Assembly (NCBI GenBank): GCA_025677825.1
Contig: JAIXMO010000040.1
Span: forward strand, 1 to 64,000
Reading direction: 5' to 3'
Origin: Helicostylum pulchrum
Taxonomy: Eukaryota; Mucoromycota; Mucoromycetes; Mucorales; Mucoraceae
Length of the DNA stretch: 64,000 nt
The position numbers and the translations under genes are program-made. The notes below the pieces were generated by a model. That model saw only the letters and a program-made list of their open reading frames with translations. It was not told the origin of the DNA and ran no database searches. Below, in pieces: positions 1-64,000 of the stretch. Every line of letters starts with the position of its first letter. Positions within the stretch are counted from its first letter, which is position 1.

Positions 1-763
1 CCAAGACGAGCAGTACAAATCGCACGCTACATTGTTTTATCTTGCTGCAGGACAATTAGAAAAAGTGTCCAGTATTTGGATATCGCAATTTGAACAAGAG
101 GAAAAGACCAAAGACAATATGACGCACGGGGTGAGGTTACAGGCGCTGGTAGAAAAAGTAACTATTTTTCGGAAAGCAATTGATTATGAAGACCATGCAC
201 CAGTGTCTGATTCCGGTGAATACGTACTGAAGGACCTTTATCAAAAGTACTGTGAATATGCTGAATTTATGGCTTCACAAGGTCAGTTAGAAGTAGCACT
301 AAAGTACATTAGTTTAACGCCTACGGACTATGCTAGAATAAGTAGTAGAGGGTCATCGGTAGTGCGTGACAGGGTGTTTCATGCTAGTGGTCGTCATAAG
401 GGTCATCAGGAACCACGATTTCCGTTTGAAAAAAAGAATATAAATGAACATACAGACAACAAGAATAAGGTACAGAATAATTATATGGGAGCTAAAAGTC
501 CACAACCATCACAAACAGCGACAGTATATCAACCAACCGCTTGGAATGATCCACCAGCAAGTCCTAAAGTGAATCATAGGATGGTTGCCGGTAATAAAGT
601 AATAAGAGGGTTAAATGGACCACCGCCACCACCTTCTTCCAGTACAACAATAGGTTATTATAGTGCACATCAACAACCGCAACAATTTCAGACAAGAGGT
701 ACACCACCGCCGCCAATGAATGCAGTTGCACCTTTAGCTATGAGGCAAACTAAAAATAAATAA
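1..763 (+). CDS. SEC31: COPII outer-coat protein Sec31, C-terminal part (5' truncated by window edge)
   Basis: The reading frame is open from base 2 to the TAA at 761-763 with no start needed, so this is the 3' end of a gene that begins outside the window. The first 110 residues are helical (YLAAGQLEKVSSIWI, VEKVTIFRKAIDY, ASQGQLEVALKYISL) and match the alpha-solenoid of Sec31, the outer-cage subunit of COPII vesicles leaving the ER. A basic linker follows, then a proline/glutamine-rich tail with PPPPP and PPPP runs, typical of the Sec31 region that contacts Sec23. The protein stops right after the Pro-rich tail, so the C-terminal helical domain found in some Sec31 proteins appears to be missing. 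Family assignment is confident; the overall length cannot be judged. Confidence 0.85.
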   Translation, partial: QDEQYKSHATLFYLAAGQLEKVSSIWISQFEQEEKTKDNMTHGVRLQALVEKVTIFRKAIDYEDHAPVSDSGEYVLKDLYQKYCEYAEFMASQGQLEVALKYISLTPTDYARISSRGSSVVRDRVFHASGRHKGHQEPRFPFEKKNINEHTDNKNKVQNNYMGAKSPQPSQTATVYQPTAWNDPPASPKVNHRMVAGNKVIRGLNGPPPPPSSSTTIGYYSAHQQPQQFQTRGTPPPPMNAVAPLAMRQTKNK

Positions 764-1235
764 TAAAAAAAAAAAAGATTTTGCCACATGAAATTGTGTG
801 TTACCAAACCCGGAATAAAAACACGGTAGATCCGTCGTACAAACCAAGTGAACGAGAGATATAAATAGAGTCCAATGTAATAAAGTACTGTGCTTCCACT
901 CTACACTTCCCACTGTTTTGAGGCTAATTTGCGCAGACTTTGGAATTTTTATTTTTATTTTTTTAGTTTTAGTTTGTCCAGATGTTTGAAGCTAATTCGG
1001 ATTCTTTATATTTCCTGGTACACGGAAGGTGTTTAACCGAAAAGTGATAGATTACGCTTGTTTATTTCGCGTTTGGCTGTTACTTGATTCTCGCCGCATG
1101 ATTTATTTACTCGTTCAATTTCGTTTTATCCGCATAAAAAAGAAAACTTGCGTGAATCAAATTGGGGTAACAAGTACACCTACGTACAATAACTGACTAA
1201 CGTATATGTAAATACGAGTATTATGATAGTATAAT
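764..1235. other. Intergenic spacer downstream of SEC31
   Basis: This stretch is AT-rich and has an A run just after the SEC31 stop. I see no ORF of note and no recognisable RNA gene or repeat unit. It probably holds the SEC31 3' UTR and then the upstream edge of the repeated leader module. Confidence 0.5.
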
Positions 1236-1433
1236 TACGCCATGATTAGTACAGTGGCTCCTCCCTATTTTATCATCCTTATTTATCACGTCCTTTAAAA
1301 AAGTCTTTTTTCGCCTTTTTGTTTGTTTCTTCACTTTCATTTTTTGTTGTTGTTCCCTTTTATGTTTATACACGCTGATACAGTCCTTCTTACATCAATG
1401 ATCATCCGTAAAGGCACTTTAGTGAAAAGTAAC
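1236..1433 (+). repeat. Recurrent leader module, copy 1
   Basis: First of four related leader sequences in the window (others near 16015, 26291 and 43950). Shared landmarks, in order, are CCCTATTTTATC, a pyrimidine-rich tract with CTTCAC, a GTAAAGG/TTTAAAGG box, then a purine stretch with GTGAAAAGTAA leading into an ATG at 1434. The block after the ATG (TTTTTTAATCGACCGTGC) is nearly the same as in copy 2. It looks like a promoter plus 5' leader copied together with the start of a gene. Confidence 0.6.
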
Positions 1434-2058
1434 ATGTCGTTTTTTAATCGACCGTGCAAATTGAACCAAATATCTTTTCATCGGTGGTAAGTAACAGACT
1501 AAAAAGACTTGAAAACTTATCTGCTAAACATTTTTCATGTACCAGAAAACATAAACCTTCTTTATTCAATTTTATAGAGGGTTAACACTACTTATTTCAG
1601 AGGTGATAAAGCAAGTTTCTCTTCTAGCAAGAGAAGGAATTATTAAACTTCCAAAACCCCTAAAAGATATGCTAGGCAATCTAATAATGCATTTTCAAAT
1701 AACAAATGAAGCTGTTGATTTTATACACTCAGGATCACAATCTTCTCTTGGGAGAGCTGATCGTCCCATCCAATACATAAAAGGCGCTCTAATAATTTTT
1801 CAGAAAAAAAAACGCCTTCTTTTCACTCTTCGACTCTTCTTATATATGCTACCTATGGATTTAAGAGCTGTGGAGTACATCGAGAAACACTATTCTAATG
1901 TCAGTGGTCTTAACTTTTCTCGTGAGTCGAAGTTGCAAAGTTTACAAAGCGCTAAAAGAGAGTTTTATGCTGCGATCGCTTCCATTGCAAACCGTTCTCT
2001 AAAAGGAAAGGGAAACGACAAGGATTTAATTTTATGGGCGTTAAAAAACAAAGTTTAG
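1434..2058 (+). pseudogene. Damaged copy A of a repeated gene family (start exon plus C-terminal part)
   Basis: The ATG at 1434 opens a short exon (MSFFNRPCKLNQ...) ending at a good GTAAGT donor at 1487. The next long open stretch, 1603-2058, has no ATG and codes about 150 residues. Part of it (KLPKPLKDML, then FIHSG...RADRP) aligns with the 30.2-31.6 kb relic (KLSLVMKDIF, then FMILG...TKD.P). No combination of visible donors and acceptors joins the two parts in frame without a stop. The middle of the family protein seems to be deleted, so I call it a deletion derivative. The protein family is not one I can name. Confidence 0.45.
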
Positions 2059-4682
<2,624 letters not shown>

Positions 4683-4990
4683 TATTCAAAAAACCCGAGG
4701 ATTTACTATAATAGGAAACCTTGCTTTTTTTTCTTTTTTCTTAATTGACTGTTTTTTTATTGTTCATCTTTTTACTCTCTCTCTCTCTTTCTCTCTATTA
4801 TATTATATCTTTTTTTCTTTCCTCTCTTTTTTTTCCGCACTAATTACTCTCCTTTTTTTTTCCATAATTTAAACTTAATAATTAACCTTTTTTTATATTT
4901 TTAATTACAACATTACTCTTTTTTTTATTTATAATTTACTATTTAACTATTTAATAAAAACATTTTACACCACAACTCATCATCAAAACA
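4683..4990. promoter_or_regulatory. Spacer and probable promoter of the casein kinase gene
   Basis: 308 bp, very pyrimidine-rich on the + strand (CTCTCTCT near 4780, several T8 runs). Mucoralean promoters often show such tracts. No TATA box in a convincing position and no ORF worth calling. Confidence 0.4.
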
Positions 4991-6519
4991 ATGCCTACTT
5001 CATCTGCAGCAGCTGCTAGTCCAGGCAACTCACATAATGTAGTCGGTGTACATTACAAAGTGGGAAAGAAAATCGGTGAAGGAAGTTTTGGTATTATTTA
5101 TGAAGGTAAAAAACACACACACACACACACTTTTTTGTATACCAATTTACCTAATATTTTCGTAGGTATTAACTTGCTCGATAATCAACCCGTCGCCATC
5201 AAGTTTGAACCAAGAAAGAGTGATGCACCTCAATTACGAGACGAATATCGAACTTATAAAATAATGGCTGGATCCAGTAAGAAAAAAAATGACAACCCTC
5301 ATATTTTAAACGTATTAAAAAGCTAATTCCTTCTTTTATTATTATTAGTCGGTATACCAACAGCCTATTACTTTGGTCAAGAAGGACTACATAATATTCT
5401 CGTTATTGATTTATTAGGACCTAGTCTTGAAGATATGTTTGATACTTGTGGTAGACACTTTAGTGTTAAAACAACTGCCATGTTAGCTAAACAAATGGTA
5501 AAAAAAAAAGCTATATATAAATGACGTTATTTGAAGCTAACTAAATAATTTTTTTAGTTAACTCGAGTTCAAACTATTCACGAGAAGAATCTCATCTACA
5601 GAGATATTAAACCAGATAACTTTTTAATTGGCAAACCTGGTACCGAAACAGAGAACCAGATATTCATTGTCGATTTCGGTATGGCTAAATTATATAGAGA
5701 TCCAAAGACAAAGCAACATATCCCTTATCGTGAAAGAAAGAGTTTATCTGGTACTGCTCGTTATATGAGTATTAATACGCATTTAGGAAGAGGTAAAAGA
5801 ATAACATAATTTAAATTTCTTCTTTATTTGTTTACTTATTACTTTCCGATATATAAAAGAACAATCTCGTCGTGATGATCTCGAGTCTTTGGGTCATGTA
5901 TTTATGTACTTCTTGAGGGGTTCTTTACCTTGGCAAGGATTAAAGGCTGCTACCAATAAACAAAAGTACGAAAAGATTGGTGAAAAGAAGCAAACAACTG
6001 CCATTAAAGACCTTTGCGACGGATACCCAGGTAAGGGCAGTTAAAAAAAAAAATCACAATGTATTTTAACACTTTCATTTTCATTGTAGAGGAATTCGGT
6101 ATATACCTCCAGTATGTACGTAAATTAGGTTTTGAAGAAACTCCTGATTATGACTTCTTACGTGGACTGTTCTCCAAAGCCATTGAAAAGGTGGGTGAAC
6201 AAGACGACGATGTTTACGATTGGATGTTACTCAACAGTGGCAAAGGCTGGCAGGTAAAAAAAAAAAAGCTAAAAAAAAAAAATATATTTGTATATTTAAC
6301 TAAAGTATTATTTTTTAGACATTGTCAAAACGTAATGCTCGTCAACATACTACTAATAAAAAGCTTACAGATAACCGTGCTAAAGACCAACCACAACAAC
6401 AAAACATACAACAGCAACAAAACGTACAGCAGCAACAAAATGTTCAAAGACAAGAACAATATCAAACCAAGAAATCGGCTGGATTTTGGTCAAAGTTATC
6501 TTGTGGATTGTGCCACTAA
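4991..6519 (+). CDS. Casein kinase I, plasma-membrane (Yck1/2-like) type
   Basis: Serine/threonine kinase of the CK1 family, 381 residues. Seven exons: 4991-5105, 5166-5276, 5349-5497, 5558-5792, 5860-6030, 6090-6253 and 6319-6519; phases close throughout. Visible motifs are the glycine loop [18 protein letters not shown] with the ATP-binding Lys, the catalytic [22 protein letters not shown] (DFG), and the CK1-specific [14 protein letters not shown] replacing APE. The sequence [15 protein letters not shown] is typical of the Yck subgroup. The tail is a Gln-rich stretch and then SCGLCH at the very end. A C-terminal Cys pair is the palmitoylation signal of yeast Yck1/2, so membrane anchoring is likely (inference). 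Yck kinases control sugar signalling, endocytosis and morphogenesis. Confidence 0.93.
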
Positions 6520-7751
6520 ATTTTTTTTTCTTTCTTTCTTTCCCTTCTTTCCTTTTAGCTCACCCAACCCCCCTTCACTTTCCTTAAAAATGTTTCTCTT
6601 GTATTTTCATTGTTTTTTTTATAGTTTTTTTTTTTCAAAAGAAGCTTTCTATGAACCACACAGCTTATATAAAAAAATCTTTCAATACAGCTCGCATAAA
6701 GTATAATCATGCAAAAATGAATAAAGTTTTATTCATTAAAACAAACAAATAAATAAAATATCCTGTCAAAAAGCATTTACACTTTAAACTTTCTTTAAAA
6801 CATTAAAAGCCAACGAAAACAAATTTATCACACACAGGAAGTGATAGCAGTTTTATTTTCTTTAAAAAAATGACAGGCACATTTTTTGTCATCTTGGGAC
6901 CCCTTCTTATTTCCAAAATAAACTTTAAACTAGAAACGATTCATTATAATCCTCTGAAAAAAAAAAAGTCTAACTTTAATTAGTTTTTGACTCAAAAAAC
7001 TTGATCACTTTTTTCCTCCGAAAGTCCACGCAAAAATATTTGTAATCTATTACCCCTCAGCTGTTGCTCCCCTATACGTGACTTTTTTTTGTTGTAGCGC
7101 AGTCAAATTTCAATCTTGTTTTATGCTACAAGAAATAAACAAAAAGTTACCCTCATTAGCCTTTTCGCCTATTCCCGAGCGTGCTTAGACTAGAAAAATC
7201 TGAATTTAAACCCTTCTTTTCTTATTACGTCTTATACCCTTTTGGGTTTGTCGGTACCAAAAGCCTTCTTTGTGCCTGGATTTTTTACGTGTATAAGAAA
7301 AAAAAAAGTAATGATGCTATATCTAAACATTTTGCTTTATACCAGGGGATACATATTTTAAAACAGTATGTGATTGCATTGTTTATAATATTACATAAAA
7401 AAGTGCTTGATCCACGAACGGAAACGGGTATACGCGGCACAATTTACCCGTTACGTTCTTTAGTTTTTTTTTAAGATAACTTGGTACAGAAAGAGGATCT
7501 CGGAATCAATTACTCCAGTTTGCTCATGTGCGTGTGCGTGAATCGACTGTGCTGTATTTCAACGCAATGTGAAACAAGATCATAAATGGATTTATTTAAA
7601 ATTAGTTTTTAGAAGTATTTATCAGATTAAAAGGAGGGTTTTTTGAAAGACAGGTTTAAAAAAGTCAGACAGCTTTTAGTATAAATTGTAAAAGCTTTTA
7701 GTCTTCTTTTTTTCTTACATATTTTTTATACTTCTTTTTTAAAAAATAAAA
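6520..7751. other. Intergenic region, no gene seen
   Basis: 1.2 kb with T and A runs, the kinase 3' UTR at the left and the glycosyltransferase promoter at the right. An open frame at 7181-7474 lacks an ATG start, splice partners or any family resemblance, so I leave it out. A weak TATA-like AGTATAAATTG lies at 7678-7688, about 65 bp before the next ATG. Confidence 0.45.
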
Positions 7752-9588
7752 ATGAAGACAAGTTTAATTTTATCATTGGCAGCACTGATCTGTGCTACGG
7801 TCAACGCACTTGAACTACAACCAACGTTTAGAGAGGGAAACTATAAGCATGTGGCATTTAGTGCATCTGCAGGCGGATCGTCTCATCATACCTGGGTTCT
7901 TTCTATTCTCGATGAAGTTGGTCAACGAGGACATAGAGCTTCATACTTGACTACAGTAAGTATACATCTTTTTTTTTTCTTATTTTCTTTTTTTATTAAA
8001 ATCATATTCTTCTTCCCTTCTTTTTATAGTCAACCGAGACTCGGTTCGGTCGCCCTTACTCAACTGTTGAAACAGTCGATATAGGCTCAATGGTCTTTTA
8101 TAAAAACAATACAATGATGACTGATTTAGCTGATGGCAAATCTATGATAGATATCTTACCGCAAATGATTTCTTTACTCGCTACCAATTATGAAAGAGGT
8201 ATATATACACAATCAATTTATCTATCACCAAAAATAAAAATAAAATATTTATTAATTTCTTTTTTTTTAAAAAAAATAGATTACGCTATATTGTTAGATT
8301 ACTTTAAACGCAATGAAGTAGATTTAGCACTTTGTGATCACTTTATGGAAGTATGTATAGACGCTGCCACAACCTTAAACATCCCATACATCGTGACCTC
8401 CTCTTTAGAATTCACTTCCGGTAAGTTTTTTTTAAAAAGAAAAAACATTTATAAAAACTAACTCATCATTATATTACAGAAACTGGTGCTTCTTATATTA
8501 ACAACCGTATCGACGCTCTTCAACAACCCACCACCGAATTCGAAACCCTCTACTCGCGCTTCCACTCCAAATTCATCTCACAATGGAAACTCCTTTACAA
8601 GTTATATCCAGTTGTCACTAAAATCGCTGCGCGCAAGCGAGCCCTTGGCATACCGGCCAAATTTGTGCTACCCGAGGAAACCTGGAAACACTCAATCAAG
8701 CTCGTCAACAACGTCTTTGGCTACACGCCTGCGCGAAGCATCGGTCCCATGGCTGAACAAGTCGGCCCCATTATCCCTAAATCGTACACACCCCTCACCG
8801 CCAACCTCGAAAGCTACTTGACCTTGCACAGCAAGGTTGCATACATCGGATTTGGCCAAAGTGCCATCCCTACTAAAAAAGACGTCTTATTTGTGCTTAC
8901 CACGCTACTAGAGAGCCTGGAACGAGGATACATTGACGGGTTTATCTGGTCCATCTTCAATTCCGCCGAAATGTTTCCCGAAACCGTTGTTACGAATTCT
9001 GGTATCACTTACGCCGTACATGATATCTTGAACAACAACCACCCAGATATTTTAATGTTGTCGTGGGTTCCCCAAACCGCCATCTTGTTACACCCATCGA
9101 CTAGTGTGTTTGTATCGCACGGCGGTCTTGGCTCTTGGTACGAATCTATCTATGCTGGAAAGCCCATGCTGATGTTCCCCTTCTTTGGCGACCAGCCCAG
9201 TAACTCGTTTACCATTGAACGCCAAGGGTTAGGGTATATATTGAACCGTAAGGCGGATCCTGCGCAAGTATCCAAGTTGTTTATGGAGGTGGCAGATAAA
9301 GAGATTATCAAGAACGTAAAACAGATGCAGGCATTGACGCAAATTCATTCAGAGCATGGGATTATGCGTGGTGCAGATGTGGTAGAGGAAGTTCTGTATA
9401 CGAATAAGGGAGGGCGTCTTCCTCATCGTGTGCCTGCGGGTACGCGTATGTCGTTTATGAAGGCAAATAATATTGACTTGTACCTGATTTTGGTGTTTGG
9501 GATTGTAGCTGCTTCAAGTCTAGTGGTTACAGGTGGTTACAAGACTTATCAGCGTATTAAAATGCAAAAGAAGTTGAAGAACCTCTAA
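7752..9588 (+). CDS. Membrane-anchored UDP-glycosyltransferase (GT1 family, UGT-like)
   Basis: Predicted to transfer a sugar from a UDP-sugar to a small or lipid acceptor. Exons are 7752-7955, 8030-8198, 8280-8420 and 8480-9588; 540 residues, phases close. Residues 1-19 are a signal peptide (MKTSLILSLAALICATVNA). The N-terminal acceptor half carries GGSSHHTWVLSILDEVGQRGH, the position where UGTs keep their catalytic His. The donor-binding signature lies near residues 415-455: LSWVPQTAILLHPST, FVSHGGLGSWYESIYAGKP, FPFFGDQPSN. A hydrophobic span (LYLILVFGIVAASSLVV) precedes a short basic tail, giving the type I ER topology of animal UGTs. Such lumenal fungal UGTs are common in Mucorales. The acceptor cannot be told from sequence. 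Confidence 0.85.
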
Positions 9589-10653
9589 AAAAAACCTACC
9601 AAAATTATATTCCTCTTATCACCTTATACTTTATTCTTTAAATAAAATATACTTTTTTTTTTAAAAAAAAAAACCCTCTCTTTTTTCTTGTAATATTATT
9701 TTGCTGTGTAATTTGTATGAGGCTCTTGTTGCATATATTCGTCATTTACGAATAAAGTAGCTTTTTTTTTTCGTTCATCCCTCAATTTTTTTTTCCTTGA
9801 TATCGAATCAAACTACTCTGTACCAAACACATGGTCATGATGTTACTATACCCTTTTTTCTCATAATGTATTTTTTTCGTGTTTTATATCTCACCTGCAT
9901 TTTTAAACAAAGATCCCATGTTTTAGAAACACCTACACTATCATTTCAAAAGCTCAACATGTATCGCAAATAATTTGAGTCAGTTATTCTGATACTATCT
10001 TTAGCACACATACACGTAAACAAAGAGCGATCTACTGTACAAGTGCATAACCTACTTCAATTTATGTTTCAGGTCTTTTTTTTATCAACTGATAAAATAA
10101 AAAAATAAAAAAAAGTCAAAGCGGTTTATTATAGAGTCTCCTACTTGGAAATATGTTAAAATACATAAAACAGCTGCATAAAGACTTTTTTATGATCTAT
10201 GGTAAATGAAAAAAAAAAAAACTAGACACAAAGTCGTTTTACTGTGTAAACTATAAACGGTTAGTAACTCGCTCATTTTTTTAGCTGTTGTTTTCGAGGG
10301 GGTTTATACATGTTGATCAATCACGAACTGCTTAATAGACCGTCCTTTCTTTTTTCTGAATTCTTGGTACGAAAAAAAAAAAAAAAAAGTCTGGACCCAA
10401 CTTTAATTGTACAGAAAAAATATTTCGAGAAAAGTGACAATAAAAAGGTTAAAAGCATATACTCTCCTTTTATAGTACAATGAAACCGTATAAATAAAAT
10501 TCAATCCAACAAAATTGGTTTATTTAAATAGCTGGTGCTATTTATACAAAACTTAATGAACTCGACGTTCTATAAATGTGAATCGAATAACATGTAGGGT
10601 ACAAGAAAAACGGTTATGCATATTACTCAGTCCCTAAGAGGATTTTTTTTTTG
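9589..10653. other. Intergenic region, no gene seen
   Basis: About 1.1 kb without a supported ORF. It is AT-rich with several A and T runs (for example the A run at about 10371-10388). The right end leads into the TATA box of the CRH gene. Confidence 0.45.
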
Positions 10654-10663
10654 TATATATAAA
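10654..10663 (+). promoter_or_regulatory. TATA box of the CRH gene
   Basis: TATATATAAA lies 65 bp upstream of the ATG at 10728, follows a T run and is followed by GAGGGG. Position and sequence fit a strong TATA promoter of a cell-wall gene. Confidence 0.55.
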
Positions 10664-10727
10664 GAGGGGTTAAAACAATTTTTTTTTTTTTACATATATC
10701 CTTCATCCCAAAAAGAAAAAGAAAAAA

Positions 10728-11721
10728 ATGTATCTTGCAAAACTTAGTATCCGTGCCATTGTCTTTTTAGGCCTTGCTCAAAACTTATTCGCTGCTCCCG
10801 CCAACAAGAAACTCAACAAATGTACCAGCGGCACCACCCTGTTCAAAGACGGGCTCGGAGACTGGGCCGAGGAATCTGGCTCTACTTCGTCCTGGAAGAT
10901 TACCGACAGTGGTCTCCAACTAGTTCTTGACGCTCCTGAAGATATCATCAGAAAAACCAATGCTTCAGACTCTGGTATGTAACATATATTTTATTTTTTA
11001 TTTTCTCACTCGTGAAACTAAACTTTTAAAAAACGTTAGATAACCCATATAATGAATACTCTGCTCCACACTCTCCCAATTTCGTCGCATCTCAATTATT
11101 GCAGTACGGAAAAGTCACGTACAATTTAAAGACATCCGGTATTCCTGGAGCTGTTACTGCTGCCATCTTGATTGTTCCTGGAGGCGGTGACGAAATTGAT
11201 TTTGAGATGCTCGGTGGCGATCGAAGAAAAATCCAAACCAATTACTTTTACGGCGGAGAAATTGTATACGGTATTAACGGTGGGAATACCGATAGTGTAG
11301 ATACATCGAGTGGATTTCACAGTTACACTATTGACTGGAGCCCTGAGAGAATTCAATGGTCGGTAGATGGTAAAGTAATTCGTACTACCAAAAAGTCCCA
11401 GACTTGTAAGGGTACAGTTTGTAAATATCCTACTCATCCTACGTAAGTAATTTTTTTTTGTAACTGTAAAATGATGCTAATATGTATTTGCTGGTAGTTC
11501 TGTTCAAGTTGGTCTTTGGGATTCTAGTAACCCTTCTAGTACTGCTGAATGGGCTAAAGGACCTATCAATGTAAGTTCTTTGTGAATTTTTTTTTTAAAA
11601 AAATAAATATGACAGCTAAATATAATTTTTTTTAATATAGTGGAAGAAGGATCAGAAGGTTACTGCTATTATTAAATCTGTTTCGATTGAATGCAATTCA
11701 GAGTACAACGAAATAGTTTAA
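10728..11721 (+). CDS. CRH-type GH16 cell-wall transglycosylase
   Basis: Secreted enzyme of glycoside hydrolase family 16, CRH branch, which in yeasts cuts chitin and links it to beta-glucan. Exons are 10728-10974, 11040-11442, 11498-11570 and 11641-11721; 267 residues. A signal peptide (MYLAKLSIRAIVFLGLAQNL) is followed by the GH16 fold. The catalytic motif is clear: DEIDFEMLG, with Glu nucleophile and acid/base flanking Asp. Other family marks are QTNYFYGG, HSYTIDWSPERIQWSVDGK and QVGLWDSSN, plus a paired-Cys loop (TCKGTVCKYP). There is no chitin-binding module and no C-terminal GPI signal, so it is probably soluble or loosely wall-bound. Mucoralean walls are chitin/chitosan-based, so the natural acceptor may not be beta-glucan. 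Confidence 0.9.
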
Positions 11722-12981
11722 GATAATTTTTCCCTTAATAAATGTAATTGTAAAAAAAAACCACAATAAATGTAGTTATACACGCGCGTATTATCATGTT
11801 TAGTTTTTTTGTATTTAAATACCTGTTTTTACACGTGTCTTCTTGTTATTATTTTATATTTTTGATAAACTTGACTTATTTATCTTGCATAATAATAATG
11901 GGAAAAAAAGGGAGGGGGGAGAAAGAAAATGCTTCTTCTAACGTCAATTTGCCGGTTTTATCGATGTATTATATATTGATGTACTCCTTGTTTTCGTTCT
12001 AGTTTTCGTTGGTTTCTTTATTTTTCTATATGTATATATACCAGGAATAATTTTGGATATTTCGGTACCCCGTTATATACAGTAGCTAGTTACCTAAAGA
12101 CAGAATATTTTCTTGGAAACACTTGCCCATATGCAAATACAATTTGTTGATATCTGATTATTTTTTCCTACCCTGTATTATTGATCTTGGTTCCACTGAG
12201 GAACTCAATCCAGATTGGGAGGGATGTTGTTAACCTTTAAAAGGGCATCATCCTAGTTGCATCTATTGTTTCGACAACATTTACTCCGGATCCAAGCAAA
12301 CAAGCTGATTTATTATATGAGGTATACGTTATTTGGACTGCCGATCAAGTCAGCACTATATTATCGGAAGTCATAAATGTGTTTTTATAGTCTTCTTCAA
12401 ATAATACTTGCAAATGACGAACAATTGTTTCTAGTTGTAAAGCTGGATATCATGATTTAAAATGAAATTGAAAGACGGTCTAAAGCTAGATTGATATACG
12501 CTACTTCTTATAGAGGCGGTTATCAGCTTTAATTCAAAGGTAAATTATATCCGAGATACTTCCTTGTTACAGTCTTGAGAATCAATCTTGATTAAGGTAA
12601 ACACACATTTACGGGCCTCGCTTTCTAACCATTTCTTGAATGTCAGCTCGCTTATGTATGAAACGTTGCCTAAAAAAAGACAATAACCATGCGTGTACAG
12701 TAGTAGACTTGCTTATAGAAAAAAAAAAAGTATTTTTATATTGAACGTTACACATTTCTTTTTTTTTATAAATTAACAAAAAGGTTAGTTGGTCTGCTAA
12801 AATCATATGCTTGTGAGCACGAAAAACTTAAAATATGGTATGATTATTATACTCTCACGTCAAGTATACATTTGCATACAAAAGGTCGATTATAGCCCAT
12901 ATATTTCTTGATATAACATGTACTTTATTTTATTGTATAGAGTTTTTTTTTAAAAAAAAGTAAAAAAAAGATATAATTGCA
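11722..12981. other. Convergent intergenic region
   Basis: Lies between two genes whose 3' ends face each other. Polyadenylation-type AATAAA occurs at 11738 and 11764. The centre (12200-12600) has mixed base composition suggesting old decayed coding DNA, but no frame stays open long enough to identify. The remainder is AT-rich with A and T runs. Confidence 0.4.
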
Positions 12982-14171
12982 TTAATTTGAAGAGTGTATG
13001 AGTGGGTCTTTCCAGGGAGTGTGGATGGGAACTTTTGGCAGGATACTTTGATGGTTATCGATCATGTTTGATAGGGTAGGTAAATGAACGACATTATCCT
13101 CTTGGTGGTGGTTGTGGTTGTGGTGATGGGGTGATGTGATGTTGGGCGAGGAAGAAGAGGACTCCGCTATTGCGGAATCAATAAGATCCAATGATTGGGT
13201 TGGAGGATCAGTTAATAGGGTAGTAGTAGTAGTAGTAGTAGTAGTAGGCACGGAATTTTTATAAGATTTCATCGCTTCCTCGTACTCTTCCATTTCCTTT
13301 TTAAACGTATCATAGTAAACCTTGAAATAATGGAATATTGTAAGAAATAAGTTAATAATGATAATATCATGTAAATTACCTGTTTCTCTTCTTTAGGTAA
13401 ACCCTTCCATTTTAGACCTAAAAGCTTTGTAACATCACCAATATTTTCCTCTGGGTTTTCATCCTTTATTTTATCACGTTGAAGTCGACAAAATAAGAAA
13501 AATACGTTACCAGGGCCTTTTGGTGCATTAGGATCCTTCTTCTTTTTTGGAGGTTTAATGACGGTTGTATTATTGTTTGCTTGAAATTGTTGCTTGTTAT
13601 GCTTATAATGTTGATTTGAAAAGTGATTCTAATATTATACTAGAGTTATTACCACGTGTAAATAATCCAATATATAACAATAAACGGTTTTATTTTTTAT
13701 TTATTTTTACCTTATCCATCAAGTCATTATGCAATAATAGATCAGAACCAGTATCAGAGTCACTATTAGTACCACCACTATTATCAAAACCTTTATCGAT
13801 TCTCTCTAATAATAAACTAAGTTTTTAAAAAAAAATGTTATTCTTCTATTATTCTATTATTTATTATTCTTCTTTTTCGTTACTTTACGTTCTTTCCAGT
13901 CGAAGGCGCTTAATACTTTTTTGAGCTCGAAGTAATTTTTCTTGAAGAAAATCATTTTCCTAAGTGCACACAAACAATAAATAAAAAAAAACTTTTCTTT
14001 TTTTTTAAAATAAAGAAAAGACGTACCTCTTCTACAGTTCTATATCTCTTTTTTAAATCATCAAGCTTGATTTTATTCTTAATATCTGTAAAAAATTCAT
14101 TTTAATATATTTTGTTTTTTGTTACTGTAAAAAAAAAAAAAAAAAAAAGTTGCCCCCGTACCTTCAGTCAT
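12982..14171 (-). CDS. HMG-box protein with N-terminal coiled coil (Nhp10/Nht1-like, INO80 complex)
   Basis: Six exons on the minus strand: 14162-14171, 14027-14085, 13889-13959, 13711-13816, 13380-13628 and 12982-13320; 277 residues with closed phases. Residues 1-50 form a leucine-rich coiled coil ([20 protein letters not shown]). A Ser/Asp-rich linker follows, then a basic [15 protein letters not shown] leading into an HMG box ([35 protein letters not shown]). The tail is Thr-, Ser- and His-rich. A coiled coil plus one HMG box is the layout of Nhp10 in yeast and Nht1 in fission yeast, DNA-binding subunits of the INO80 chromatin remodeller. The INO80 role is inferred; the HMG box itself is certain. 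The first coding exon is only 10 bases. Confidence 0.8.
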
Positions 14172-14413
14172 TTTATATTTTAAAAAAATAAAATTTTATA
14201 CAAAGGAAGAAGAAAAAAGGAAAGTGATTTTTTTTTATTCGTTCCCTCTTTTTTTTTTAAAAAAAAAGATATTGTTATGAAGCAGTCAAAAGGGCCTTAT
14301 TCATCCGAAAATAAAAAATAAAAATACACACACGAAACGATCAATATCAAATATTTTTATTTTATTCAAAAGGCGAAATAATTTTTTATTTTAATCTACG
14401 CTTAACCAAAAAT

Positions 14414-15150
14414 TTAAAGCTTCTTTTCTTCAACTTCTTCCTCATCGTCACTTTCATCATCACCTTCAGGCTGTTACATATAAAGAAAGTTGAGCATATT
14501 AGTATTCCAAACACACACATATAAAAATATAGTAAAAAAAGAAAAAAAAAACTTTACCAAGTTATCCATATTAGGTAATCCACCACCAGCAGCACCAGCT
14601 TGAGCCATCAAGCTTTGGAAGTCTAATCCACCCATGGGATCAGCGGGTTGTTGACCCTCCTCCTCTTCTTCATCCTCATCTACCCACTTTTGGAAATCAA
14701 CCTTTAAAAAGTTAAGCTTACCACCCTTTTGGAGTTTAGGCCAGTAACCATCTTCCTTCTTATAAATAGCCATTGTTAAGTTACGAGCTGTTAAGTGTTG
14801 CTTGGATTTCTATTAAAAAAAATATATATATTAAAATTCTCCGTTAAAATAAATAAATAAAAGAAAAAACTTACCTCAACATCAACGTTGCCGTAGAACT
14901 CGATTTCGGCTTCATATTGGTTTTGTTCCTTTTCACCGGTACCCTTGAAGGTAAACTTGGTTTCGGTCAAATCAATTTTATGGTCCTATATTATTATATA
15001 AGTACTACTTTTTCCAATAGCAACAACAGAGAGAAAAAAAAAAACTTTTTTAAGGAAAAAACCTGTTATTACCTTAATATCAGAAATCTCAACTGTCAAG
15101 TAAATGACATCATTTATTTGGGCCCAGAGTACAGTAGGATGGAAAGGCAT
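14414..15150 (-). CDS. SBA1: Hsp90 co-chaperone p23/Sba1
   Basis: Binds and stabilises the closed ATP-bound state of Hsp90 in the cytosol. Exons are 15073-15150, 14875-14985, 14558-14809 and 14414-14470; 165 residues. The CS domain begins MPFHPTVLWAQINDVIYLTV and continues with DHKIDLTETKFTFKG and FYGNVD. The p23 signature around W is present (YWPKLQKGGKLNFLKVDFQKWVDED). The end is acidic, with a Gly/Met/Ala-rich stretch (MGGLDFQSLMAQAG), as in Sba1. It lies 243 bp downstream of the HMG gene start on the same strand; no shared function is implied. Confidence 0.93.
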
Positions 15151-16014
15151 TTGTGTGTGTGTGTATATAAAAAAAAGTACAGGAAACAAAAAGGATTTTT
15201 TTTTAAAAAAGAACGCGTTTTACTTTAGAGAAAATATCGGATATTCAAAACCTTCTCGATGACGCATTTTTGTGGGCCACCGGGTCTATTCCTTCTTTCG
15301 TTTTCCATTCCAATCTTTTTCGCCTTGGGGCAAAAAAAAAAGTAGTCGCTCTTATGCGACTTTTTGTTTCAAATAAAAAAGAACAATAAAACCACCTCGT
15401 TTTTTTTTTGGGGAAATTAAAAGTTTCTTTTGTTCTACATACAATAATCAAAGATATAATTATATCTCTAAATTTATCAACTCATTTCATGATATAAAAA
15501 AATAAGTTAAACTGCTGCGATCGGCAAACCAATCGAGCAATCGTCGGCAAGAAGTTGTTCTTCTAATTACGCCACTTTATCGGAGGAGTTACTATTTTAA
15601 TGCTTTTGAAGCAAGTCTATTTCTACGGAAATATGGTAGTTATGCCAACAGATACCTTCTTTTTTTTTAAGTTTTTCCGGTGATCACTATAATTTAAAGA
15701 TTGCTTAGCAACAAAAGCCTATACAGATATCACACGCTTGAAACCCTCAATAAAGTATACAGGTGACACCATCATAAAGATTTTTTAAAAAAAGCTAAGC
15801 AACCGTAAAAAAGGACTATTACGCTAATAAACCTGATACAGGAAAACACATCTTTTTACATGTGTGTTTCCTGCAAAAAAAAAAAAAAAAAATCGATTGA
15901 ATACCCCTCTCTTTAACATAAAAAGCTCTTTACAGCATTTTGGTCTTAATTGGTACGGTTGGGGGGTTTTTTTTTGCGCAAAATTACATAAAAAAAATAT
16001 GATTAGCTAAACCT
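15151..16014. other. Intergenic region upstream of p23
   Basis: A TG/GT microsatellite (about 15150-15163) sits just upstream of the p23 start, then AT-rich DNA. No supported ORF. It includes the hairpin annotated at 15839-15873 and several long A or T runs. Confidence 0.4.
15839..15873. repeat. Small inverted repeat (hairpin) followed by an A run
   Basis: The left arm CAGGAAAACACAT pairs with the right arm ATGTGTGTTTCCTG around an 8-base T-rich loop, with about one mismatch or bulge. An A run of about 18 follows directly. It is not next to a gene, so a terminator role is unlikely. It may be a relic of a short inverted-repeat element. Confidence 0.4.
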
Positions 16015-16229
16015 GTACGAAACAAAATAGTAAATAGACGCCCTATTTTATCGCAGGCATTCATATCATTTTTTTTCAACAGGTGTCTTTTTTTTTTTCT
16101 CTTCTTCACTTATTACTTTTGCTTTTTGTTTCTATGTTTTCGTTTTTGCTCGTTTTTTGTTTTTGTACGAACCGATACGGCTCTTCTTAGAGTAAACGGT
16201 CATCTTTAAAGGTAAGTGAAAAAAGTAAT
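16015..16229 (+). repeat. Recurrent leader module, copy 2
   Basis: Very close to copy 4 at 43950: both share TAGACGCCCTATTTTATC, CTTCACTTATTACTTTTGC, GTTTTCGTTTT, CGATACGG-like and CTTTAAAGGTAAGTGAAAAA boxes in the same order. It ends at an ATG (16230) followed by ACACACATTTTTTTTAATCG. The reading frame opened by that ATG closes after 11 codons, so the gene once attached here is broken. Confidence 0.65.
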
Positions 16230-17417
16230 ATGACACACATTTTTTTTAATCGACTGTGCAAATAGAACCGTGTATCCAGAATTTCCCCAGGTTTTTACAG
16301 TATTTTTTTTAACTTCTGGGTTCTGACTTGATCGCAAAAGGCGCAACAGGAAACTCATCCGCTATCAAAGATCATTACTTCGACTCTGGCCAATGATACA
16401 TATGATTATAATGTTGCAGACAGTAAATGGATGTCTAACGGTTGTCGATCAGATTTAGTTTCAGAACCGAAATCTCTATCTATCCCCCGTTGTCATTGAA
16501 TTTCAAAAATCAATGAATAATATTTTTATGAAACGTGCCATTCAGTACGCTTTGCAAGTTTGGCCTAGTTTGCCATAGTTCTCTGCAGGGAAAGACTGTT
16601 GTCCAGTCTAATCCTACTGATCCCATATGCTCACCAATGCTACCAGATTGATTCCATTATATTGATTATTTCGTATGAGTAGCTTGTCCAGCGACATTAA
16701 ATCATTGACAGAACCGAGCCACATCCTTGGATGTCGATCCTGCCTCTACTTTCACTACTGTCCCCAGTACCATATCTTCTGAAGTTTTACCTTCTCCCTC
16801 AAATAATGTATCTTTATATCAAAGAGGTATGACGTTTGTTTTGCAGTTCAAGGCAGCCAGAATTAAACAAGGAAAGAAACGTATGGACTGGAAATCATGT
16901 ATGAAAGAAAGGCACAAAAATGGTTTACTCTTAAATTATAAATAAATACCAATGCCTTAAAAGAAATAAATGTCGTTTTTTTTCTTATAACTTCTCTTTG
17001 CTAAGGCACTTAATAAAGTATCTCGCATAATGAGAAACAAAGCCTTCAAAGCCATTTAAATATAAACTATGGCTTTATGAATGGCCGTATTATCTATAAC
17101 CAGGTAACGGCCCTTCACCATCGTATCCATAACACTACTCAAAAATTCAGGAAAATTCTCTCTACGCGTGCCAACTCTACCTCAACGACTCCAGCTTCAC
17201 TGTCTCCAACCGTACCAATTAAGACTAAAATCTTGTATTCATATGCCAAGTACGCGAAAAAAAAAAAGGTTTTCGTTTTTAACCCCAGCTTAACAAGAAA
17301 AAAAGACGGTGCGGTTTAGTACTTCGAACAAGCGAAAAGCAGTCCTATTCGGGCCCTCACTACTCTTAATAACGTTTTGGCTACCAAACAATGAGATCCT
17401 TCTTTTAAAACGATAAT
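16230..17417 (+). pseudogene. Decayed sequence behind leader copy 2
   Basis: No continuous gene can be built. Short open pieces exist at about 16727-16945 (Ser/Thr/Pro-rich, then basic with KQGKKRMDWKSCMKER) and 17077-17319 (Ser/Thr-rich, then basic). Neither resembles a family I know. Given the leader at the left they are probably remains of a lineage-specific gene, but this is weak. The last 100 bases should hold the eS1 promoter. Confidence 0.3.
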
Positions 17418-18693
17418 ATGGGTACGTACATACCATCCATCCAATATCGACATATCAATGCAATGTATTAATCCATCCTCCCTTTTTATTGAATAGCTGT
17501 CGGCAAGAATAAGTAAGCAATCGTTGGCAAAAAAAGAAAAATATATACATTTTTTTTTAAAAAAAAATATTACTCGAATGGAACATTCTCATTGACCTTC
17601 AACTTTGTATTTTATTAGGCGTCTTTCAAAGGGAAAGAAGGGTTTGAAGAAGAAGGTGTAAGTAAAAACCTCTTTTGCTTTTTAATTTTACTTTACGAGA
17701 GAGAGCGAGAAACAGATAAGAAAGAGAATCGATAAAGAGGAAAAAAACAGAACTTTTTTTTTTGAAGACTACTTGATCGAAAAAGTTACTTTATGGATCG
17801 CGGTTTTTATCAGTTCAACTTTTTTTTATTTATTCTGTAACAACAATTCAATCCAACATGAACAACAACTTGATATATATATTTTTTCTCTCGCTCTCGT
17901 TCTATAAAAATACTTTTTTTCATGTAACTTACACGCTTTTTTTAAACTTAGCGTTGACCCCTTCACCCGTAAGGATTGGTATGATATCAAGGCTCCTTCC
18001 ATGTTCGATGTCCGTCAAGTCGGTAAGACTCTTGTCAACCGTACTCAAGGTCTCCGTAACGCCAACGACTCTCTCCTCGGTCGTGTTGTTGAGATGTCTC
18101 TCGGTGATTTATCCAAGGATGAGTCTCGTTCTTTCCGTAAGATCCAATTGAAGGTTGATGAAATCCAAGGTAAGAACTGTCTTACCAATTTCTACCGTAT
18201 GGACATGACCACCGATAAGCTCCGTTCCATGGTCAAGAAGTGGCAATCTTTGATTGAGGCTTTTGTTGATATCAAGACTACCGATGGTTATCTTGTTCGT
18301 CTCTTCACTGTCTCCTTCACTTCTCGTCGTCGTAACCAAATCAAGAAGACCACCTATGCTCAAGCTGCTCAAATCCGTCAAATCCGTAAGAAGATGTTCG
18401 AGATCATGACTGAAGAAGCTGTTGCTTGTGATCTTAAGGAACTTGTTGCCAAGGTTACCTCTTCCGCCTCTGCCTCTGCTCAAGATGCTATCGCTGTCCG
18501 CATCGAAAAGGCTTGTCAAGGTATCTATCCTCTCCAAAACACTTACACCCGTAAGGTCAAGATCCTCAAGGCTCCCAAGTTCGATGTCTCTGCTCTTTTG
18601 GCTCTTCACGGTGGTGCTAATGCCGCTGGTGATGATACTGGTGCTAAGGCCTCCAAGGATTTCGTTGAACCCGCTATCCAAGCTTCCGTCTAA
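17418..18693 (+). CDS. RPS1: 40S ribosomal protein eS1 (S3Ae)
   Basis: Component of the small ribosomal subunit near the mRNA exit. Exons are 17418-17421, 17497-17512, 17619-17657 and 17952-18693, giving 266 residues. The first coding exon is only four bases (ATG G) and the second sixteen; together with the third they encode [20 protein letters not shown], the canonical basic start. The main exon continues [19 protein letters not shown], then the conserved core ([49 protein letters not shown]) and an Ala/Gly-rich tail. Codon use is strongly biased (CGT, AAG, GTC, CTC), unlike most neighbours, as expected of a highly expressed gene. Two long frames overlapping it are shadows of this bias. Confidence 0.96.
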
Positions 18694-18803
18694 ACCGAAT
18701 ATATTTTACATATTTAAAAAAAATAAAATAGTTAAATGTCGCTTGCTTCCTTGCCCCATTTTTAAAAAACAAATTCTTTATGTGTATTATTTTGGTATTA
18801 TTC

Positions 18804-21713
18804 TTAAAAGAGTTGGTGTAATAGGAAAGGATGTAAGAAACCAAATAATACTTGGTATATAATCACTCCATTCATTATGTAAACGATTGGTTTTACAAAT
18901 CTAGGTATAAGAGTAAATAAGAGAGACCAATAATGTGCAATGTTCACTTACTTTAGTTCTAATCTATCAGGATTCTTTCCCAGTGTTACCAAATAAATAA
19001 TCATAAATAATGCAGGTATATCTTGCATTAATACAATAGGCGAAACATGATGGTGCGTCCAACCTATCATTATATCCTTCACATACACAATAACGCTAGG
19101 CACATAATAAGGTAATAAAGATGTCAAGAATACTAACCAAGATAATCTATAGTAATACATATTTCGAATTTTTGGTAAATCAGATCTAGCTGCCACATGA
19201 GCAACAGCCGTCATAAATAACCAAATAATAAAATACACGGAGAATATCACAGAAGATGGTACAAACCCGATTAAAGCTATCGCCAGAGTCATATGAACTA
19301 CCATTGGTTTTATACTTGCATTTTGAGTTCGTACTTGCATAGGAAACAAGCGTAGAGGTATTGCCAATACTGTAACGATAGTAGATACAGCTAGCCAAAT
19401 AATCAATGTTAATCCGATACTCAATGAAAATGTAAATAATAATAAGCCGGTCATCATCCAATCATCCGATCCGAACAAGATACTTTCTGAAGGATAGTAG
19501 AATTGAACCCCACTAGCAATTAAAAGTAGCCCAACTAGTTGAAGAAGAGGTCCCTTTAAGCATTGAGATAAAGCAATTTCAAATCGAATGAATTCACCTA
19601 AAGAAAAGAAAAAAATAAAATTAAACGTTTTTTGAAATAAATGATAATAATTTCCACTTTACGTTTTCCATTGATAGTATAAGTGTATAATTGAGATAAG
19701 AGCACAACAAAGGAAATTGCCCAAAAAAACAATACCATAATACTACCATACCGAAGTACACAACGACCTAAAGTAGCGTACCAATCAACCTTTATAGATA
19801 TATCCAGTACTTCATTATCCATAAAAAATCGTAACTGTAGTCCCTTTCGATCAAGCTCTTGATGAAACGTAATTCGATCCGAGACGCCGATCTCAAGTCC
19901 TCTAAAGTACTTTACTTCACTATCACCAATCGATTGCTGCATCATTGGCTTAAATAAACTTTTCTCGGTCCCATTAATTAAGTCAATTTTGATATCAAAT
20001 GCAAAAAGTGAGTTCCGAATAAAAGGAAAACTGTGTACTGGATGTTCTTTGTCGATATGAATACTAATACCACCATAGCCAATATCTATCAAAACTAGTA
20101 TAAATAATAATAATAATAATAAAATACTCCTTTTTATATACGTTACCCCAAACGTGATATGGATGTACAACTGGTTTATCAGATACACTACGTCCTATTA
20201 AAAACACCTCATTATCACCATCCAAAATCTTTTCTCCACCATGATCAATAACACCAATATACTTGAACCCATTATTGACAACTTGTAGTAATCGATAGGG
20301 GTTCGACCCAACAAGATTTTCGGCAGTACCTGAAGGTACCAAAGTAACCTTGGGTTTAATATAACTACACTCAAGCCTTTCCAAGCCATCACACCCAACA
20401 ATCGACCAACGCATATCAAATTGTGGTTGAATATTTGTTGTTAGTTCCAATTTTTCAGACGCAGCAGCAGCAACAAGAGTGATAGAAGAAGACACCTGTT
20501 TACTACTAAACCCAAGTCTAATATACGACCGAACTCCTCGATTGACGAGTTTACTTACATCAACTTTTTGAATTTGTTGTCCAATTCGCATCCCCTGCAA
20601 TAAGTGATACTCAAACACGCGCATGCGCTCCTCTACCGTATTATCACCATTCACCACATCCAACAAGGTACTTGACAACACTTGAATAAACTGCTTGCAC
20701 CATAAAATCGCCATATGGTCACATCCGGTCCAAACCCCCGGTATAGACGTAGTGTAGGTTGTAAACCCGTTGGTCTTTGGCACAACTTTATCCACCACCA
20801 CACCATCGGAATGAATAATATTATCCAACGACCCGCCCGCAATTGAAATTAGCACAGTGTCTTTTAACTGACGTTGATGCGTCTTCCAATAGGTTTTTAT
20901 ATCTTTGTAGGCTCTGTAAATACCAGTATCTAATAAAAGCGGTGCGGATAAATGAGGTGTGGCGATGGTAACAATGGTTCGGATACTGTAAGGGGTATAA
21001 TTGGGTTGCATAAACATGGCTCGAGCAACAATACCGCCCATCGAGTGTCCAATAATCATGACAGGTACGGGGCGTGGGTACATGGCTTGAATTCGTTTAA
21101 TTACTGCGTTAAGGTATACTGCTTGATCTATCAAATTTTGTCCGTTCAATGCAGATAATTCTTCATTCAGGTCAACTTTATTCAACAACAAAACATAAGT
21201 TCTCCCGTTAAACTTTTTTTTATATATATACGTGTATTATTACCTGTAAAGAAATCAATGTTTTTTCTTTGTTCTGGATTTTGATGATACAATTGAGTGG
21301 TTGTAGAGGCTAGTGATCTTATTTGTCCGTAACTACCAGCTTGCCCCGGAATAAATAACGCGGGTGTACCATAGAGCTACGTTAAAAATAATAATAAGTA
21401 AACCCTTTTTTTTATGGCAGTATACGTTTTTTTTTACCGTATCACTATCACGATAACCATCGCGATAAATATAAAGTTTATACTTTAAACTGAATGTTGA
21501 CACGACATTATCAATCTCAATATACTTTGGGTACGAAAAAGTCATGTCACAATTCTGAATATTGTTTCGTTGTAAAGGAGAGATGAAAGACTTTGTACTT
21601 TGAAAAAAGTATGCGTCAAACAACGTGAATAGTTCAACTAGTGTTAGTGCTATAATAAACCATACAAGTATCCTAGAGTTGGAACCTGCATAAAGTCTAG
21701 TTAAACCCAACAT
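18804..21713 (-). CDS. BST1: GPI inositol-deacylase (Bst1/PGAP1)
   Basis: ER membrane lipase that removes the inositol-linked acyl chain from GPI anchors, needed for export and quality control of GPI proteins. Exons: 21438-21713, 21244-21376, 20147-21175, 19663-20094, 18952-19597 and a proposed last exon 18804-18900; 870 residues. An N-terminal membrane segment (ILVWFIIALTLVELF) precedes the alpha/beta-hydrolase fold: LYGTPALFIPGQAGSYGQ, then the nucleophile elbow MIIGHSMGGIVARAMF, and later GVWTGCDHMAILWC holding a catalytic His. The C-terminal half is a series of hydrophobic helices. Without the last intron the protein would stop at ...RLELK; splicing GTAAGTG...ACCTAG adds about 31 mostly hydrophobic residues. 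The final exon is likely but unproven. Confidence 0.88.
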
Positions 21714-21976
21714 AAATAAAAAAAAGAAAAGAAGCAAAAAATATATTTATAATTCAAAAAAAGTCTATTTTATTTTTATTGATTCTAATTGTGGGAGTTT
21801 TTTTTTGTGTTTTTTGAAAGAGAAAGATGCAAAAATGAAGATATAAAACATAAACGAACACATTTGATGGTGGAATATGGCAACATGATTAAACGTAAGA
21901 AAAAGGGAGGGGAAGGGATAAATGATATAAAAAAAGAAATAAATAAGGTAAAAGGTTAAAAAACGATAAAACGAAA

Positions 21977-24900
21977 TTAATCGCTATCAGTATCAGGTTC
22001 CTTAACACCACCTTCGATTAACCACTTGAGATGACGAGCACGGTGACGTTCTTCTGATAACTTGATATCATTTCTGGTCTTCTTCTTTTTCTTGGAGATC
22101 TTTGCGTTTACCTTTTCTTCATCAATGATGGTTTCATCTTGAACAGAGGTGATACCATCTCTATAAAGCTTACCACCGATCAACTTCCAACTTTCAGGAC
22201 ACAATGCGTCCACAAATTCATTGGAATGAGAAATCATGACAACAGCACCTTCCCACTTTTTGATAGCAGTAGCAAGACCACCGAGAGCTTCACGATCCAA
22301 GAAATTAGTAGGTTCATCAAGCACTAACATATGACAATTGTTCCACATAGCAGCGGCAATCACAACCTTAACCTTTTGACCACCGGAGAGTGCACTCATC
22401 TTTGTGAATTGAGCAATATCAGGATCAAGACCAATATCATTGAAATGTTGACGAATTTGAGGAATACTTAAATCACGGTAAAGCAAACCTTCACGAGAAG
22501 CTTCCTTATCATCGAATTGTTGAACAATCTTTGCGAAACCAAGTTCAAGCAACTTTTCACGAGTAAACCAGGTGTTGTGTTTATGAATCATGTTTCTCCA
22601 CTTGATCTCATATTGGAAAGTCTTCTTGAATTTAGTACGACCCAAGAGGGCTTCAATTTGACGAGGTGTTCCATTGACTGTGATCATCTTATCCATTTGT
22701 GCAAGCTCATCGGCACTCCATTGACGGGAAGACTTTTCGGCAACTTCCTTATCTTCACCAGTAGAGTAACGCCATTGTAAGTAATCAGTAGGAGTCTTTT
22801 CAAGATGTTGGTTTAAATGATGGAAAGCATGTTGGGCAACATAACCGATACGGAGAGCAGGATGACGCCAGACAGTACCAGTTTGAGGAACAGTCTCACC
22901 AGTTAAAAGCTTAATCATAGTAGACTTACCAGCACCATTGGGTCCAACAACGGCAACACGAGAGGAGAGAGACAAATAAGCGGTGGCGTCGTAAAGAGAG
23001 GGAGTCTTGTTACCAGGATAAGTGAAAGTACAATCATTGATCTTGAGAATAGCCTTTGTATTGGAACGAACACCTTGTAAGACGGAAGGCTTGGGGAAAG
23101 TGAACTCAATAGTAGAAGCATCAAGATGATAATAAGTACGAGCAGGAGGATAGACAGCAACGAAGTCAGACAAGTTACCGTGATACAAACGAAGCTTTCT
23201 TCCTTCATAATGAAGAATTTGAGTACAAACATTATCCAAGAAACCGGAGTCGTGAGAAACAATAAGACAAGTAACTTGAGATTGAGCGTTCAAATAGTCT
23301 TCTAACCACTTGATGTTGGTAGTATCCAAATGATTAGTAGGTTCATCCAACAATAAAATATCAGCCTTGGAAAGAATAGCACGAGCAAGTTCAAGCTTCA
23401 TCTTCCAACCACCAGATAAAGAAGAAACGGGCATTTCAAGACGAGCATCATCAAAACCAACATCACGGAGAGATTTTTCAATTTCATCACGAGGTAAGTC
23501 AGCTAAGAGAGAATCGGCAGAAACGTAATCAACAATATGAAGAGCGGGATCGGCAGCTTGAGAGTTGTAATCGACAAGAGCAGTACGGACTTCATCTTGA
23601 GAGGGGAAACCTTCAACCTTACCACTATGAATAGCGTTCATCAAAGTAGATTTACCAGCACCATTTTGACCACAAAGACCATAACGTTGACCACGATGCA
23701 ACTTCAATCTGGTATGACTTAAAAGAAGACGAGTACCATAAGCAAGAGAGAAATCATCAACACGACAGATCTCTTCACCTTCTTGCTCATCAATAGCAGC
23801 ATCATCTCCACCCTTATTACGACTCTTGTAAAGAGTATGGATTTCCTCATACACACCGTCAATAATAGCAGGGATATCAGACTTTACAATGAATGCCTTG
23901 AGATAAGCGGAGATAAGTTCAACCCATTTCTCCTTAACAAAGAAATCTTGACGGGTGAAATCGGCAATAATAGTAGCAATATAAGTAACATAGGGGTCAA
24001 AGAAGGAGTCAACGAAACCTTGGATCTTGGTACAAGCGGTCTTAACGGCCTTGGTACATTCTTCAACGGAGACCTCAGTCAAGTTACCATCAGCATCAGA
24101 CTTGACACTATGACCACCAGATTCGATCAAAGTTTGCTTGGCCTTGTTAGCCAAAACACGGATTTCAGGGAAAGCAGCAGTTTCAGCTTGACGCTCAATA
24201 CCAGGGAACAATTGAGGCAAAAATTGATGAGCGGTACGAGGATCACGCACGAGCTTACATAAATTGTCAGTGATAACAACAGTTTGACGCAAGACGGTAG
24301 TAGAACGTTCGTTTAAAGCTCTAGTCAAGAGAGGGACCATGATAGCAAGAGTAGGGCCATTGACTTCAGCAACAAAAGTAGTTTGGGCAAGCTTTTCAAT
24401 TGTCTCAGGTACACGGGTGGGGTTACCCATACACAAGACAAGATCCTTTAAATGTTTATAAATGTCGGGGTTACCACCAACGGAACAAATCTTCAACATG
24501 GCCTTTTCAGCAGCAGCGGCAACTTCTTTCTTGGTATCAGCAAGACAATCAGAAACAGCGGGGATAATTTCAGGCAAACATTCACCAATTTGTTCAGGAG
24601 CTCTATCGGTGAAACGTTCCAACAGCTTTAAGGCACCAATCTTTGTTTGCCACTTCTTACTGTTACCATTACCGTAACCCATACCAATCAACAAGACGGG
24701 TAAAAGAGACTTTGTAGCTTCGGCAGGAATTGAATCAACCAAAGTGCGAGAAGCAACTTGGGCAGCTTCTTGAACAACAGCACCCTTATCAGCATAAAGA
24801 TCAAGGAAGGAATCAAGGTGCTTTAATAAGAGAGGTTCAATTTCATGACCCAATACCTCTTGCAAAGCATTGAACCCGATAAGTCCTCCTTCACGCTCTA

Positions 24901-25102
24901 AACCAGACTTCTTGTTCTTGATAGATCCAGAAAGCTTATCAAGAATCTTGCATGTCTTGATCATAATCATACCTTGAGATTGAATCGTCTTGGCGAGATC
25001 TTGAGCTGCCTTTTCAACCTCTTCAGAAGTAGGAGCAGTGTTAATCTTGGCAAGGAGATCAGTAACCATTGTTACTTGTTCATTGGTTGCAGAAACCATC
25101 AT
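21977..25102 (-). CDS. YEF3: Translation elongation factor 3 (eEF3)
   Basis: Fungal ABC-F ATPase that helps release deacylated tRNA from the ribosomal E site. One uninterrupted exon, 1041 residues, the family's usual length. The N-terminal third is HEAT repeats (KAKQTLIESGGHS region and before). A four-helix section is followed by two ABC modules: Walker A GQNGAGKST with SGGWKMKLELARAI and LLLDEPTNHLD, then GPNGAGKST with SGGQKVKVVIAAAMW and LVLDEPTNFLD. A chromodomain-like insertion lies in the second module (YEIKWRNMIHKHNTWF). The tail is basic (SKKKKKTRNDIKLSEERHRARH) for rRNA contact. Codon use is strongly biased, and open frames on the other strand across this gene are artefacts of that bias. 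Lack of introns in a 3.1-kb gene is notable here. Confidence 0.97.
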   Translation of the reverse strand: MMVSATNEQVTMVTDLLAKINTAPTSEEVEKAAQDLAKTIQSQGMIMIKTCKILDKLSGSIKNKKSGLEREGGLIGFNALQEVLGHEIEPLLLKHLDSFLDLYADKGAVVQEAAQVASRTLVDSIPAEATKSLLPVLLIGMGYGNGNSKKWQTKIGALKLLERFTDRAPEQIGECLPEIIPAVSDCLADTKKEVAAAAEKAMLKICSVGGNPDIYKHLKDLVLCMGNPTRVPETIEKLAQTTFVAEVNGPTLAIMVPLLTRALNERSTTVLRQTVVITDNLCKLVRDPRTAHQFLPQLFPGIERQAETAAFPEIRVLANKAKQTLIESGGHSVKSDADGNLTEVSVEECTKAVKTACTKIQGFVDSFFDPYVTYIATIIADFTRQDFFVKEKWVELISAYLKAFIVKSDIPAIIDGVYEEIHTLYKSRNKGGDDAAIDEQEGEEICRVDDFSLAYGTRLLLSHTRLKLHRGQRYGLCGQNGAGKSTLMNAIHSGKVEGFPSQDEVRTALVDYNSQAADPALHIVDYVSADSLLADLPRDEIEKSLRDVGFDDARLEMPVSSLSGGWKMKLELARAILSKADILLLDEPTNHLDTTNIKWLEDYLNAQSQVTCLIVSHDSGFLDNVCTQILHYEGRKLRLYHGNLSDFVAVYPPARTYYHLDASTIEFTFPKPSVLQGVRSNTKAILKINDCTFTYPGNKTPSLYDATAYLSLSSRVAVVGPNGAGKSTMIKLLTGETVPQTGTVWRHPALRIGYVAQHAFHHLNQHLEKTPTDYLQWRYSTGEDKEVAEKSSRQWSADELAQMDKMITVNGTPRQIEALLGRTKFKKTFQYEIKWRNMIHKHNTWFTREKLLELGFAKIVQQFDDKEASREGLLYRDLSIPQIRQHFNDIGLDPDIAQFTKMSALSGGQKVKVVIAAAMWNNCHMLVLDEPTNFLDREALGGLATAIKKWEGAVVMISHSNEFVDALCPESWKLIGGKLYRDGITSVQDETIIDEEKVNAKISKKKKKTRNDIKLSEERHRARHLKWLIEGGVKEPDTDSD

Positions 25103-26290
25103 CTAAGTTCTGTTCCTTGGAAAAAAAGATAAGAGGAAACAAAAAGGATGGATAAAACAAGATAGTATAAATAGATGTTTTTAAAAAAAATTTGCTTGGT
25201 TAAAACTCAGTACATGATTTCACCTGAAATCTCTTTCCTATTGATCAGGCAGTCACTTTTTTTTTTTCTTTTTTTCTTAAAAAAAGAAATATATTTTTTT
25301 CCCTTTTTTCAGCACCCAATTCATAGCAGCATGAATTTACTGCTGTCAACTGCTTACTTTTAAGAACATCATTTTAAACCATACAAGTTGTGGCATGTAA
25401 AAATCGCTTACGGCTATTGGAATTCTTTTAGTTGAGTGTCAATATACAACGTAGTACAAACGTTGCTTGTGTAATTACTGTTTCTTTCAGGTACTGAAAT
25501 TTGGGACTGTTTGAACGCTTATAAAATAAAAGCCGGTTAAATTACATTTTCATTTTCGATAATATTACAACATTTATGAATGAGATTGGTGCATTATCTT
25601 TTAACGTTTAATTGTTATTTCAAATAGAACCAGAACGGAGCCAAACAGATATTCAAAAAGGGGGGCTCCTCCGCTTAACAAGCGTCAATATACTCTATTA
25701 GCTGACGAACATTTAAATTTTTTTTTTAATATATCGAAAACTGGTTAGGGTCTGCTATTAGATCCAAAATAACCGAAAAGAAGCCTCCAGGAAAAGCTGG
25801 CTACGGGAAATAAAAACAGTGAAGGTGATCGTATTTACCGATTATAAAACACAACAAGAGTAAAATAGCACTGGAAGATCTTTTAGTCTGTAAAAGTCAT
25901 TAAATCTAATCTAAGTGTAACAATCATAATCACAATAGTGTAGCCACTATTGAAATTAGTATGAATAACAAACGAGAGTTTTGCAATCCCTTTTACCGGG
26001 ATTAATTTTACAATTAAGAATAAGAAATAAACGTTATCACACTTTTAATCTTATTCGATCTATTTTATTAATTTTTCTGTGTCAAATCTAAAAGTATGGG
26101 CAAAAAAAAAACAAGTGAAATGGCAAGAGTTTGTTGTCAAGAATTTTGATGATTTAATATCCCTTATGCATATATTGAAAAACAGAGATTCCGTAAAATA
26201 CTGTAAGTCTGGAAGCATGCAGGGTGATGCTCCTTCGTGAGCGTAGCAATCGAAAAAAAAAGCAGTTATTTGATTAACTACATCACATGA
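25103..26290. other. Intergenic region upstream of eEF3
   Basis: The first 300 bases upstream of eEF3 hold T and A runs and should be its promoter. The rest shows no open frame or repeat that I can identify. Confidence 0.4.
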
Positions 26291-26603
26291 GCAAATATAG
26301 ACTGTATTTTATCATAAAATTAATCTTTTTTTTTATCATCAGTAATCATTTTTCTTTTCTCTTTTACTGTATCTACCAGTAAGTACTATTTTTTTCGTAT
26401 GTACATCCTTATATCTTATATTGATTACTCCGCTTTTTCCTAGCTTTTGTTTTCTTTTTTTATGTCCGTACAAAAGGATAATGTTCTTCTGCGCTCAAAT
26501 ATGGCTCACACAACTGTGATAGCGTATAGATATCGAGCTGCCTTTTTTTTTTTTTTAAAAAAAAAAAAAAGATTTATAAAGGCAAGTAAAAAGTGACATA
26601 CCG
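26291..26603 (+). repeat. Recurrent leader module, copy 3 (diverged)
   Basis: It keeps TAGACTGTATTTTATCAT, a pyrimidine tract, and TTATAAAGGCAAGTAAAAAGTGACAT near 26574-26600, matching CTTTAAAGGTAAGTGAAAAAGTAATAT of copies 2 and 4. The ATG that ends the other copies is ATA here. A long T-then-A block at about 26541-26571 interrupts it. Confidence 0.5.
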
Positions 26604-27440
26604 ATCTCTCTCTTTTATGAGCGTGTAGGTAGAACGCGTATCAAGAAAATCGTCAACAAGTACTACAAAGAGTTCAACGTCTTCTCTTTCGTACCAACAA
26701 TATCTAAAACCAAACGATTTTTTAATTTTTAAAAAAACTACGACAACATCAAATCGAAGTGGCAATTGAAGTCAGGAAGATGTGTAAAAGACATAATGTA
26801 TCATAAAGTCAAAGATTTTAAAGTCGAACAGTAAGTGAAAAACTAAAAAGATGGAAAATAAAATCATTAATCTTAGTTTTTCCAACATAGTCCTGCACAC
26901 TCGTTCATTTTAATATTGAAGACGAGGAGCGGGTAGACGTATTTACTGAAGCCGAAATCGAAACCTGTGAAAGCAATGAATTTTATGACGATTTACCTAC
27001 AAATATATTTAAAATGATGAGTAAATTGGATAATAAAGTAAGCATATTTAAAAAGTTGGGTTTTTGAATGTGTAAATATTAATCCAATTACGTTTTATAT
27101 TGTTGTTTAGAAAAAATTCACAGAAATATACGACACGTATAAAGACTTCAAGTAGATAGACATGAAGAACCTGAACTATTTTGGGTACAACAAGGTATCC
27201 TCGTTTACATCAATTTATTTTATAGTTGTGGTAAGATAGACGAGGGTACCGAACAAGATTTACTCGATGAGGTAGTTATATGGTTTCGTTTAAAAAAGTA
27301 GCTCATATGTTACGAAATTATTTTACTACATATTATTAAACTTATCACACATTTGATAGCCGCTGATGAGGGACAATCCAGACAGGAACACAGCATTAAT
27401 TATTATTTGTTACAAAAGATCAGAAGTTCTAAATAAAACG
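26604..27440 (+). pseudogene. Damaged copy B of a repeated gene family (N-terminal and middle part)
   Basis: Short coding-like pieces with plausible splice sites: a piece at about 26892-27039 (acidic; includes ERVDVFTEAEIETCE and YDDLPTNIFKMMSKLDNK), then from 27109 a piece KKFTEIYDTYKDFK that ends in an in-frame TAG. Coding resumes one frame over (PELFWVQQGILVYINLFYSC, TEQDLLDEV). The last part lines up with the 30.2-31.6 kb relic (WLQDSVVNAINLFMSS, TENDVLRRV). A start codon is missing and there is a stop plus a frameshift, so it is a pseudogene. The family is not one I can name. Confidence 0.5.
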
Positions 27441-27703
27441 AAAAATACACTGGTTTTGGAGGTAACTACTTGAAGTTTTAGGCTATGTGTACGTGTAACT
27501 AATATTTGTATTAGATATATGCAATGTTTATTTTATCTCAGAGAAGGAAATTTGTTTCATCAAGTCAAGAGAGGTCTTCTTCTGAATTAGTTGGCATTAG
27601 TCCTGCTAAATAATTAACTGAAGATACACCAAGAAAAAGGATCAGTGAGCTGAAATCCTTCCACATGGCTTTCTTCCTGCAACTGTACAAACGTTGGGAC
27701 CTG

Positions 27704-27751
<48 letters not shown>

Positions 27752-28173
27752 CTTTATTATGGCAAATACTAGGAAAATAATTAGTCTCACGTAAGAAGCC
27801 CATTTATCTCTTTTTTATTTTTTACTTTTTATTCGTAATGATGACTTAAGATAGCTTTAATATTTAAAAGTACGTGTTATATCTTTAAACAGTTAATAAT
27901 AATGCCTCTTATATTATTGTTGATAAGGAAAAAATATAACTGGAAGTGTCCTTCTATTTCAGTAAATCAGACAGCTAACTTTTTTTTTTTTTTTTTTACA
28001 AGGGAAAGTTAGCGTTTACGTTTATCTAGAAGCGATATGGATTGTTGTACAGTGTATGAGCTTATTTTTTAAGTGCTACCCGAAAAGATGTGTGATTTTA
28101 AATGACGTTTATTTGTTTATTTATTAGTATAGAGAAAAAAAATATGATTCCCTTCCGGAAACTATAAAATGTA
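27441..28173. other. Intergenic region with a CT microsatellite
   Basis: Mostly AT-rich DNA with no supported ORF, interrupted by the CT repeat at 27706-27749. The right end contains the 3' UTR of the SRPBCC gene read from the minus strand. Confidence 0.4.
27706..27749. repeat. (CT)22 microsatellite
   Basis: An uninterrupted CT dinucleotide array of 44 bases, the longest pure dinucleotide repeat in the window. Confidence 0.95.
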
Positions 28174-28941
28174 TTACAAAGATGAAGTAGGAGTACGCTC
28201 ATAAATTTCGCTCATTAAATCCCATTCCTTATCACCCACTCTCGATTCAGACAATATGGAAAAGTCATTTGTGGCAATCTGCTGACGATGATCAAGATCA
28301 TTTGCAGATAAATTATTTTCTGGTAAAGTTGTGGAGTCAACAACTGAATAAAATAACGGATCCTTTGAGAAATCAACAGAAGGTACCTGAGTATTGTTCG
28401 CCGCAATTTTTTTATGCAGATCATTTAGAAAGCGATCAATGCGACTATGAAATCCAAACAGCAATAAATGGATCACACGAACCATTGGTTTTTTAATAAC
28501 TCCTTGTTCTGTAATCTTGAGTGTCAGCAGATCATCATGTTCTTTTTCTTGAGTTATTTCAAAAGTCCAAGAACCGGAAAAGGTTGGTATTTTGGAGGGT
28601 AAAGTTGAAACGGGCCGTTCTTCTAATATACGCAATAAGGACTTATATTTAATATGTTCGTGATGAATGATGACGGTATGTCTCTTTTTGGTAGAGTATT
28701 CGATAAAGACAGTTTCATCTTGATTGGATTTATCTAGGACAACTTTCTCGACTTTTGGCTGCCATTGAGGGTAATTGGTTACGTCTGTGAGAATATTCCA
28801 TAGTCTCTGAGGAGAGGTTTTAAAGGTCGATGATCTAGAAACTATGTGACTAGCTGGAACTAGTAAACCAATCACGTAAGCAAAGACTGGAACAAGTGGT
28901 ATAATAGCAAAAATAATTAAGACTGTTGATATAAAAGTCAT
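28174..28941 (-). CDS. Membrane-anchored SRPBCC (START-like) domain protein
   Basis: Single-exon gene, 255 residues. Residues 4-30 form one long hydrophobic helix (STVLIIFAIIPLVPVFAYVI), so the protein is probably anchored with the domain on one side of a membrane. Residues 35-180 look like the SRPBCC/polyketide-cyclase fold: SSTFKTSPQRLWNILTDVTN with YPQWQPKVEKV just after, then alternating strands (VFIEYSTKKRHTVIIHHEH, SGSWTFEITQ, LLTLKITEQGVI) and a terminal helix (RIDRFLNDLHKKI). The fold binds lipids or other hydrophobic ligands in a cavity. The last 70 residues are polar with no recognised motif. Ligand and role cannot be told. Confidence 0.72.
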   Translation of the reverse strand: MTFISTVLIIFAIIPLVPVFAYVIGLLVPASHIVSRSSTFKTSPQRLWNILTDVTNYPQWQPKVEKVVLDKSNQDETVFIEYSTKKRHTVIIHHEHIKYKSLLRILEERPVSTLPSKIPTFSGSWTFEITQEKEHDDLLTLKITEQGVIKKPMVRVIHLLLFGFHSRIDRFLNDLHKKIAANNTQVPSVDFSKDPLFYSVVDSTTLPENNLSANDLDHRQQIATNDFSILSESRVGDKEWDLMSEIYERTPTSSL

Positions 28942-29462
28942 AAGAGAAAAAAAAAAGTGAGGAAAAAGGTGAGAGAAAAAAGAAGTAGAACGTTTTTTTG
29001 TATATCATTATTTATGAACTAAACTTTTTTTCTAATTAGGGATATACTTGGTGGTACAGTTACTCTTTTGAATAATAAATAAGCCACATCTTCATGGTAG
29101 CATATAATCCTGTTATGTTTACATTAACTCGCTTATCATTGGTTTAGATGAACTCCTGCGGAGCGTATTAATTATTCATATCAAATGAGATTAGTTAAAA
29201 GTCATTATTGAATCCATTACAATTAAGAAATTTATTAATTTAAAATATGTTCCAGTGATACTATTTTATCAAGAGCAGAAAACCTAAAAAAAAAAAAGTC
29301 AGTAAAACTAATACTAATACTAATATTAATGGCTGTTAAGTACAAGGAAAGTAGAATAACATACAACATAAGATATTTAACGAAAGGAAAGCGGAATTAA
29401 ACTGCTCTACGCATAATGGATGACACCGGTGGGAGAGCAAATGTTATCTGTAGTTTGAAGAG
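28942..29462. other. Intergenic region upstream of the SRPBCC gene
   Basis: AT-rich, with an A run near 29287 and a short ACTAAT repeat near 29309-29330. No supported ORF. Confidence 0.4.
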
Positions 29463-29908
29463 TCAAGACCATATCTTTGTGATAGGCAAATCGGTCATCT
29501 CCATTTCTTGGATATATTCCAAGTATTTATAAACAGCATACATGAAAAAATTCCGAAATGCGTTCAACTTCTTGTACTCGATACCGGGATTTGAATGTAA
29601 CTCCAAAAAAGCGGCACAGCTTCCAAAGCTACCCAGGCTTTACCTTGCTTCACCAGTTTGGCGATCGCCGTGGCATCACCTAAATCACTCTGCGATACGT
29701 ACGGGAGAGCAGTCTGTTTTTGACGTGAACATCCGTCAAGACCGCCCACGCCACCAAAAACAACTCCAAAAAATGCCCGCACGTCTCCACGTTCAACCCG
29801 TATGTTGTAGATATTTCTTTCGCCTTGGAGAAGTAGAAAGACGTGACTTATATTGCTCGTTGCAGTTGTGAAAAAGTGACGGCCTCCATACGGCGAGCTC
29901 AAACCCAA
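29463..29908 (-). pseudogene. Frameshifted gene fragment of unknown family
   Basis: On the minus strand the sequence from 29908 down reads as plausible protein (GRHFFTTATSNISHVFLLL, then SQSDLGDATAIAKLVKQGKA). The frame breaks near 29610 at a T-rich spot, and good coding sense continues in another frame (NPGIEYKKLNAFRNFFMYAV, then YKYLEYIQEMEM) to a TGA at 29463-29465. Base composition here is less AT-rich than the surroundings, as in genes. I do not recognise the family. It may be part of a decayed mobile or lineage-specific gene. Confidence 0.4.
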
Positions 29909-30234
29909 AAAAGAATCGGAGAAGGTTAGGTTAGGCTGCAGAGAAGGTATAGTTGTTTACCAATTCTTGGATCGGTTGCCGAGTACCGGATCACGGCCTG
30001 ATAAAAAGTAATTATTAACGGATTCAAAAAAGACGAAGATTTTTTTAAATGTAAAAACTCGTGGACAGTTCACATCCGTGAATCTTTACGCTCCTTAAGT
30101 TATTCCTATGTAAGTAAAAAAATAAAATGAACAAGATTTGTCAACTAACACACGACTAGGAACGAGATAACGCCTGCTGGGACAATGTCTCATTTAAAAT
30201 CATAAACGGATTCACGTGTTTTGGCGTTCATGAA
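29909..30234. other. Intergenic spacer
   Basis: Short spacer containing GTTAGGTTAGG near 29925 and no gene. The leader module seen at other family copies is absent here. Confidence 0.4.
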
Positions 30235-31602
30235 ATGAGAAGTTCGGGAATTTCCAGAGAGGTTTCAGCTTTGGATATTACTATGCCTTCTACGTCCACG
30301 CAACGTATGCCTTTAAAACGTATGCCTACACAACATATTCCCATACAGCCTATGTCTACGCAATCTATATCCACACAACCTATGCAGCTAGAAAACAATC
30401 CTTCACAAACACAAAAACCCCTCTCTTTAACCGATAAAGAAAATGTAAGACGTATGTACAATATTTAGACCCACAAAAAATGTGAGTCTTATCGACAGGC
30501 ACAATCATTGAAAAAAATATGGAAAAATCTGCATTAAATTATATTTATGAACAGTATGTAACATAGTTGTTTTTTTTGTTTGTTCTGGTAATTTACTAAT
30601 ATAAACTTTAGCCCTTGCCATTCATTAATTTTAGATGCACATAATCAAAATGGGAAAACAGTCTTTATAGAAGAATAATTAAAAGAAATTAAAACCTATG
30701 CAGAAAAACCTATGCCCGAATTCCCTCCTTTATTAAAAGAATTTCTACTTTCCTTCCAGCATGTCAATGAAATAGACGTACTTTATGCCGAAATTATGAA
30801 AAAAATATACCATCCAAAAAATGATTCTGATATGAAATGGCTCCAAGATTCTGTCGTTAATGCCATTAATCTCTTCATGTCCAGCTTCTTTCCGCTGGTA
30901 GATAAGACCGAAAACGACGTTTTACGTCGCGTTTGGTCTTCGGTGGACACTGTTTTTGATTATTTTTGATTATTCAGTGACCCACTGTACCAGGTAAGTA
31001 TATCTATAGATTTATATTTATTTACTTATTCAATACTAAAAATATATGGAGAGAAGTCAAGCTTGTCTTCTAGTAAAAGCAGAAATCTAGACCGATGTCT
31101 TGCGGCCCATGAAAAAGCAGATAGAAAGTTACCGGGCCGCAAGGTGGATCTGCTTTACTATCAAGACGAGCTTGAATATGGATGTGGAGAGTGTGGAAAG
31201 AGCAATGCTGAGACGAAATATATCACAGACGGCCCCTTCAAACTCTCACTCGTTATGAAAGATATATTTACGCTCCTTATTTATAAATCCCCCAGCTTGG
31301 TCAATACCTTGATCATCCCTTCCTTTATGATCCTTGGTAAGTGTGGAACTAGAGACTGAGAATTTTTTTTTAGTTTTTTTTCTCATTAGGTAAAGAAATT
31401 ACGTTATTGACCAAGGATTGACCCAGCTGGGTATATATGCCGCATCAATCGTTCAAAGACTTTAACATATTCACTCTTTTCTAAGCAAAGCATAAGAGCA
31501 CTTACATCCATCATTACACTCGTTTATCAGATGGAGCTAATTATGGAAAACACTATGCAATCACTAGAAAATGATATGAGTGTTTATGACCAAGATCAAT
31601 AG
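30235..31602 (+). pseudogene. Nearly full-length damaged copy C of the repeated gene family
   Basis: Best preserved member. The start exon (30235 on) has a degenerate repeat rich in MP, TQ and Q. The main exon region (about 30613-30994) codes SFQHVNEIDVLYAEIMKKIY and WLQDSVVNAINLFMSSFFPL. It carries an in-frame TAA near 30677, and a TGA near 30967 created by a small TGATTATT duplication. The next exon (about 31051-31336) codes a basic then cysteine-containing block (GRKVDLLYYQDELEYGCGEC, then KLSLVMKDIFTLLIYKSPSL) and ends at a good GTAAGT. A last piece reads YQMELIMENTMQSLENDMS to a TAG. Splice sites survive but several stops do not allow a product. Confidence 0.6.
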
Positions 31603-32209
31603 ACCTTCTTCCACCCTCCTTTCAACACACGTCAAAGCGACAAAAACACAATAAATATTAAAGACTTTCCTTTCTTTCATTTTAATTTTTAATTTTTCGT
31701 ATGAGAACCGAAATCCCGTTTTTATTTAAGCAAATTTATGAGTATGGGAGGATTTTTGATACACAAGTTTTATGTATTTTTTTTAAAAGAAAATGTGAAA
31801 TTCTTAAATAAGTTGGTGTTAAAATAAGTTGTAGTAAGAATTTCTCAATAAGAAAGCGTAACTACATTATTTTTCTATGGAGCAAAAAATGAAAGGAGAT
31901 GTGATCTATAGAAGTGTGCTTCATATTTGTCTTTTACTTTCTTGTGATCGTAAAGCTTCTAGTATTCTAACGATCTCATCCTCAGTTGCATGTTAAGCTA
32001 ACTTTTTTCATACCGGGACCAAAAATACTTAGCAGTGACAGGCTGCAGTAATAAAAACGAACAGGAAAGAATTCTAGTAGGTACCAGGAAAAATAAACCT
32101 TCCTACTAAAGGTTGCCTCGTTTTGGAGAATAATAAATCTGTTTTCGGATAGGGTCAATTTACGCATCATTTTTCACACGCCAATGTATCTTATATTGTA
32201 AACAAAAGG
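31603..32209. other. Intergenic region, no gene seen
   Basis: 607 bp of AT-rich DNA with no supported ORF. It leads into the TATA box of the small gene at 32270. Confidence 0.4.
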
Positions 32210-32218
32210 TATATAAAA
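32210..32218 (+). promoter_or_regulatory. TATA box of the small gene at 32270
   Basis: TATATAAAA lies 52 bp upstream of the ATG at 32270, a normal fungal TATA position. It is one reason to accept the short gene that follows. Confidence 0.45.
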
Positions 32219-32269
32219 AGTAAAGCAAACTTTTAAATTAAATATAGTTTCATTTCTCTTCAAAAAACC

Positions 32270-32572
32270 ATGGGAGAAGAAAGAGAAATATATTGGATTA
32301 TAGGCGTGTCAATGCCAAGCATATTAGGGGAATTTGTACGGTATTACACGGCAAAGACCTCCAAGACTATCACATTCAAACAACTCATGTCAGAAATAAA
32401 AGCTGCGATATATCCTAACGCTATATTGTACAGTGATCGTCTAATATACTCAAATGGCGAACTTAGAGATGTAGTTATCAACAACGATAAAAGTTTGAAA
32501 ATTGCTATCGAATATATGGGTGAAGACGCACATGATATAAAAAAAGGAATAGTGGTCTCTACAAGACTTTAG
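32270..32572 (+). CDS. Small hypothetical protein (100 residues)
   Basis: The ATG lies in a good context (AAAACCATGG) behind a TATA box, and the frame runs 100 codons to TAG without introns. The product begins MGEEREIYWIIGVSMPSILG and contains KTITFKQLMSEIKAA, followed by DRLIYSNGELRDVVINN, suggesting a small ubiquitin-like or mixed alpha/beta fold. The pattern I-T-F-K-Q-L-x(4)-A followed by a short strand resembles ubiquitin-type domains only loosely. I do not recognise the family. It sits beside a gene-family graveyard and could itself be lineage-specific. Confidence 0.45.
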   Translation: MGEEREIYWIIGVSMPSILGEFVRYYTAKTSKTITFKQLMSEIKAAIYPNAILYSDRLIYSNGELRDVVINNDKSLKIAIEYMGEDAHDIKKGIVVSTRL

Positions 32573-33181
32573 AAAAAAATTCTTATAAATAAAAACCAAC
32601 ATTTCTGTAAACAGCAGACTTCCATTACTTTTACTATATGTCGTCCCAAGCTGCATTTCAAAACTGAGACGAGTTAGATTTTTTTGTAATGGTCAGAGGA
32701 TATAAAAGGAGCGTTATCAAATATAAATCCAGTGGGCGTGTCGGAAGTAATAAGGTAGACAATTTATCTCATCGAATTCCTCTGGTGTAGAGATAGTGAG
32801 AGTAATAGCACTGGCAAGAAGGGGATCTTTATCGGAGTTCCTACGGGAGAAATATAGATGGTATAAAATGACACACATCTTTGAGGGTTTAAAAAGTAGG
32901 TTTGTACAAGGTATGGTACCTGTAGTCGATTTCGTCCCCGCCTTTTTTGTAAACAAAAAATTAGCCATGACAACAAATTGTTTACCTTTTCGTTTAAACA
33001 AATCATCACAAAAGAAGATTGAGTGTCTTTTTTTAAAAAAATAATTTATTAGTTAATAATGAAAAGTATGCAAAGTCTCTAGTCTAAAAAAAAGGGTGTT
33101 TTTTGGGATACGAAAGAAAAAAACCCCAAGAAAAAAAAAACTTTCAAAGAATACTTTTTTTTAAAAAAAAAAGAGCTTTCT
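32573..33181. other. Intergenic region, convergent
   Basis: Overlapping frames on both strands between 32717 and 33044 are of similar length and mutually exclusive, and none has a family resemblance. The right side is A/T-run rich. Confidence 0.4.
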
Positions 33182-33871
33182 TTAAGCGTTCTTGTTTGCT
33201 AATTCGGTATGAGACTCGATATCAATAGCATCCCAAGGATAGACCAACCATTGATCGGGCATCTCAACGGCAGCGAAATAATTCTTCATGATATCCTCAG
33301 TCAGTTCACGCTTCTTGGGCTTAATCTTGTTATGGAGGACAAAGACACCAAAAGTAGTCTTGGACTCTCCGGGCTTCATACCTCTGCGAATCTCCTCAGC
33401 CTCGACGTCCTTCTTGAGTTCCTCGACAGCGTAAGCAAGGGTGGTACGGGTATCATCGACTTCATCTACAATAAGAATACGACGGCCCAAGAGAGAGATC
33501 TCGGAATGAGAAGCGCCAAAATTAAGCCATTGGGTCTTTTGCACTTGTGTTCCGGGCTTCTCTTCGCCACCTGCATTGGCGAGCTCTTCGTACAAGGAGA
33601 GACCGATGGCTTGGATAGGAATGTTACCACGCTCGGTCTTCTTCAAGAAGGTACGGAGCATACGGGCAGGGATAAATCCACCACCGCCAATGGCAATCAT
33701 AAGGTCTGGCTTGAAGTTATCATTGATATGGTAACGATCAACTGATTGACGAATTGATTCATGAATTTGGTTATAACTTTATTTTTTAAAAAAGTTAATT
33801 TTTTGATACTACGCTCCCAACTTTATTTTTAAAAAGTATACAAATATTTACCTGATATGCAACTTGGACAT
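33182..33871 (-). CDS. Xanthine/hypoxanthine phosphoribosyltransferase (Hpt1/Xpt1-like)
   Basis: Purine salvage enzyme that joins hypoxanthine, xanthine or guanine to PRPP. Two exons, 33852-33871 (20 bases) and 33182-33776; 204 residues. The PRPP-binding signature is RRILIVDEVDDTRTTLAYAV, and an upstream glycine-rich loop IAIGGGGFIPARMLR supplies the pyrophosphate-binding turn. Other family marks are WLNFGASHSEISLLG and the C-terminal PDQWLVYPWDAIDIESHTE. It is closest to the fungal Hpt1/Xpt1 group rather than animal HPRT. Which base is preferred cannot be read from sequence. Confidence 0.88.
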
Positions 33872-34149
33872 TATATAATTCTTTATACAGTATAAATATA
33901 AAAAAAGAGGGTTTTTTTTTTCAAAAGTTTGAAAATATATTTACAACAACCAATTCTTTAAAAGAGAACCTATTTCTCAATCCATTAAATATCTAAAAAA
34001 AAAAAAAAAAAAAAAAAAAAAGTATTCACCGGTCACGGATAGGTCTCCTAGTGGCTTATTGGTACAAAAGCGGATATTATTTTATGCTAAAAGAAAGAAA
34101 AAAATAACCTTTCTTCTTTTCTTTTTTTTCCTTACAAAATAATAATAAT

Positions 34150-35070
34150 ATGCCTCTTATTATTATTACCGGATACCCTTCAAGTGGAAAGACTCAAAGA
34201 GCCAACGAAATTAAAGAATATTTATTAAACAGGTTACAGCAAGAAGGAAAATCGTTCCGTATCCATATCATTAACGATGAAACTCTTCACGTACCCAAAG
34301 AAGCTTATAAAGGTAACTTTTTTTTTTTAAAAAAAAACATTCTGCACTTTAAAAAAAACAGGTCTAAAAAAAAATCTAAAATAGAGGCTAGAGAAGAAAA
34401 AAAGGCTAGAGGAGCCATGTTATCAGCAGTCGAAAGAACTTTATCCAGAGATGATATTGTGATTGCAGACGGGTTAAATTACATTAAAGGATTTCGGTAC
34501 CAGCTGTACTGTGTAGCTCGAGCCATTGGCACCGCACACTGCGTCGTGCACACCGGTGTCCCCGTGGACATGGCCAAAGCATGGAACCAAGCACGCGGCG
34601 CTGACGACGCCTACGACGAGACGATTTTTGAAGAGCTGATAACACGATACGAAGAACCCGAGGAACGTAACCGATGGGACTCACCACTGTTCACACTGAT
34701 CTACGACGATGTGGATATCCCCAAAGACAAGATTTGGGACGCAGTGATATTGAAGAAACCGCCACCACCCAACAAATCCACCGTGTCTAAACCTGTTTCA
34801 TCTACCAACTACGTATACGAGCTGGATAAGGCAACGTTGGAGATTATCAATGCGTTTGTTGAAAGACAAAAGGAATTTGGGCCAGGTGGCAATCCAATGA
34901 TGGTGCCTCGGTCTCAGACTAAGGTCATGAACCCGTCGCGTACAGTCACTTCGTCAGAGTTAAGAAGGTTAAGAAAACAGTTTGTGACGTATAACAAGAT
35001 GAACACTACTTTAGACGTAGATCGTTTAGGTGATGTCTTTGTTGAGTATCTTAATTCCAATTTACAATAA
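34150..35070 (+). CDS. KTI12: Kti12, Elongator-associated P-loop protein
   Basis: P-loop protein that partners the Elongator complex in wobble-uridine modification of tRNA. It is related to the kinase that phosphorylates Ser-tRNA(Sec). Exons are 34150-34312 and 34385-35070; 282 residues. The start shows MPLIIITGYPSSGKTQRA (P-loop), the middle ARGAMLSAVERTLSRDDIVI with ADGLNYIKGFRYQLYC, then TRYEEPEERNRWDSPLF, and the end FVTYNKMNTTLDVDRLGDVF. The intron is 72 bases with no in-frame stop, so retention would add 24 residues (Lys/Phe-rich) without breaking the frame. I prefer the spliced form because it restores the family spacing YK-EAREEKKARG. Confidence 0.92.
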   Translation: MPLIIITGYPSSGKTQRANEIKEYLLNRLQQEGKSFRIHIINDETLHVPKEAYKGNFFFLKKNILHFKKNRSKKKSKIEAREEKKARGAMLSAVERTLSRDDIVIADGLNYIKGFRYQLYCVARAIGTAHCVVHTGVPVDMAKAWNQARGADDAYDETIFEELITRYEEPEERNRWDSPLFTLIYDDVDIPKDKIWDAVILKKPPPPNKSTVSKPVSSTNYVYELDKATLEIINAFVERQKEFGPGGNPMMVPRSQTKVMNPSRTVTSSELRRLRKQFVTYNKMNTTLDVDRLGDVFVEYLNSNLQ

Positions 35071-35177
35071 ATCTTTTTGTTGTTCAGATAAATATTATAA
35101 GCGCATAAAAAAATAGTTTTGGGTATTTTATTTTTTTATTTTTACCTTTTTTTCTTGCTCTTGCAAAAATCTTTATT

Positions 35178-35917
35178 ATGGGTAAATAATGAAAGAAAGA
35201 ACAAAAAAGCTCTACGGTTTAGTTTATAGACTTTTTTTTTATATGTATATAGTTGTCGCTCAAGTACAGAAACCAGCACCTCAATTTACAATAGTAGGTA
35301 TCGTCAACGGCGAGATTCAAGAAAATATATCACTTGCAGACTACTTGGGAAGATATCTTGTTTTTTTCTGGTATCCAAATGACTTTACATTTGTTTGTCC
35401 TACCGAGATTGTAGCATTTAACGACGCTCTTGACGAATTTCGAGCATTAAACTGCGAAGTACTAGCAGCCTCTTGTGATTCCGGTACATGTATATATTTT
35501 TTTAGTGTACACACACAGAACTAATTTATACTTTTTTTTCTACCAAAAAAAGAATATGCGCATCATGCTTGGATAAATACATCTCGCAATAAAGGAGGAC
35601 TAGGTAAAGAAACCCGACTTACGATTATTTCGGACAAGACAAGACGCATTGCTAAAGACTATGGAGTTTATCTTGATTTATGGGGTGTTTCACTTCGAGG
35701 ATTATTTATCATTGATCCCCGGGGTATTGTACGTCAAATTACTATGAATGATGATTTACCAGTGGGCCGTAGTGTAAAGGAGACGATTCGACTTGTCACT
35801 GCATTTCAGTTTACGGATGAAAACGGAGAAGTGTGTCCTGCTAATTGGAAAAAGGGCGATAAGACTATGAAGCCTAATATTGAAGATGGTCAAAAGTATT
35901 TCGCTAATGATGATTAA
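35178..35917 (+). CDS. TSA1: Typical 2-Cys peroxiredoxin (thioredoxin peroxidase, Tsa1-like)
   Basis: Reduces hydrogen peroxide and alkyl hydroperoxides using thioredoxin. Exons are 35178-35181, 35253-35483 and 35553-35917; 199 residues. The first coding exon is only four bases (ATG G), as in the eS1 gene. The peroxidatic Cys is in FTFVCPTEIVAFND and the resolving Cys in GEVCPANWKKGDKTMKP near the C-terminus. Other marks are FFWYPNDF, AASCDSEYAHHAWIN, NKGGLG, and ISDKTRRIAKDYGVYLDLWG. The GGLG loop and the extended C-terminus are the features that make such enzymes sensitive to overoxidation. The gene lies 107 bp behind KTI12 on the same strand. Confidence 0.93.
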
Positions 35918-36560
35918 ACAACCGAACTTGGGATCATCATCATTGGGTGGTTTTAAAGTTTTTTTATCAGACAAAGAAAAAAAAACAATTCATGAAACAA
36001 GTTTGTTCTTTCTTGTCAATAAACAATTTTTTACAATAAGAAGTTTTTTTTTTTGACATTTATTTTTTAAGAAAAAGTCTATTTTAGGGGAAAGCGATCA
36101 CTTGCTTAAAATAGTTGGACCCCCCAATGCCTTAATGACAAAGATGAACCAGTGTTCTTAACCTTTCTTTCCCTTCTCTTTGTGAAATTAAATAATAATG
36201 GGGCTTTTTCAAAATAAAATCGCTTACCTAAACTTCAAAAGTCCGTTCTTTTTTTTTTTTTAATAGCATCAATGCATGAAAAATAACAAAAATAAAATGT
36301 TATACCGCAACATATTACCGTATTTATCAATAAAGAAAAAGGGTATTAAACGACTTCCGCGAAGAATATAACGGAGTTTTAAACACAATTCCTTCTTGAA
36401 AAGAAGATTCTTTGGAAACAAAAAAAAATAATTAAAATATCGATTCATAATAGTTTTTTTTTTCTTTTTTACCTTTTTTTTTTATCTTTTATTTTCTTAA
36501 AGTGCAAACACTTTAATACACACTTTTTCCTTTAAAGACCTTTTTTATATATAAAAAAAA
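35918..36560. other. Intergenic region between peroxiredoxin and glyoxalase II
   Basis: AT-rich, with AATAAA-like sites near 36020 (peroxiredoxin 3' end). Pyrimidine-rich runs near 36450-36490 probably belong to the glyoxalase II promoter. No ORF accepted. Confidence 0.45.
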
Positions 36561-37506
36561 ATGAAGATTATTCCTATTCCTGCTCTTGAAGATAACTATT
36601 CTTATATTCTCATTGATGAAAAAACAAAGGAAGCAGCCGTCATTGATCCAGTGGAACCAATTAAAATTTTGAATGTCATTAGTCAAACTGGAGCAAAGTT
36701 ATCCAGGTACACACACACACATATGCAATCCTTTTTTTATATACTGTAACACTAACCTTTTTTTAAAAAAAGCGTATTTGCTACACATCATCATTGGGAT
36801 CACTCTGGTGGAAATATTGAACTAGTAGCAAAGAAACCCGGATTAGCTGTATACGGAGCAGATGCTCGTATTCCCGAAATTAATTATGTATGTAAAGATA
36901 GGGAAGAATTTAAATTAGGTTCATTGGATATTACCCCACTTCATACGCCTTGTCATACAAAAGGTCATGTATGTTATTACGTTGTAGATCCCAACACTGG
37001 TGAAAGAGCCGTCTTTACAGGAGAGTACGTATATACACGCACCCATATATTTATTCCTTACACCTTTTTACTAAACAAATCGTTATTATATAGTACTTTA
37101 TTTATTGGTGGTATCGGTAAATTCTTTGAGGGAGATGCTCGTGACATGTATCGTATTTTGTTTCATGTTATTACAAAATTACCTGATGATACTTGGGTCT
37201 ATTGTGGGCATGAATACACAAAGAATAATTTAAAGGTAAATGTCTAGTTTTTATTTATTTATTTATTTATCTATTAACACGTATAAATAGTTTGCCTTGT
37301 CAATTGATCCACACAATGAAAATTTACAAGCAAAATGGGGTTGGTGTCAAGATAAATCGATTACTGTTCCTTCCACAATTGGACAAGAAAAATTATATAA
37401 TCCATTCTTAAGAGTAAACGAACAATCACTGCAGCACGTTGTAGGTAAAAGTGATCCTGTTGAAGTACTTCATACTTTAAGAGAAATGAAAAATGCTTAC
37501 ATATAA
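36561..37506 (+). CDS. GLO2: Hydroxyacylglutathione hydrolase (glyoxalase II)
   Basis: Hydrolyses S-D-lactoylglutathione to D-lactate and glutathione, the second step of methylglyoxal detoxification. It is a metallo-beta-lactamase-fold enzyme with two metals. Exons are 36561-36706, 36773-37024, 37094-37235 and 37291-37506; 251 residues. Metal ligands are visible in THHHWDHSGGN, HTPCHTKGHV, FTGDTLFIGGIGKFFEG and VYCGHEYTKNNLKFA. The C-terminal helical part ends PVEVLHTLREMK, the substrate-binding region. No targeting signal precedes MKIIPIPALEDNYSYILID, so the product is probably cytosolic. Confidence 0.95.
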
Positions 37507-37564
37507 AATAAAATAAAAACCTCTTTTCCCCCTTTTTTTTAATATAAAATAGAATAAAAAATTC

Positions 37565-38155
37565 TTATCGTTGTTGTTGTCTTAGAATATCTAGTGACTT
37601 TTCAATCATCTTGGTGATATTATAAAATGATTCAATACGTTCTATATCACACACATTCTTTCGTACATCTTCTATATCCAATATCGCCACTTGCACTTTT
37701 TGACTAGATTGTCTCAACTTTTTTTTAGTCTCTACAATACGTGGTACTTTACGATGAATATGGTCTGATATTCTATAAAATCCTAACGAACAATCGTTTA
37801 ACGACATATAAAGTACTTGAGAAAATCCTTGAATAGCTATTTTTAAAAAAAAAAGTTTAATAAAAAAAGTTTTTTTTTTTTAGGTAACCTTTGGGTCGCC
37901 CCGCTCCTCACCATGGCTTATCTTATCTCTTTGACGACGCCTCTTCTTATCTTCTTGTTCACTAGAATTGGCTAATAAAGTTAGGCTAGAGTTTGAAGCT
38001 CTTTTTGCATATAACGATAGCTGGTCAAACGATAAAGTTGACCAAGAAGGTGAGTGAACTTGTGTCGAAGAAGCGTTTGATCGAATAGAAGCAGGTCCTT
38101 TCTTTTGTTGAGACCAAGAAGATGGAATGAGTACCGACAAGGGTCGTGATGACAT
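37565..38155 (-). CDS. BORCS8-like protein (BORC/BLOC-1-related adaptor subunit)
   Basis: Two exons, 37912-38155 and 37565-37836; 171 residues with closed phase (donor CATG|GTGAGG, acceptor ATAG). The first 80 residues are Ser-rich and basic (KKRRRQRDK), with no recognised domain. The second half resembles animal BORCS8 (MEF2BNB): DCSLGFYRISDHIHRKVPRI, then KKKLRQSSQKVQVAILDIED, and a final heptad region (YNITKMIEKSLDILRQQ). The matching animal pattern is Pro/Ser-LALYRLQEHVRRSLP. BORC links lysosomes to kinesin through Arl8. Assignment rests on this one conserved block, so it is probable rather than certain. The gene faces GLO2 tail to tail with 58 bp between. Confidence 0.65.
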
Positions 38156-38246
38156 TTGTAACAGAGAAAAACCACACAAAAAAAAAAAAAAAAAAAAAAA
38201 AAGTGTAAATAAAATTTTATTTTATTTTTAATGCTCACACACGTGA

Positions 38247-39138
38247 TTATAAACTAGACCATGAATAAGGATCTGTTCTTATTTTATCCAAATCTAAAAT
38301 ATGTTGAGCAGTTTCCCAATTATAACTTCTTCTTTCCTCTACATCTTTATCAAAATGATGACCGCATAATTGTAAAACCTCTTGCGGTGTTACCGTTTTA
38401 CCAGACATCTTTTTAAACACAATTTTACTAAATGCAAAACAAGCAATTACATCTTCTTCTCCTTCCTCTCCTCCCTTCATAATAAATCGGTGTTGAAGGA
38501 ACAACCATTTATCATTCCAAGTATAAATACGTGTCTGAACAGTATACTGCGCAAATGGAAGAATCTCTTTACGGAACAGTGTCACCACTCCTCCGCTGTG
38601 ACCAAAAATATGGTGGTCCGGTTCCATCATCACACGAGGAAAGATTGTGTATAGTAAATGAATTCGGCTAAAGTCAAGTATCTTATTATACATACTGTAA
38701 ACAAAAATGTATTAGCGCTGGGAATTATAAGCGTCATTTCTCACGTTACCCATTATTCTAAAACAATGTTAAAAACTATGAATAATACGTTTATATACAT
38801 AACCAAAAAACACACACATACCATATGTTGGTTGTAATCAATATCATCCAAGTAACAACGATGATTTTGTGATATAATAGAAAACAAGGCTTAAGCAAAA
38901 AAAAAAAGAAAGAAAGAAAAGGTTTAAGTTATTTGTTTTGGTTGCACTTTATAATAAAGTTTTGTTGTTGTACTGTACGATCAGGTTTCATCTGGTTTTC
39001 CTTGGCTCGCTTTATTAAAGCTCGTAATAAAAACCACGACCTTACCGTATACGCAAACGGTAAAGACTTTAAATGTGCTGTTAGTAATAATCCCACAGGT
39101 ATTCCAATAGCAAGCGCTTTCGTTGGTATCTTCTTCAT
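38247..39138 (-). CDS. THEM6-like hotdog thioesterase with N-terminal membrane anchor
   Basis: Four exons: 38979-39138, 38822-38889, an 8-base microexon 38750-38757, and 38247-38694; 227 residues. Residues 1-35 include a hydrophobic stretch (ALAIGIPVGLLLTAH). The joined exons then give the hotdog signature CYLDDIDYNQHMNNGMY, where the Asp and HMNN are the family's hallmark; the NN/G part comes from the microexon AATAATGG. The rest shows VTLFRKEILPFAQYTVQTRI and WNDKWLFLQHRFI, as in THEM6 and related acyl-CoA thioesterase-like proteins. The second exon boundary (C|GTACAG donor) was chosen by phase. Substrate unknown. A broken duplicate of its 5' half lies at 41112-41385. Confidence 0.78.
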
Positions 39139-39558
39139 ACTTTTTTTTTATATTACAAAAGAGACAAAGAAAGAAAAAAAAAAAGAGAGATGGAAATAAA
39201 CAATTTATTCCTAGAAAGGGGCAGCATATTTTTTTCTTGAGATCCAACTTTGTCACTCTCATTGGTTAAAAAAAAAAAAATTGTCCGTGGCATTGATAAA
39301 TGAAGTTAAATTGGGGAGCCTCACCATGTAAAACTAGTGGAACTAGATATTATTATAAGAGATATAAAGACCAAGGTATATTTAATTTTGGGATTATAAT
39401 AGATAAATATATAGTAGTCTGATAGAATAATAGTTTTATTTTATTTCTGGTAGTAAAAGGATCGAATACTTTCTACAGTCGAGTATCGAGTACATAGATT
39501 ATTTTTGTGAGCTTGTTCGAAGCCATTCTTCCAGTTAGTTCTTCCAATGGCCCTCCTT
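39139..39558. other. Intergenic region upstream of the thioesterase gene
   Basis: Short AT-rich region with A runs. Frames on both strands here overlap each other and the thioesterase start and are rejected. Confidence 0.4.
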
Positions 39559-40360
39559 TCAATACTTTAAAATAAAAGCAAGGTATTTTTGGGCGGGGGA
39601 ATCATTTTGAGGCTCTTCTTTCAAAGTAAAGGCTGGTAATTCTTCTAGCGAGTCATCAGATTCAAGAAGATCTACATATTTCCTTTTTGCTAACCCCATT
39701 AAACTCCAACGTACGACTGAAGATGTTTTTGGTAATTGAACTATCAGGACCATTTTCGAGCGAATCTTTAGCTTTATGCAAAAGTTTGATATTGTTGGAA
39801 CAAATGACATCAATAATATCAGTTTGTAAATCCTTGTTCACAATCATTTTCTTTTTCGACATTGTCTTTTGATAGCTTGTATAACATCTGAATGGCAGGG
39901 CGATTAGGGTGGGAGTGGCCAAACAGAGTTGTTGGTTGTTTCAATAAGAAAGTAAATAAAGCCAACAAAGGCGATATCAGATTCCTCAACAAGGAAACAT
40001 AATTCTGCCTAAAAATCACAATTGCGTAATGTTTGCATCCATGGCTTAGACTCGATGGATGTAAACCTATCAATGAGGTTTGAGGGAGACATTTCACTAA
40101 CGCAGAAAACCAGTATTAGAGGACATTGATTATATAATAGGAAAGTATTTTGAGAGTAACTCACAAGCCGAAGGAAATTTTAGGCAATAACCGGTCTGTG
40201 ACGCCCTTAGATGTTCTGGGCCGCACGCGCGCTGCACCGATGAAATCAGCGAGATTACAAGATCAATTACGCTTGGGGGTCTAAGGATCTGTTTGCTGAT
40301 GCGATTTTTATCTGGAAGTAGGTAATTGTATACTTTGAATGTCAGGAGCTCATCTTGCAC
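39559..40360 (-). pseudogene. Decayed gene of unknown family
   Basis: The minus strand shows three coding-like blocks in different frames: KVYNYLLPDKNRISKQILRP with VQRACGPEHLRAS (40130-40360), then SLLRNLISPLLALFTFLLKQ with FGHSHPNRPAIQMLYKLSKD (39860-40060), then KDLQTDIIDVICSNNIKLLH (39700-39860). An acidic C-terminal piece ends in SPAQKYLAFILKY (39559-39700). Stops and frame changes separate the blocks and only some borders offer splice sites. It is probably one gene that has decayed. I cannot name the family. Confidence 0.4.
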
Positions 40361-40799
40361 TACGGAATAAGCACAAAATGTAAGAAATAAAGGCAGAAGA
40401 AGAAAAATGTTACCACTGAATATTACTTACCTACTCTTTCGTTTTATTTGTTTATTGTAGTTGAATAACAAAGTACTACTACGGGACAAGTACGACAAAT
40501 AAGAAACAAAGGCAAAAGGATCAATTATTGGCACTGAGAGGCCGGAACAGTAAATTTATAAAGAAAAATAGAGTATTACTTACTTTGCTTTTGGAGTGTA
40601 GGGTTATGATGGACAAAATAAAAAAAAGAGGGAATTCTTGGCACATGCTCTATTTACACGTTTAGAAAGAAAGCGTGGCATATTGCTTTTTTACTTACCA
40701 AAAAAAAAAAAGGGCAGTCTGATATCTGCACGGTATCACAGTTGGGTGGACCACATTTGAACGTTCATAACAAGCGTATCAAGAGTTTCCCTTAGTTTA
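40361..40799. other. Intergenic region, no gene seen
   Basis: No supported ORF. The segment repeats the motif ACAAGTACGACAAATAAGAAA-like twice in diverged form, which hints at old local duplication, but nothing more can be said. Confidence 0.3.
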
Positions 40800-40960
40800 T
40801 TACATTTCGTCAAGTTGAAGTTCAGAATAAAGTCGAGTGATTAATTTTGCTATTTTGGTGAGATTGACCGATACGAGGAAAAAAGATAAAGCTAGCATCA
40901 TAAACGCATTTACGAACAAATGTCCAATCATTTTTCCGTTAGGACCGACCCCGCTCATTG

Positions 40961-41031
40961 TATCCGTTGTATCCGTTGTATCCGTGTAGGCGTTGTAGGC
41001 GTTGTTAGCGTTGTAGACGTTGTAGGCGTTG
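40961..41031. repeat. 9-bp minisatellite
   Basis: Eight tandem units of the form TAKCCGTTG/TAGGCGTTG (one unit is 8 bp): two TATCCGTTG, a shortened TATCCGTG, then TAGGCGTTG, TAGGCGTTG, TTAGCGTTG, TAGACGTTG and TAGGCGTTG. On the minus strand it would code an Asn/Ala/Tyr and Thr/Asp repeat. An 80-codon minus frame (40800-41042) includes it and continues into a hydrophobic stretch, but I see no support for that frame as a gene. Confidence 0.75.
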
Positions 41032-41111
41032 TATTTATGCAAATTTATTTTTTTATTTCCCCCAAAATGGTTTTCACTAAATCCTTAAATTGGCAGTGGA
41101 GCCACTGTATA

Positions 41112-41385
41112 AGTAATATCATCCAAATAACAACGATGATTTTATAATAGCTAATAGAAAACAAGGGTTTAGTTATTTGTTATTGTTACAATTTATATTG
41201 TGGCACGTACGATCAGGTTTCATCTGATTTTTCTTAGCTCGCTTACTTATTATAAAAGCTCTTAATAAAAATGTATAAGAAAGAGGGTAAAATATTTTAA
41301 ATGAGTCATTAATTATAACTCGAGGGATATTACGCTAATAGCAAAGTGCTTTAGTTGGTATATATTCTTTATACTTTTATTAAAG
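41112..41385 (-). pseudogene. Duplicated, broken 5' half of the THEM6-like gene
   Basis: The sequence from TAATATCATCCAAATAACAA through ACGATCAGGTTTCATCTG to GTGCTTTAGTTGGTAT matches 38835-39130 in the same order and orientation, with many substitutions and small indels. The segment spans the intron between the first two exons of the thioesterase gene. Several changes destroy the frame, so it is a partial duplicate that has decayed, about 2.2 kb away from its parent. Confidence 0.7.
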
Positions 41386-41419
41386 GAGAATAACAAAAAT
41401 AAATATTATTAATCTTCTA

Positions 41420-43270
41420 TCAACACGCCACTGCACCTTTTGTTACACATTGAATTTTAGCAATAACATTATTATTTCCGCAGGTTAAAACAATCTCGTC
41501 GACATCATAACACAAAATAGAAAGCATACACACCGAGACATTTTTCAGTTGCTGTACGACACCAAAAGTCACTGGCACAAAACAATAGCCGCCATTATTA
41601 TGCTGAATACTAAAATAAACATCTTGTTTACCGTAATACTTTAGCCTTACAAGCAACTGCCGAAAGACCAATCTTGTATTGACTATGGTTTTAATATCCA
41701 AACAAAACGAACTTAATTGTTTCAAGCGACTTAAATCCAACACGATATCATTATTTTTAATATTTGAAAAGCTGTTATAATGTTCGTCCCCTAATTCTGA
41801 AACGATTTCTTGTACAGCAGGTAAGTACAGAGATAGCAGGTCAAGGATACGATGGGAAAGTGTCATGCCTACAAACTTGATTTTTTTAACTACTTGATGC
41901 AGAGTCATGGAGGTAGGATAGTCAAGTTGTTGATGGGGTCTCCGCGGTGACCCAAATATTTGACAGTTGTTGTTTTCTAGCGTAAATTGTTGCAGATGCG
42001 GGCAATTGGTCAGTGCGTACTTTAGCACCTGACACAGCGTATCTTCGTTTTCCAGCCTAATTGTAAAGTTTAATTGATTAATCACATCAGGTCCCAACAT
42101 GGATCTTTGTTTATCGGGTAAAACCACCTGCGCAACAAAACAATCATCGTCATAAAAGTAGTCTTCGTAATCAAGTCCATACTTGAAATACAGTTGCGAA
42201 TTGTCTGTTACTTTAATCTCGGTTTCGTTGGGGTAAAAATCGTCAAATGTAGCGGTGCAGTATGTGGGACGAGCTCCTTTGATCTTTGACAGTATCTTGT
42301 AAAACTGAGTCATCTTTAACCCACTTGATTCTGGCTCGTATTCTTGTAACGCATGACAAAATGTTATCCGACTGTTTTTTATTTGACTTAGATAAGTAGC
42401 TAAATAAAGTACTGTATCTAGCCCAACCTGATCAATACAATTACGCAAATCAACACGTTGTAAATGCACACATAAAGTATCTAATTGCAGCTGTCTAAAA
42501 CTTGTAATATAATCAATATAGGTTCTAGATAAATCAGGTATATTCAGTTCCAACCGCTTCATATCTTTTGCACACCCTTTTTCCCTTCTATTAATAAAAG
42601 AATCCATTACAAAGTCTTCAATAAAGTATTTAAACTGAACTAATTGAGGACACACAGCTTGAATATCAAATGGTGTCAACTGACTTCCAATGGTTTCATT
42701 ATAAACATCTAAATGGGTCAACTTGGCAAATCCACTCAAGACTTGAACGAACTGAGCATCGCCTTGCTGATCCAACGAGCTGTAAACGGTCTTTAACTTT
42801 GTTATTGAGTGCCTGAAATTATAGCAAGCAGCCAAATTGAGCAAAAAAGAAGCTTCATGCATATCACACGGAATTTGTTCCAATCTTGGCCCGCGTAATG
42901 TATTATTTGCTAAACATTCCATGTAATATAAAAAATGATGACTGGCCGTTGCATCAAATACAATCAAATTTGGTAAATAAATAAACAACTGGACCAATTC
43001 TTGAAGTGTAAAACATTGGTCTTTGGTATCATGGTGTATTTTTAAGTGCTTGATAAAGAAACCGTTTTTAAAGTAGTTGTTGTTGCGAGATTGTTTTAGT
43101 AGTTGTGATTTAATCAAGCGGATATTAGATTCGTTTAAAACTACTTGTTCAAAATAAAGTGGGTGAATTAAGTTGTACCATGACTTGCAAACTTGCATAC
43201 TGTTTTTTAAATTGGATGATTTTAAATTGTGAAATATTACAAGTAATAATTCTGTTGGTATACTTTTCAT
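41420..43270 (-). CDS. F-box protein with leucine-rich C-terminal region
   Basis: Single-exon gene, 616 residues. Residues 1-42 are an F-box: SIPTELLLVIFHNLKSSNLK, then MQVCKSWYNLIHPLYFEQV. The box recruits Skp1 and thus an SCF ubiquitin ligase. The rest has irregular leucine-rich segments (LVQLFIYLPNLIVFDA, KLTHLDVYNETIG, CPHLQQFTLENNN, ILDLLSLYLPAVQEIVSELG) that likely bind the substrate. The F-box and LRR layout is common in large mucoralean F-box families. The target cannot be told. The gene sits inside a repeat-rich region yet is intact. Confidence 0.8.
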   Translation of the reverse strand: MKSIPTELLLVIFHNLKSSNLKNSMQVCKSWYNLIHPLYFEQVVLNESNIRLIKSQLLKQSRNNNYFKNGFFIKHLKIHHDTKDQCFTLQELVQLFIYLPNLIVFDATASHHFLYYMECLANNTLRGPRLEQIPCDMHEASFLLNLAACYNFRHSITKLKTVYSSLDQQGDAQFVQVLSGFAKLTHLDVYNETIGSQLTPFDIQAVCPQLVQFKYFIEDFVMDSFINRREKGCAKDMKRLELNIPDLSRTYIDYITSFRQLQLDTLCVHLQRVDLRNCIDQVGLDTVLYLATYLSQIKNSRITFCHALQEYEPESSGLKMTQFYKILSKIKGARPTYCTATFDDFYPNETEIKVTDNSQLYFKYGLDYEDYFYDDDCFVAQVVLPDKQRSMLGPDVINQLNFTIRLENEDTLCQVLKYALTNCPHLQQFTLENNNCQIFGSPRRPHQQLDYPTSMTLHQVVKKIKFVGMTLSHRILDLLSLYLPAVQEIVSELGDEHYNSFSNIKNNDIVLDLSRLKQLSSFCLDIKTIVNTRLVFRQLLVRLKYYGKQDVYFSIQHNNGGYCFVPVTFGVVQQLKNVSVCMLSILCYDVDEIVLTCGNNNVIAKIQCVTKGAVAC

Positions 43271-43682
43271 TTTGTGCAGGTGTGTATATATGAATAATTA
43301 AAAAAAACGAAAAAAGAAGAAGGAAGAACAAAAAAAAGGAGAATGAAAGGCATCGAAAAAAATAAGGAGAATCGCGTTATTTATATTAGCTTTTTATATG
43401 TATAACAATATACATACAATCGCGAGCCCCCTTCTATCTTTTTAAAAAAGCACCGTTTAACTTTATATTATGCATTAAAAAACAAAGCCTACATTAGAAC
43501 CAATTCTATGCGTTTTTTTTTTTTACTTGAAAAATTAAATAGGACAGAAGAATATGCAGTTTCTATTTTATTGTCTTATATTGAGCATGGAAAATTGCAT
43601 AAAATTCATTATCGAGTCCTACTATTACCCCTGAATTTTGGTGATGGTGATATACTTATTTTTGCGCATAAATAATCAACAG
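43271..43682. other. Intergenic region upstream of the F-box gene
   Basis: 412 bp, AT-rich, with T runs and no ORF accepted. It ends at the foldback element. Confidence 0.4.
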
Positions 43683-43821
43683 CCACAGCCTAATTTTTTC
43701 GGGCCACAGGTAGTGTACATAGGCTATTTGGATCGGACAGCACCTAGGGAACAGCCTTGGGTGACCCGATCCAAATATAGACTATATACACTACCTGTGG
43801 CCCGAAAAATTTAGGCTGTGG
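43683..43821. mobile_element. Foldback element (139 bp, long terminal inverted repeats)
   Basis: Left arm 43683-43736 and right arm 43766-43821 are inverted copies of about 54-56 bp with only a few differences. Both start or end with CCACAGCCTAA / TTAGGCTGTGG, and both contain CGGGCCACAGGTAGTGTA (or its complement). The loop is 29 bp. No coding capacity and no clear target-site duplication at the edges. The layout is that of a foldback MITE; the sequence could also form a very stable RNA hairpin if transcribed. Confidence 0.85.
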
Positions 43822-43949
43822 TGTGGTGAAGTTTGGAGTTATCTGTCGGGAATACAATTATTCCGCTATATATTGAAATCTTTAACATATCTGAAATAAA
43901 ACAACCTTCTTTTCCCTTTCTGTAACTTTTATATTATCTATCAGCTAAC

Positions 43950-44174
43950 TCGTATGAAACGAATAGTAAATATTACATCAGTACATAGACGCCCTATTTT
44001 ATCATATTTTTTTCTCAACACGCGTCTCTTTTCATTTTTTCTTCTTCCCTCTTCACTTATTACTTTTGCTTTTTATATTTACGTTTTCGTTTTGCTTGTT
44101 TTTTGTTTTTTGTACAAACCAATACGGTTCCTCTTAAAGTAACGGTTGTCTTTAAAGGTAAGTGAAAAAGTAAT
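43950..44174 (+). repeat. Recurrent leader module, copy 4
   Basis: Close to copy 2: TAGACGCCCTATTTTATCAT, CTTCACTTATTACTTTTGC, ACGTTTTCGTTTTGCTTG, CCAATACGG and CTTTAAAGGTAAGTGAAAAA occur in the same order. It ends at an ATG at 44175. The segment carries a GTAAGT that could serve as a 5' UTR donor with the TTTCAG acceptor at 44211-44216. Confidence 0.65.
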
Positions 44175-45184
44175 ATGGCACACTTTTTTTTAACTGACTG
44201 TGTACTGGGATTTCAGAGATGCATTTGATGAGTATCTAAAAAATAACAATAGCTCAGTTGATGCTACTATCAGTAAACTGAGTGCTGATCTTCATCATTA
44301 TGACACCAAAGAAGCTCGAACTTGGAAGAAAAATTGGAAAGTAAGTATAAATCTCGCGATAATTGACAACAGCTAAAGTTTATGTTACTTTTCATGAATA
44401 TAGGAGCTCGTCCAAGATTACAGAATAACAAATCCTAGAAAGTTCCCAGAAGTAACGTAAAGTAGTCAAAGTATAACCAAATAGATTTAAACAATTTACA
44501 TAGATTATTATCCTATAGTGCCGCAAATGTTAATGCTGCTCAGTTTAATTATGGAGATCAAGCGGGTAATTTCGACTCTCAATTTACCAGCATAAACATG
44601 AGACAAGGACAACAGCAAAGACACATATTAAAAAACCTCGATTTCAACCCGCCAAATCAACATGATAGATCGATTATCAATGGTTTCGATTTTTCAACCG
44701 CCTTTTACGGATTCCAGTTGGAGCTTCTGAAGCTCAAAAACCTGATTCCCTTGGAATCACACGTTCATCATATCTTGTGACCTATTAAATTAATCAACAG
44801 AGAAATTTAACGCGTTAACTTACGCGCCTATTTATTTTGTAGAGCTGCTTCTCCTCTGTTAAGCCTAATCGTATGCATGCTGATGTAACACTTAGCTTTG
44901 AAGGGAAAACTGGCGATATAACGAATCAACTGAAATCCATATTTATTAAAAACGATGATTTACCTATGGATTTAATAACAAAGGTGGTTCACGTCGTCCA
45001 GGTATGTTTCCGAATTTTAATAGTGTAGTTGTTCATTCATTGATTATCTAACCTGTTTTCATCTTTACAGAAAGTTGCTCAAGAAAAACTATCAAGAGCA
45101 AACGGTGCTTCAGAGCTTTTGTCATGGGAGGACGATTTGTCCCAAAATCAATTTAAAATATTCAAAGCCACCTCTAATCTTTAA
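44175..45184 (+). CDS. Unknown spliced lineage-specific gene (possibly degenerate)
   Basis: Exons with good borders: 44217-44340, 44404-44456, from 44519 on, from 44843 to 45001, and 45071-45184. Products include NSSVDATISKLSADLHHYDT, NAAQFNYGDQAGNFDSQFTS and VTLSFEGKTGDITNQLKSIF. Donors are GTAAGT, GTAAAG and GTATGT; acceptors end in YAG. Two problems remain: the leader ATG is not in frame with the first exon, and the third exon reaches a TGA at 44778 with no obvious donor before it. Either I have missed a junction or the gene is starting to decay. I do not recognise any domain. Confidence 0.4.
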
Positions 45185-45482
45185 AGAAAATTATTTACTA
45201 AAATATAGACGATGCAGGTATTAATTTTTATACATCGTAGGTTATTCAAAGTTCTACGACGCGGAATATCAGGCTAGTAAAATCAGATACTTGAGGAAGA
45301 CGAAGCAAATAGATGGAGATGAGAAGGATGGAATCATCATACACTATCAAAAAAGTACTGCTACCATCCCCTCCCAAGCTTCTAATATGTCACAACTGGC
45401 ATATTTTCTCTTGACAGTAATAATGTCTTTGCAAGTAAGTGCTACTATTACTTTCTCTGTAACCATTGTCAACTGTCATTAA

Positions 45483-45795
45483 TGCATTGCAATAATAGCG
45501 AGCAATTATCATTAACCTCAAAAAACGTATCGCTATCTATGAAGCTATCTTGCAACTCTTGTTTCTTTCCTACGAAGAAACAAACAGTTAGAAAACAAGA
45601 CGGGAAAATAAAAACTGCCGAAGGTGCCGTCGTCTGTATAAATCCTAGCTGTCCCACTAGGATTTGTACAAAAAAAAACTACAGCAAACCGGGACGAAAA
45701 CGGTGCTAACAATATTGGTCTTATTGGCGTCAGCAAAATGATGTCTAGTGATGACCAACCGATTACACCTTTCAGAATTTTCTTCTGAAAGGTGT
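45483..45795 (+). pseudogene. C-terminal remnant of a Fanzor/TnpB-like (OrfB) endonuclease
   Basis: The frame from 45482 carries CNSC at 45551-45562 and, 24 codons on, CINPSC at 45635-45652, a C-x2-C...C-x4-C zinc ribbon. One base out of frame, after an A9 run at about 45669-45677, the sequence reads RDENGANNIGLIG (Asp codon 45693-45695), then SSDDQPITPFRIFF and TGA at 45786-45788. A zinc ribbon followed closely by R-D-x-N-x-A-x-N-I is the C-terminal signature of TnpB and eukaryotic Fanzor RuvC nucleases. I see no RuvC-I or RuvC-II part upstream, so only the tail is left. A hairpin sits over the stop codon. Confidence 0.65.
45765..45795. repeat. Perfect hairpin at the end of the Fanzor/TnpB-like remnant
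   Basis: ACACCTTTCAGAA (45765-45777) and TTCTGAAAGGTGT (45783-45795) are perfect inverted repeats with a 5-base loop. The stop codon of the remnant lies inside the right arm. Such end-proximal hairpins occur at the right ends of TnpB-carrying elements, so this may mark an element boundary (inference). Confidence 0.8.
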
Positions 45796-46978
45796 ATTTC
45801 ATTTGTTAATAAAATAATATCTTAATAATATCTTCCTTTAAAAAAGGAGTAGTATAAAAAACGGTATTTTTTTTTTATGATTCGCAGCTTTCTATAAAAT
45901 ACGTTGCAGACTAAAAAAAAAAATATCTAAAGTTTATTAATGAAAGGTTCCTGCATCAGCTCGAATAAATATGGTAACCGAAATCAGAAATAAGGGATAT
46001 AAGTGTGTCTATATACTATGGACTGGTGTATGGTGACAAATCCGCTCTTTTTATAAAATTAGTAAGTACTGTAACTACTAAAACGGCAAGTAGAAAAATT
46101 TATTGGCTTTGAACTATCAACGTAAGTAATATGGTCTACAGTGGTTGACACCAATTTTAATAGCGGAAAAACCACCAGGTGGGGTGATATTTTTATAGCC
46201 ATAATTGATAAACAGTCGGTAAACATATACTATAAACATGGGGTAGGTATGAAATTAGTAGCATACGGAGTAAAGTTACTCCAGTTTCAACGATGACACT
46301 ACAAGCTCTACCGAAACATTCGAACTATTCCTGCAAAGTATATTCAAAATATCGTTTTGCATTCGAAAATGGTTTTTTTTTAGAAAAAAAAACCATCGAG
46401 GCTTTTTCTTTCTCTACACATTTTTTCTTATAACTATACACGGTAAATGATACATGCACTTTAGCTGACGGTATTTTATATTTTGTACGTATATAAATAG
46501 TTAATAGATTGTATAGTTTTTCTTCTAAAAACTCAAGTACTAGAATAGAGGGCCAAAAATTCTCAGAGTTGTCATATTAAGCTGTAGTTACACGGATTTT
46601 TTTTTTCAAATAAAGCAGAAAAACAATGCCCTCTTTTTTAGCTTGCAAAAACACTTGCCCATCACTTGACTGTTTTAGCCAAGTGTAACCTACGATAGTA
46701 ACAACGTTCTTTTATATGACGTAGATCTAAAAAAAAAGACGTCCTCTTTTTCTCTGTAAACAATAGTCCAACATGTAATATCATTTGATCTCTCTAAATA
46801 AATAAGCGAGAGTGAAATAATAGACAAAGTGATGATGTCTGCTGGTGGATATCCCACTTCTTTTTGATCGGCGCCATAAAAAAAGGTCCAAAAACGCTGA
46901 AACAGAAACAAAAACCTTTCAAACAAAAAAAAACTCCCCTTTCCCCTTTTTTTTTTTACTCTATCTTTTTAAAAAAAA
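45796..46978. other. Intergenic region upstream of V-ATPase subunit B
   Basis: About 1.2 kb without a supported gene. It contains a small A/T palindrome near 46370-46395, and pyrimidine-rich DNA (CTCCCCTTTCCCC near 46935) directly before the VMA2 start, probably its promoter. A minus frame at 46690-46926 is not supported. Confidence 0.4.
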
Positions 46979-49000
<2,022 letters not shown>

Positions 49001-49178
49001 AAAAAAATATATACGCCTTTTTTTTGTTGATTCCCCCTTTTTTACCCTTCAAAAAAAAAAACTCTATTGTTTTGTTTTCAAAATAAATAAGCTTCATAAA
49101 AAAAAAATATATTACAAATCTATCCTTTTTTTATTAATTTTAAAATGTTGGTATGCTCTTTTTTTTCTTTTAAACTAT

Positions 49179-51185
49179 TTAAATTTCCCAAACAACTGCT
49201 GAAGGTTTTTCAATAGCCAATGCAGGTGCGTTCTTTCTCTTACGATCAATTTCTGTAGTAAAGAACTATACAAAAAACAAATTAGTTTCTCTTATTATTT
49301 ACATCATCATCATTAATTAACTTACAGTTGCATAAGTATGATCCAAGAAATCTTCAAGATTATACTTGGGCTTCAAGAACTGCTCACCAAAGATTTTAGC
49401 AAGTGTAGAAACATTAGCATAATAATGTTGACTTAAAGTTTGAACTTCCCAAAGAGAAGAGTCAATGGCTTTACATTCATAGGGATCCATGTTGTCCATA
49501 TCAAATGGATCATTGTGTTCCTCAACTGCCTTGTTAGTGTGAATCAAGGTCATACATGTAGGATGACGTTTCAACAAGTTGTAAATGAAAGGGATGATAA
49601 TAACGCAAGCAGCAGGAGGTGCAGTTAATGATAAGCGTGCCATACGTTTAATAAATGCTGCAATTAAAGCTGCTGGAAGATATCTATATATGTACATTAG
49701 TTTCTATAACAAAAAAACTTTTTTTAAAAAGACTTACGCAGATGATAAGAAAAGGTCTAATAATCGGAAGAAGCGAGATCTATATTTAACATGCATCAAG
49801 TTTCTATCCAATAAAGAATAAAGCTTTTTATAGAAATCAGGATAATCCCTACACAACAGAAAAAGTTAGCATCCCCCCTTTTTTATATACAAAAAGTAAC
49901 TTACAAATTATGCTCAGTGATCAAAGTGAATAAACCGTTCAAAGCTAATAAACTGACAGCACCACCAATATTATAAGACTCGGTCAAGAAATCCATCAAT
50001 AACTTGGGTTCATACATGTGAGGCAAAATACGCTTATGCAAAATTAACAAGATCTTTTTATACATTTCTTCAGTTAAAGGTAACTTTAACATGGTGACCC
50101 AGCAGTCAGAGAATCCACGTTGATGAATACCCAATTGAAGAAGAGGATGCTTTCTCTTTTTATATTTCTTTTGTTGTTGTTTACCGGTATTGTTATTTTG
50201 AGTTGTATCTTCTTCTTCGATATCTGAATCAGATAATAATCCTTCGTCGCCTAATAAATCATCTGTCTTGGACTTTTGAGGCTTTGTCTCGTACTTTCTA
50301 GGATTGACGGTCCAGAATTCATCAATTTCAGATGCTTCAGTGGGAAAAGTACGAATACTCTCTAAAATAGAAAACACGTTTTTTGCAACTGATCCAAGGT
50401 CTTCCAAGTCTGCTGTATCCTTGTTCTTCTTGTTCTTTTTCAACTCTTCGTTTTTCTCATATGCTTGTTCCATCAATGCACTAAAAAGGGGGATTATATT
50501 AGGCACACATCAAAAATTTATATATTCCTTTGTTAAAACTTACGCGGCATCCTTCATGAAATAATGTCTTAAATCATCATACACATTCAAATACTTTTCA
50601 ACGACCTCCTTTCTCAAATGCTCGTTAAAATTAGCGTTGAAAATAATAGCCTTGACGATCAATCCATAAATATCGTTTGCAAAATGATATGCTCCACTGT
50701 TATTCATTAAATTCTCGGATTCCGACTTGATATTGGCCATCAAAATGTTAAGAGCAGGCAATTGAAGACCTGGTTCTTCACTGGCCAACAAGGAGCGAAC
50801 GTAGGTAAGATAATCAACGTATTGTGTATGAAGCCACATTTGAACTTTAGCTTGAGCTGAAGAGCTATCTACATTCTTCAACTTTTTTAAATCTCCCTTC
50901 ATCAAAAAATTGGTGAATACTCGGTTTAAAGCATGAATGGCAGTATGTGCAATTTGTGCATTGTCACTCTTGGCGTATCGAAACAAATCTACAATGTTGT
51001 TGAGGTTGGACTTGTCACTTAACCCAGCTTCTAAACTTCTGATCTTTTGGCGTACATCTTTAAAGTTTTCGGCCTGCAGTTAAAAAAAAAAGAAGGATAA
51101 GTGTGTGGTCTTTTTTTTTGTCTTGAAGTGTTTTTTTTTTACTTACAGTAGAGTTAGCTCTCTTTCTTTTAGAAGATTGAACCAT
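49179..51185 (-). CDS. NOC4: Nucleolar complex protein Noc4 (CBF/Mak21 family)
   Basis: Works with Nop14 in early 40S ribosomal subunit assembly and export. Six exons: 51147-51185, 50544-51073, 49905-50480, 49738-49848, 49326-49683 and 49179-49265; 566 residues. The start is basic (MVQSSKRKRANST). Helical repeats follow, then an acidic, Lys-rich linker (LLGDEGLLSDSDIEEEDTTQ) and the conserved CBF/Mak21 domain: HPLLQLGIHQRGFSDCWVTM, YNIGGAVSLLALNGLFTLIT, YPDFYKKLYSLLDRNLMHVK, and LPAALIAAFIKRMARLSLTA. The C-terminus, EKPSAVVWEI, is typical of Noc4. Length matches the family. Confidence 0.95.
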
Positions 51186-52935
51186 TTTGATTTAATAAAA
51201 AATAAAAATAATAGATCTTCGAAAAAAAAAAATATGTTAGAAACTAAAATTTCGTCCAAGCCACTACGTCAAAAAAAAAAAAGACTTTCCACCCCTTAAA
51301 ACAGTAAAGAATAAACAGTCTAATTTATGCAAAATAAAAAAGGCACAGTTTTCAAACATTTGTTTCTGTGAAACTTTAACACACTCCTAAAAGCTTCTTT
51401 TACGGCATATAAACCATGAAGCCCTCCTTTTGATTGCCGAGAATATTCGTGCAGGGGCGCGGAAAAAAAAATATGCTTCTTTTGGGGGGAAGGTTTTAAA
51501 TAATGTGAATAAAGCTTTATAGATTATCTAATTTCACTACATGAAAAACCATCTGATATAAAAATAAGCATCGATCAAGAAAAAGAACACTTTCCCACTA
51601 GCTTATAAAAAACTACATATTTATATATTTATATTTATTGTCATTAACCTAATCAAGAAAGAGAGCGAAAGAGAGAGAGATAGTTAAATATAACCTGCGT
51701 ATGTTAAGCCGGGTATATTAACCGATGTATTGTACATAACATGTCTACAGAAATCTATTAGGATATTTGAATGACGAGATACAATATAGAAAAAACGTCC
51801 TTTTTTGTATATGATCACTAGGTAGAATATCTATCCTTCTATCTATCTCCTATACGTCCTTTTTTTTTCTTCTTTTTTTGAGTTACATACAGTTTAAACA
51901 GGAGAGAGAAAAAGCATGTAATATACATCAAATAAGTGTTACCGAATAATTAAGAAACACGGGTTTTGTTACAAAGACGAAAAACCGGACCGTTAAAAGA
52001 GACATAATAGATGATGATGATGCTCTCTATTTTTGAACTTTTTAAAAACCCATTTTTTTTCCTCGGATTTAAACTTGCAACAAAGGAATATTATGGCATG
52101 AATCCTTTTTCCCGTTTTTTTTTTAAAAAAGAATTGCTTCGCCATACTTGTCTTTTTATATGTAGCATTGAGTGACGATATAAAAAAGTTGTAATTGTAG
52201 CTATGTTTCTCGTTCTTTTTTCTTTCTCTCTTTCAATTGAATCATTAAAAAGGAGATGCATCTATGTAATACTCTTTTTTTGGGTTGTGTAATTTTCTCG
52301 GGTAGATGAACGGTGTAAAATGAAATAACTCTTTTTTCACTATTTTTTTTTATCATTCTTTTTTTTTATCATTCTTTTTGGTTAAGCAGCTTTATATAAA
52401 TCTATTTTCAAAAAAAAAAAAAAAAAAGAAAAAAAGTCATTAGATGCTTTTTCGTTTTTCCTACTTTTCTCTCCCAGTTACTTTTGAAAGGTTACCAATT
52501 TAATGTTTTATACGAAAAAAAAACAATATCCCCCGGGTGCATGACTTTATATATTTTATTTAGCATTAGAACAACAATGCAAAAGTTCATAAACACCCTC
52601 TGATTCACTGAATGACTGACGCTAACTTACATATCACATTTTTTAATAACTTATATAAAATCAATATACGGCTATTTGCCCGTTTTTAAATATGTGTTTT
52701 TTTTTCCTGATCTTTATTTATATGAGTATAAACTCTACATTGTCTTTCTCTCTTTCTTTTTTTTCTTTTTTTTTTCATTTTTTTTCCAAGCCTTTTATTT
52801 AAAGCCGTTCATTATTCCCGGTTAACTGAAGAAACTCCTTTCAATTAATCGTTATTAAATATCATTGTATTTTCACATACTCTTTTTTTTTTCTTTTTCT
52901 TAAATAATAATTTAAAACTTTAATAAATTTACCAA
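51186..52935. other. Long divergent intergenic region between NOC4 and the velvet gene
   Basis: 1.75 kb with no supported ORF on either strand. It holds many T-rich and A-rich runs, a TTTTTTTATCATTC repeat (two copies near 52345-52378), and a GA-rich stretch near 51658-51680. A region this long in front of a regulatory gene may carry extended control sequences or a long 5' UTR (inference). Confidence 0.45.
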
Positions 52936-54578
52936 ATGTCAAGAGGAAGTGTTTCACATAATTACGAATATATATCAACTTATTCAAACGTTATTCAACA
53001 AATAGTACCAGAGTAATATAATACACTCTCCCCCCAATAAAAAGCATACTTACCTTTTATTTAGTCGGTTCGTTCTTAAAATTCGCCAACAGCCTATTCA
53101 AACCAGACTGAGTACAACAAATGAAAGAGGTAATAAATACATATAATGGCGCATAATTTTCTTAAAAAAATAAATTTCTAGATCGAAGACCATTAGATCC
53201 TCCTCCTATTGTTCAAATTGAACTTGATCACTCTACTCCACAAGAGACGCAGTAAGTTTTTTTTTTTTTAAAAAAAAAAAGTTAAAAAAATCGAATTAAT
53301 AACTTTTATTTCAGAGATTTCTTGCAAAACCCATATCTCTTTATGTGTGTATCACTTATTCATCCAACAACACATGAAGAAATACTTAATCCAGCTCAAA
53401 ATACATTGTCAGGGCAATCATCATCCTCCATGTATAAATTAAAAGATATAAATAACCACGGTAATAATGACATAAAAAAAGTCATATTATACATGTAATT
53501 TTCTGACATATTTTATTTTAGATGGTGGATTCTTTGTGTTTGGAGACGTCTCTGTCAAATTAGAGGGCCAGTTTAGACTTAAATTTTCCATGTTTGAAAT
53601 TTCTAAATTAGGTGCAACCAATTTGAAATCAATTTATTCAAATGTATTTCAAGTATTTGCTTCCAAATCATTTCCTGGCATGCTAGAATCTACCTTTTTA
53701 TCTCGTTCATTCTCTGACCAAGGTGTTAGAATTCGAATCAGAAAGGAACATCGAGTTCAAATGTAATCAAGAAAACCCCAACCCCCTCTCTTCTTTAAAA
53801 TTCATGCCATCAAAAAGTATATTAACCACTTTTTTTGTTGTGTAGGACTGGTTCTCGTAAAAGAAAACTATCTTCACAAGGTGAACCATTAGAATTAGAA
53901 GATAGGTCTTCTTTCCTTCTAGATCGATCTCATCGGATCTACAATCAACAGTTCATTCAACCGCAACCATCTTTAGTTTATACCCAACAACGTCATTGGC
54001 CTCAAGAAAACCCCTATGATAACAGAAGGCACAGTACGATGGTATCTTCCAGCGAATTCAATGTACCTAATACTGGTATACATCATTTGTCTCATATAGA
54101 TCGCCGGCCCAGTATCCCTTTCTCACCTCCTCATCAATCCTATGATTCAAGTAGGATGGTAATGAATTCCAGTGAGTATAAACCCCACTATCCAATGAAC
54201 TTGCACCATCGCAACAACACCATTCCTTCGCCACCACCCCAAACACCTTTATTTAAACCAGAGCTTCGAAGGTTAAGTTTTGATGATACCTTGGCGTATC
54301 AAGCCAACCATTCGATAAGAAGACTGTCTGCTGACCCTCATTTTTATCATTACCGTCGTCGCAGGGACTCGGTTCGACAAGCCTCACCCGCAGCTAGACA
54401 ATCTGTGACTGAAGTCATTCATTTACCTCCTTTACGTTCAATTGTTTCTGAAAACACTATGTCTGTATTACCTAAGCATCATCATTATACGCAAGATGGA
54501 ATCGGCGAAGTAGATGCTGCAGTTGCTATGATGCAACTGGCTTCAAGACGCCAAGCTGAAGCTAAAGTTAATTATTAA
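52936..54578 (+). CDS. Velvet-domain transcriptional regulator
   Basis: Fungal regulator of development and secondary metabolism; the velvet domain is related to the Rel/NF-kB fold and binds DNA or other velvet proteins. Six exons: 52936-53012, 53065-53129, 53182-53251, 53315-53460, 53522-53762 and 53846-54578; 443 residues. Domain marks in order: [76 protein letters not shown] and IRIRKEHR. A long C-terminal tail follows, rich in His, Pro, Arg and Ser ([30 protein letters not shown]). It most resembles the VelB/VosA group, but I would not fix the subtype. Exon 1 ends at GA|GTAATA, chosen by phase. Confidence 0.92.
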
Positions 54579-55050
54579 TATCTATTTCTTCTTATTTTTA
54601 AAACGTATGGATGTACAGTTTCTTCTTTTTCTTCAGTTCCTTATATGGTTTTTTTCTTCCTTTTTTACATTTTATTTATTTAATTTTTTTTTTATACACA
54701 TATTTATGCAAATTCTTTCAGCTTCCCTCTCTCCTCCCCCTTTTTTTTTTGTACAGAACGAATCACCCTTTTTTTTTAATATAAACTGATAGTCTTTTAT
54801 TTAAACCCGATATCATTACCCGTTTTTACTATAGTTTTTTTTTTTGCTGCACATTGATAGTCTTTGACAAGTTAAATGTTTTAACAACGACCTTTTTCTT
54901 TTTTTTTTAAAAAAAAATTATGCAGAAAAAACTTTGACATTGTACCTTTATGCGTCTTTTCAAAATAACCCGTTTTTCTGTCTTAGAAACGTCATGTCTT
55001 TTTTTTTATTACTATTACAAAAAAAAAAAACGGCATCTTTAAAGGATAAA
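54579..55050. other. Convergent intergenic region
   Basis: 472 bp of T-rich DNA on the + strand between two 3' ends. Nothing coding. Several T8-T10 runs may serve 3' end formation of both genes. Confidence 0.45.
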
Positions 55051-55919
55051 CTAAATAAGATCAGATTGTCTATAAGCATCTGATATAATCGTAATAATAA
55101 TATTTAAAGGCGCTATAAATGTCGGTAAACTTTTTCGTAATTTAATACATTCTCTGGACAAGTCTCTTAAAATAGCAATATTCTTTGATATTAGCACAGG
55201 GTCCAAGTAAACTAGCAGTTCAAATATACGAGCAAACTATATAAAAATAGCGTTTAAATAACAGGATTGTAATTCATATGCGTAGCATAATTTTTTTTTT
55301 TACCTGGTCTTCTTTATTTTCGTACTTGTTTAACCATTCAATATGATACTTTAATATCCTTAATATAGTATGCTAATGCAGTAATTATTAACAAAAAAAA
55401 AACACGTCAAACATATAGATATTATTTACCTGAGATAAAGTTGGAATAATCGAAACTTTATCTTCTTTTGCATACAAGATCGAATAAGCTTCTTCAATCG
55501 ACGTAATTTCTTTATGTTGTTTTAAACTTTTAGCTTTTTGTTTACACTTTTGATACGATTTAAATGTTTCAATGTATCCTTTTCTCCAATTTTCGCTAGG
55601 ACGATTCTTTTCATCTTCATTATTATCGTTAAAAAATTGAAAGTGACTAGGTAACTGTACTTTTTTAAGTACTTGAGGATGCGGTGCAACCACTGTTTTA
55701 GCACATTTTTTGGCCTGTTGACTTTTTTTTTAAAAAAAAAAGTTAAAACACAAAAATAGACTTTTTTGTTGTTATTATTCATTACCGAACAACTAGTAAG
55801 TAATCTTCACCTGAAAGTGGAATCCCATTAACGAGATCAGGTTGTTGTTTACTAAGTGGAATCGCTCCTTTTGAGTTTTCTTCTTCTGTAACCACTTGAG
55901 AAAATAATCGTTTCGACAT
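55051..55919 (-). CDS. Gemin2-like protein (SMN complex / snRNP assembly)
   Basis: Scaffold that holds Sm proteins during assembly of spliceosomal snRNPs (animal Gemin2/SIP1, yeast Brr1). Four exons: 55786-55919, 55430-55721, 55304-55372 and 55051-55236; 226 residues. Conserved marks are PLSGEDYLLVVRQQAKKC with TVVAP just after (the family has DYLxxVRxEAxxxPxVV), the helical EAYSILYAKEDKVSIIPTLS, LKYHIEWLN, and a C-terminal LVYLDPVLISK with LRDLSRECIKLR. An in-frame ATG exists 84 bases upstream (56003), but it adds a basic, hydrophobic stretch unlike the family, so I start at 55919. It diverges from the hAT-derived gene with 228 bp between starts. Confidence 0.82.
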
Positions 55920-56147
55920 TTTCAAGTAAAAAAGGCAAAACAAAGGAGGGGAGAATAAATTTTCTCTCACTCTCACTCTCACTTTCAAGTGACGTTGTGT
56001 CATACGCTAATTTTTTGTTTTGATAAACAATCTCTTTTTTTTCTTTTGTCTCCTTCTTTTTTTTTTCCCATACATTTTTTTTTCTCTTTTTCTTTTACTT
56101 GTCAACACTCCCTCTCCCCCCTTTCACTTCCGTAAAAAAAATAATAT
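55920..56147. promoter_or_regulatory. Bidirectional promoter between Gemin2-like and hAT-derived genes
   Basis: 228 bp separating two divergent start codons. It contains a CTCTCACTCTCACTC repeat and several T runs, and must serve both genes unless they use 5' UTR introns. Confidence 0.5.
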
Positions 56148-59100
56148 ATGTCTAGAAAGATAAAGAAAAGGGTACCACGGGTTATTGTACACGACTCTGG
56201 TAGTTCTTCCGACGCAGACCCAGAACCAGTTACGGCAACCGAGCCATACCGTGTTTCCAGTATATACTTTGACTCGGACCCAGATAACATGTCTTTATCT
56301 AGCGAGCACGTCGAACCAGCGCAATCCACACCACCTCTGGAAAATACTACACGTAAAACCGACACTGACAACTATACCATATCACAACTTACTGATCCCA
56401 TCTCAAAATACTGTATCACAAAACAAGGTCGACTGTACTGCAATTTCAACCCTAGTGTAACCAACAACCGAGGCTGTCAAACCGATTTCGCCAATAACGA
56501 ACTCTCGAAATTCGTATCTCACCTCAACTCATTTCACGGTTGTAATATAGCTGAACGACCACACTATGACGATGATAAATCAGAAAGTTCCATTGATAAG
56601 TTCTATTCTCCTTTCAACGTAGCTGAAGATTACCCAAAACACGACTTGGCTTTAGCTGGTACCCTCACAACAGAGACTGATAATGAACTTTATAAAGATA
56701 ATACCAATGATGATCCCGATTTATATCTTGAAAGTGTTTTAAACTCGTTTTTAAATCTTGACGCAGAAGAAATTTCGAATGTAATTGAAAAAGAAACTTT
56801 TATGTCACAGCAACAGCAACAACAGGATAATATGCCGTGGCCAAATGACGCGATGAAAAGTACAACAGTGTCATTATCTCAACTGGAGTACATACAATCT
56901 ACTGCTTCGTCTCCTAATACCGCTTCTCCTTCCACGACTGCTTCTCCTCCTGCTACTACTGCGCAACCTGCTACTACTACCGTCGAACCTAAGAAATCGA
57001 ATTCTGAACCCAAAAAAATCCGAAAGCCTCTTATCTCGCGAGTCACACCAAAAGTCCTTCGAAGTGTAACACGCCAAAGCGAAGAAGAGCCCAAAAAACC
57101 AATTACTAATAAACGAAAGTCTGCAAGACAGGAACTCAAAGCGCAACCAAAACCCAAACGAAAATTACTAGCTTCTCCAAAAAAGAAAGCCACTGAAAAG
57201 CAAGTTACGTTTGGATCAGAGTCTTCTTCTTCTTCTTCTTTGTATAATACTACTTCGTCAGAAAGTACTCCCGAGTTATCAAAGAGACCATCTCGGTGTC
57301 GTATTATTAAGCCTTACCCTGCGGCGGCGTCAGTGGATAATCAACAAACACCGTTTGAGATGAATGGAGATCATCAGATTTATAAGTTTATGGGTCAATT
57401 TGATTCTACCAAGAAACAAGCAAATACTACACTTATCTCTGCCGATCCACAAGACGAAGCAGCAGTAGCAGAAAAAAGAGATGATACAGGACCAGGTACG
57501 GAATCGCGGCAAGTCATCCCGTCTATACCAACCGATGGACTCTGGCCGTTTGAATTCGGGTACGGATTCTTTATGAAGCAAAAGTACCACTGCAACGTCA
57601 CTCGATCTTCCGGATTTGACGGGTGTAAAAAGACTTTTGCCAACCGTTCGGTTTTTATTCAGCACTTGCACCACGCACATCACCTAGACGCATCCAACGC
57701 CATGAGCAGCCGAGAATCCGAAGAAGACAACCTGCAAGAAAAGATTATTGACATGCTGATTTCTGCCTGTTTGCCTTGCAGCTTTGTCAAAGATAAGAGG
57801 TTTTTAAATATGGTGAAGTCAATTCAAGAGACTTCCGCAGGCCAACAGATTATACCTACCTTGCAAGAGGCCGAAAAATTGATGCAACTAACCTTTGAAA
57901 AACGTCAAAATCAAATAAAAGCCTTGTTGCAAGAGCAAGACCATATTTCGTTTTCCGTGCACACATTCCATCCTCTACATCATGCGGACGATGTTATGGT
58001 TGTGATCACGGCCTTCTTTATTGACACGGACTGGAGGATCAAGGAGCTCGTGATCCAGTTCAAGACCTTGGCTAGTAACGATACTTTAAGTGTCGTGGTT
58101 GAATCTGTATTCATCGAAACCGTTCAGCAATTTGACATTGCGACCAAAATCTATTTGATCGTGTCTCCTGATTTCCCAACCTTGAACTCTCATGTGTGTA
58201 AAGTCGCGCCTGTCAAGTTCCAGATCTCTGCCGATATTTCAAAGCCGGTGGTGATGCCCTGCTTGGACCAGGTGATACAGCTTTGTAAAACGTGTTTGTG
58301 TCGAAACGTGGATACTTTATTTGAACCCCTCTACAAGATCATTAGCTTCAAGGCCAAGATATGCATTTACAGCTGGAAGGGCGACGAGTCAGTGAATATT
58401 TCAAAAATCGTTAATTTCAGTAAAAATACTTTTTCAAGTTCCTTGGATTTATTAAAGGAGTTTATGACGATTGCAGAAGAGTATAATGGTGTATGTTTTT
58501 TAAATACAAGGTATGCTTCGGATAGTATCGGTCGTGATGAAATAATGAAAATCGAAAGGCTTTTAAAAGCTACAACGACTTTGGATGAATCGTATGAGTG
58601 GTTAATTGAAGCAACGTAGGTATTAAAAAAAAAATTATTTTTTTATGTATTTATGTCAAACTGAACTTTTTATTATTATTATTGTAGAAATCAAAGATAC
58701 CCAGCAACAAATAAAACTCTATTGATATACATGGAAATTTTATACGCCTTGTACCAACTCGCACAATGCTACGGCTGTAAAGAAGAATCCGATATACTTT
58801 ACGAAAAGATTTATTCATCTGTACCATCCGAAACAGGCATGATTGAAAATATCAATAACGCGTACGCAGCGGTAGTCAAATATCGTATCCTGATGGAAGG
58901 CTCAGATGAAAACCCAGCTTGGCAAGCAGTGATTTCAGACCCTTACTCGTTCAGTATGTATAATGCGCGCAAACAATATTATGCGGAACCCAAGGAAATG
59001 ACCCCGTTTTTATTTTCGAGCGTTATCAATGATGCTCAACATACCATTTCGTCAATTGAGTTGCAAGCAATTGAATTAAAAAACTATATTTCTAATAGAG

Positions 59101-59638
59101 AGAAACTTGCTATATCTGCTCAACTTGAAGTAACCAATCCATTAGAAAAAAGGTATGCACATATATTTATTTATTTTCAAAAAGAATAGCAGTTAACAAA
59201 AAAAAAAGTATTAGCCTGGCGGACGACTCATTGTCAGACTTTAAAAATATGTTGCAAGCATTTGTTGGCTCTCCAGAATCTAATTTACAAATTGAACCAG
59301 GTAAAAAAAAATTATAAAATACCACAAGAAAAAAAAAAACTCAATACTCTATTATAGATAATAATAGTACCATGTTAACACATTTATTAAACCACACTCC
59401 AAACAACTTTGGTCTATTAAATTTCTGGAAGGAAGCACGTTCAAATGATTATCCACGTATTAGCGACTTAACCAAACAATGTTTCGCAGTACCCATCACC
59501 TCATTCGAATGTCTTCATATGGCTGAAGAAGCAGAAGATTACTATTCCGGTATAGCCTATCTGTTTCCCAAAGCAACCACAGAAGAAAACCAACGAAGAA
59601 CATTGTTTTACATGTGGCAAAAGTACATTGATTTTTAA
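56148..59638 (+). CDS. hAT-transposase-derived protein with BED-like zinc fingers
   Basis: Four exons: 56148-58615, 58688-59152, 59209-59300 and 59358-59638; 1101 residues, phases closed and no internal stop. Residues about 97-135 (CNFNPSVTNNRGC...HLNSFHGC) and 478-512 (YHCNVTRSSGFDGCKKTF...HLHHAHH) look like two BED/C2H2-type fingers. Between them is a basic Ser/Pro-rich linker. After them come hAT landmarks: LISACLPCSFVKDKRFLNMV (usual PF..V...F), FIDTDWRIKELVIQF, and at the C-terminus a hAT dimerisation region, LLNFWKEARSNDYPRISDL with VPITSFECLHMAEEAEDYY. The usual S-x-T-x-D-x-W catalytic block reads SFSVHTFHP, so the first Asp seems lost. No terminal inverted repeats are evident. Probably a domesticated transposase acting as a DNA-binding regulator. 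Confidence 0.78.
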
Positions 59639-59650
59639 TTATTTTTTTTA

Positions 59651-61028
59651 TTAAAAATCTTGATAATCTTCATCTTGTAAAATTTCCACCCTTCTATCTT
59701 CATCATCATCACTTGATTCTGGTTGCTTTATTACTGGTTTCACTTTACTTGATTTCTTTTTCTTTTTCTTTTCTTTTTTCTGTACTTGTTCCTCTTCTTC
59801 TTTTTTCGGCACTTGTTCTTCTTGTTCACTTAAAAATTGATCCAAGTCTCCTTTACCTTTATCGATTTCTAATTGAAGTTGATCCAGTGATGTAGTTACC
59901 GTATCCACATTATTATTACCTGTTTATTTTATTATTATTAGCAACACAGTAATAAATATATTTATATAAAAACGTCATATTTACCAGAGTATAAGGATGA
60001 AACTTCATTTTCTCTTTTCCTTTTATACTCTTCAAGTTCAGCATTGAAATTCGCTTCATAAAGTTCAACCTTCTTTTGCTTTTGTATCGTATCGTATTCT
60101 TCATACTGCTGCTTTAACCTCGATTCCTTTTCTCGTAACAATCCTCTCTTTATTTTCATTTCTTCCATTAGCTCTAATTCTTTTGTTTCTTTCCATAACT
60201 CAAATTCTCTTTTTTCATGGTCGACTGATATATCGTCAATTTGTTGTTCTAAATTACATAAAACCTTCATCAATTGCGCTACAAAAAAAGGGGGGGGGGG
60301 GAGGGGAATTAACATTGGTTCACTTCATTTTTTCTGGTTTTTTTATATATACCTGTAGAGTCTTGAATTTGGTTCAAGTTGGATTGCATATCTTTCATAT
60401 CCGTTGAAACATTTTCCATTTGATCACAAACTGTATAATGAGCCTGACCTGTCGATTGTAATTGTCGTAGTAATACATCCGCTGTCTATTTAACCATATG
60501 AGTTTAATTATCCTCCTCTTCTTTCAGTGAATACATATTACCTTTGCTTTTTGAAAATTATCTTGATTATTTTCGTGTATTGTGTTCCAACCTTGGTGAA
60601 TTTTTTCAATAACTTGTGTAGTTACTTTCAACTCTGTTATTGAAGATTGGGTCGGTGTTGTTGGTATCGAATCGCTTTTTTTTTAACAAAAAAACAAAGA
60701 GTTTAGTTGATTTGAATCTTTTAAAAACTAATTGTTGTAATATTTACGTAGAGTTTTGTCGGCTGAGAAATATAGAGTTCAAGTTTGAAAATTCACTTTT
60801 TAAAGCTTCTAACCTACACGTAATAAAGATTAACTTTTTTTTGAAAAAGCAAAAGATGAATAATACCTTTCAACACCTCGGTTCCATTCTGTATCGTTGA
60901 TCCTGAATATACGTTATAAACCTGCTTTTGAAAGAATAAACAGTATATATACCTTACCCAACTGACTCGCTAAGTGAGCGTATATTAAGAGACGTACTAG
61001 GGAATATACTTTTAAACTGTTGAAACAT
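59651..61028 (-). CDS. Dysbindin-like coiled-coil protein (BLOC-1 subunit)
   Basis: Seven exons: 60958-61028, 60867-60902, 60748-60813, 60542-60674, 60353-60485, 59985-60278 and 59651-59919; 333 residues with all phases closing. The start MFQQFKSIFPSTSLNIRSLS is followed by helices (EKIHQGWNTIHENNQDNF), then a long coiled coil with the dysbindin pattern: LEQQIDDISVDHEKREFELW, KKVELYEANFNAELEEYKRK. The C-terminus is DTVTTSLDQLQLEIDKGKGD, then Glu/Lys-rich. Animal dysbindin has the same order: helical start, coiled coil with KLKERQKFFEEAF-like block, acidic tail. BLOC-1 acts in endosome to lysosome-related organelle traffic. The assignment is from layout plus one good block. The gene converges on the hAT-derived gene with 12 bp between stops. 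Confidence 0.65.
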
Positions 61029-62233
61029 GACTATATAAAAAAAAAATCCGAGAAAAAATAAAAAATAAAACCCTCCCTCTTTCACTGCTTCATGCACCCT
61101 GAAAGCGATCTTTAAAATAAAGGACTGTGTAAAAAAAGTTAAATAAGCGCCGCATGAGTGAGTTTGCCATGTTTTAGTAGGGATCATTGATCCAAGACCT
61201 TTTGTCATAAACACATTTTAAATAAGCTTAGTACATACTTTTTTTAATTCTTAAAAAAAAAGAATCGGTTATTGGATTTATATTACCAGCATTAATAAAC
61301 CAGAGCGGTAAATCCGGTGGAAAGTTTCTATACTTGATGCCAGGTATCAATTTTATCCTTCACAGGTTTTATTTTTGAAAGTTTACAATCTTACTATAAT
61401 TTTTATAATTGATCTATTATTTCCTTATCAATGGTTATTTTATTACGGCAAAGCGCTAGCAATTATAAGGAAAAGCAGAGTGTTTTTTTTTTTTAAATTT
61501 TTCAAGGCAGGTAAGGTTGGACATTTTACTTTGGTACACGTTCTATTTACACGTTCAGCAAAAAAAAAAAAAAAAACGGTATTAGTTTTCGCTTCATCCA
61601 AGTAGTACAACAAAGGTAGCCTGCTTTTGGTACAACAGTAGACGGTTTTTTTTAAAAAAAAAGGACTAATCCTTTTTTATTAAAAAGATTGTACAAATTC
61701 AAATGTCCAACCCTCCCTAACAATTTGTTCCTTACTTATCCACACGTCTACCTAAAAGCGGTACTAAAAAAAAACTCATGTACTACTTTGTCATCTTCAT
61801 TCTAACCTTTTACTTCTTTTTTTTAGAGCTGGAAATAAAAGAAACTAGATGTGTAGGTTAATTGTTTATCAGTAAACCTCCCCCTCTCCCTTCCATCACA
61901 TCTGTATTCGATACTTGATAGTTTGTCGATTTTGATCCAAACAAAGTTTAACAAACAAAAGAAAAAAAAAAAAAAAGTTGGCTTAAACAGGTATTAAATT
62001 GTGTTTCGTTCTTATTTTTTTTATGGAAAAATTTTTTTTCCCTGCGACCAATTTGATTTTTTATCCAATCGGTGGCCACTGATTTGATGTTGCATAATCC
62101 AGGGCCCTATTTATATCGAAGGGAGCGAACCACTTAAAAAGTATATATGGTGTCTTTTTCCCCATCTATTTCTAAGTCTGTGGGTTAAAAAAAGGGCAAA
62201 TTACTTTATCTACACACATAGTGGCGATAACAG

Positions 62234-62269
<36 letters not shown>

Positions 62270-62491
62270 ATGACAGTTGCCTTAAAAAAACATTTGTAAA
62301 TAAAAGCAAACGTAAAATAGAGAGTTATGATGTGTGGGAATGTACAACTAGCTTATTTGTGTATATTAACATTTTTATACGATCGTACAAAAAGACGTAC
62401 GTATTTGTATATAAACCCATATTAGTGCTCATTTCCGTATGTACAAAGCTATTATTTATTATTAAATGTGGAAGGGGGATGCTTTTTTTTT
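61029..62491. other. Intergenic region with long homopolymers
   Basis: 1.46 kb with no supported ORF. It contains the 34-base A run at 62234-62267, other A and T runs (about 61482-61494, 61560-61575, 61960-61975) and nothing recognisable as an RNA gene. Confidence 0.45.
62234..62267. repeat. A34 homopolymer
   Basis: The longest single-base run in the window: 34 consecutive A between CAG and GAATGAC. It is either a true tract, a poly(A) tail relic or a sequencing-length uncertainty. Confidence 0.9.
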
Positions 62492-63043
62492 TTAATTTAC
62501 GATTTTAATCTGTGGGGGCGAGCGTGTAACAGTATAAGCTTGTAATTTGGGTTTTAATCTATCTAGATCATCAGAGTAAGCAGCTTGTTGAGGACACGAT
62601 TCAATATGATTCAAGACATCAGCAACTAATCTATCTAATAAAGGAGAGTTGGTTGGTTTTATCGTCATCTTTTGCTGCATTGGTTTATGATGGCTTTCTT
62701 TATCTGTGACATCATGCATCGGTTTAATAGGTAATGGCACATTCATTGCTTCTTTTACATCGTTTTTTGTTAAAGATATGGGTGTGGTAGAAGAAACAGA
62801 AGGTTTGTTGGTCTGAAATGGTGGACGGCGTAACATGCGTGACGGTGACCCAAACAATAAATCCTTTCCGCAAGAAATACCTAATTGAATATCAACAGGT
62901 TTTCGCATAGATGATGCTTCTGTCACCTTGCGAGAGAAGTTTAAAAAGTGATGTGCTGTGTCAATTGAAGCAAGCCCTTTCCTATTATCTTCTTCATCAT
63001 CTAATTGTAATAAAATATCGGTTTGTTTACGTGAAGATATCAT
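62492..63043 (-). CDS. Hypothetical protein, single exon (183 residues)
   Basis: One open frame from ATG at 63043 to TAA at 62492 with normal codon composition. The start is acidic and polar (MISSRKQTDILLQLDDEEDN). The middle has HHFLNFSRKVTEASSMRKPV and a short basic motif SPSRMLRRPPF. The tail has a predicted helix SPLLDRLVADVLNHIESCPQ, then DDLDRLKPKLQAYT and PPQIKIVN. No domain recognised. The conserved-looking C-terminal helix suggests a small adaptor or complex subunit, but nothing in the sequence says which. Confidence 0.55.
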   Translation of the reverse strand: MISSRKQTDILLQLDDEEDNRKGLASIDTAHHFLNFSRKVTEASSMRKPVDIQLGISCGKDLLFGSPSRMLRRPPFQTNKPSVSSTTPISLTKNDVKEAMNVPLPIKPMHDVTDKESHHKPMQQKMTIKPTNSPLLDRLVADVLNHIESCPQQAAYSDDLDRLKPKLQAYTVTRSPPQIKIVN

Positions 63044-64000
63044 AGTTTAAAAATAAAGCAAATAAAGAAAATAAAAATAAAAATAAAAGTTAAAAAGAGA
63101 GAGAAAGAGGTGAAAAGGTATTTTATGAAATCTATATACTGCAGTGCCTGGGAAAATATTACCCGGTGACTAGTTATTTTTTTCATAGTTATAATGTATT
63201 CTGCTAAAGTTAATAAAGTAACTAATAAAGCAAGCTATAAGAAGGGAGGTTCGTTAGAAAGAGAAAACAGTTAATATCATTGCCGTAATATATAACCGAT
63301 TTACGTCATGTATTAGAAACTTTACTTGCTTTATATTAACAACCTATGACGATAACTACTAGTAGAACCCTACATGCCACACAAGCAGTGCATATGGCGA
63401 CACTATCTACGTGTTAGTATTTTACGCAAGACCTTTTAATGTTTATATTTTTAGATCATCAATACCTGCACATAAAATACACACAAATATATATAAAAAA
63501 ACTAAGGTTTGATATTATTTGCACAAATAAGGGGGGAGGGCGAAGAAAAAGAGAAAATGACCCAAAGGTAAAAAATGAAATAAAAAGTAAACTAATACTT
63601 TTTAACATAACGTGCAATGATAAGAGTGAGGGGATGAAAAGAAGAGAAAACGACACCAAAAGTAAAAAAAAAAAAAATGAAATAAGATAAAAAGATTATT
63701 CTTTTTTTCGATGCTTTATCAAGTCCATTTTCTCATCTCTAAGTCATGATAGAGGAGTAGTGGGGACAGGATGGCCATCTTTCGACTTTTCCGACGAGAG
63801 ATTCTTTAGCCTTACCGGCGTAATTTCCTATATTTTTCAGTTAGCATAAGATTCATATTAGGAATGAAATTTATATACCTTTAATTGTAATAATATCAAT
63901 ATCAGAGACGGTGTAGCAAATAGTTATTCAAATGAGAACTTTGAAGACTAAAGTGGAGAAAGGTTCCTGGAGGACATTTCAGGGCTAGTTGATCCTAAGA
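63044..64000. other. Intergenic region to the window end
   Basis: 957 bp without a supported gene. Two frames on opposite strands at about 63439-63690 are low-complexity (Lys/Arg-rich or Phe/Leu/Ser-rich) and rejected. A purine-rich block (GAGGGCGAAGAAAAAGAGAAA) lies near 63535 and has a diverged second copy near 63630. Confidence 0.4.

Follow-up and report, generated by a model that had tools for sequence, protein, structure and literature searches.

Plants, animals, and yeasts already provide well-documented host genes derived from hAT transposases. In animals, the ZBED proteins are hAT-derived DNA-binding host proteins, some of them multi-fingered, whose BED fingers follow the spacing C-x2-C...H-x3-5-[HC]. 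In flowering plants, DAYSLEEPER is described as a domesticated DNA-binding hAT protein without the residues required for transposition (PMC3499209). Among fungi, Kat1 is reported as a domesticated hAT protein that retains DNA cutting, its DDE mutants being inactive (PMC4763223). Our searches of the open-access PMC literature aimed at fungi found no domesticated hAT protein from Mucorales. Here we describe a hAT-derived gene of Helicostylum pulchrum at positions 56148–59638 of the window, a 64,000-nucleotide stretch of contig JAIXMO010000040.1. We favor, with a probability of roughly 0.7, the reading that it encodes a domesticated, non-cutting DNA-binding multimer that would regulate host genes or chromatin in the manner of DAYSLEEPER.

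The gene lies on the forward strand and comprises four exons with a single open frame of 1099 residues plus a stop. The first-pass annotation had the uninterrupted four-exon structure right; its length of 1101 residues is corrected here. All three introns (72, 62, and 57 bp) are bounded by GT..AG, in keeping with its description of them as clean, and the splicing is backed by P0001, a deposited Thamnidium elegans protein of 1116 aa that is 74% identical and aligns across all four exons. Exon 1 (56148–58615), delimited by the open frame, splice sites, and alignment to P0001–P0006, encodes an N-terminal KRVPRVIVHDSGSSSDAD motif, finger 1, a long low-complexity linker with TPKVLRS, finger 2, and the start of a putative RNase H-like region. 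Exon 2 (58688–59152) continues the open frame through the later hAT body, with a RYPATNKT block and a part matching the insertion domain. Exon 3 (59215–59300) is defined by open frame, splice sites, and alignment to P0001, and exon 4 (59358–59638) encodes the hAT C-terminal dimerisation region. The protein deposited for H. pulchrum itself (P0002, HPULCUR_002603, 823 aa) is near-identical to exon 1 from a different start and stops where exon 1 reads into an intron stop; the locus thus exposes a deposited model without the last three exons (2–4), which are present in both the window and Thamnidium. Together, the P0001 alignment and the deposited P0002 are two sources backing the hAT-derived gene model. 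The orthology search suggested at the outset yielded P0001 as a full-length orthologue and P0003 as one covering exon 1, placing orthologues in other species, as expected of a domesticated gene. P0001 also carries the precomputed label PF27041.1.

The gene is closely flanked on both sides. Upstream, a divergent intergenic region (55920–56147) separates it from a minus-strand gene, one exon of which matches PF04938 SIP1 at 5.4e-8 in a profile search; the ATG-to-ATG distance is exactly 228 bp, in agreement with the shared divergent promoter with a Gemin2-like gene proposed earlier. Downstream, an apparent convergent gene (59651–60324, minus strand) has its stop 12 bp past the 3' end; it is Lys/Glu-rich and coiled-coil-like, with a weak AP3D1 profile match under its cut-off. 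Little space is left for transposon ends between the neighboring genes.

The same genome (G000) holds hAT transposases with which the window protein can be compared. C27 (L009:208-3323, minus strand) and C58 are copies with the usual motifs and a long-spaced finger missed by the BED profile, and C121 is a further fragment of this type. A second hAT family is represented by C89 (L025:3341-5163, minus strand), which retains FTCDAW, TADS, CFGH, and TRW motifs, and by C46 (L010), a piece with internal stops; neither of the C89 frames tested matches any Pfam model at E ≤ 1. Beside the C27 element, frames at L009:3818-4432 (minus strand) resemble by eye a Tc1/mariner-type transposase. In both C27/C58 and C89, the finger, putative RNase H-like blocks, and C-terminal region follow one another as they do in the window protein. 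The joined pieces of C27 match the Hermes transposase in the PDB (best E 1.2e-10), and a search of the window protein against PDB sequences found no transposase (best E 0.86).

Residues 456–1099 of the window protein align locally with C27 at a score of 128 (z 12.7; reversed control 38), where 500 shuffles average 44.8 and peak at 71. Against C89, a separate transposase, the score is 114 (z 13.4; reversed control 38), and 500 shuffles average 39.1 with a maximum of 67. The alignment is collinear with both of these motif-bearing transposases, and the reversed controls stay at background. In block-by-block comparison with C27 (300 shuffles each), the finger gave a z of 8.3, the stretch to the first core strands 9.0, the exon 2 RYPATNKT block 5.9, and the exon 4 C-terminal block 4.9; the block around the second Asp, at z 1.5, does not by itself exceed chance. 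Furthermore, hhalign against the C27/C89 pair gave P 4.3e-8 and probability 94.9 (1.2e-5 and 3.6e-5 against each singly), with an alignment spanning the finger to CxxH only. The AlphaFold models of P0001 and of residues 522–823 of the window protein were too low in confidence for use (mean pLDDT 35.8 and 38.1); a structure comparison with the first model, itself too poor as evidence, showed no transposase among the 50 matches listed. Pfam backs the C-terminal region only, and marginally: Dimer_Tnp_hAT (PF05699) scores 21.5 bits on the window protein against a cut-off of 21.4, which is marginal alone, and 13.4 bits, under the cut-off, on P0001. Run over the H. pulchrum genome, the same profile picks out four places, namely C27 and C58 (73.1 bits), C46 (45.4), and the window gene (24.5, DNA translation). 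Matches to the FOXP-CC, Y1_Tnp, Ran_BP1, and zf-met profiles were rejected, each being under its cut-off.

It might be argued from the marginal Pfam score and the unusable AlphaFold models that this is a C2H2 protein resembling hAT by chance or convergence. Such a reading is hardly credible, since the protein is similar along its full length, and in the same order, to two distinct hAT transposases, and neither the reversed nor the shuffled controls rise above background. The C-terminal landmarks named in the first-pass annotation are likewise in place, with the FWK..YPRISDL block present and VPITS starting at residue 1051, alongside homology to the same-genome transposases far above chance. 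On these sequence comparisons, hAT ancestry of the window gene is well supported.

We then compared the catalytic positions with Hermes, in which D180, D248, R318, W319, and E572 are named essential (PMC6027215); H268 of the CXXH motif is named in PMC4763223. In the PDB search alignments (numbering offset by +76 from chain 4d1q to full-length 8edg), D180, R318, W319, and E572 align with TTDLW, RW, and SER of C27. Whereas C27/C58 and C89 retain TTD/TCD, CxxH, RW, and, in C27, SER, the window protein has these replaced. The usual S-x-T-x-D-x-W block indeed reads SFSVHTFHP, as first noticed: in SVHTFHP (residues 603–609; 57954–57974, plus strand), His605 occupies the D180 position, as assigned by alignments, hhalign, and pattern. 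His stands at this site in all five sequences that reach it (window, P0001, P0002, P0003, and P0006, with window and P0002 being one species), P0004 and P0005 stopping short of it and falling outside the count. By the same three approaches, PCLDQ (residues 704–708; 58257–58271, plus strand) corresponds to CxxH with Gln in place of His268, and CLDQ is found in 4/4 sequences that extend there. The R318-W319 pair is Thr761-Phe762 in the window protein and TF, SF, or KF across the alignments, being replaced in each of the four sequences reaching it. At the E572 position, in exon 4, lies Leu1059, with Leu, within PITSFEC(L), in both sequences that extend so far. Around the second Asp the alignment shifts by one residue, leaving D675 at or beside the position.

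The window protein therefore lacks the DDE triad, CxxH, and RW pair of a functional transposase, the second Asp being ambiguous. Given D675, the alignment points to replacement of the first Asp and the Glu, and replacement of all three acidic residues would go beyond it. The cutting center has probably been lost. Because the distant relative P0006, 37% identical over the compared stretch, also has His in place of the first Asp, the comparison suggests that this loss is old. Might the protein still cut DNA with other residues, as a domesticated hAT enzyme akin to yeast Kat1? Kat1 offers a fungal precedent for continued cutting (PMC4763223), and D675 may occupy the second-Asp site; but the alignment places replacements at the D180, H268, R318, W319, and E572 positions alike, and activity is reported lost in Kat1 DDE mutants (PMC4763223), making an active enzyme highly improbable.

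At the N-terminal side, two separated C/H fingers were recognized by pattern. Finger 1 (residues 98–130; 56439–56537, plus strand) has the spacing C-x11-C-x14-H-x4-H, and finger 2 (residues 482–512; 57591–57683, plus strand), which gives the z of 8.3 against the C27 finger, reads C-x10-C-x12-H-x4-H. As the first-pass annotation had it, a long linker lies between them, of more than 300 residues. Its description of the fingers as BED-like stands in part: a separated pair is found by pattern in 7/7 family sequences, window included, with C-x7 to C-x11 Cys spacing, but this is not canonical BED, and a Pfam search with the BED profile PF02892 found no match in either the window protein or the C27 finger exon. 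The two fingers are also common to three more distant exon-fragment relatives. The gene reveals a type of hAT finger missed by the Pfam BED model. The C27 transposase has the long Cys spacing of the window fingers (C-x8-C), with one such finger found as against two. Aligned with each other, finger 1 and finger 2 score 51, whereas 500 shuffles average 22.9 and reach 42 at most; given this resemblance, duplication of the transposase finger would be the simplest origin of the pair. The C27 transposase, and seemingly P0004 and P0005 too, share an intron placed directly behind the finger; it was not counted toward any conclusion, since the intron of P0006 seems to lie elsewhere.

A further pattern, KR[VI]PxV[VI]V[HN][DE] followed by a Ser/Asp stretch, occurs at the N-terminus of all seven family sequences, the stretch in P0002 starting at R; in the window protein it covers residues 7–24 (56166–56219, plus strand). 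We take this motif to resemble a phospho-SUMO-interaction motif. The linker motif TPK[VL]LRS recurs in six of the seven by pattern. A candidate N-terminal degron of beta-TrCP type (DSGxxS) was set aside, not being common to all relatives.

Conservation among the relatives, which are represented by proteins, is uneven and was used as a proxy for purifying selection. Of the 13 regions compared, finger 2 ranks first in conservation in all five comparisons, with identities of 59/63 (P0001), 61/63 (P0003), 45/63 (P0004), 41/63 (P0005), and 34/60 (P0006). The corresponding values for the linker are 66/136, 88/124, 35/113, 35/143, and 29/131, and finger 1 is weakly conserved in P0006 (11/44). The global alignment used for these regional identities misplaces the N-terminal motif of P0005 (5/27) and P0006 (5/24), in which the pattern search finds it.

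When the 32-Mb H. pulchrum genome was searched at the protein and DNA levels, this locus alone was found among the best candidates scored; the reading frames of weak matches on L019 (C136) and L022 (C35) showed these to be C2H2 genes, and they were set aside. In the flanks (54500–56147 upstream and 59639–61500 downstream), five inverted-repeat pairs bracket the gene, where three shuffles gave 7, 1, and 8; no candidate pair has matching 8-bp flanks as target duplications. The first-pass annotation had reported a lack of terminal inverted repeats and had set against its own reading the prospect of many near-identical copies with such repeats and 8-bp duplications; the former agrees with our counts, and of the latter we found one locus with no repeats above chance. 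Could the gene nevertheless be a recently immobilized or decaying hAT copy without host function? Its ancestry and the fragmentary hAT copies elsewhere in the genome, such as C46 with its stops, would fit. Yet a decaying copy is very unlikely to have kept a four-exon open frame with a full-length orthologue, conservation that peaks at finger 2 in 5/5 comparisons, a His at the first-Asp site that recurs in a distant relative, and a single locus with no inverted-repeat pair above chance. Collinear homology, catalytic replacements common to relatives, one copy without terminal repeats, and the full-length orthologue favor instead a host gene built from a transposase, as originally proposed.

What such a host protein acts on admits another answer, in which it works against transposons without cutting DNA: it would bind the ends of related hAT elements, or enter dead multimers with their transposase, and so repress them. 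The genome does hold hAT elements: C27 and C58 have a similar finger, that of C27 being like finger 2, and other copies have usual motifs (C89). That finger 2 stays so strongly conserved in diverged relatives, however, points to an unchanging target and not to an arms race with elements that change, and we regard the antagonist as unlikely.

Returning to the domesticated regulator, we propose the following putative history. In an ancestor shared by Helicostylum, Thamnidium, and some more distantly related lineages, a hAT transposase gene of a type still in this genome would have been recruited by the host. The finger of this gene, with its unusual long spacing, would have been duplicated, and a long disordered-looking linker and the conserved N-terminal motif gained, while the cutting center was presumably lost (D to H, CxxH to CxxQ, RW lost, and E to L). 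The product is most likely still nuclear, DNA-binding through its fingers, and multimeric by way of the hAT body and the C-terminal region; it would control host genes or chromatin and leave DNA uncut. The sequence itself shows descent, the duplicated finger, the replacements at catalytic positions, the one copy found, and conservation; nuclear location, DNA binding, multimerization, and regulation we infer, and a role as a transcription or chromatin factor is probable from the architecture and the analogy with DAYSLEEPER. More tentatively, and rather doubtfully, the duplicated finger pair together with the SUMO-interaction-like motif might recruit SUMO-dependent silencing to fixed host sites or related hAT elements, as a regulator old within Mucorales.

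In summary, if the protein is a regulator, the locus adds an early-diverging fungal case to the known domesticated hAT genes, and the question becomes what its duplicated fingers bind. Animal ZBED proteins are likewise hAT-derived and may carry several fingers, but belong to a separate lineage and have C-x2-C rather than long spacing. Kat1 of Kluyveromyces lactis, as described in PMC4763223, is also a domesticated fungal hAT protein with an N-terminal finger and a C-terminal region; however, it retains DDE and CXXH and cuts DNA, whereas the window protein has the first Asp, the Glu, and the CxxH His replaced. The closest likeness is to DAYSLEEPER and the SLEEPER genes of flowering plants, described in PMC3499209 as hAT-derived host genes with an N-terminal zinc finger and a C-terminal dimerisation region, without transposon ends and with transposition residues missing, as in the window gene. 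SLEEPER has one BED finger, in contrast to the two non-BED long-spaced fingers and linker of more than 300 residues in the fungal protein, and there is no reason to treat the two as one domestication event.
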